A stretch of 44,069 bases of DNA. Source: Chloroflexota bacterium. GTDB lineage: Bacteria > Chloroflexota > Limnocylindria > Limnocylindrales > Limnocylindraceae. The DNA is taken from positions 1 through 44,069 of the forward strand of contig JAPLHQ010000004.1 of the NCBI GenBank assembly GCA_026389555.1, written 5' to 3'. A program made the translations under genes and the position numbers. Positions 1-44,069 of this stretch are shown in pieces; positions within the stretch are counted from its first letter, which is position 1; every line of letters starts with the position of its first letter. The notes under the pieces were generated by a model. That model was given only the letters and a program-made list of their open reading frames with translations. It did not search any database and was not told the DNA's origin.

Positions 1-996
1 GAAGACTGCAGAGCTCAGTCCGATGATGTCAAGCGTTGTAGGGTGTGCTGCGCTGTAGATCAGTACACGGAGATCTTTTCGCGTTGCGAGCGTGCTTGCC
101 GCAGTCTCATCTGCAACTCCAGGCGCAACGACCGCTTCATAACTCCCGTTTGCTATCTCTGCCGCTGCTGCCTGATCAATTGGTGTGTTGAGCGCAATGA
201 TGGCGCCTGATGTTGCAACGCTGTCGGTCTCAAGTGCGCGACGGAGTGCGCCAAGTGGTGTCTCTGCGGTTGCAACGCCGATCGGATCAGTGTGTCGGAT
301 CAGTGCCGCACTTGGGATTGGGAGGTCAGCAACGAGACGCGCGCCAGCATCAAGGTCGAGAAGATCGTTCAGTGTTGGCTCTGCTCCCTGGACGAGCTGC
401 GCGCTGAGTGGGCCCGCTGTTTGCTGATCGCTGCGCCGATACGCGGCCGCCTGTTGGTGCGGATTTTCACCGTGTGCAAAGTTGCGCAGCCGCTCAAGAA
501 GGATGATTTCTCGTTCTGGTAGTTGGTCGCCGCCGCGCGCTGTTGGGGCGAGTGCGGCCGCCACCGCAAATGCGGCGTGTTGCGTCAGTCGGTCACGAGC
601 GGCGCCGCCCACTACGCCGCCCACCGCGCCGTCAGCTTCGCCACCGCCGCGCGCCAGCGAGAGGGCGCCAATCAGGTCACCCGCGTCCGCCGGGTCGACC
701 AGGATGAGCGGGGTGTTTGCTCCAAGGCTGAGCGCACGGGCGACCGCGGCGAGTGGTTCGCGGACGTCGCCCGGGCCGAGCGGCGCAATAAGAAGGTCGG
801 CCGCGGTAAGGCCGCGAATGGTGGCGTCGAGCGCCGTGGCGTTCAGCGGAGTGTGGGGGATCCCCTCGCGGGCGAGCTCCGTGCTGAGCGGCTCGTGAGC
901 GTAGATCTCGGCGCCGTGCGCGAGCAGTGTGGCGAGCGTTGGCGCCAAGCGTGTGACCGCAGGCGCTGCTGGAGTGGCGACAACGAGGACCCGCAT
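1..996 (-). CDS. PurH-like protein (AICAR formyltransferase / IMP cyclohydrolase homologue), divergent, 3' part outside window
   Basis: Own reverse-strand translation (absent from ORF track because it runs off the edge): 332 codons without a stop, MRVLVVATPAAPAVTRLAPTLATLLAHGAEIYAHEPL...GENPHQQAAAYRR...SAQLVQGAEPTLNDLLDLDAG...LIRHTDPIGVATAETPLGALRRALETDS; GENPHQ and downstream segments align with PurH. Confidence 0.75.
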   Translation of the reverse strand, partial: MRVLVVATPAAPAVTRLAPTLATLLAHGAEIYAHEPLSTELAREGIPHTPLNATALDATIRGLTAADLLIAPLGPGDVREPLAAVARALSLGANTPLILVDPADAGDLIGALSLARGGGEADGAVGGVVGGAARDRLTQHAAFAVAAALAPTARGGDQLPEREIILLERLRNFAHGENPHQQAAAYRRSDQQTAGPLSAQLVQGAEPTLNDLLDLDAGARLVADLPIPSAALIRHTDPIGVATAETPLGALRRALETDSVATSGAIIALNTPIDQAAAAEIANGSYEAVVAPGVADETAASTLATRKDLRVLIYSAAHPTTLDIIGLSSAVF

Positions 997-1067
997 GGGG
1001 GCGATGATGGCATACTCGTCAAGCGAGCCGACCCCTTGTCGGATCAACTGAAGCATGAGGTAACGCA

Positions 1068-1496
1068 ATGGCGCAGTGGCCCTGGGAGTATCTCTTCGTT
1101 GCACTGAACGCGCGACTCGGCACCTTCTATACGCCGTTCTGGATGGTCAACCTCGCCCTCTTCATCATGACGATCGTTGCGTATGCGGTTGCAACGCGCG
1201 GCTCGCGTGCCAGGGGCGTGCTCGGAGATGAGTGGGAGTACCTGCTTTGGATCGGCGTCACCACCTTCGGCCTCAATCTCATCTACGCCGCATTCCAGTG
1301 GTACGGCATCTTCCCAATTGCCACCACGTTGATTGGCTTCTACCTGCTGCGCGACACCGTCGTGAATCGCTTCCCACCACAGTTCGCTGGTGAGGCTGCA
1401 CACGAAGCGGCGCTACGCGCGCGGCGCCAGGTAAGCGACGGCATTGAGGCAACGCTCAAGCGTCCAAACCGCCGCAGCGGCAGCAAGAAGCGCTGA
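1068..1496 (+). CDS. Small multi-spanning membrane protein of unknown function
   Basis: 142 aa ORF with several hydrophobic segments (FWMVNLALFIMTIVAYAV, YLLWIGVTTFGLNLIYAAF) and a basic C-terminus. Confidence 0.65.
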   Translation: MAQWPWEYLFVALNARLGTFYTPFWMVNLALFIMTIVAYAVATRGSRARGVLGDEWEYLLWIGVTTFGLNLIYAAFQWYGIFPIATTLIGFYLLRDTVVNRFPPQFAGEAAHEAALRARRQVSDGIEATLKRPNRRSGSKKR

Positions 1497-1506
1497 GCTC
1501 CACGCG

Positions 1507-1860
1507 GTGGAGATCCGCCGCTTCGGTCCCGGTAACCGCCGCATAGAACGCGAAGCTGGCGCGATCGGCGTTGCCAGCGCACTCCTTCACGCAGGCGCAA
1601 ACGCGCACATCACCGAGATTGCGCTGAGCGACCGCGCCGCACTTGGACCGGTTCGTAGTCCTAACGACGGCCTGTTGATCGTTATTGAGGGTGGCGGTTG
1701 GCTCGCACTTGCCGACGAGCGTCAGCGTGTTGCAAGCGGCGAAGCGGTTGCGCTTCCAGCCGGAGTTGAGCGACTCCTAGCGACCGATGGTGTTCCGCTA
1801 CGTGCGATCTTGGTTGAGTTCACCTCTGCTCATGCGCTTGAGCAGAGCGTAGGTGAGTAG
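1507..1860 (+). CDS. Cupin-like domain protein
   Basis: GTG start in frame with the 1444-1860 ORF; GGGWLALADERQRVASGEAVALPAGVERLLATDGVPLRAILVEF resembles a cupin core. Tail overlaps the convergent gene. Confidence 0.5.
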   Translation: MEIRRFGPGNRRIEREAGAIGVASALLHAGANAHITEIALSDRAALGPVRSPNDGLLIVIEGGGWLALADERQRVASGEAVALPAGVERLLATDGVPLRAILVEFTSAHALEQSVGE

Positions 1861-4800
1861 CACAACGCCTGCGAGCAGCGCGAGTACGAGTAGCGTTCCG
1901 TCGCCAGCTGTTGCAGCATCGTCTGGCTTCTCGAGCGTCACGCCGAACTGAAACGCCCATGTCCATGTTGGGAGAATCCCTTGATAGAAGTTATGGATGC
2001 CAGTTGGAAGCGGGAGTCCTGACCAGTTCGGATACCAGACCACCGCAACACCAGCGATCGAGATGAGTGCCCAACGGAAGATGCGCCGCGCATCTGTGAC
2101 GCGCTGAACTGACCAGGCGACGTACGCGGCTGGGATCAGTAGCGCTGCACCAATGATCGGGCCTGGTGTTGCAAAGCCGCCAGCGGTACAGACCTGACTC
2201 TCTGCGTAGACATCAAGGACGCCGGCGGCAGAGCAGAGCAGCGCGGTAAGCGCCCAGAGGAGTGGGGCGGCAACTACCAGTGCACCGAGTCCGATGCGCG
2301 TGAGGCGCGCGGCGAGCGCGTCTCCGCGTCGAAGATCTGCGAGCAAGAGTGCGAGAGAGATCAGTGCAATCTGCGACGACGGGAAGTAGTGGTACTGGAA
2401 CGCGGCGCGATCAATGCGCGCCCACGGTAGCCAGAGTGCGAAGTAGAGAATCAGCACGCTCGCCAACCCGATGCTTCGCTGCCTCCACGCCTGCAGTGCA
2501 ATCCACACGGTTCCCGCAACGCCAAGCACGCGTGAGACAACATTGCCCCCGTCGTAGACGGCGCCGGTCCACGCGCCGAGCGCTGCGTAGCTCTCTTGAG
2601 AGAACCAGACGGGCTTCAAATCGAGTGGCCACGCCCACCAGGGTGAGCTTGCAGCGTGCGCAACGCGCAGCGTGTCGTGATACCGATACATGGATGCGGT
2701 GAGGTCGACGAGTGTCTGACCGGTGTTCCCTACCGGCCATCCTGGAACGATCTGGTTGCCGAGCGCCGCCCACGGCACGTAGCTCAACAGGTAGACGCCG
2801 AGCGGGAGTGCAACGAGCGCAAACCCAACAAGGAGCGCCTCGCCACTAAACGCGGCGAGCCGCGACGCGGCGTGCGTTGAGAGATCCGCGCGGCGTAGAA
2901 GCCCAGCGCGCCAGGCGGCGGCGGTTGTAGCAGCCAGTGTCGCTACCGCCACCAAGAGGAAGGGGAGGTTCGGAATACGCGTGCTCTCCGCACTCCGTGC
3001 GAGCGCGGGCGGCAGGAGGAGCGCACCAAGGAGGACGAGTCCGCCCACCACAACAACTCTTCCTCCAGCGCTGCGTGAAAGCCAAGCGGCTCCGAGCGCG
3101 CCGATTCCGTAGATCGCCACCCACTTGCTTGCGAGCGCTATGCCGAGCGTTGCTCCTGTGGCGAGCAGAAGGAGTGCTCTCGAACGTGTGGTGTGCACCC
3201 GACCCTGCAGCCATGCAACAAATGCACAACATGCGGCGAGTAGTGCGGCGAGTAGGTAGACGTCGTTCATGCCGATGCGGCTCTGCACAAACCCGGCGCC
3301 GTCAAGGAGCGCAAGGGTGCCGACAAGCGCCGCCACATCACGACGCTCCGTGAGGAGTCGCGCGAGGAGGGCGAGGAGCGCCGCCGCCAGTGCGCCAGCG
3401 ATCACACCGGGCCATCGCCATCCTGCCGTGAGGTCGCCAACGGAGAGCTGTGCGATCTCTCCGCCTGGCCAGGCGACCAACAGTTCACCACGGCCGCCGT
3501 TCGGTAGCTCAGAGGAGGCGTCGAGCGCAGTGCCCACAATCTCCGTTGATGCTGCGCTATCACCGCGTTCACTGCCAAGCGGGACGTCAGCGAATCGCGC
3601 GTTACCGTTTGGCTCAATGCTCCAGAGTGCGGCTCCCGTTACACCGGGTGCGACGGCGTGAATGATCCTCGTTGCGTTGTTTGCCACGATCGCTGTGGCG
3701 CCGGGGATTGCAATCTTCTCCGTCTCGTATGCGGCACCGCTCTCGCGGATCGTATACACAACAATTTCATCTGCAGTTGCTGTATAGATTCGTGGTGTGT
3801 CAAACCAGTTCACCACAGTAACGCTGCGCGAACCTCCGGGTCGTGCGCTCACCATCGCGCCGCTTAAATCGTCTGCACTCATCACGGTGATACCGTCTTC
3901 ACCAGAGGCAACGAGTCGATCTTCCCCCTCTGCTTGAACGAGAGTGAGATCGGTTGCGCCGCGCACTGACGCGGTTGCCTCCAAGACTCCGTTGGTGACG
4001 CGAAGCACCTGATCGCCCGCCGCAACAAAGAGTGTCTCGCCGAGTGGTGCGATCGCAGTTGCGCCAACTGCACCACCAGCCCACGTGCGAATCTCTCCCG
4101 CTACACCGCTCTCCGCTCCCTGCGCTGATGCGTGGAAGGTCTCTCCGCTCTTCGTCACGCCCCAAAGTGAACCATCGTCTGCGGCGACGAGGTGAGTGGT
4201 GTCGGGGATGTTGATAGAAGCAGCTAGTGTGCGCGTCTCAGCGCGCAGAACGTCAACGCGATCCGGTGTAGCGACCCAGATCAGTGCGCTGATGCCTGCT
4301 CCCTCAGGTCGTGAAGCGATAGCTGTGATTGATGTTCCGTACTCACTTCTCCCATCAACGCGCGGCGCGCCGAAGAGTTCGAGTCCGGCGGCGATCGCAT
4401 ACTTTGCAACGTGTGGGTGCGTGTATTCATAGATTGCGTGCGGGTCGTCGTAGCGCCAGAACTGCATAAACTCCGTTGCGGTGCGCACGTGATACACCTC
4501 GTCGAACTCAAAGCGTGTCGGCTCTCCAACGCGCCAGCCGCGAAGTGAGAGTGCGGTGACGGCGATCACGACGATCATCCAGAGATCGACACGGTTGAGC
4601 GGCGCTCTCGGCGCCGGCTGTTGGGCTGGCGTTAACGGCCGCTTTGCCGCTGTGGCTCGTGCGGCGGCGCGTGGCCGTTCAGGTTGCGAACGGAAAAGTT
4701 GCCAGCCGCTGGCACACAGCGCGTAAAGGGAGAGCGCCACCACGAGCAGTATTGCGGTTGGGGTGTGGAGCAGGTCAGTGATTGGGCCGAGATCTGGCAG

Positions 4801-5961
4801 GCCAGGGTTCTTCAGGTAGTCAAGGGTTAGCGCACCCCAGCTGTTTAGTAGAAAGGCGACTGCTACAGCTGCAGCGATCGGTCGCCAACGCGGGATCGCC
4901 GCAGCGAGCGCGAGCGCGAGCGGGATGGCCGGATAGAGGTACCGCTCATGAACGCGTGTCGGCAACACAAAAAATGCGATGGCGATGAACGTGAGGGCGG
5001 CAACGGTGCGCACCCTGTTGTCGCCCCGTGCCGCCCAGAGTGCCGCAAGGATGGCGCCAATAAGGAGTGCAGCGCCGCAGAGAACGGCGGGTGGTCCGCC
5101 CGCAACGAGTGGCGCAAGGTCGCTCCCCCAACCACCGTTAAGGAGGAGTCCGGTCCCGTCGGTGCTGACGAGTGCCCACGGGTTCCATGCGTTGACGCTG
5201 AGATATGGGTAGTTCCCCGCCGCCTCACCAACCTTGCCGATCACGTCCACCACGGTGAGCCCGAACGGGAAGGCGACAAGGGAGACAACCGCTGTGCCAA
5301 CGAGTCCGGCCAACACCACACCCCACGGATCACCTGCGCGGCGAGCGCGAATCAGAGCGAGAGCGGCGAGGAGTGGAATCAGGATGCCGAACTGTGGCTT
5401 CACCACAGCGGCGAGTGCCGCGAGTGCAGCAGCGCGAAGTGTTTTGCCGCGAATCAGTTCTGAGGTGGCAAGGAGAAGCAGTGTCGTTCCAACAGAGTCA
5501 ACCTGCCCCCAGACCGCGGAGGTGAGCCAGATGATTGGTGTGAAGGCAAGAAGGAGCGCGACGTTTCGTTGCGCGCGAGCTGAGGCTCCAAGATCGGCAG
5601 CGAGGCGCACGGTGGCAAGGATCAGCAGTGCGTCCGCAAGGATGGCTGGGAGTTTTACCAGCGCGCCGGGGTCGAAACTTGACGTAAGCGCGCTACTGAT
5701 CGCACTGAGCGGCCAGAGTATCCAGAGGTAGCCTGGGAGATAGTCAAGGAAGTAGCCTCGCGCGTATGCCCCCCACGGTCCGTTCGCACCAAGATCGGCG
5801 GCCCAGCTCCTAAATGCGTTGAGATCTGCCGCGAACCCAGCGTCAGCAGGGAGAATCGCGTATGCGATGATGAGCCGCAGCGTGACCGCGCAGGCGATGA
5901 TGAATACGATGCTCGTGCTGGTAGGCCAGCCGGATGTTGAACTCTGCTTCGCGCCGTTCAT
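1798..5961 (-). CDS. Fusion membrane glycosyltransferase: N-terminal GT-C (HERYLYP type) + GT39/PMT-type protein mannosyltransferase with a beta-propeller-like insertion
   Basis: 1387 aa from internal Met MNGAKQ. N-half AVWGQVDS..KPQ..VHERYLYP; C-half FEFDEVYHVR..YTHPHVAKY..SRIGMNDVYL..MYRYHDTLRVAHAASSPWWAWPLDLKPVWF..YHYFPS, typical of the PMT family. Confidence 0.85.
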   Translation of the reverse strand: MNGAKQSSTSGWPTSTSIVFIIACAVTLRLIIAYAILPADAGFAADLNAFRSWAADLGANGPWGAYARGYFLDYLPGYLWILWPLSAISSALTSSFDPGALVKLPAILADALLILATVRLAADLGASARAQRNVALLLAFTPIIWLTSAVWGQVDSVGTTLLLLATSELIRGKTLRAAALAALAAVVKPQFGILIPLLAALALIRARRAGDPWGVVLAGLVGTAVVSLVAFPFGLTVVDVIGKVGEAAGNYPYLSVNAWNPWALVSTDGTGLLLNGGWGSDLAPLVAGGPPAVLCGAALLIGAILAALWAARGDNRVRTVAALTFIAIAFFVLPTRVHERYLYPAIPLALALAAAIPRWRPIAAAVAVAFLLNSWGALTLDYLKNPGLPDLGPITDLLHTPTAILLVVALSLYALCASGWQLFRSQPERPRAAARATAAKRPLTPAQQPAPRAPLNRVDLWMIVVIAVTALSLRGWRVGEPTRFEFDEVYHVRTATEFMQFWRYDDPHAIYEYTHPHVAKYAIAAGLELFGAPRVDGRSEYGTSITAIASRPEGAGISALIWVATPDRVDVLRAETRTLAASINIPDTTHLVAADDGSLWGVTKSGETFHASAQGAESGVAGEIRTWAGGAVGATAIAPLGETLFVAAGDQVLRVTNGVLEATASVRGATDLTLVQAEGEDRLVASGEDGITVMSADDLSGAMVSARPGGSRSVTVVNWFDTPRIYTATADEIVVYTIRESGAAYETEKIAIPGATAIVANNATRIIHAVAPGVTGAALWSIEPNGNARFADVPLGSERGDSAASTEIVGTALDASSELPNGGRGELLVAWPGGEIAQLSVGDLTAGWRWPGVIAGALAAALLALLARLLTERRDVAALVGTLALLDGAGFVQSRIGMNDVYLLAALLAACCAFVAWLQGRVHTTRSRALLLLATGATLGIALASKWVAIYGIGALGAAWLSRSAGGRVVVVGGLVLLGALLLPPALARSAESTRIPNLPFLLVAVATLAATTAAAWRAGLLRRADLSTHAASRLAAFSGEALLVGFALVALPLGVYLLSYVPWAALGNQIVPGWPVGNTGQTLVDLTASMYRYHDTLRVAHAASSPWWAWPLDLKPVWFSQESYAALGAWTGAVYDGGNVVSRVLGVAGTVWIALQAWRQRSIGLASVLILYFALWLPWARIDRAAFQYHYFPSSQIALISLALLLADLRRGDALAARLTRIGLGALVVAAPLLWALTALLCSAAGVLDVYAESQVCTAGGFATPGPIIGAALLIPAAYVAWSVQRVTDARRIFRWALISIAGVAVVWYPNWSGLPLPTGIHNFYQGILPTWTWAFQFGVTLEKPDDAATAGDGTLLVLALLAGVVLLTYALLKRMSRGELNQDRT

Positions 5962-5989
5962 GCTGTGAGTGTAGCCGCGGAGGAAGAGT

Positions 5990-6739
5990 ATGCCGATACT
6001 GATTGATGAACTCTCCCTCTTCTTCCCGTGCCATAACGAGGAGGAGAACCTTCTCCCGCTTGTGGACGAAGCGCTCGCCTCACTCCCCACGCTCGCTACG
6101 CGTTATGAAGTGATCATCGTGGACGACGGATCTACTGACGGCACCGCAGCGGTTGCAGCGAGGCTTGTTGCTGCACACCCTGGGGTGGTGCGCCTGGTTC
6201 GCCACGAGAAGAATCGTGGATACGGCGGTGCGCTTCGAAGCGGCTTCGCCGCTGCAACGATGCGCTTTGTTGCCTTTACTGATGGTGATCGTCAGTTCCG
6301 CGTTGCAGACCTTGCGCTCTTGCTACAAGTGTCACGCGAGCGTAACGCACCGGTGACAGTAGGGTTCAGGCTGCGCCGCGCAGATCCACTGGTTCGAAGG
6401 GTGTATGCGGGCGTCTACCGGTTTGCAAACCGCTTCTGGTTCTCACTCAACATACGCGATGTTGATTGTGCGATGAAGCTCTTTGATCGTGGTGTGTTGG
6501 CTAACGTTTCCATTGCTTCCAATGGTGCCTTCTTCTCTGCTGAGCTACTCATTAAGCTCCGTGCCGCAGGTGTGGCCATTGAAGAGGTTGGCGTCCCACA
6601 CTTTCCGCGTACCGCTGGATCGGCGAGTGGCGCGCGGCTCAGCGTCGTGCTTGCGGCGGTCAGAGACTTCTGGTCACTAAGGTTCGCCCTCTGGCGTGAT
6701 CGCGGCGCTGCGCTTCGTCGTGGGGAGCCGCTCCTCTAA
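5990..6739 (+). CDS. Family 2 glycosyltransferase, polyprenyl-phosphate mannose/glucose synthase-like
   Basis: LSLFFPCHNEEENLLPLVDEAL, YEVIIVDDGSTDGT, NRGYGGALRSGF, FTDGDRQF motifs. Confidence 0.88.
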   Translation: MPILIDELSLFFPCHNEEENLLPLVDEALASLPTLATRYEVIIVDDGSTDGTAAVAARLVAAHPGVVRLVRHEKNRGYGGALRSGFAAATMRFVAFTDGDRQFRVADLALLLQVSRERNAPVTVGFRLRRADPLVRRVYAGVYRFANRFWFSLNIRDVDCAMKLFDRGVLANVSIASNGAFFSAELLIKLRAAGVAIEEVGVPHFPRTAGSASGARLSVVLAAVRDFWSLRFALWRDRGAALRRGEPLL

Positions 6740-6740
6740 A

Positions 6741-7229
6741 TCAACTCGCTGGTGGCCCTTCTTCTCCGTCGAGCGAGTTAACAAATTCACGGAAGAGTGA
6801 GAGTCGCTCTTCCTCTGCAGCCTCGGGAACAATCCCTTCTGCGGCGAGCAGGTCGAGCGAGATAAAGATCGGCGCGTTTGCGCGGAGGGCGAGTGCTACG
6901 GCGTCACTTGGTCGTGCGTCAAGCTCCTGTACCGCTCCACCGGTTGGTGCAACCAGCATCCGCGCGCGAAAGGTCTCGTCGCGGAGCTCAAGGATGCGCA
7001 CCTCGCGGAGTTCTGCGCCGAGCGCGCTCATCATCAGCGTTGCAATGTCATGCGTGAGGGGTCGTTCTGGCCGAACGCCTTGGAGGTGGTAAGCGATCGC
7101 ATTCGCCTCGTTCGGTCCGATTGGAATCGGTAGATAGCGCTGCTCCTCCGCGTCACGGAGGAGCAGGATGTGCGTCCCCGAGAGCATCTGGATGCGAACC
7201 CCTTCAACAACCGCACGTCGTAGATCCAT
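6741..7229 (-). CDS. Bifunctional nuclease family protein (DUF151)
   Basis: MDLRRAVVEGVRIQ..LPIPIGPNEANAIAYHLQGVRPERPLTHD..LDARPSDAVALALRANAPIF matches DUF151/BFN; start set at MDLRR. Confidence 0.85.
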   Translation of the reverse strand: MDLRRAVVEGVRIQMLSGTHILLLRDAEEQRYLPIPIGPNEANAIAYHLQGVRPERPLTHDIATLMMSALGAELREVRILELRDETFRARMLVAPTGGAVQELDARPSDAVALALRANAPIFISLDLLAAEGIVPEAAEEERLSLFREFVNSLDGEEGPPAS

Positions 7230-7284
7230 CTGCTGATGATCCCACCCTTCCACTCTCCGTGCGCAGGCGGCGCGGGGCGGCTCG

Positions 7285-9750
7285 TTACGGTTGTGTGCTT
7301 GGTAGCTCAATCACTGGAACGGTGGTGGGCGCTGCGGAGGGGTCGTCCCCTGGGGTGATCCCTGTGCCGAGGACGGCGCTTCGGATGCGAGCCCCCTCAG
7401 CCCAGACAAAGGTTGGTGCGCCACCGTCTACGGCGAGGGAGATGTATCCGCCAACGATGTTGAGGCTGGTAGCGTCTCCCGCGAGGAGCCTGTACTGCGC
7501 GAGCACGCTGCCTGAGCTCCCCTTGCTATAGGTAAGCATGCGCTGGTTCTCGCTATCCCATCCGTAGATCACGCCGGTCCTGCTCGCGCCAGCGGAGAAG
7601 ATGAGACTAATCTGCGGAGCGCTGCGTAGCGCACTGTCGCCAGGATCTGCGGGTGTCCACTCATCCACCGCACCGCCAACATATCGGCGAATCGCGCCGT
7701 TCTGCGAAAGGTAAAGGTCGCCGTCGATCGCAAGCGCCTCAACGCTTGCAAGCGACGTTGGGTTAATGAGATATCCGGTCGGCGGTGCCGGATAACCCGT
7801 TCCGTCTGGCGCAGGCGCGTACCGAAGGATCTGTCGCGCGGAGGGATCAACCGCGTAGAGGCGGTAGAGGCCCGTCCCTTCGTCTGCGGCGAACCCGGAG
7901 ATGATCTTCACGTCACTCCCCCAGAGCTCTCCGTCACGCACGCGAAGCTTCACGAGTGTCCCTTTACCGCTGCTGTCCGCCGGTCGCCATCGCCAAAGGT
8001 TTGATGAGGCGTCAAAGATCACGAGGTCTGGGCCGGCCGACATGATCGCTTGTGCACGCCCCGTCCTGCTTCCAAACAGGTCGTAGCCTGGCTGAAAGAC
8101 CACGGTGGCTCGTGGATTGGGTTGCGCTGCAGGATCAACGCGGTAGACCGCGCCCGAGTAGTCATCAATGATGTATGAGTAGCCGTCTGGCCCCTGCGTG
8201 ATTGCGGTGATGGCGATTGGCACGCTCGCCGAAGAGAAATCAAACACCTCCATCACGGTTGCCTCGGTTAGGAAGAAGATCTTGTTAAGCGCCGGCAACA
8301 TCAGCTCTCGCAGCGCTGCAATCTCGTCTGCTGGTGCTCCGCCCGCCTCTGCGATGTTTAAGCTTTCCGTAGCTGAGACCAGGAGATTTTTTGCACGTTC
8401 TGGATCGTTAACCAGAAGGTTGGTTGTTGGATTGAGCGCCTCTTCCACTGCGCGGCGCGCGTCGCTCATCGCGATGCGCGCGGACGCTGCGTCATCAAGG
8501 TTCGGGTTCGCCTGGTTCAAGTAAACGGCCGCCCCGCCGCCGAGCGCTGCGATGAGCACCGTTGCAAGGAGGGCCGAGGCGGCGAAGCGGCGACTTCGAG
8601 TCGCACGCTCTTCGGCGGATTGTCGCTTGGCTACGTGCTCAGGGCTGAGTGTTGGCGGGACCTCCTTGGTGGCGAGCCTCGGGAAGCGCGCCTCTAGTTT
8701 TGCGGCGAACCGAGCGACGGCGCGCTGAATGGGAGATGGCGCTGTGGCGGCGCGCTCAGCCCACGAACGTTCAACCCGCGGCTCGGATCCGGGGCTGCGC
8801 TCGGCGCGTGCCTGCGCCGCCCTTCTCGCCGCGTCTCGGGCGCGACCTTCTCGGCTTGGTCGTTCTGGGCGCGGCTCCGCTCCGCGCGGCGTGGCGCTTG
8901 CGCGAACTCCACCGCCTCGGCGCACTGCGATCACCTCTTGTGCCGCTCGGTCAATCGGTGTGTATGGGGTTGTCGCCCCCTCTGGACGGCGGGGGTCCCC
9001 TGTTGGTTTTGGTGCAACCGCGGCGGCGATCTGTTCGTTTCGCTCGTCGTTCCCCTCCTCCCACCGGACCCGCGCACGCGCCTTTGCTTGCGCAATGTTG
9101 TCTGCAGGAATTGAGAGGAGCGTCTCTTCGTGTCGTTCCGCTCTTCGGGGGTTGGTTGTTGCAGGTGTTAACAGTGCGATGACTGCGCCGACCTCCTCCC
9201 GCTCGCCATCGTCGCCTAGGGCAACCTTCAGTAGTGCGGTGGCCCCCTCTGATGTTTCCGCTAATGCGATGCGATCGCCTTCGCTAATCAGCAGCCTTCC
9301 AACCGTCACACCTTGTCGTGTTGCTGAAGGCGCCTTCGCCCCGGGTGCGCCGCTCGGAAGTGCGATTGTGACGCGACGTGTCTCTCGCAGGACGAGCGCG
9401 GCGGCACTGATGCCACTGGTGGTTGCTGCCCACGCTTCGCGTGGAAGCATGCCGACCATGCAGATCTCACTATTCTCGCCAAGGGTGACGCGTAGCTTTG
9501 TAATGATGTTGCGCGCGCGCTCCGTTGCGCTCGCGCCTGCACTGGTGTCAAAGGAGTTGAGCGCCTCTTCTATTAGCTTTCGTCCAACTTGGTCGTTTAG
9601 GTTCGGTGAGGAGATGATGATCGCGCGCGCGCCAAGCGTTCGCTCCTCTGTTGGGGTTGTTGGCATGCGAAGAAGAAGCGCACAGCTTTTTCCGACCACC
9701 ACGCTTGTTGTGGCGGAGACGATGGTTGGGCGAGGGGTTTGCGCTGTCAT
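7285..9750 (-). CDS. PPM-phosphatase-like N-domain (probably degenerate), Arg/Pro-rich linker, one TM helix, extracytoplasmic propeller-like domain
   Basis: GRLLISEGDRIALAETSEGATALL near N-terminus; linker PRPERPSREGRARDAARRAAQARAERSPG; TM FAASALLATVLIAALGGGAAVY; C-terminal repeated beta blades (ITQGPDGYSYIIDDYSGAVYRVD etc.). Confidence 0.6.
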   Translation of the reverse strand: MTAQTPRPTIVSATTSVVVGKSCALLLRMPTTPTEERTLGARAIIISSPNLNDQVGRKLIEEALNSFDTSAGASATERARNIITKLRVTLGENSEICMVGMLPREAWAATTSGISAAALVLRETRRVTIALPSGAPGAKAPSATRQGVTVGRLLISEGDRIALAETSEGATALLKVALGDDGEREEVGAVIALLTPATTNPRRAERHEETLLSIPADNIAQAKARARVRWEEGNDERNEQIAAAVAPKPTGDPRRPEGATTPYTPIDRAAQEVIAVRRGGGVRASATPRGAEPRPERPSREGRARDAARRAAQARAERSPGSEPRVERSWAERAATAPSPIQRAVARFAAKLEARFPRLATKEVPPTLSPEHVAKRQSAEERATRSRRFAASALLATVLIAALGGGAAVYLNQANPNLDDAASARIAMSDARRAVEEALNPTTNLLVNDPERAKNLLVSATESLNIAEAGGAPADEIAALRELMLPALNKIFFLTEATVMEVFDFSSASVPIAITAITQGPDGYSYIIDDYSGAVYRVDPAAQPNPRATVVFQPGYDLFGSRTGRAQAIMSAGPDLVIFDASSNLWRWRPADSSGKGTLVKLRVRDGELWGSDVKIISGFAADEGTGLYRLYAVDPSARQILRYAPAPDGTGYPAPPTGYLINPTSLASVEALAIDGDLYLSQNGAIRRYVGGAVDEWTPADPGDSALRSAPQISLIFSAGASRTGVIYGWDSENQRMLTYSKGSSGSVLAQYRLLAGDATSLNIVGGYISLAVDGGAPTFVWAEGARIRSAVLGTGITPGDDPSAAPTTVPVIELPSTQP

Positions 9751-9765
9751 TGGAGGAGGATACGC

Positions 9766-10116
9766 CTACTCGTTTTCTCTGGATGTCTGGTCGACGTTTG
9801 ATAACCGAACGGAAACCCCGAGCGTGCGGCCCCCCTCCTTGTGATGCGTATACGCGCTCGCAATCTCAGTGCCGCGGAGGTGTAGCTCTTGTGCTGCAGC
9901 GCGGTCGTCGGCCTCTACGATCAGCCGCCCGCGCTCCGTTCCGATAAGCCTGCACTTCTTCGCAAGGTGGGGCGCAATCGCCTGCAGCACGCTCGTGAAT
10001 GTTGTCGCCTGCTTTGAGAGCTCGAGCTCCGCCTCAAACCCAAGTGCTCGTGCCGCCTCAGGGATGAGCGAGCCGATCTGTTGCGGTCGCCCTTTTCGTG
10101 GCTTCTGGTCAGGCAT
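9766..10116 (-). CDS. dciA: DUF721 / DciA-family protein (putative helicase loader/operator)
   Basis: 116 aa, basic, located next to recF and overlapping it by 8 bp; DUF721-like pattern with LIVEADDRAAAQELHLRGTEI. Confidence 0.65.
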   Translation of the reverse strand: MPDQKPRKGRPQQIGSLIPEAARALGFEAELELSKQATTFTSVLQAIAPHLAKKCRLIGTERGRLIVEADDRAAAQELHLRGTEIASAYTHHKEGGRTLGVSVRLSNVDQTSRENE

Positions 10117-11266
10117 CTCTCACCTCGCTCCCGTGCACACCACGCGCAACTTCTCGGCAGGTGCTGCTCTTTACAAGCCGTGGCACAAGATCACTTAGTG
10201 CCGTTGTTGTGATGATCGCTTGTGGGAGTGCAACAAGTCGTTCCACGAGGTGATCTCGGCGCTGCGGGTCGAGCTCCGAGAAGGCGTCATCGAGGAGGAG
10301 GAGCGGTGGGTGGCCAGCGCTGTCTGTGAGTAGCTCAATTTCTGCAAAGAGGAGGGCGAGGAGGAGGCTGCGCTGTTGACCGCGTGAGGCGATGGTTGCC
10401 AGGTTGCGGCGGCCGGCATGAAAGGCAAGATCGTCTCGGTGTGGGCCAACAAGCGTGTGTCCTTGATACCCCTCGCTCTCCGCCGTCTCATCAAACGATT
10501 GGCGGAGCCGCGCTGCGGCTTCCGTTGCGCTTTCGCCAGGCTGATGTTGTTCACGTGAGAGGTAGTGCGCAGAGAGTGGCTCCTCTTCTGGGGCAACCTC
10601 GCGGTGCGCTGCGCTGAGCGGGTGGGCGAGAGCGTCAAGTAGCGCGAGGCGTGCTGTAACCAGTTCGGCGCCACTCTCAATGAGGAGTGTGGTCCACGGT
10701 GCCATCTCAGCTGCGGCGGCTCGTCGTGCCGCGCCGTCGCTCTTGAGTGCATCTTTCAGAAGCCTGTTGCGCTGCTTGAGCGAGCGCTCGTATCTCGTGA
10801 GTGCCGCGCGGTAGCCAGGGCGCCACTGGATTGCGATACGGTCGAGCGCTGTGCGGCGAATCGCGGGCGCCCCAACAACCAACCCGGTCTCCTCTGGAAC
10901 AAAGGTGGCGACCTTTAGGCGCTCGCCGAGCGCTTCACTACGGCGCGGGGTGCCGTTCAGGCTGTACTTTGTTCGCTCCGTTCGTCCAATCTCTACGGTG
11001 AGGACGGAGTGCGCGAGCGGATCATCTGCGCGTTCATCACTGTTGCGGACACCCACACCGATGAGACCGTTTTCGGCCCCCTCTTGTACAAGCTCGCGGA
11101 GCGGGGAGGCGCGGTGCGAACGACCGGTCGCAGTGACAAGAAGGGCTTCAACTATTGTTGTCTTCCCGGCGCCGTTCGCCCCCCAGAGGATGTGGGGGCC
11201 GTCAGTGAAGGTGATGTCGCCCGCGGTCCAACTGCGAACCTGCTGCAGGCGCACGCGCTCAATCAT
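10109..11266 (-). CDS. recF: DNA replication/repair protein RecF
   Basis: LWGANGAGKTTIVEALLVTATGRSHR, VGPHRDDL, ASRGQQRSLLLALLFAEI, LLLDDAFSELD. Confidence 0.96.
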   Translation of the reverse strand: MIERVRLQQVRSWTAGDITFTDGPHILWGANGAGKTTIVEALLVTATGRSHRASPLRELVQEGAENGLIGVGVRNSDERADDPLAHSVLTVEIGRTERTKYSLNGTPRRSEALGERLKVATFVPEETGLVVGAPAIRRTALDRIAIQWRPGYRAALTRYERSLKQRNRLLKDALKSDGAARRAAAAEMAPWTTLLIESGAELVTARLALLDALAHPLSAAHREVAPEEEPLSAHYLSREQHQPGESATEAAARLRQSFDETAESEGYQGHTLVGPHRDDLAFHAGRRNLATIASRGQQRSLLLALLFAEIELLTDSAGHPPLLLLDDAFSELDPQRRDHLVERLVALPQAIITTTALSDLVPRLVKSSTCREVARGVHGSEVRDA

Positions 11267-11336
11267 TGCTCTCCTCTCAGCAGTCCGTGTTCACCTCGTC
11301 CCTTGTCGCCCTTGCGGCGCAACTGCTCGCCTGGGA

Positions 11337-12452
11337 TCAGGAGGGGGTTCGCACCGGCATCACAACGTGGAGGTAGTCTCGTCCGTCGAGTGGGCGAAGA
11401 AGCCCTGGGGCAACCGGGCCGGTGAGCTCCAGTGAGAACTGATCTGCCTCAACGCGCGAGAGCACGTCAACAAGATATTTTGCGTTGAACGCAATCGTTG
11501 TGCCTTCGCCTTCAACTTTTGCCTCAACGTGCGCCGCGTGGTCGCCAACATCTGCAGCGGCGGTGATGTCAATCGCCCCGCCTCCTTCTGTGGTGATCGC
11601 AAAGCGAACGATGTGCGCCGATGCGTCGGCAACAACTTGCGCAAGCTTTACGGCGCGAAGGAAGTCGTCGCGAACGATGATTGCCTTCGTTGTGTGTGAT
11701 GTTGGAATGACCTGCTGGAACGGTGGGAACTGTCCGTCGATGAGGCGGCTCACCAGCATGGTGTCGCCGAGCTTGAACTGCAGTTGGTTCTTTGCAGGCG
11801 TGAGCGTGATCTCTACCAGCTCGTCAACATCGGTGAGGAGGCGAAGGAGTTCAGCGTACGCGCGTGCTGGAACAATCACGCTCGTCTCCGGCGCTGCTTC
11901 GGCGAGCGCTGCGCCAGCTACCGCGATGCGGTAGTTGTCTGCCGCTGCAAACGTTGCCTTCTCGCCAATAAACGTTGTGAGGACACCAGTAAGGATCGGT
12001 CGCGCTTCGTCGCCAGCGGCGGCGAAGACGGTGGAGTCGAGCGCTGCGCGGAGGGCCTTCTGGGTCATCCGTGCCGTTACTCGTTCGCCGGCGGCGCCAA
12101 CCTGCGGGAAGTCGTCGGCGGGTGTGGCGCGAAGGTGTGAGGCGCTTCTCCCGCACTTCAAGTGCACACGGCCGTCGGCGAGAAGCTCAACGTCGATCTT
12201 TTCGTTCGGGAGCCCGTTGACCACGTCGCTGAGGAGGCGGGCGGGGATTGTTGTTGCCCCCTTCTCTTCAATCTTCGCTGGAACCCAGTGGGTGACGGCG
12301 ATCTCAAGGTTTGTTGCAACAAGGCGGAGCCCGCCGTCTTCAGTTCCTAGGTAGACGTTGGAGAGGATCGGGAGCGTGTTACGAGAGGCCACGCCGTGAC
12401 CAACCACGGAAAGGCCTCGCGCGAGGTGCTCCTGAATCACTGAAAACTTCAT
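11337..12452 (-). CDS. dnaN: DNA polymerase III beta subunit (sliding clamp)
   Basis: MKFSVIQEHLARGLSVVGHGVASRNTLPILSNVYL and C-terminal DYLHVVMPVRTPS; start placed at MKFSV. Confidence 0.96.
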   Translation of the reverse strand: MKFSVIQEHLARGLSVVGHGVASRNTLPILSNVYLGTEDGGLRLVATNLEIAVTHWVPAKIEEKGATTIPARLLSDVVNGLPNEKIDVELLADGRVHLKCGRSASHLRATPADDFPQVGAAGERVTARMTQKALRAALDSTVFAAAGDEARPILTGVLTTFIGEKATFAAADNYRIAVAGAALAEAAPETSVIVPARAYAELLRLLTDVDELVEITLTPAKNQLQFKLGDTMLVSRLIDGQFPPFQQVIPTSHTTKAIIVRDDFLRAVKLAQVVADASAHIVRFAITTEGGGAIDITAAADVGDHAAHVEAKVEGEGTTIAFNAKYLVDVLSRVEADQFSLELTGPVAPGLLRPLDGRDYLHVVMPVRTPS

Positions 12453-12464
12453 CTCTTCCTCCAC

Positions 12465-12752
12465 ATCTAGACCAGAGCGTCTGGCTAATAGTCTCTTATC
12501 TCTCTATATCCCGTAGTAGTCCTCTTCGTAGTGTGGAACCTGTGGAGGGTTGAGATCAACCCCGCACGCCCCACCCGTGGGAAACCCCCCTCTCTAAGGG
12601 GACGACCGCCTCCCGGCAGCGAGGCCTGGCGCCAAACTTGTGGAGGGCGGGAGGAGAACTCTCGCCGGTTCTCCACACCTTTACCCCAAGAAGGGGCCTG
12701 GTTGTGCGCAAAACGGGCAACCGGAGGTACTTTTCCACCGGTTCCCCACAAT
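12465..12752. promoter_or_regulatory. Candidate oriC: dnaN-dnaA intergenic region with DnaA-box-like motifs
   Basis: TCCACA-type 9-mers: TGTGGAACC 12532-12540, TGTGGAGGG 12541-12549, TGTGGAGGG 12639-12647 (reverse), TTCTCCACA 12669-12677, TTTTCCACC 12731-12739, TTCCCCACA 12742-12750 (forward); AT-richer stretch 12484-12512. Confidence 0.65.
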
Positions 12753-14207
12753 CTAGTTAGCGGAGGCAACCCCTCGTCCGAGGCGGAGCAGGGCCTCTCG
12801 CAGCAACGCCACCTCCCGGCGAAGCTCGGCGTCATAGCTCATCTCACGCTCAATCTTGGCGCACCCGTGGATGATGGTTGAGTGGTCACGGCCACCGAGG
12901 GCCCCGCCAATGCGGACCAGGGAGGCATCTGTCTCTTCGCGGGAGAGGTAGGCCGCGATCTGCCGCGGCACCACGATTTCACGGTCGCGCTTCGGCCCGC
13001 GGAGCTGCTCCACCGTCAAACCGAAGTGCTCCGCCACCACGGAGACAACTTGCTCCGGCTCAAGGATGCGCTTCGGGTTCGGATAGACCGCCTCACTCAA
13101 GACACGTGCGGCCAACTCCATCGTTACTGGCATTCCACTTAGTCGTCCGACGGCGACAAGACGGGTGAGCGCCCCCTCGAGTTCACGAACGTTGCTCTGC
13201 ACGCGGCGAGCAACCTGCTCCACCACGTCATCGGCAACAATCACGCCGCTCTCCTCCGCCTTGCTGCGCAAGATGGCAATGCGCGTCTCAAGGTCTGGCG
13301 AAGAGATGTCTGCGATCAAGCCCCACTCAAAGCGCGAACGGAGGCGCTCCTCAAGAAGCGAGATCTCCTTTGGCGTGCGGTCTGAGGTGATCACGATCTG
13401 CTTGCCGGCGGAGTGCAGCGCATTGAAGGTGTGGAAGAACTCCTCCTGCGTGCGCTCCTTATCAGCAATGAACTGGATGTCGTCAATAAGGAGAACGTCG
13501 ATCTTCCTGAAACGTGAGCGGAACGCGTCCGCAGCACCCTGCTGAATTCCAAGGATGAACTCGTTCGTGAAGGCTTCGCCAGTGATGTACAAAACGCGGC
13601 GCTTTGGCGAGCGCTCCATCACTGCGTTGCCAATCGCGTGCAAGAGGTGCGTCTTCCCTAGGCCGGTACCGCCGTACAAGAAGAGCGGGTTGTACGCACC
13701 ACCCGGTCGCTCAGAGACAGACTGCGACGCGGCGTGTGCTAGCCGAGTTCCAGAACCAACAACATATGTTGCGAACGTGTAACGCGCATTGAGGTTTGTT
13801 GGCCGCGTTGGCTCACTCGCATCAACGATGCGGACAGCGTCGCCACTTCGTGAAGCAGACGCGCCAACCCCAGCACCACTCTCTGCTGTGAGACTTGATG
13901 TAGTAGGAAGGCTCTTGCTGCGCGAACCGAGCGCGCCGTGTGCATCGAGCTCTGCTTCACTGACAACTTCAACGGTCAGCGTGACGCTGTAGCCAACAAT
14001 CTTTGCAATCGTTTGCGCGATCAGTGAGCGGTAGCGCTCCTCAACCCAATCCTTTGCAAAACCGGAGGCGACACCAAGGACAAAGGTGCTGCTCGCTTCG
14101 TCAACGCGAATGAGAGCGGTGCGACGGAACCAGGTCTCAAAGGTCGCCTGAGAGAGGCTGATCTCCAGCTCTCCGAGAGTTGCGCGCCAGACCTGTCGTT
14201 GATCCAT
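12753..14207 (-). CDS. dnaA: Chromosomal replication initiator DnaA
   Basis: NPLFLYGGTGLGKTHLLHAIGN, VLLIDDIQFIADKERTQEEFFHTFNALHSAGKQIVITSDR, GGRDHSTIIHG; start at MDQRQVW. Confidence 0.97.
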   Translation of the reverse strand: MDQRQVWRATLGELEISLSQATFETWFRRTALIRVDEASSTFVLGVASGFAKDWVEERYRSLIAQTIAKIVGYSVTLTVEVVSEAELDAHGALGSRSKSLPTTSSLTAESGAGVGASASRSGDAVRIVDASEPTRPTNLNARYTFATYVVGSGTRLAHAASQSVSERPGGAYNPLFLYGGTGLGKTHLLHAIGNAVMERSPKRRVLYITGEAFTNEFILGIQQGAADAFRSRFRKIDVLLIDDIQFIADKERTQEEFFHTFNALHSAGKQIVITSDRTPKEISLLEERLRSRFEWGLIADISSPDLETRIAILRSKAEESGVIVADDVVEQVARRVQSNVRELEGALTRLVAVGRLSGMPVTMELAARVLSEAVYPNPKRILEPEQVVSVVAEHFGLTVEQLRGPKRDREIVVPRQIAAYLSREETDASLVRIGGALGGRDHSTIIHGCAKIEREMSYDAELRREVALLREALLRLGRGVASAN

Positions 14208-14409
14208 TCCGCTGCGCCCTCCCTCTCTCTGTCCCGCGTCAACAGGTCGGCGGGGTGGCGGTTTGGCCACCTAGACCCTGTTGGGGGAGGGGGAGAATAG
14301 CAGCAACCCCGCAACCCGTACGGCGCGTCGCGCGGGGTCTCTTTCAACCCTGGGCCCCTCGTAACACTAGGGGCGGAGGGGACCCCCAACCCCCCTCTTT
14401 GTGCGTGGA

Positions 14410-14439
14410 TTGACACCCCCTACGCCCTACGACGATACT
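14410..14439 (+). promoter_or_regulatory. Sigma70-type promoter for rpmH operon
   Basis: TTGACA (14410-14415), 18-bp spacer, GATACT (14434-14439), about 110 bp upstream of rpmH. Confidence 0.55.
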
Positions 14440-14546
14440 TCCCTTCCTAGATCCGCCCACCTCGCGGCGCTAGGCCAGGCAGCCCTCTTGGTACCCGGTC
14501 CGTACGGCGGAGCGAAACCAAGGCCACATTGACGGGAGCGATCTAC

Positions 14547-14681
14547 ATGAAGCGAACGCACCAGCCAAAGAAGCGACAGCGATTCCGCGAACACGGCTTC
14601 CGTAAGCGCATGTCGACGACCTCAGGCCGCAAGGTCTTGGCTCGTCGCCGCGCACGCGGCCGCAAGCGCCTCACCGTCTGA
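14547..14681 (+). CDS. rpmH: 50S ribosomal protein bL34
   Basis: [44 protein letters not shown] (44 aa, below the ORF-track cutoff). Confidence 0.97.
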
Positions 14682-14716
14682 GCGGGCCGGCGCACTCGCG
14701 CCCCGCAGGTTTCGAC

Positions 14717-15052
14717 ATGATTCGAACCGCAGCTGACTTTACGGCCCTTGCCGCCGCGCCCGGCGTCAACACGCCACTGCTCGGCGTTCGCTATGTGGTG
14801 CGCGCAGAAGAGAGCCCTGCCTTCCGCATTGGCATTGCCGCAAGCAAGAAGATCGGTGGCGCCGTAGTGCGCAATCGCATTCGCCGCCGACTCAAGGTGA
14901 TCGCGCGCGATCTTGCACCGCAGGTACGACCAGGTACTGATGCACTGATCGGCGTGCGCGCCGCAGCCGCTACCGCAACCAGCGAGCAGCTGCGCGCCGC
15001 AATGAGCGACTGCCTTCGTCGCGCAAAGCTCCTGAAGGTGAGCGCGTCATGA
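14717..15052 (+). CDS. rnpA: Ribonuclease P protein component
   Basis: FRIGIAASKKIGGAVVRNRIRRRLKVIARDL motif; position after rpmH. Confidence 0.93.
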   Translation: MIRTAADFTALAAAPGVNTPLLGVRYVVRAEESPAFRIGIAASKKIGGAVVRNRIRRRLKVIARDLAPQVRPGTDALIGVRAAAATATSEQLRAAMSDCLRRAKLLKVSAS

Positions 15053-15267
15053 CGAACGTCATCAAGCGCGCCGCCGTTGCACTGATCCACCTCTACCGAT
15101 TCCTCTTCGCGTGGTTGCCGTCGAGCTGCCGCTTTGAGCCGAGCTGCTCGCGCTACACCGAAGCGGCGATCATGAAGTACGGAGTTGTAAAGGGGAGCTG
15201 GATGGGGGCGCGCCGCATCGCGCGCTGCTCGCCACTCAGCGCCGGCGGATGGGATCCGGTTCGATGA
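15049..15267 (+). CDS. yidD: Membrane protein insertion efficiency factor YidD
   Basis: LIHLYRFLFAWLPSSCRFEPSCSRYTEAAIMKYGVVKGSWMGARRIARCSPLSAGGWDPV. Confidence 0.95.
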   Translation: MTNVIKRAAVALIHLYRFLFAWLPSSCRFEPSCSRYTEAAIMKYGVVKGSWMGARRIARCSPLSAGGWDPVR

Positions 15268-16433
15268 GTGCCGTGATGAACCTGATCCGGCGCAACGCTG
15301 GCCTCATCACTCTGCTCGCGCTCGTTGCGCTAATCGCCGTCGCCTGTGGCGGAGGAGACGGCGCGGCTGCAACGGCAAGCCCATCAGTAACCCCGCACCC
15401 ACCACTCGTACCGTCGTCACCAGGAGCCGACCCACTCAGCTTGATCGCCTGGCTCTTCACACCAGTCTTCCAGGCGCTCTTCATTGGGTTGGTGCTGCTC
15501 GACCGCTTCACTGGCGATATCGGCATTGCAATCTTGCTTCTCACCGTTGTGATCCGCATCATCTTGATTTCGCCGTACAGGAAGCAGCTTGTTTCGCAGC
15601 GACGCACGCAGATGCTGCAGCCAGAGGTTGCAGAGATTCAGCGCCGCTACAAGGGCGACCGCATGAAGATTCAACAGGCGCAGGCGGAGCTCTATAAGAC
15701 GCGCGGCATTAACCCGCTGAGCGGCTGCCTCCCAACGCTGCTTCAGTTTGTTGTCCTCATTCCGATGTACACGGTGATCTCAAACGGCCTAACCAACCCA
15801 GACCCAACGGCGATGCTGAACGTCTTCGGCGTCAATATTGGCGAGCAGGTGGGCCTTGTTTGCGCGAACGGCCTCGGCACCGCCGCATACGACAACATGA
15901 AGCCGTGCATTGAGTCAGTCATCCCGTGGCTCGGCAACCTGCAGGCGTCAATCCCGTGGGCGCCGATCAGCCTTGTCGGCATTGGCATCTCGCCACTCGC
16001 TCTCGTCAGCGCGCTACTGCAGGTGCTGCAGACACGCATGACACTCCCGCAAGGGAAGGCGGCGAAGGGTGATCCGTCTGCGGCGGCGCAGAGCCAGATG
16101 CTGGTGATCCTGCCGCTCATCTCCGTCCTGTACGGCGGCATCCTGCCGGCGGGACTCTTTATCTACTGGATTGCGTCCACGATCTTCTCGTTGGCGCAGC
16201 AGTATTTGATCCTCGGTTACGGTGGGCTCTTCCCGCTCTTCGGCTGGAACCCCGCCTTTGCCGCGAACCATGCACCACGCTTCCCTGTTGCCATGCCGGA
16301 GGCCGCTCCAGCTGGTGATGTGGTTGATGGGGCACCACAAACCCGCACGGATCTTGATCGCGCTGCATCAGCAGCCGCAACGATTCGTTCGGCCAAGAAG
16401 CACGACCGTCACGGTCGTCGAGGGGGTAAGTAA
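15264..16433 (+). CDS. yidC: Membrane protein insertase YidC/OxaA
   Basis: IGIAILLLTVVIRIILISPYRKQLVSQRRTQMLQPEVAEIQRRYKGDRMKIQQAQAELYKTRGINPLSGCLPTLLQ; ATGA overlap with yidD; lipobox-like AVAC near N-terminus. Confidence 0.95.
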   Translation: MSAVMNLIRRNAGLITLLALVALIAVACGGGDGAAATASPSVTPHPPLVPSSPGADPLSLIAWLFTPVFQALFIGLVLLDRFTGDIGIAILLLTVVIRIILISPYRKQLVSQRRTQMLQPEVAEIQRRYKGDRMKIQQAQAELYKTRGINPLSGCLPTLLQFVVLIPMYTVISNGLTNPDPTAMLNVFGVNIGEQVGLVCANGLGTAAYDNMKPCIESVIPWLGNLQASIPWAPISLVGIGISPLALVSALLQVLQTRMTLPQGKAAKGDPSAAAQSQMLVILPLISVLYGGILPAGLFIYWIASTIFSLAQQYLILGYGGLFPLFGWNPAFAANHAPRFPVAMPEAAPAGDVVDGAPQTRTDLDRAASAAATIRSAKKHDRHGRRGGK

Positions 16434-17326
16434 TGGCGAGCGAGAGCGCATACCAGGAGTTCACCGGGAAGAGCGTTGAAGAGGCGCTGAAGATCGCCTG
16501 CGAGACCTTCAAGGTTGGACTCGCCGACCTCGACTTTGAGATCATCGCCCCAGGCTCAAAGGGCGTGCTCGGCATGGGCGCAGAACCTGCGCGCATTGTT
16601 GCCGCACCTGCGAGCGCTATTGCCGGCAGCGCACCGAAGCGGTCCACTGAGCCTGCCCCTCGCGCAGCGGCACCACGCGCCGCAGCACCACGAGATGCTG
16701 AACCACGAGAAGCTGCACCACGCGAGGCTGCACCACGCGCGGCACGCCCAGAGCGCAGCGCCGCGCCACGAGCCGAGCGACCGGCACGAGCGCCTCGACC
16801 AGAGCGTGCGCCACGCGAAGAGCGTGAACCACGAGAGCGACGCGAGCGCAGCGAGACGACACCAGAGATGATCGCGGGCGGCAAGGAGATCCTTGAGACG
16901 CTGATTAAGCACCTTGATTTTGAAGCGGAGATTCGCCTAAGTGGCGAAGGATCCGAAACGGTGCTGAACGTTGCTGGTACATCGCCAGAAGCGGTGGAAG
17001 AGCTCGGCAGCTTGATCGGCCGCCGCGGTGAGCGACTGCAGGCGATTCAGCACCTTGTCAATTTGATGTTGAGCCGCAAGCTCGGCGAGTGGGCACGCGT
17101 CACCGTTGATATTGAAGAGTATCGCGGTCGACGTGAAGCGCAGCTGCGCGCACTCGCACGCAAGGCGGGCGAGCGCGTTCGTGAGACCGGCCGCGCGGTA
17201 CAGCTTGAGCCAATGACCGCGCTCGAGCGCCGCTGGGTGCACATGGAGCTACAGGGCGCTCCTGGAATTGCAACCGAGTCGGCTGGTGAAGAGCCAGAGC
17301 GCCGCGTCGTTGTCATTCCAGCCTAA
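16433..17326 (+). CDS. jag: Jag/KhpB-family RNA-binding protein with long Ala/Pro/Arg/Glu linker
   Basis: SVEEALKIACETFKVGLADLDFEII (Jag N), KH-type IGRRGERLQAIQHLVNLMLSRK, C-terminal R3H-like region; adjacent to yidC (TAATG junction). Confidence 0.92.
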   Translation: MASESAYQEFTGKSVEEALKIACETFKVGLADLDFEIIAPGSKGVLGMGAEPARIVAAPASAIAGSAPKRSTEPAPRAAAPRAAAPRDAEPREAAPREAAPRAARPERSAAPRAERPARAPRPERAPREEREPRERRERSETTPEMIAGGKEILETLIKHLDFEAEIRLSGEGSETVLNVAGTSPEAVEELGSLIGRRGERLQAIQHLVNLMLSRKLGEWARVTVDIEEYRGRREAQLRALARKAGERVRETGRAVQLEPMTALERRWVHMELQGAPGIATESAGEEPERRVVVIPA

Positions 17327-17350
17327 GGCGCGCACCTAAAGGTTCACGCA

Positions 17351-17917
17351 ATGCCAAAGGCCGGCGCAACACGCGAGTCACACTTTCCGGCGATTGAGAA
17401 GCGTTACGGCGAGCCGATGTCGCACTGGCACAAGGTGATGGCGCGCGTTGCTGGGAAGACGTACCCGGAGCAGATGGCGCACCTGCAGGAGAACCACGGC
17501 TTCTCCAAGGCGCATGCCAACGCGCTGGTGATGTACACGCGCGGCTCGCTAAGCGCTCGTCGACACGCCACGCCGACTGATTGGTACAAGAGTGTCACCA
17601 AGGAGCAGGCGCGTACGATTCGCGCGATCTTCAAGGCGGTGAAGGCGAAGCACCCCAACCTTGAGCTCGTCATTGCGTGGAATCAACCGATGCTCCGGAA
17701 GGGGACCGACTATATTCTCGGCGCATCAGCGACGAAGGGCTACATCATGATCAACCCGTTTAGCAAGAACGTGGTTGACGAGTTTCGACCAAAGCTGCGC
17801 GAATACCGTGTGCTGAAGCACACGGTCGCACTGCCGAGCGACTGGGACGTTGACGTCAAGCTGATCCAAGCGATAGCAAAGGCGCGGATCGCGGAGCTCA
17901 AGAAGACGGCGAAGTAG
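17351..17917 (+). CDS. DUF4287 / DUF1801-like two-domain protein
   Basis: KRYGEPMSHWHKVMARVAGKTYPEQMAHLQENHGFSKAHANALVMY (DUF4287-like) followed by a YdhG/DUF1801-like domain. Confidence 0.6.
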   Translation: MPKAGATRESHFPAIEKRYGEPMSHWHKVMARVAGKTYPEQMAHLQENHGFSKAHANALVMYTRGSLSARRHATPTDWYKSVTKEQARTIRAIFKAVKAKHPNLELVIAWNQPMLRKGTDYILGASATKGYIMINPFSKNVVDEFRPKLREYRVLKHTVALPSDWDVDVKLIQAIAKARIAELKKTAK

Positions 17918-17954
17918 AGCGCGGCGCGCGCGCCATCGGCGCGGTGTGTGCGAT

Positions 17955-18330
17955 TGGTGGAGATGGAGGAGAGTCGAACTCCTCGTCCGAAAAGCCTTCC
18001 AAGAGACCACTACGAGCGTGTCCTGCGGTTTAGTCTGAGTTGAGGCGCTCCCACAGGCCGGATCGACCCTCAACCGAGTCACATGCCCCTAAATCGGGCT
18101 TAATCAGTGGCTATGTGTCACTCACCACTGTTGCAGCTTCGCTTAATGACGCTTCCACGACCCGCGAAGCGGGGGCCGCTTCCACGCTCACCTTACTGCC
18201 TTAGGCAGCGAGGGCGAGAGCAGGCTGGCGATTGCCAGGTACTTCTTTTTGCTACCGGTTTAACGAGGCCTGATAGCAACCTCGACTCGCGTTCTCAAGG
18301 TGCGGTTTCCCGTCGAAACCACGCATCCCC
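17955..18330 (-). ncRNA. ssrA: tmRNA
   Basis: Reverse strand 5'-GGGGATGCGTGGTTTCGACGGG ... GACGAGGAGTTCGACTCTCCTCCATCTCCACCA-3'; 7-bp acceptor pairing GGGGATG/CATCTCC; encoded CCA; tag frame ...PALALAA-TAA at 18251-18201; adjacent to smpB. Confidence 0.95.
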
Positions 18331-18365
18331 AAGGGGGGAATCCTACACGTTGGCGCGCGCGGCGA

Positions 18366-18854
18366 CTAGCCCCCGCGCTTCCAGTCGGAGAGTTCGCGCT
18401 CCGCTTCGCGCTTCCCCTCACGGTCAGCGATCGACTTTCGCTTGTCGAACTCCTTCTTTCCACGCCCGAGACCGATCTCCACCTTGCAGCGCCCGCGGCT
18501 CAGATAAAGGCGAAGCGGGATCAGTGTGAGCCCCTTCACCTTCACCTTGGTGCCAATTGAGATGATCTCTTCCTTATGCAGGAGGAGGCGTCGCGTTCGC
18601 TTCGGCTCGTGCTGCTGGCTGGCGGCACCGGGCCACTCGGCAATGTGCATGCCGATCATGCGCGCCTCACCATGTTCAAGCCGAATGTAGGCGTCGCCGA
18701 TATCTGCCTTTCCAGCGCGGATTGACTTGATCTCCGTCCCCGTCAGCACCACACCCGCCTCAAAGCGGTCAAGAATCTCGTACTCGTGGGAGGCCTTCCG
18801 GTTCGAAGACAGCGTCGTACCGTCTGCTACGGCAACCGGCTTCTTCGTGGCCAT
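18366..18854 (-). CDS. smpB: SsrA-binding protein SmpB
   Basis: SNRKASHEYEILDRFEAGVVLTGTEIKSIRAGKADIGDAYIRLEHGEA...KRTRRLLLHKEEI. Confidence 0.97.
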   Translation of the reverse strand: MATKKPVAVADGTTLSSNRKASHEYEILDRFEAGVVLTGTEIKSIRAGKADIGDAYIRLEHGEARMIGMHIAEWPGAASQQHEPKRTRRLLLHKEEIISIGTKVKVKGLTLIPLRLYLSRGRCKVEIGLGRGKKEFDKRKSIADREGKREAERELSDWKRGG

Positions 18855-18884
18855 GAGACCTCCTTGACGCTATGAGATGAGAAA

Positions 18885-18910
18885 GGGCGCCGGCCGTGTG
18901 GCCAGCGCCC
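18885..18910 (-). terminator. Intrinsic terminator/attenuator-like hairpin upstream of smpB
   Basis: Reverse strand GGGCGCTGGCC-ACAC-GGCCGGCGCCC followed by TTTCTCATCTC: 11-bp stem (one G-U) then a U/C-rich tail. Confidence 0.6.
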
Positions 18911-19076
18911 TCTCAGAACGTCACCGCTCTCGCGGGCCGGTTAAGCGCCGACCTCACGAGAGGCGGTCGTACAACTGTCTACTGACACTGCACACCACCT
19001 CCTTCCGTCTGCCGTAAACGATACGGCGCAGCGGCGTGCGGCGCAAGGGGAGTGTGTCGCGAGGCGGATATGCCCG

Positions 19077-20318
19077 CTACTTCAGGAGGTCGAGCGCCTT
19101 GGTGAGCACCAGATCGTCGGCCCCCTGGGTTGTGACAGGGGCAATCGGGTAGTCCGGGGCAATACCAACCTTGTGGATCCAAGTGCCGCTTGGCGTGAGC
19201 CACTTTGCAATCGTGAGCTTCAGCCCTGAGCCATCTGAGAGGTCAATAAAAGTTTGTACAACACCCTTACCAAAGCTCGTCTCACCAACGAGTACCGCGC
19301 GGCCACGATCCTGCAGAGCGCCCGCAAGAATCTCACTTGCAGAGGCACTCCCCTTATTGATCAAGACAACGAGTTTGATGGAAGGGTCTGTTGCAAGACC
19401 GCCGCCACTCGCCCGTGTCTCTGTGCGCTTTCCGTCACTCGTCTCTTCCATATAGACAACGCCGTCGCCAATGAACTCACTCGCAATAGCGAGCGCAGCG
19501 GAGAGGTAGCCGCCCGGATTGTCACGAAGGTCGAGGACGATGCGCGTGGTGCCTGCATCAATAACCTTCTGGAGTGCCGTGTGAAACTGCTCGGACGCAA
19601 CCTCGCTGAATTCTGCAAGACGGATGTAGCCAACCGATTCGCCAGTAGTGGTGGAGAGCTGCTTCGGCTCAACGGCTGGGACAACGATGACATCGCGAAT
19701 AATTGAGATGTCGTTCGGCGCATCTTCGCCGCGCACCACAGTGATAACCACTGTCGTGCCTTTCGCGCCGCGCACCTTTCGGACTGCGGAGTCAAGCGTC
19801 TCACCATCAACGCTGACGCCATCAACCGCGGTAACACGATCACCACTGATAATCCCTGCCGCCTTTGCTGGTGAGCCGTCAATTGGTGAGACAACAAGGA
19901 GGTAGCAGTCTGGTCCGATCGTGGTGCACGAATCACCAGTCGGGCTGCGACTTTCAATGACGGCACCGATCCCCTCAAAGCTTCCAGAGAGATCGCTGAT
20001 CATCGCCGCCATCTCTTCGCTGGTGAGGTACTGCGAGTACGGATCGTTCAGCGATTCAACGAGCCCCCTGATGGCGCCATCAACAAGTTGCTGCTCGGTC
20101 TCGTCCCCAACATGGCGCTGCTCAACGAGGTTCAACACCTCATTGAATCGAGAGAGGTCAATCGCGCCGCTCGCCCCGGTTGGTGTACTGCTGGCTGAAC
20201 CGTTGCTGTAACCAAGCGTGTAGACGCCAACCGCAAGCGCGATCGCAAGGAGGAGTGCGCCGGCGCGCGTGACGAGTGGCGGACGCTTCCCGCCGTTCCC
20301 GATGAATCGCTGCTGCAT
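19077..20318 (-). CDS. C-terminal processing peptidase (S41, PDZ)
   Basis: DPYSQYLTSEEM, PDZ region, RIVLDLRDNPGGYLSAALAIASEFI, VLINKGSASASEILAGALQDRGRAVLVGETSFGKG. Confidence 0.95.
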   Translation of the reverse strand: MQQRFIGNGGKRPPLVTRAGALLLAIALAVGVYTLGYSNGSASSTPTGASGAIDLSRFNEVLNLVEQRHVGDETEQQLVDGAIRGLVESLNDPYSQYLTSEEMAAMISDLSGSFEGIGAVIESRSPTGDSCTTIGPDCYLLVVSPIDGSPAKAAGIISGDRVTAVDGVSVDGETLDSAVRKVRGAKGTTVVITVVRGEDAPNDISIIRDVIVVPAVEPKQLSTTTGESVGYIRLAEFSEVASEQFHTALQKVIDAGTTRIVLDLRDNPGGYLSAALAIASEFIGDGVVYMEETSDGKRTETRASGGGLATDPSIKLVVLINKGSASASEILAGALQDRGRAVLVGETSFGKGVVQTFIDLSDGSGLKLTIAKWLTPSGTWIHKVGIAPDYPIAPVTTQGADDLVLTKALDLLK

Positions 20319-20388
20319 CTGCTCTCCCTCCTCTCTTCAGGCTGTCTCGCAGGTTCTTCTTCCTGCGCGTTGGCCTACGGTTGCGACC

Positions 20389-21297
20389 CTAGTTAAGTCG
20401 GCCTCGTAGAGAGAGTAGCGCGCCGAGGGCGCCGAGTCCGAACCCAGCAAGGAGGACGGAGATCGCAACTTGACCGGCGAGGATCGCCGACGTTTCAACG
20501 GGGAGAACGCGGAAGAGGTTCAGCATCAGCGCACCCACACCAGCTCCGAGAATGCCAAAGATGAAGAGGGTAATCAGCGCGCCAATCCCGCCAATCACGA
20601 GCCCCTCAAGGATGAAGGGGAGACGCACCCACGTTGAGGTTGCGCCAACGAGGCGCATGATGGCGATCTCATCGCTGCGCGCCATCACCGCCAGCCGAAT
20701 GGCGTTCACAACAACGGCGAGCACCGCGAGCGAGAAGCCGATCACCACGATCAGACCAACGATTCGAAGTGCAGAGGTGACGCTCGCGAGTGATTCAGCG
20801 AGGGCGCGACCATCAACGATCCTCGCGAAGAGTGCGGCGGAGGGGAGCTTTGACAAGCTGTCTGCAACGCTCGCGGTCTGACCAGGGTCATCGAGTGAGA
20901 TCTCGAAGCTTGGCGGCAGTGGGTTCCCGTCAAGTTCTCCGGTGAGATCAGGCTCACCGCGCTCCTTGAGGCGCTCGCGGAAGGCGGCAAGCGCCTCATC
21001 GGCGCTCACGTAGGTTGCATCACGCACCCCATCAACCTTCAGGATCTCCGCACGAAGTTCCGCCGCACGAGCGTCCGAAGCCCCCACCTTGAGGTAGGCG
21101 ACCACTTCAACCTTGGAGTCGGCGTAGCTCAGCGCGGCGTCGAGCCCCGCGCGAATGACAAGGACTGAGGCGAGCACAAGGAGCATCAGGGTCATCGTCA
21201 TCGTGGCGGCGATCGTTGCAAGACGGTTGCGCGCAAGGCCGTTCATTGCGGCGGAGGCGCTCAGCTTCAGCAGGCGAGTGTTCTGTGCTCGACTCAT
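20389..21297 (-). CDS. ftsX: Cell division protein FtsX
   Basis: FtsX-type topology, VEVVAYLKVGASDARAAELRAEILKVDGVRDATYVSADEALAAFRERL; next to ftsE. Confidence 0.92.
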   Translation of the reverse strand: MSRAQNTRLLKLSASAAMNGLARNRLATIAATMTMTLMLLVLASVLVIRAGLDAALSYADSKVEVVAYLKVGASDARAAELRAEILKVDGVRDATYVSADEALAAFRERLKERGEPDLTGELDGNPLPPSFEISLDDPGQTASVADSLSKLPSAALFARIVDGRALAESLASVTSALRIVGLIVVIGFSLAVLAVVVNAIRLAVMARSDEIAIMRLVGATSTWVRLPFILEGLVIGGIGALITLFIFGILGAGVGALMLNLFRVLPVETSAILAGQVAISVLLAGFGLGALGALLSLRGRLN

Positions 21298-21329
21298 CTC
21301 TCCCTCACAACCTTCATCTCACTTTCGCC

Positions 21330-22046
21330 TTAGCCGACTCGATGATAGGTGCCGCGCTGTTCATCGCGAATCAGGCGACCACCCTCAAGACCAAGCACAC
21401 GCTTACGCAGCGTGGTGACAATGTCAGAGTCGTGCGTTGCAACGAGGACGGTGACGCCGAGCTGGTTGATCTGCCCGAGCAGCTCCATGATCTCCCAGCT
21501 GATCAACGGGTCAAGATTCCCCGTTGGTTCGTCAGCGATGAGGAGCTCAGGGTTGCCCACGATGGCGCGCGCAATCGCCGCGCGCTGCTGCTCACCACCA
21601 GAGAGGGCGTCTGGGTAGCGATCGGCGAGCTTGCCAAGACCAACGATGCGTAGCGCGCGCTCAACCGCCACCTCAATCTCTTCTACTGGGGCACCGGTGA
21701 CCTCCAGCGCGAACGCGGTGTTTTCGCGTACGGTGCGTCGTTGCAAGAGGCGGAAGTCCTGGAAGACCACGCCAACACGTCGGCGCAGATACGGCACTTC
21801 GCTTGCTGGAAGATCATGAACTGAGTAGCCGGCTACGTGAACCTCCCCGGCGAAGGGGAGCACGTCGCGCACGAGGAGTCCAACGAGCGACGACTTTCCA
21901 GCACCTGAAGGCCCAACAAGGAAGGCGAACTCGCCGCGATTGAGTGTCAGGCTAACGCCGGCAAGCGCAACATGTCCGCTCGGGTAACGCACGCTGACGT
22001 TGTTCAGCGAGACGACCGGGCTCCCACCCTCTCCTACGTTTGTCAT
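21330..22046 (-). CDS. ftsE: Cell division ATP-binding protein FtsE
   Basis: FLVGPSGAGKSSLVGLL (Walker A), LSGGEQQRAAIARAIVGNPELLIADEPTGNLDP; start at MTNVGEGG, 10 nt after prfB stop. Confidence 0.94.
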   Translation of the reverse strand: MTNVGEGGSPVVSLNNVSVRYPSGHVALAGVSLTLNRGEFAFLVGPSGAGKSSLVGLLVRDVLPFAGEVHVAGYSVHDLPASEVPYLRRRVGVVFQDFRLLQRRTVRENTAFALEVTGAPVEEIEVAVERALRIVGLGKLADRYPDALSGGEQQRAAIARAIVGNPELLIADEPTGNLDPLISWEIMELLGQINQLGVTVLVATHDSDIVTTLRKRVLGLEGGRLIRDEQRGTYHRVG

Positions 22047-22056
22047 ATCGGCAAGG

Positions 22057-23188
22057 TTACTCATCATCAGGCCCGCTCGCTGTGATCGGCGCGCCGATCG
22101 CGAGGCGCTCAAGCTCCGCCAAGATGAACGGATCAAAGTCGCCATCCATCACCCCTGTGGTGTCCGATGTCTGCACACCGGTTCGGTGGTCTTTCACCAT
22201 CTGGTACGGATGGAAGACGTAGCTACGAATCTGGTTCCCCCAGCCGGCAACCACCGTCTCTCCGCGCACTCGCGCCAGCTCATCTTCGCGCGCGCGAATC
22301 TTTAGCTCAATCAGTTTTCCGCGCAACATCTTCTCCGCGGTCTCTCGGTTCTGCATCTGTGAACGTTGGTTCTGGCTTGAGACAACGCTGTTCGTTGGGA
22401 TGTGTGTAAGTCGAACAGCAGACTCTGTCTTGTTGACGTGCTGACCACCAGCGCCGCTGGCGCGATACGTGTCAACACGAATCTCATCCCAGTTGAGCGT
22501 CACCTCTTGGTCATCCTCAACCTCAGGGATCACTTCAAACATTGCAAATGTTGTCTGGCGACGCTTCTGCCCATCAAACGGAGAGATGCGCACCATGCGG
22601 TGCACGCCACGCTCTGCACGCAACCATCCAAAGACATTTCTTCCGCGAATCTCTAGCGCCACACTTCGGTAACCGGCACCTTCACCTTCAGTGAAGTCAA
22701 CGATCTCACTGGCAAACCCGTGTCGCTCCGCCCAGCGCATGTAGGCGCGCAGCAACATTGCGGTCCAGTCACAGGCCTCAGTTCCACCAGCGCCGGCCTG
22801 AATGGTGACAATCGCGTCCGCATCGGCATACTCCCCGGCGAAGAGGAGTGAGGTGCGCGCCTTCTGGAAGTTCAGTTCGAGCGCCGCCGTGCGCACCTCA
22901 ACTTCGGTGAGGAGCGCTTCGTCGCTCTCGGAGCTTGCAAGCTCGAAGAGCTCGCCAAGGTCGCGCGCCGACTTAGTGAGCTCTTGCCAGAGAGTGAGCT
23001 CTTCGCGGAGGCCCTCCGCCTCGCGTGCAAGGCGCCGGGCGACCCGCTGGTCATCCCAGAAGCCGGGGGCGAGCATCTGCGACTCAATGGTGGCGAGTCG
23101 CGCCGCCTTTGTTACAGGGTCAAAGCCCCCCCGACGTGGCTTCGATCCGACCGAGCAGGTCGCGTAGGCCAGCGGCGTCGACGCTCAC
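22057..23188 (-). CDS. prfB: Peptide chain release factor 2, expressed by programmed +1 frameshift
   Basis: GTG ORF VSVDAAGLRDLLGRIEATSGGL-TGA (23188-23120); shift at GGGGGGG-CTT-TGA-C gives DPVTKAARLATIESQ joined to MLAPGFWDDQ...; GASGAGGQHVNKT-type GGQ motif. Confidence 0.95.
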
Positions 23189-23260
23189 TGGGAACGCTCA
23201 CTCGGTCGCCCGAAGGCGACGACGGGGTCTTGCTGCTTCACGCTCGCGATCGTAGCAGGG

Positions 23261-25987
<2,727 letters not shown>

Positions 25988-25996
25988 CTGCGGCCC

Positions 25997-26230
25997 CTAG
26001 CGCCAGAAGCCGGAGCCGTACCCCAGCATCAGGATGCCAAATGTGAGCGCGCCGAGAACGAGCCAATAGAGCACGCTCGCTGGACGACTCGTTGGGTTCA
26101 TCTCTGGGTTCTTCAGCGGCGCCGCGTTCCATCGCGGGCTGCGAAGTGAGTTGCGCCAGTCGGCGCTCTTCGCTTCTGGATGTGCGCTCACCACGCCGCG
26201 CTCGTCTGGTCGGTGCAGCTTCAGCGTCAT
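25997..26230 (-). CDS. Small protein with one C-terminal TM helix
   Basis: 77 aa ORF fitting tightly between prs and secA; hydrophobic YWLVLGALTFGILMLGYG at the C-terminus. Confidence 0.55.
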   Translation of the reverse strand: MTLKLHRPDERGVVSAHPEAKSADWRNSLRSPRWNAAPLKNPEMNPTSRPASVLYWLVLGALTFGILMLGYGSGFWR

Positions 26231-26232
26231 GA

Positions 26233-27282
26233 CTACTTCGCTCGGCGCTTCGTGGTGCTTCCGCCGCCGTTGCTTCCGGATGACGGGAGTCCGGCGTGTT
26301 CGCCGTCCCAGAAGACCATCTCTTCTGCCATGGAGGCCTCTTTGCCGAAGAGCGCACCGACTGACTCACCAAGGTGGATGCGCTTGATTGCTTCGCCGAA
26401 GAGTGGCGCAGAAGAGAGGCGCTTGATCTTTGGGCTGCTCACACCGTCTGGCATTGGGATGGAGTCGGTGACAATGACTTCGCGCACCGACGATGCGTTG
26501 ATGCGCTCAATGGCGGGGCCAGAGAAGACGCCGTGCGTTGCGCAGGCGGTGACTTCAATTGCGCCAGCCTTCTCAATTGCGCGGATGGTCTCAATGAGTG
26601 TGCCGGCAGTGTCAATCTCGTCGTCAACGATCACGACACGCTTCCCCTTCACGTCACCGATGACGTTGAGGACTTCTGCGTGATCATCATTCCCTTCGCG
26701 TCGCTTCTCAACGATCGCGAGCGGCGCGTCAAGAAGCTCTGCAAACGTTCGCGCGCGCTTTGCAAAGCCGAGGTCGGTCACCACCGTAAGGTTCTCGGTG
26801 CCGTTCTGTCGGATGTAGTTAGAGAGCATGTGCACCGCTGTGAGTTCATCAACTGGGACGTTGAAGAATCCCTGCAGCTGTCCCTGGTGGAGGTCCATGG
26901 TGAGAATGCGATTTGCACCGGCAACCTGCAGCATGTCTGCAACAAGCCGTGCGGTGATTGGGACGCGCGGCTGATCTTTCTTGTCTGATCGGCCGTAGCC
27001 GTAATACGGGATGACGGCGGTGATGCGTCCGGCTGATGCGCGCTTGAACGCGTCAATCATGATCAGCAACTCCATGATGGAGCTGCTCACCGGGCGAGAG
27101 GTTGGCTGCACGATGAAGACGTCCTTCTCTCGTGCGTTATCAAGGATCTTGACGAAGATGTTCTCGTTGGCGAAGGCGAAGACCTCCGCCTTGCCGAGCT
27201 CGCGTCCGAGGTAGCGCGCGATCTTGCCGGCTAACTCCCGGTTCGCATTCCCTGTGTAGACGTCGATCGAATCTGCCCTCAT
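26233..27282 (-). CDS. prs: Ribose-phosphate pyrophosphokinase
   Basis: FANENIFVKI, DLHQGQLQGFFNVPVDEL, VVIVDDEIDTAGTLIETI; Gly/Ser/Lys-rich C-terminal tail. Confidence 0.96.
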   Translation of the reverse strand: MRADSIDVYTGNANRELAGKIARYLGRELGKAEVFAFANENIFVKILDNAREKDVFIVQPTSRPVSSSIMELLIMIDAFKRASAGRITAVIPYYGYGRSDKKDQPRVPITARLVADMLQVAGANRILTMDLHQGQLQGFFNVPVDELTAVHMLSNYIRQNGTENLTVVTDLGFAKRARTFAELLDAPLAIVEKRREGNDDHAEVLNVIGDVKGKRVVIVDDEIDTAGTLIETIRAIEKAGAIEVTACATHGVFSGPAIERINASSVREVIVTDSIPMPDGVSSPKIKRLSSAPLFGEAIKRIHLGESVGALFGKEASMAEEMVFWDGEHAGLPSSGSNGGGSTTKRRAK

Positions 27283-27298
27283 CGCCGTCCTCCGATCC

Positions 27299-30013
27299 CT
27301 ATCGCCGCTTTGTAGGTTTCGTCTTCGCCTTCACCTTAGCCGCTGGCTTGGCCTTCCCCTTCGGGGCGGCTGTCTTGGCCGCCTTCGGTGCCGCCTTCGG
27401 TGCCGCCTTTGTGCCCCCCTTTACTGCAGGGGCCACCCGTGCGGGCGCCTCGCCGTCCTCGCCGGCAGCGTCGCGCTGTGCGAGCCCCGTGCGGAAGGCG
27501 GCGATCCCAGCGACCTTATCCCCCTCGCGGAGGGTCATCACGCGGACACCCTGGGAGCTGCCGTCATTACGGGTGGCGATGCTCTCAAGCTTCGTGCGCA
27601 CCACCTGCCCTTCTGCGCTGATCAGGATCACCTCTTCATCCGCCTCGCTCACCTGACGAACGGCGACCACCGGCCCCGTCTTGCGTCCTTCGAGCGGGAT
27701 GAGGCGGACACCCTGGGTGCCGCGATGCTTGCGACTGAAGGCTTGGACTGGGACGCGCTTCCCAAAGCCTGTCTCTGTAAGGACAAGGAGGTCGGCGCCC
27801 GGCTCAACGATGGCGGCGGCAACCACAAGGTCGCCCACACGTGCAAGTCGAATACCAATCACGCCGCCAGCGGAGCGTCCCATCGGTCGCGCCTCCTTCT
27901 CATGGAAGCGGCAGATGCGACCCTGTCGCGTTGCGAGCACGATGTCATCTTCGCCAGACGTTGGGATTACCTGCGCAAGTTCGTCGCCCTTATCAAGGGT
28001 GATCGCAATGATTCCTGACGAGCGAACCTTCTCGAATTGCTCAAGCGCTGTCTTCTTAATGACACCCTTCTTCGTAGAGAAGGCGAGGTAGCCGCCCGCA
28101 GTGAAGTTCTGCAAGATGACGGTGGCAACAGGAACTTCGCCCGACTCCACCTGCACACCCGGCAGGTTGACGATCGGGATCCCCTTGTTCTGACGCGACG
28201 CGTCTGGAATCTCGTGCACCTTCGTGCTGAAGCAGCGACCCTTGTTTGTGAAGAAGAAGGCCCAGTCGTGCGTGTTCGCAACCTGGAGCGATTTCACTGC
28301 GTCCTCTTCGCGCGTTGTCATGCCGCGAACGCCCTTCCCGCCACGATGCTGCTGGCGGTATGCGGTGAGCGGCTGACGCTTGATATATCCACGACCACTG
28401 ATCGTGATCACCACATCTTCGTCGGCAATGAGATCCTCATCAGACATTTCGCGGGTTGCATCTTGGGCGATTCGCGTGCGGCGCTTGTCGCCGAACTTCT
28501 CTTTGAGCTTGGCGTACTCGGCGGAGATGATCTTGGAGACGCGCTTCGGGTTGGCAAGGATGTCTTGGAGCTCCTTGATCAGCGCGAGCACCTCCAGGTA
28601 CTCGTCTTCAATCTTCTTGCGCTCAAGCGCGGCGAGCCGGGCGAGGCGCATGTCCAAGATTGCCTGCGCCTGGAGCTCGCTTAGCTTGAACTTCGCCATC
28701 AACTGTTCGCGCGCAACATCAACATCTGCTGCGGCGCGGATCGTCTTGATCACGGCATCAAGGTTGTCGAGCGCAATCTTCAAGCCTTCCAAGATGTGCG
28801 CGCGCTCTTGCGCCTTCTTCAGTTCAAACTCCGTGCGACGGCGGACGATGATGCGGCGGTGTTCAATGTGATGCTGCAGGACGGACTTCAGCGAGAGCGT
28901 CTGCGGCTGACCATCAACGAGCGCAAGCATGTTCATGCTGAACGCGGCGCGGAGCGGGGTGAGCTTCAACAGCTTGTTGAGGACCTTGTGCGGATTCCCG
29001 TCGCGCTTCACCTCAACGTAGATGCGCATCCCGTCGCGGTCGGACTCGTCGCGAAGATCGGCGATGCCGTCAATGCGGCCCTCCTTCACCAGGTCGGCGA
29101 TCTTCTCAACGAGTGACGCTTTGTTCACCTGATACGGAAGTTCGTGGATGATGATCGCGGTGCGGTCGCCGCGCGCCTCTTCAAAGGTGGTCTTCCCTTC
29201 AACAACTACGCGACCACGGCCGTGCGCGTACATCTGGCGGATTGCGTCAACACGTTCCAGTTTTCCGGTGAGCGGATTCTTGACGTTGTCATAACGGTAG
29301 AGAACGCCGCCAGTTGGGAAGTCTGGTGCAAGGACGAAGGCGCTCAGCTCTTCGGCGGTGAGCTGTGGGTTCTCTACGAGTGCGATCGCTGCGTCGGCAA
29401 TCTCGCCAAGGTTGTGCGGCGGAATGTTGGTGGCCATACCAACGGCAATTCCGGACGAACCGTTAATGAGCAAGTTCGGCATGCGCGACGGAAGGACGCT
29501 CGGCTCCTTCTGTGTGCCGTCGTAGTTTGGTGTGAAGTCAACCGTCTCATGATCAATGTCGGCGAGCATCTCACCAGCGATGGCGGTGAGTCGCGCTTCG
29601 GTGTAGCGCATCGCGGCGGCGGAGTCGCCGTCAACAGAACCGAAGTTTCCCTGCCCATCAACGAGTGGGTGACGCATGGAGAAGTCCTGCGCCAGGCGGA
29701 CGAGTGCGTCATAGAGGGCGCCGTCGCCGTGTGGGTGGTACTTGCCCATCACTTCACCCACGATCGCGGCGCACTTGCGGTAGGCGGAGCTGCCGGAGAG
29801 GCCCATCTCGCCCATCGTGTAGAGGATGCGGCGGTGGACTGGCTTGAGGCCGTCACGCACGTCTGGAAGGGCGCGCGCCACGATCACGCTCATGGCGTAA
29901 TCGAGGTAGCTCGTGCGCATCTCGTCTTCAATACGAATCGACTTAACAGTGGTGACGCTGACGCCGTTTGGGCTAATCCCGTCTGCGCCGTTATCTACGC
30001 TCTTATCTGCCAT
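27299..30013 (-). CDS. gyrA: DNA gyrase subunit A, with Lys/Ala/Pro-rich C-terminal tail
   Basis: [66 protein letters not shown] (GyrA box). Confidence 0.97.
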
Positions 30014-30048
30014 CTCGTCACCCCCTTTCTTCTGCTATCTGTCGCGGA

Positions 30049-32915
<2,867 letters not shown>

Positions 32916-32934
32916 AATTGAACCCCCCTCTTCC

Positions 32935-33744
32935 TCATGCCGCACTCCCAAAGACGCGGCTCGCGAACTCGTTCGCCGCCTGAGCATACGATTCAGCCCC
33001 TGAGCTCCCTGGTGCGTAGCTACGGATCGAGATGCCGTGGCTCGGCGCCTCAGCGAGGCGCACGGAGCGCGGCACCCGAGCACGGTAGACGAGGTCGCCG
33101 AAGTGGCTCTCCACCTCACGCACCACGTCGCCGCCCAGTTTCGTGCGCGGATCGAGCATGGTCAAGAGGAAGCCGTTCACCTGAAGGTCGGGATTGAGCC
33201 GGTCACGCACGAGGCGAATCGTCGCCATCAGCTGCGAGAGGCCCTCAAGGGCGTAGTACTCGCACTGCACCGGCACGAGCACGGAATCCGCCACCGCAAA
33301 GGCGCTAATCGTGACGAGCCCAAGGGAGGGGGGTGTGTCCACGAGCACAACTTCGGCGTCTCCGGCAAGGCGGAGGCCGGCGGCGAGTTGCCGCTCACCG
33401 CTCTCATCGCCCGCGGCGAGCTCAACATCGATCCCTGCAAGGTCTGCAGAGCCAGGGATCAGGCTCAGGTTCGGCACGGAGGTCGGCTGAGCGAGCTCGT
33501 GCGCAGGACGTCGCCCAACGAGGAGGTCGTACGCAGTGGGTGCGCCTGACGTTGTAACAAAGCCAAGGCCACTGGTGAGGTTGCGCTGTGGATCAAGGTC
33601 AACCACGAGGACTTTATGCCCAGCATGGGCAAGTTCTGCCGCCAGGTTGAGCACGGTCGTGGTCTTCCCTACGCCACCCTTCTGGTTCGCGCAGACAATG
33701 ACCTGTGCTCGGCCGAGGTTTCTTGGCGCTACGACCTCTCCCAC
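32935..33744 (-). CDS. parA: Chromosome partitioning ATPase ParA/Soj
   Basis: VIVCANQKGGVGKTTTVLNLAAELA, VLVVDLDPQRNLTSGLG, LVDTPPSLGLVT. Confidence 0.96.
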   Translation of the reverse strand: MGEVVAPRNLGRAQVIVCANQKGGVGKTTTVLNLAAELAHAGHKVLVVDLDPQRNLTSGLGFVTTSGAPTAYDLLVGRRPAHELAQPTSVPNLSLIPGSADLAGIDVELAAGDESGERQLAAGLRLAGDAEVVLVDTPPSLGLVTISAFAVADSVLVPVQCEYYALEGLSQLMATIRLVRDRLNPDLQVNGFLLTMLDPRTKLGGDVVREVESHFGDLVYRARVPRSVRLAEAPSHGISIRSYAPGSSGAESYAQAANEFASRVFGSAA

Positions 33745-33785
33745 ACGGAGAGTGTAGCAGGAGGGGCTTCCTTCGCCCGCCTTCG

Positions 33786-33801
33786 CGTTTCACGTGGAAC
33801 A
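33786..33801. promoter_or_regulatory. parS: parS-like centromere site
   Basis: CGTTTCACGTGGAACA matches 14 of 16 positions of TGTTTCACGTGAAACA; lies between parA and mreD starts. Confidence 0.85.
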
Positions 33802-33817
33802 GGAGTATCCTCTCCGC

Positions 33818-34321
33818 ATGATGAACCGGCGCACGCTCCTCCTGCTCGCGATCGCCCTTGCTGCCCTGATCCAGGCACGCCTCCTCCCTGAAGTCGGCCT
33901 TGAGACCGTCTTCAGCCTCCCCCTCTTCGTCCTCCTCATGCTCAGCTCTGTACGTCGGCGAAGCACCCTCATTCTGGGCGCATTTATCGCCGGGTTCCTC
34001 ATCGACACCCTCCTCTGGCGACCCCTTGGGCAGACTGCGCTCGCGTTGAGCGCGGCGGTGCTTGTGGCAGCCGCTGTTCGAGGGAGTGGGGACGCTGGCT
34101 GGGCACGCCGCAGCGTGGCCGCCATCGCCGGGTACGCGGCCGCAGCGGCCGTTCTGATTCTGAGCAGCAGCCTCCTAGGGATCGGCACCACCGCGGCAGG
34201 GCCTGGGGGGCCAGAGCGCCTCGCGATCAACGCCGCCCTCCTCGTCTTCGGCAGCGTGGTCGGAGCGCGACGACGCGCGCAACAGCTGCGCGAACGGCCG
34301 CTTGACGATCGCCTCGGTTAA
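33818..34321 (+). CDS. mreD: MreD-like rod-shape membrane protein
   Basis: Multi-TM MNRRTLLLLAIALAALIQARLLPEVGLETVFSLPLFVLLMLSSVRR; followed directly by mrdA and rodA. Start set at MMNRR. Confidence 0.65.
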   Translation: MMNRRTLLLLAIALAALIQARLLPEVGLETVFSLPLFVLLMLSSVRRRSTLILGAFIAGFLIDTLLWRPLGQTALALSAAVLVAAAVRGSGDAGWARRSVAAIAGYAAAAAVLILSSSLLGIGTTAAGPGGPERLAINAALLVFGSVVGARRRAQQLRERPLDDRLG

Positions 34322-34323
34322 GT

Positions 34324-36213
34324 ATGAGTAGTACTCAGATATACAAGCGACCGTTGCGATATCTCGTGGCGGCCGTATTCACCGCGTTGCTTAGCGGCCT
34401 TCTCAGTGCGCGACTTATCGCGGTAGAGGTCGGCGGCGGTGGCGCATCGTCGCGAGACTTCAGCACACTCGCCGACGGACACCGCGTGATTGAAGAGGTG
34501 ATTGCACCACCACGCGGACTGATTCTCGATCGCACTGGACGCGTACTCGCAGAAAACATTGCAACGTACGCTGTGCAGATTCGTCCGGGCGATTTACCGC
34601 TCACCATTCGTCCACAGGTGGTGAAGACACTCGGTGAGATTCTGCAGATTGATCCCGTGAAGATCACCATGACACTTGATCGCGCAACCGGATCAATCTG
34701 GGAGCCAGTTCGAATCGCCAGTGTGGTTGATGAACGCGTCACGCGATTTATTGAAGAAGAGAGCGCAGCACTTCCTGGTGTTGAGGTGATCTTTGAACCG
34801 CGGCGACAGTATCCATATGGTGAGTTGATCAGTCAGGTCATTGGCTATGTTGGGCGCATTGATGCGTTGGAGCTCAGCGCACTCTCAAGTGCCGGATACA
34901 ACGAACTTGATTACATCGGACGCGCTGGTGTTGAACAGAGCTACGAAGAGGCGCTGCGCGGCGAGCCCGGTGTTCGGCAGGTTGAGATTGATGTGCAGGG
35001 ACGCATCGTCCGAGAACTCGGTGTGACGAAGACACCGATCGCCGGGAAGAGCGTGGTACTCACCATTGACATGGCTGCGCAACAGCGCGCGTTTGATGCC
35101 CTCGCATGGGGAGTAAAGGCCGCGGGGAATAAAGAAGGCGTTGTGACGAGCGTCAACCCGCAGAACGGGGAGATCATTGCGATGGCCTCACTCCCAACAT
35201 ATGACAACAACCTCTTCGCGTCAGGGATCACCACGGCGCAGTATCAGAAGTATCTGAACAACAAGAACGCGCCACTCCTCAACCATGCGGTTGGCTCACA
35301 CTTCCCGCCCGGAAGTACCTACAAACTCGTGACCTACTCCTGCGCGCTAGAGAACCGCGTCGTTGGTGTTGATGAGACGCTCGTTACGCCCGCATACCTT
35401 GAAGTTGGTGGGCAGAAGTTCTACGAGTGGAATCGCGCAGGATTTGGGCGACGACTCACGCCAGCGCAGGGCTTCTCGTACAGCTCAGCGGTAATCACAT
35501 ATCAACTCGCACAACGGCTGAAGATTGATCGTCTTGCAGCGTGTGGTCGAGCATGGGGATTCGGTGAGCCAACGGGGATCGATCTGCCGACAGAGATTGG
35601 AGGCGTAGTGCCAGATCAAAACTGGGCGCGCACCACGATTAACCGCACCCTCTATGACGGCGAGGTGCTGCAATCTGCGCTCGGCCAGGGGTACGACTTG
35701 GCAACACCACTCCAGGTGATGAACTCATTCGCCGCGCTCGCCAACGGTGGGACGCTCTGGCAGCCACATGTGGTGTTGGAGCTGCGCAACCCAGACGGCA
35801 CGCTGGCCGAGACGATTACGCCAGTAGAGAAGGGGCGCGTTGGGATGCGTGCCGCAACACTGGCGGAGATGCGTCGCGCTGCGCGACTCGTGGTGGCGAA
35901 CAGCGCAATGACGCGCAACCTCGGCCAGATTCCGCTCAACCTCACCGGTAAGACGGGCACCGCCGAGTACGGCGTACGTGACAAGCAGGGGCGACTCCCG
36001 TATCACAACTGGATCTCTGGCTTTGTTGCACCAACGGACGACTGGAGTAAGACAGACGCCGATTTCGCGTATGTGGTCTTCATGCACGGATCAAACACCG
36101 CAGCGAACGCTGCCATTGAAGTACTGAAGCGCTACTTGCAGTTGCAGTACGACCTGAAGCGCGACTATCGCATCCCTGGCTCGATGTCGATTGGAAACTA
36201 CTATGGCGAATAG
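34324..36213 (+). CDS. mrdA: Penicillin-binding protein 2 (elongasome transpeptidase)
   Basis: PPRGLILDRTGRVLAEN, HFPPGSTYKLVTY (SxxK), LTGKTGTAEYG (KTG). Confidence 0.93.
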   Translation: MSSTQIYKRPLRYLVAAVFTALLSGLLSARLIAVEVGGGGASSRDFSTLADGHRVIEEVIAPPRGLILDRTGRVLAENIATYAVQIRPGDLPLTIRPQVVKTLGEILQIDPVKITMTLDRATGSIWEPVRIASVVDERVTRFIEEESAALPGVEVIFEPRRQYPYGELISQVIGYVGRIDALELSALSSAGYNELDYIGRAGVEQSYEEALRGEPGVRQVEIDVQGRIVRELGVTKTPIAGKSVVLTIDMAAQQRAFDALAWGVKAAGNKEGVVTSVNPQNGEIIAMASLPTYDNNLFASGITTAQYQKYLNNKNAPLLNHAVGSHFPPGSTYKLVTYSCALENRVVGVDETLVTPAYLEVGGQKFYEWNRAGFGRRLTPAQGFSYSSAVITYQLAQRLKIDRLAACGRAWGFGEPTGIDLPTEIGGVVPDQNWARTTINRTLYDGEVLQSALGQGYDLATPLQVMNSFAALANGGTLWQPHVVLELRNPDGTLAETITPVEKGRVGMRAATLAEMRRAARLVVANSAMTRNLGQIPLNLTGKTGTAEYGVRDKQGRLPYHNWISGFVAPTDDWSKTDADFAYVVFMHGSNTAANAAIEVLKRYLQLQYDLKRDYRIPGSMSIGNYYGE

Positions 36214-36249
36214 TGCACGCGATCAACGCGTAGGACGAGGAGGCTACTG

Positions 36250-37398
36250 ATGGGTCTTGGATCGCCAATCACACGAGGGCCGTTTGGTGCGGCGGGCTGG
36301 GTTGGCAGCATCGTGCGCCGCATGGACTGGCTCTCCACTGCTGCTATTGGACTCCTCATGATCTGCGGACTCGGCATGGCGTGGATCAACGCTCGAAGTT
36401 ATGGGCAGGAGCTCTTTGATCCTTCATCAATCTTCTTGCGATCCATTATTTGGCTCTCACTCTCAGTCGCTACATTCTCCATCGTCACCGCGATTAACTG
36501 GCGCTGGATTCGCACGTTCGCATGGCCACTCTACGGTGCGAACCTTCTCCTGCTCATCGCAACGCTCATCTTTGGCCAAGACTCTGGCGGTAACTCGCGC
36601 GCAATCGCAGTGTTTGGCATCGCAATCCAATCGAGCGAGATTGCAAAGATCTTGACGCTTGTTGCACTCGCCACCGTCCTCACGCGTGAAAGTGCAGAGG
36701 CCGACACGCTCTCTAACACGCTGCTCGGCAGCCTCGTGGTTGCGCCACCTTTTATCCTTGTTGCAATCCAACCAGACGCTGGGACGGCGCTGATCATTGC
36801 CGCCGCGCTATTTGGCGGCCTGCTCCTCTCTGGCGCCGCGACGCGCTGGATTGCTGGGCTTGCAGGTCTCGGCGTCCTGCTCCTTCCACTCATTTGGGCC
36901 TTCGTGATCGCCGACTACCAGAAGGAGCGGTTGATCGCCTTTATTGATCCAAACGCTGATCCAGCCGGACCGAAGTACCAGCTGGAGCAGGCACTCACAG
37001 CGATTCGCAGTGGTGGCCTCTTCGGCATTGGGTTTGATGGGACGGGTGGAATCAATCCGCTGCCGGTACAAGAGAGCGACTTCGTCTTTGCGGCGCTCGT
37101 TCGAAGCTTCGGGTTAGTCGGCGGCCTTCTTGTCATCGGCCTCATTGGACTGCTCGTTGCACGACTGATCTGGCACGCCTGGGAGTCACCGGACAGCTTC
37201 GGCACGGTGCTCGGCGGTGGGCTCGCCGCGATCATCCTCTTTCAGGGCGGGGTCAACATCGCGATGAACCTTGGAGCTGCCCCTATTACTGGGATTCCAC
37301 TCCCATTCGTCAGTTACGGCGGAGCCTCCGCCATCTCGCTCGCCTTCGGCCTTGGCCTCGTGCAAAGCCACCGGGTCCACCAGGGGGGTGGCGCCTAA
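36250..37398 (+). CDS. rodA: SEDS-family rod shape-determining protein RodA
   Basis: LVAIQPDAGTALIIAAALFGGLLLSG, QALTAIRSGGLFGIGFDG, ESDFVFAALVRSFGLVGGLLVI, PFVSYGGASAISLAFGLGLV. Confidence 0.94.
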   Translation: MGLGSPITRGPFGAAGWVGSIVRRMDWLSTAAIGLLMICGLGMAWINARSYGQELFDPSSIFLRSIIWLSLSVATFSIVTAINWRWIRTFAWPLYGANLLLLIATLIFGQDSGGNSRAIAVFGIAIQSSEIAKILTLVALATVLTRESAEADTLSNTLLGSLVVAPPFILVAIQPDAGTALIIAAALFGGLLLSGAATRWIAGLAGLGVLLLPLIWAFVIADYQKERLIAFIDPNADPAGPKYQLEQALTAIRSGGLFGIGFDGTGGINPLPVQESDFVFAALVRSFGLVGGLLVIGLIGLLVARLIWHAWESPDSFGTVLGGGLAAIILFQGGVNIAMNLGAAPITGIPLPFVSYGGASAISLAFGLGLVQSHRVHQGGGA

Positions 37399-37445
37399 CC
37401 CGCCTCGCGGCGCCTAGCCCCCCGCACGCCTGAGCACGGCTGCGG

Positions 37446-37475
37446 TTGACGCGGGTGCGAGGGTACGCCTAGACT
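37446..37475 (+). promoter_or_regulatory. Putative promoter for rplU-rpmA
   Basis: TTGACG (37446-37451), 18-bp spacer, TAGACT (37470-37475), about 90 bp leader to rplU. Confidence 0.45.
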
Positions 37476-37562
37476 CTCCCTCCCGCGCCTGACCTCTCCG
37501 TCAGCCTGCGGATCGCGGCGAAGCCGCTGGAAACACAGGGTAATAAGAAGGGTGAACGAAGC

Positions 37563-38138
37563 ATGTACGCAGTCATCGAAACAGGTGGGAAGCAGTATCG
37601 CGTGGAGCTCGGCAGCGAGCTGCATGTTGAGTTGCTTGACGCTACCCCAGGTAGCGAGGTCACCTTCGATCGCGTACTCCTTGTTCGCACCGCAACCTCT
37701 ACTGAGGTTGGTACGCCCGTTGTGAGCGGCGCAAAGGTCACCGCACTTGTGGTTGGCCAGGAGCGCGGCGTCAAGACGATCAGCTTTAAGTATCGACCGA
37801 AGGCGCGCAGCCGCGTCACTAAGGGACACCGCCAGGAGCTTCACCTTATTAAGGTCACCGAAGTTGCGGTGAATGGCACCAGCGCGAAGGCACTCTGGGA
37901 GGCCGGCGCAGCTGATCGCGAGAAGGTGAAGGCCGCAGCAGTGAAGGCCGCCGCAGAGCGCGCGCAGGCTGACGCCGCACTCGCCGAGAAGCTGAAGGTT
38001 GCAGCACCGGTTGAGAAGAGCGACGCGAAGGCTGCAGCAAAGCCTGCCGCAAAGAGCGCAGCGAAGCCGGCGGCGAAGTCCACCACGAAGCCAGCAGCGA
38101 AGAAGTCGGCGGCGAAGAAGCCAGCCGACGCTGAATAA
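37563..38138 (+). CDS. rplU: 50S ribosomal protein bL21 with about 85-90 aa Ala/Lys-rich C-terminal extension
   Basis: MYAVIETGGKQYRVELGSELHVELLD...VVGQERGVKTISFKYRPKARSRVTKGHRQELHLIKVTEV then KPAAKSAAKPAAKSTTKPAAKKSAAKK. Confidence 0.95.
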   Translation: MYAVIETGGKQYRVELGSELHVELLDATPGSEVTFDRVLLVRTATSTEVGTPVVSGAKVTALVVGQERGVKTISFKYRPKARSRVTKGHRQELHLIKVTEVAVNGTSAKALWEAGAADREKVKAAAVKAAAERAQADAALAEKLKVAAPVEKSDAKAAAKPAAKSAAKPAAKSTTKPAAKKSAAKKPADAE

Positions 38139-38160
38139 GTAACGAGTCAAGGAGGACGTC

Positions 38161-38427
38161 ATGGCACATAAGAAGGCAGGATCAAGCAGCCGCAACGGAC
38201 GCGACAGCGCTGGTCAGCGCCTTGGCGTGAAGGTTGGCGACGGCGAGTTCATCAACGCAGGCGGCATTATCGTGCGCCAGCGCGGAACGCAGTTTGCCGC
38301 TGGACGTGGCGTTGGCCTTGGGAGCGACTACACCATCTACGCAACCGTTACAGGTCGCGTGAAGTTTGACTACGCGTCGCGCTTGAAGAAGCGCGTCAAC
38401 GTGGTTGCTTCCGCGCCGGACGCCTAG
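38161..38427 (+). CDS. rpmA: 50S ribosomal protein bL27
   Basis: [45 protein letters not shown]. Confidence 0.97.
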
Positions 38428-38437
38428 AGAGTCGCTG

Positions 38438-38647
38438 ATGAAGCCAGAGATTCATCCAAAGTACGGCGAGATCCAGATCACGTGTCTGGCATGCAGCACC
38501 AAGTTCACCGTTGGCTCAACGCGCGCCGGCGAGATGAAGACCGAAGTCTGCTCGAACTGCCACCCGTTCTTTACGGGGAAGCAGATCCTGTTGGACACCG
38601 CAGGTCAGGTGGAGCGATTCCAGAAGCGCCTCGGGCGCTCGCGCTGA
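38438..38647 (+). CDS. rpmE: 50S ribosomal protein bL31 (zinc-binding Cys+ type)
   Basis: MKPEIHPKYGEIQITCLACSTKFTVGSTRAGEMKTEVCSNCHPFFTGKQ. Confidence 0.96.
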   Translation: MKPEIHPKYGEIQITCLACSTKFTVGSTRAGEMKTEVCSNCHPFFTGKQILLDTAGQVERFQKRLGRSR

Positions 38648-38652
38648 TCTCC

Positions 38653-39687
38653 GTGCGACGCCACTGTGGCGTCGTTGTGCGACGCGCATCACACCTTCTC
38701 GCGTTTGGGCTCGCAAACCTTGCCGCCCCTGCGCGCAGCGTGGCCTACGGCGGACAGGCGCTTGTTGACGGAATTCTGATGCGTGGGCCGGCGCATATCG
38801 GCGTGGCGATTCGCGTCCCAGACGGGAGCATCCTCACCACCACTGAACCGCTGCCGAATGGCGTGCTGCGAAAACGTGCGGCAAAACTTCCGATCGCACG
38901 CGGCGTTGTGATCCTTGTTGAGACACTCGTTCTCGGGAGTCGCTGGCTTCTTCGTAGTGCCGAGCTCTCTTCAGGCCAGGCGTCGGTTGGCACGCCTTCA
39001 TCGCGTGGTGATCGCGCGCTCTCCGCGGTGACCGTTGTCCTCACGCTCGTCTTTGTGATGGCGCTCTTCAACATCATCCCAGCGGTGAGCGCGTCGCTTC
39101 TTCTGAGTGCGCTCTCGATTGACTCACTGCTCGCAGAACGCTTGCTGGACGGCATCTTGCAGATCATGATCCTGATCGCGTACCTCTCACTCGCGGGGCG
39201 CAGCCGTGACATTGATCGCACGTATCGCTATCACGGCGCGGAGCACCGCGCGATCCATGCACTAGAGAACGGTGACAAGTTGACGCGCGCCGATCTTGCG
39301 CGCTGGCCAACCGCACACCCACGCTGCGGCACCGAGTTTCTTGTTGTCGTCATTCTGGTGAGCCTCGTCGCCTTCACAACACTCGGCCGTCTCGACCCAC
39401 TCGCAACCGTGGTGAGCCGCATCTTCGGCATCCCACTTGTTGCTGGCCTCGCCTACGAAATCCTTCGCCTCCTCGGGAAGTACCGAACCAATCCGATCGC
39501 TCGCGCGCTCGCCGCACCAGGACTTGCGGTGCAGCGCATCACCACGCGCCTCCCAGATGACGAGATGCATGACGTTGCAATTGCGGCACTCACCGTTGCC
39601 GTAGAAGCTGGCGGCGAGAGCGTCCCCGCCGGGTCAGAGCGACCAGCATGGGGAGCCTTGCAGCACGAGGCGGCAACTCATGGCTGA
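38653..39687 (+). CDS. DUF1385 membrane protein
   Basis: AYGGQALVDGILMRGP, YRYHGAEHRAIHALENG, HPRCGTEFLVVV; likely GTG start, ATGGCTGA overlap with prfA. Confidence 0.88.
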   Translation: MRRHCGVVVRRASHLLAFGLANLAAPARSVAYGGQALVDGILMRGPAHIGVAIRVPDGSILTTTEPLPNGVLRKRAAKLPIARGVVILVETLVLGSRWLLRSAELSSGQASVGTPSSRGDRALSAVTVVLTLVFVMALFNIIPAVSASLLLSALSIDSLLAERLLDGILQIMILIAYLSLAGRSRDIDRTYRYHGAEHRAIHALENGDKLTRADLARWPTAHPRCGTEFLVVVILVSLVAFTTLGRLDPLATVVSRIFGIPLVAGLAYEILRLLGKYRTNPIARALAAPGLAVQRITTRLPDDEMHDVAIAALTVAVEAGGESVPAGSERPAWGALQHEAATHG

Positions 39688-40765
39688 GCTCGCGCAACTT
39701 GAGGCACGCCTTGCGATCGCGCTCCGCACCCGCGCCGAACTAGAGGCACAGCTGACGCAGCCAGAGGTGCTCGCCGATCACACAGCACTCGCACGAATCG
39801 GTCGCGAACTGTCGCGTACTGCACCGCTCGCTGAAGCTGCGGCAACGCTGAGCTCCGCGCGCGCGCGAACCAGCGATGCGAAGGCGATGGAGCTTGACCC
39901 TGGCGCGGACGCTGAGATGCGCAGCCTTGCCGCAGCGGAGCGCGCCGCCGCCGAGACGATCGAACGAGAACTGATTGAGCGGCTCCCCGCACTGCTACTT
40001 GACCCTGATCCAAACGACGGGAAGGACGTGCTGATTGAGGTGCGTCCTGCGGCGGGTGGTGACGAGGCGGGAATCTTCGCTGGCGAACTCTTCCGCGGCT
40101 ATCTCCGCTACGCGGAGCGGCGCGGCTGGAAGGTCGAGGTAGACGGCTTGAGTGAAACGGCGCTCGGCGGCGTCCGCGAAGCGATGGCTGAAGTGAGCGG
40201 TCCAGGCGCATGGGCCGCCTTCAAGTGGGAGGCCGGCGTGCATCGCATTCAACGCGTTCCCGCAACTGAATCCTCTGGGCGCATTCACACCAGCACCGCA
40301 ACGGTGGTGGTGCTCCCCGTTGCGGAGGCGGTGGACTTTGTGATTCCTGAAGGTGACATTCGTATTGATGTGAAGCGCGCATCCGGACACGGCGGACAAG
40401 GGGTCAACACCACTGACTCTGCGGTGCGCATCACGCACATCCCGAGCGGCACGGTGGTGGAGATGCAAGACGAGCGCAGCCAGCTGCGCAATAAAGAGAA
40501 GGGGATGGCGATCCTGCGCAGCCGCCTCCTCGCCGCCGAAGAGGAGCGAAAGCGCAGCGCGAACTCTGTTGCGCGAAAGGCGCTGATTGGCACTGGTGAC
40601 CGTAGCGAAAAGATTCGCACCTACAACGGTCCGCAGAACCGCGTCACGGATCATCGCATCGGACTCGATAAGTTTGACGTTGACGGCGTGTTGAGTGGTG
40701 ACTTCGCCGTCTTTCACGATGCGCTCGCTGCGGCCGAACAGGCTGAGCGACTCGCGGGCGACTGA
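39680..40765 (+). CDS. prfA: Peptide chain release factor 1
   Basis: EVRPAAGGDEAGIFAGELFRGYLRYAE, VHRIQRVPATESSGRIHTST, SGHGGQGVNTTDSAVRITHIPSG. Confidence 0.97.
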   Translation: MAELAQLEARLAIALRTRAELEAQLTQPEVLADHTALARIGRELSRTAPLAEAAATLSSARARTSDAKAMELDPGADAEMRSLAAAERAAAETIERELIERLPALLLDPDPNDGKDVLIEVRPAAGGDEAGIFAGELFRGYLRYAERRGWKVEVDGLSETALGGVREAMAEVSGPGAWAAFKWEAGVHRIQRVPATESSGRIHTSTATVVVLPVAEAVDFVIPEGDIRIDVKRASGHGGQGVNTTDSAVRITHIPSGTVVEMQDERSQLRNKEKGMAILRSRLLAAEEERKRSANSVARKALIGTGDRSEKIRTYNGPQNRVTDHRIGLDKFDVDGVLSGDFAVFHDALAAAEQAERLAGD

Positions 40766-40783
40766 TTCACAAGGCTGCTGACG

Positions 40784-41911
40784 ATGAGCGAAGAGACGCT
40801 GAGCGGAGAAGCGCACGGTGAGCAACTCATCACCCGCGAAGCGGATGGCCCAACACTGCTGCGCACCGCAGCGGCATCACTAGAGATCGCTGGGAGCTCT
40901 ACGCCACGCTTAGATGCTGAGCTACTCCTCGCCGCACTTCTTGGAACACGCGTCACAACGCTGCGCACCGCCGTTGCGGCGGGCTTCCCACTTCCGCTTC
41001 CGCAAAGCTCAGGACTTCCAGAGCCTGAGCCACTCAGGGAGCGACACGCTGCACTCGCCGAAACGTTGCAGATTGCGCGCGCCGCACTCGCCGCTGGCGA
41101 CGCACCCGCCGCACTCGCCGCGTTGGTGAGCGAGCGAGCGAAGGGCCGACCGATCAGCCACCTCACCGGCACGCGCGGTTTCCGTGCGCTTGAACTTCTC
41201 GTCACCCCCGATGTGCTCGACCCGCGACCGGAGACAGAGCTCGTTGTAGAGACGGCGCTCGCGTACCTTGCTGATCGTGTCGCGGCGGCGCGCGCGCTCG
41301 GTCGCGCACCACAACCGCTGAACGCGGCGGAGATTGGCACGGGGAGTGGCGCAATCGCCATCGCCATTGCATCGGAGTCTCCGGCGCCACTACGACTCAC
41401 CGCAACTGATCTCTCTGGCGACGCACTCGCCGTTGCACGCGCCAACGCCCTGCGCGCCGGCGTTGCTTCGCGCATCACCTTCCTGCACGGCGATCTCGCC
41501 GAACCACTCCTCGCTGCGCGCGCCCCAGGCGATCCCGCGCACCTTGATCTCCTCCTCGCCAACCTCCCTTATGTGCCGAGCGACGAGGTGGATGCGGCGC
41601 GCAGCGCGATCGGTTTCCAGCGCGGTACAGAGAGCGAGCCAACTCCGAGAGACCTCTCGCAGATCTCCATTGCCGCCGAGCCGCGTCTTGCGCTGGATGG
41701 TGGGAGCGACGGCCTTGAGTGCATTCGCCGCCTGATTGCCGAACTGCCGCGTCTTCTGCGCCCAGGCGCCGCAGCGATCTTGGAGTTTGGCGACGGTCAG
41801 GCGGACGCCGTGAGCGCGCTTGTTGGCGGGCTCGGCCTTGGTTGGCGCGTCAGCATCCGCGGTGATCTCTCGGGACGCGCGCGCGTCGCGGAGATTCGTC
41901 GCAGCGGATAG
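40784..41911 (+). CDS. prmC: Release factor glutamine methyltransferase PrmC/HemK
   Basis: GRPISHLTGTRGFRALELLVTPDVLDPRPETELVVE, EIGTGSGAIAIAIA, NLPYVP; directly after prfA. Confidence 0.9.
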   Translation: MSEETLSGEAHGEQLITREADGPTLLRTAAASLEIAGSSTPRLDAELLLAALLGTRVTTLRTAVAAGFPLPLPQSSGLPEPEPLRERHAALAETLQIARAALAAGDAPAALAALVSERAKGRPISHLTGTRGFRALELLVTPDVLDPRPETELVVETALAYLADRVAAARALGRAPQPLNAAEIGTGSGAIAIAIASESPAPLRLTATDLSGDALAVARANALRAGVASRITFLHGDLAEPLLAARAPGDPAHLDLLLANLPYVPSDEVDAARSAIGFQRGTESEPTPRDLSQISIAAEPRLALDGGSDGLECIRRLIAELPRLLRPGAAAILEFGDGQADAVSALVGGLGLGWRVSIRGDLSGRARVAEIRRSG

Positions 41912-41920
41912 GTTAGTCAT

Positions 41921-42778
41921 ATGAGTGACACGCCAATCAAGCTGCTCGTGATGGATCTTGATGGCACGCTGCTCCCCCATGGTGGCGTGATCTCTGAGCG
42001 CACGATCGCCGCGATTCGTGCCGCGCGTGAACTCGGTGTGATCACCACCATCTCCTCCGGCCGCAACATCCCAAGCTTCATTGAGTACGCACGCACTGCA
42101 GGAGTGAACGGGCCACTGATTGGAATGCAGGGGGCGATTGCGCGGGAGCTACCGGCTCCGGGCGAGAGTGGGAGTGGCGCACTGCTTCGACACGCCCCGT
42201 TTACCTCAGCGCTCGCCGCCCGTGCAGTTGAGTGGTGTCGACAGCATGATCTCTGGGGACACGCGGTCATTCAAGACGACTACGCCTTTGATGCAACCGA
42301 CCCGCACTATGAAACCTATCATGGGTGGCTCGCCGGCAACCCTGTTGAGCGCCTTCACTCCATTAAAGATCTTGCGCACCATTTAAGACAAGAGCCGCAG
42401 GAGATCTCAAAGGTTGTTGCGCACGCGCCAGCCGGCCATCCAGAGACGGTGCTGGCGCAGGCACGCGAAACGTTTGGTGGCGATCTTGATGTCACCATCA
42501 GCCACCCTGAGTACCTTGAGTTCACGGCACCCGGCGTCAATAAAGGGGCGGCGCTTGAGTGGCTTGCGGCGCGCCTCAACATCCCGCTGGCCGCAACGAT
42601 GGCGATTGGTGACCAACATAACGACCTCGAGATGCTGCTCGCCGCTGGCCACGGCGTTGCAATGCACGGCGCTCCTGAGGCGGTCCAGCGTGCCGCGCGG
42701 CATCTCGCACCGCCCAGCGAGGAGGACGGCGCAGCGCGCATGATCGAGCGCCTGATCCTCGGTTTGGACGGAGAATAG
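41921..42778 (+). CDS. Cof-type HAD-superfamily hydrolase
   Basis: LLVMDLDGTLLPHGGVISERTIAAIRAA, TTISSGR, NKGAALEWLAARLNI, MAIGDQHNDLEMLLAAGHGVAM. Confidence 0.92.
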   Translation: MSDTPIKLLVMDLDGTLLPHGGVISERTIAAIRAARELGVITTISSGRNIPSFIEYARTAGVNGPLIGMQGAIARELPAPGESGSGALLRHAPFTSALAARAVEWCRQHDLWGHAVIQDDYAFDATDPHYETYHGWLAGNPVERLHSIKDLAHHLRQEPQEISKVVAHAPAGHPETVLAQARETFGGDLDVTISHPEYLEFTAPGVNKGAALEWLAARLNIPLAATMAIGDQHNDLEMLLAAGHGVAMHGAPEAVQRAARHLAPPSEEDGAARMIERLILGLDGE

Positions 42779-42782
42779 GGGC

Positions 42783-44069
42783 ATGAGTACTCGGCGCACA
42801 CCAGAGGAGATCCAGGCGCAGCGTGATCCACGGGCGGATCAGAGCCTGCGCGAAGTTGATCCCGCGCTCAGCGCCATCCTTGAGCGCGAAGCGGTGCGCC
42901 AGCGCGATCACATTGAGCTGATCGCCTCTGAGAATTACGCCTACGCCGCAGTTCGTGAGGCGCAAGGAACGATTCTCACCAACAAGTACGCCGAGGGTTA
43001 CCCCGGGAAGCGCTACTACGCCGGGTGTGAACACATTGACTCCGTTGAAGATCTCGCCCGCACACGCGCGCTGCAACTCTTCCCTGGGAGCGAGCATGTC
43101 AACGTGCAACCACACTCAGGCGCTTCGGCGAACATCGCCGCATTCGATACGTTGATGAAGCCAGGCGATCCGTTCGTTGCCATGAGCCTCTCCCAAGGCG
43201 GTCACCTTTCGCACGGCGCCTCCGTCAACGTCTCAGGGAAGTGGTTCACGCCGCACTTTTATGGTGTGCGCGCGGATGACGGCCTCATTGATTGGGAAGG
43301 AGTTGAGCGCGCAGTAGCCGAGGCGAAGCCGAAGGTGCTGATCGCTGGCGCATCTGCCTACCCACGCACGCTCGACTTCAAACGATTCGCAGAGATCGCC
43401 CACGCAGCTGGCGCCAAACTGATGGTGGATATGGCGCACATTTCAGGTGTGATTGCGGCAGGGCTGCACCCTTCGCCGTTCCCGCACGCAGACATTGTCA
43501 CGAGCACCACACATAAGACGCTGCGCGGTCCACGCGGCGGGATCGCCTTCGCTCGTGCCGCAGACGGCGCCGCCATTGATAAGAGCGTCTTCCCGGGAAG
43601 CCAGGGCGGACCACTGATGCACGTGATTGGCGCAAAGGCGGTTGCTTTTTCGCTCGCCCTTGAGCCCGAATTCCGTAGCTACATGAAGCGGACGCTCGAG
43701 AACGCACAAGTGCTCGCCGCCGCACTGAAGTCGAACGGATTTGGCGTGGTGACCGGCGGAACAGATAACCATCTCATCCTCTGCGACGTCACACCACTTG
43801 GTGTGACCGGGAAAGAGGCAACCGCTGCGCTGGAGACGGCGGGAATCACCATCAATAAGAACAGCATTCCAGGCGAGACGCGCTCACCAATGGTGACGAG
43901 TGGTGTTCGCTACGGCACACCAGCAGCGACCACGCGCGGCATGGGGCCTGCAGAGATGGAGCAGATCGCCGTCTGGTCTGCGGAAGCGATTGCGCGCCGC
44001 GAAGACCCCGCTGCGCTTGGGCGTATTGAGGCAGAGGTGATCAAGATGGCACGCGCCTTCCCAGTTCCA
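42783..44069 (+). CDS. glyA: Serine hydroxymethyltransferase (3' end outside window)
   Basis: Open frame to the edge (not in ORF track): DHIELIASENYAYAAVREAQGTILTNKYAEGYPGKRYYAG, TSTTHKTLRGPRGG, VRYGTPAATTRG. Confidence 0.97.
   Translation, partial: MSTRRTPEEIQAQRDPRADQSLREVDPALSAILEREAVRQRDHIELIASENYAYAAVREAQGTILTNKYAEGYPGKRYYAGCEHIDSVEDLARTRALQLFPGSEHVNVQPHSGASANIAAFDTLMKPGDPFVAMSLSQGGHLSHGASVNVSGKWFTPHFYGVRADDGLIDWEGVERAVAEAKPKVLIAGASAYPRTLDFKRFAEIAHAAGAKLMVDMAHISGVIAAGLHPSPFPHADIVTSTTHKTLRGPRGGIAFARAADGAAIDKSVFPGSQGGPLMHVIGAKAVAFSLALEPEFRSYMKRTLENAQVLAAALKSNGFGVVTGGTDNHLILCDVTPLGVTGKEATAALETAGITINKNSIPGETRSPMVTSGVRYGTPAATTRGMGPAEMEQIAVWSAEAIARREDPAALGRIEAEVIKMARAFPVP

Follow-up and report, generated by a model that had tools for sequence, protein, structure and literature searches.

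The window analyzed here, a stretch of 44,069 nucleotides, encodes on its minus strand (positions 1798 to 5961) a protein of 1387 aa. It is composed of an N-terminal GT87-like GT-C glycosyltransferase domain and a C-terminal protein O-mannosyltransferase (PMT) domain, and the latter carries a predicted seven-bladed β-propeller in its first extracytoplasmic loop (loop 1). The propeller-bearing PMT is a new, class-wide form of a known enzyme type. Neither a propeller in any PMT nor a GT87-PMT fusion was found described in the open-licence papers searched, and in these papers the insertion is not documented as a variant of the standard PMT. We explain the protein, with moderate confidence, as a PMT whose loop-1 propeller docks the acceptor and whose fused GT87/Alg6-type GT-C half extends the first mannose. 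The architecture in this explanation is demonstrated at the level of sequence comparison and predicted structure; the sugar, the class of acceptor, the docking by the propeller and the extension by the fused half are what we infer.

The gene is a single uninterrupted open reading frame with its start at position 5961. Relatives from the same genus give full-length matches to the 1387-aa protein at 54-94% identity. A match to the chain was present in all 61 of the 61 genomes searched, with open frames at the listed places, which rules out an assembly or frameshift artefact. The insert itself is neither a chance event nor an artefact, since it is found in frame and at the identical point in all measured homologues of this type from five families (f1 to f5). 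When the chain was used as a single-sequence query against the PDB sequences, no useful match was obtained. Pfam, run on the window insert alone, returned no family, and WD40, PQQ, NHL and Reg_prop motifs did not rise above their cut-offs. As both searches were uninformative, profiles and structure prediction were needed.

The C-terminal half is a PMT/GT39-type mannosyltransferase, as judged by its membrane core, its motifs and its modeled fold, and the corresponding activity is predicted. The first transmembrane segment (TM1) and the first part of loop 1 are encoded at 4402 to 4593 (minus strand) and comprise the motifs FDEVY (residues 486-490, with the DE pair at 487-488) and THPHVAK (residues 514-520, with THP at 514-516). 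The remaining membrane domain, from TM2 onward, lies at 2329 to 3423 (minus strand) and is recognized by Pfam in two parts: PF02366 (PMT) at 3079-3423, starting at residue 847 directly after the insert (54.1 bits against a cut-off of 22.7), and PF16192 (PMT_4TMC) at 2329-2715, starting at residue 1083 (33.0 bits against 32.4). The motif SRIGMND is located at 3262-3282 on the same strand. Among 33 homologues, the D, E, H and P of these motifs are invariant and SR...D is conserved, all being invariant or at least 90% conserved. In a profile of these homologues, the D-E (FDEV), H-P and SR...D positions line up with the same motifs of yeast Pmt1 (6p25). A Foldseek search of the PMT-half model against solved structures ranked fungal Pmt4 (9i5k) first (E 7e-9, TMt 0.54). 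The Pfam scan of the chain gave no MIR match.

The inserted domain comprises 311 residues (536-846, positions 3424 to 4356, minus strand) and is located between the catalytic DE...THP segment and TM2. The first-pass annotation had placed an insertion of ~310 residues at 3427-4359, in the first extracytoplasmic PMT loop beside the DE motif; its boundaries differ from ours by 3 bases, and its position after DE...THP and before TM2 is the one observed here. That annotation had also proposed a β-propeller-like fold, to be checked by structure prediction, and the prediction bears this out. AlphaFold2 was run on the PMT half with 33 homologues as input (pLDDT 83.5, pTM 0.87, most of the insert above 90). 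From the loop-1 helix to TM2, the model displays exactly 28 strands, which span 3442-4362. Below Pmt4, its Foldseek matches include propellers in large number, many at TMt 0.65-0.75. When a 769-aa homologue from the distant family f3, 28% identical to the window protein, was modeled separately, 28 strands were again obtained at high confidence, with propeller matches up to TMt 0.79. We consider the term β-propeller to be right because 28 strands at high pLDDT recur in two separate models. Seven blades of four strands each is the simplest reading of this predicted strand count.

Without recourse to modeling, the insert profile likewise retrieved propellers as its best matches among the PDB sequences (Reg_prop histidine kinases, YncE, WD40 proteins and similar), and Pfam gave weak Reg_prop, PQQ_2 and DUF5074 matches for the inserts of some relatives. 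The domain thus resembles known seven-bladed propellers (YncE 3vgz, Vgb 2z2o, WD40 proteins, Reg_prop histidine kinases) in predicted fold, with its 28 strands and a TMt of about 0.65-0.79. It differs from them in its low identity (about 10-17%), in the lack of a family motif in the window member and in being placed inside the loop of a membrane enzyme.

All homologues of this type that were measured in the five families have an insert of 286-499 aa at this junction; the families belong to Candidatus Limnocylindria (Chloroflexota). Its length is 302-317 aa in f1, 331-499 aa in f2 and 286-360 aa in f3, f4 and f5. Families f1 and f2, i.e. the same genus and the sister family, probably correspond to Limnocylindraceae and CSP1-4 (PMC13212565). 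In most f2 inserts (L032-L051; alignment A2, columns 200-365), the middle of the propeller is interrupted by an extra sub-insertion. Initial insert lengths of 528 (L047) and 485 aa (L048) were rejected as too long, as they include TM2 onward; in alignment A2 these inserts measure about 456 and 398 aa, respectively. The named relatives are metagenome-assembled genomes (MAGs) of Chloroflexota, Candidatus Aquidulcis and Limnocylindrales. A homologue with 56% identity to the query was also observed on a contig of a 'Gammaproteobacteria' MAG (L066), which is probably mis-binned Aquidulcis DNA. Inserts from f3 match the f1/f2 insert profile weakly by sequence, so their common descent with f1 and f2 rests on the position, the fold and a conserved D and G near the insert C-terminus.

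Standard PMTs are built differently at this point. Within the phylum, 251 Chloroflexota genomes were sampled, and other phyla were covered by a pattern-based scan only. In the listed out-of-class PMT matches from the 251 genomes, the loop-1 model positions lie directly beside TM2. In the standard PMTs of the fetched loci, both out-of-class (G286, G293 and G165, for example) and in-class paralogues (G062, G066, G070), the membrane core is shared and TM2 aligns directly, whereas only 3-26 residues separate the loop-1 catalytic segment from TM2 and a GT87-like half was not detected. Conservation of the insertion across the clade and its absence from the standard PMTs compared, which the first-pass annotation had put forward for checking, are thus both observed. 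In f4 genomes, a further PMT of the standard, insert-free type (about 500 aa; L168, L169 and L170) is present beside the propeller-bearing one. Within the range of the searches, the insert characterizes a single PMT lineage in a single class.

The N-terminal half, which was overlooked in the first-pass annotation, spans residues 1 to about 430 (positions 4672 to 5961, minus strand) and is a GT87/Alg6-like GT-C glycosyltransferase according to Pfam. The GT87 label is marginal: PF09594 scores 27.5 bits against a cut-off of 25 when the half is scanned alone and 24.2 bits within the whole chain, and Alg6_Alg8, which also matches this half in six of seven members, competes with it. Matches in the PDB between the N-terminal half and a mechanosensitive channel were judged spurious. 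The GT87-like half is joined to the PMT in homologues of all five families. A paralogue from f2 (L050, G034:C23) has kept the PMT and the propeller but lacks the GT87-like half, and the two additions are therefore separable.

Among characterized systems, the eukaryotic PMTs (Pmt1-Pmt2, 6p25; Pmt4, 9e61 and 9i5k) share with the present chain the GT-C core, the DE pair in the TM1-TM2 loop, the HP and SR...D motifs and the presence of an extra soluble domain outside the membrane. Their soluble domain, however, is a MIR β-trefoil located between TMD7 and TMD8 (PMC12705809) rather than a propeller in loop 1, a difference in layout that the first-pass annotation had anticipated, and they have no fused GT87-like half. 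MIR domains have been implicated in substrate movement and, in the passage of the same source that cites Chiapparino 2020, in a contribution to dimerisation (PMC12331936). Actinobacterial PMTs belong to the same GT39 family, are bacterial and use a polyprenyl donor, but bacterial PMTs such as MtPMT of M. tuberculosis and Pmt of S. coelicolor are described without a MIR or other bulky soluble domain (PMC12331936), and they are unfused. The N-terminal half finds its counterpart in PimE, a GT87 mannosyltransferase that extends protein O-mannose using a polyprenyl donor (PMC12757957). In mycobacteria, PMT and PimE are separate proteins that act sequentially on one glycan (PMC12757957), whereas the GT87-like half is here fused with the PMT.

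Divergent from the PMT gene lies a GT2 gene (5990 to 6739, plus strand; PF00535, 97.9 bits) that resembles polyprenyl-phosphate-sugar synthases. The best PDB matches of its product include ArnC-type transferases (9hwj/9bhc) and the Dol-P-Man synthase 5mlz. This divergent arrangement is seen in the window and recurs in those f1 contigs that extend to the gene, and the gene is near the PMT gene in some f2 and f4 loci. The GT2 enzyme is a probable donor supplier for the PMT. Further along, an 821-aa protein is encoded at 7285-9750 (minus strand), the C-terminal half of which is repeat-rich and possibly another propeller; no Pfam or PDB sequence match was found for it. An origin of the insert by copying from this neighbour is unsupported, as there is no BLASTP similarity. 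The region 10109-33744 is a replication-origin-type neighbourhood with recF-, dnaN-, dnaA-, gyrA-, gyrB-, parA- and parB-like genes, as judged from the translations.

In the pathway that we propose, the GT2 enzyme would make a polyprenyl-phosphate sugar, probably mannose, which would be flipped across the membrane. The PMT half would then move the sugar onto Ser/Thr residues of exported proteins. The propeller, located outside the membrane beside the active site, may dock or orient the emerging acceptor, as has been proposed for the eukaryotic MIR domain, and the GT87-like half may lengthen the glycan, a step for which mycobacteria use the separate enzyme PimE. In its fullest form, this would be a single-chain, two-step O-mannosylation that arose independently of MIR, in which the propeller captures exported proteins as they emerge above the active site of the PMT, the PMT adds the first mannose and the GT87-like half extends it; we put this version forward tentatively.

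The pattern of conservation within the insert bears both on docking and on the reading that the propeller is mainly a protein-protein scaffold, which would mediate dimerisation of the enzyme or link it to an envelope partner or the secretion machinery, and would make no contact with the acceptor. Propellers are typical interaction platforms, and the contribution to dimerisation reported for MIR would fit such a role. The first and last blades, which adjoin the membrane domain, are the best conserved, whereas the middle blades vary among lineages and no conserved binding site is evident in them. Such a pattern would be expected of a domain that is anchored to the membrane core by its edges and faces a variable partner with its remainder; it is compatible with docking, in line with the substrate recruitment that the first-pass annotation had suggested, and does not tell docking and scaffolding apart. 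We regard the scaffold reading as doubtful, since the position of the insert within the catalytic loop speaks for its taking part in catalysis or in access of the acceptor, and no partner protein was identified.

The acceptor, in turn, need not be a protein, because the chain reaches 20.7 bits where the NCBIfam equivalog for protein O-mannosyltransferases (NF058602) requires 800. Its score far below this cut-off is a further difference from the actinobacterial enzymes. The enzyme might instead glycosylate a cell-envelope polymer or lipid, with the propeller as a glycan-binding or wall-anchoring domain; the families of the N-terminal half also act on lipids and glycans, and the substrates of GT-C enzymes are not readable from sequence. 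Against this, Pfam, the PDB profile and Foldseek all place the membrane core nearest to the protein O-mannosyltransferases, and the PMT catalytic motifs are conserved, so that we judge a polymer or lipid acceptor unlikely. That the insert is a passive domain, acquired a single time by the class ancestor and retained without a specific role, would agree with its faster divergence relative to the membrane core (43% versus 71% identity in the same pair), but is very improbable given that it is intact in every measured homologue of the type across five families, including genomes of about 1.1 Mb (in one of 1.16 Mb, the one PMT-type gene found retains a 311-aa insert), and that D368, G388 and G396 (A1 numbering) are invariant.

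The acceptor-docking PMT fused to a GT87/Alg6-type half, which remains our preferred reading, predicts that proteins are O-glycosylated in this uncultured lineage, which is abundant in freshwater and soil; no report of this was found in the open-licence papers searched. For the question of how PMTs select their acceptors, the loop-1 propeller offers a natural comparison to MIR. The architecture suggests that substrate handling in these bacteria is unlike that of the yeast enzymes. If the single-chain reading is true, the acceptor-handling problem would have been solved independently of MIR, in another loop and with another fold. With a propeller and a fused, putative chain-extending glycosyltransferase in one protein, the role of accessory domains in PMTs becomes testable.
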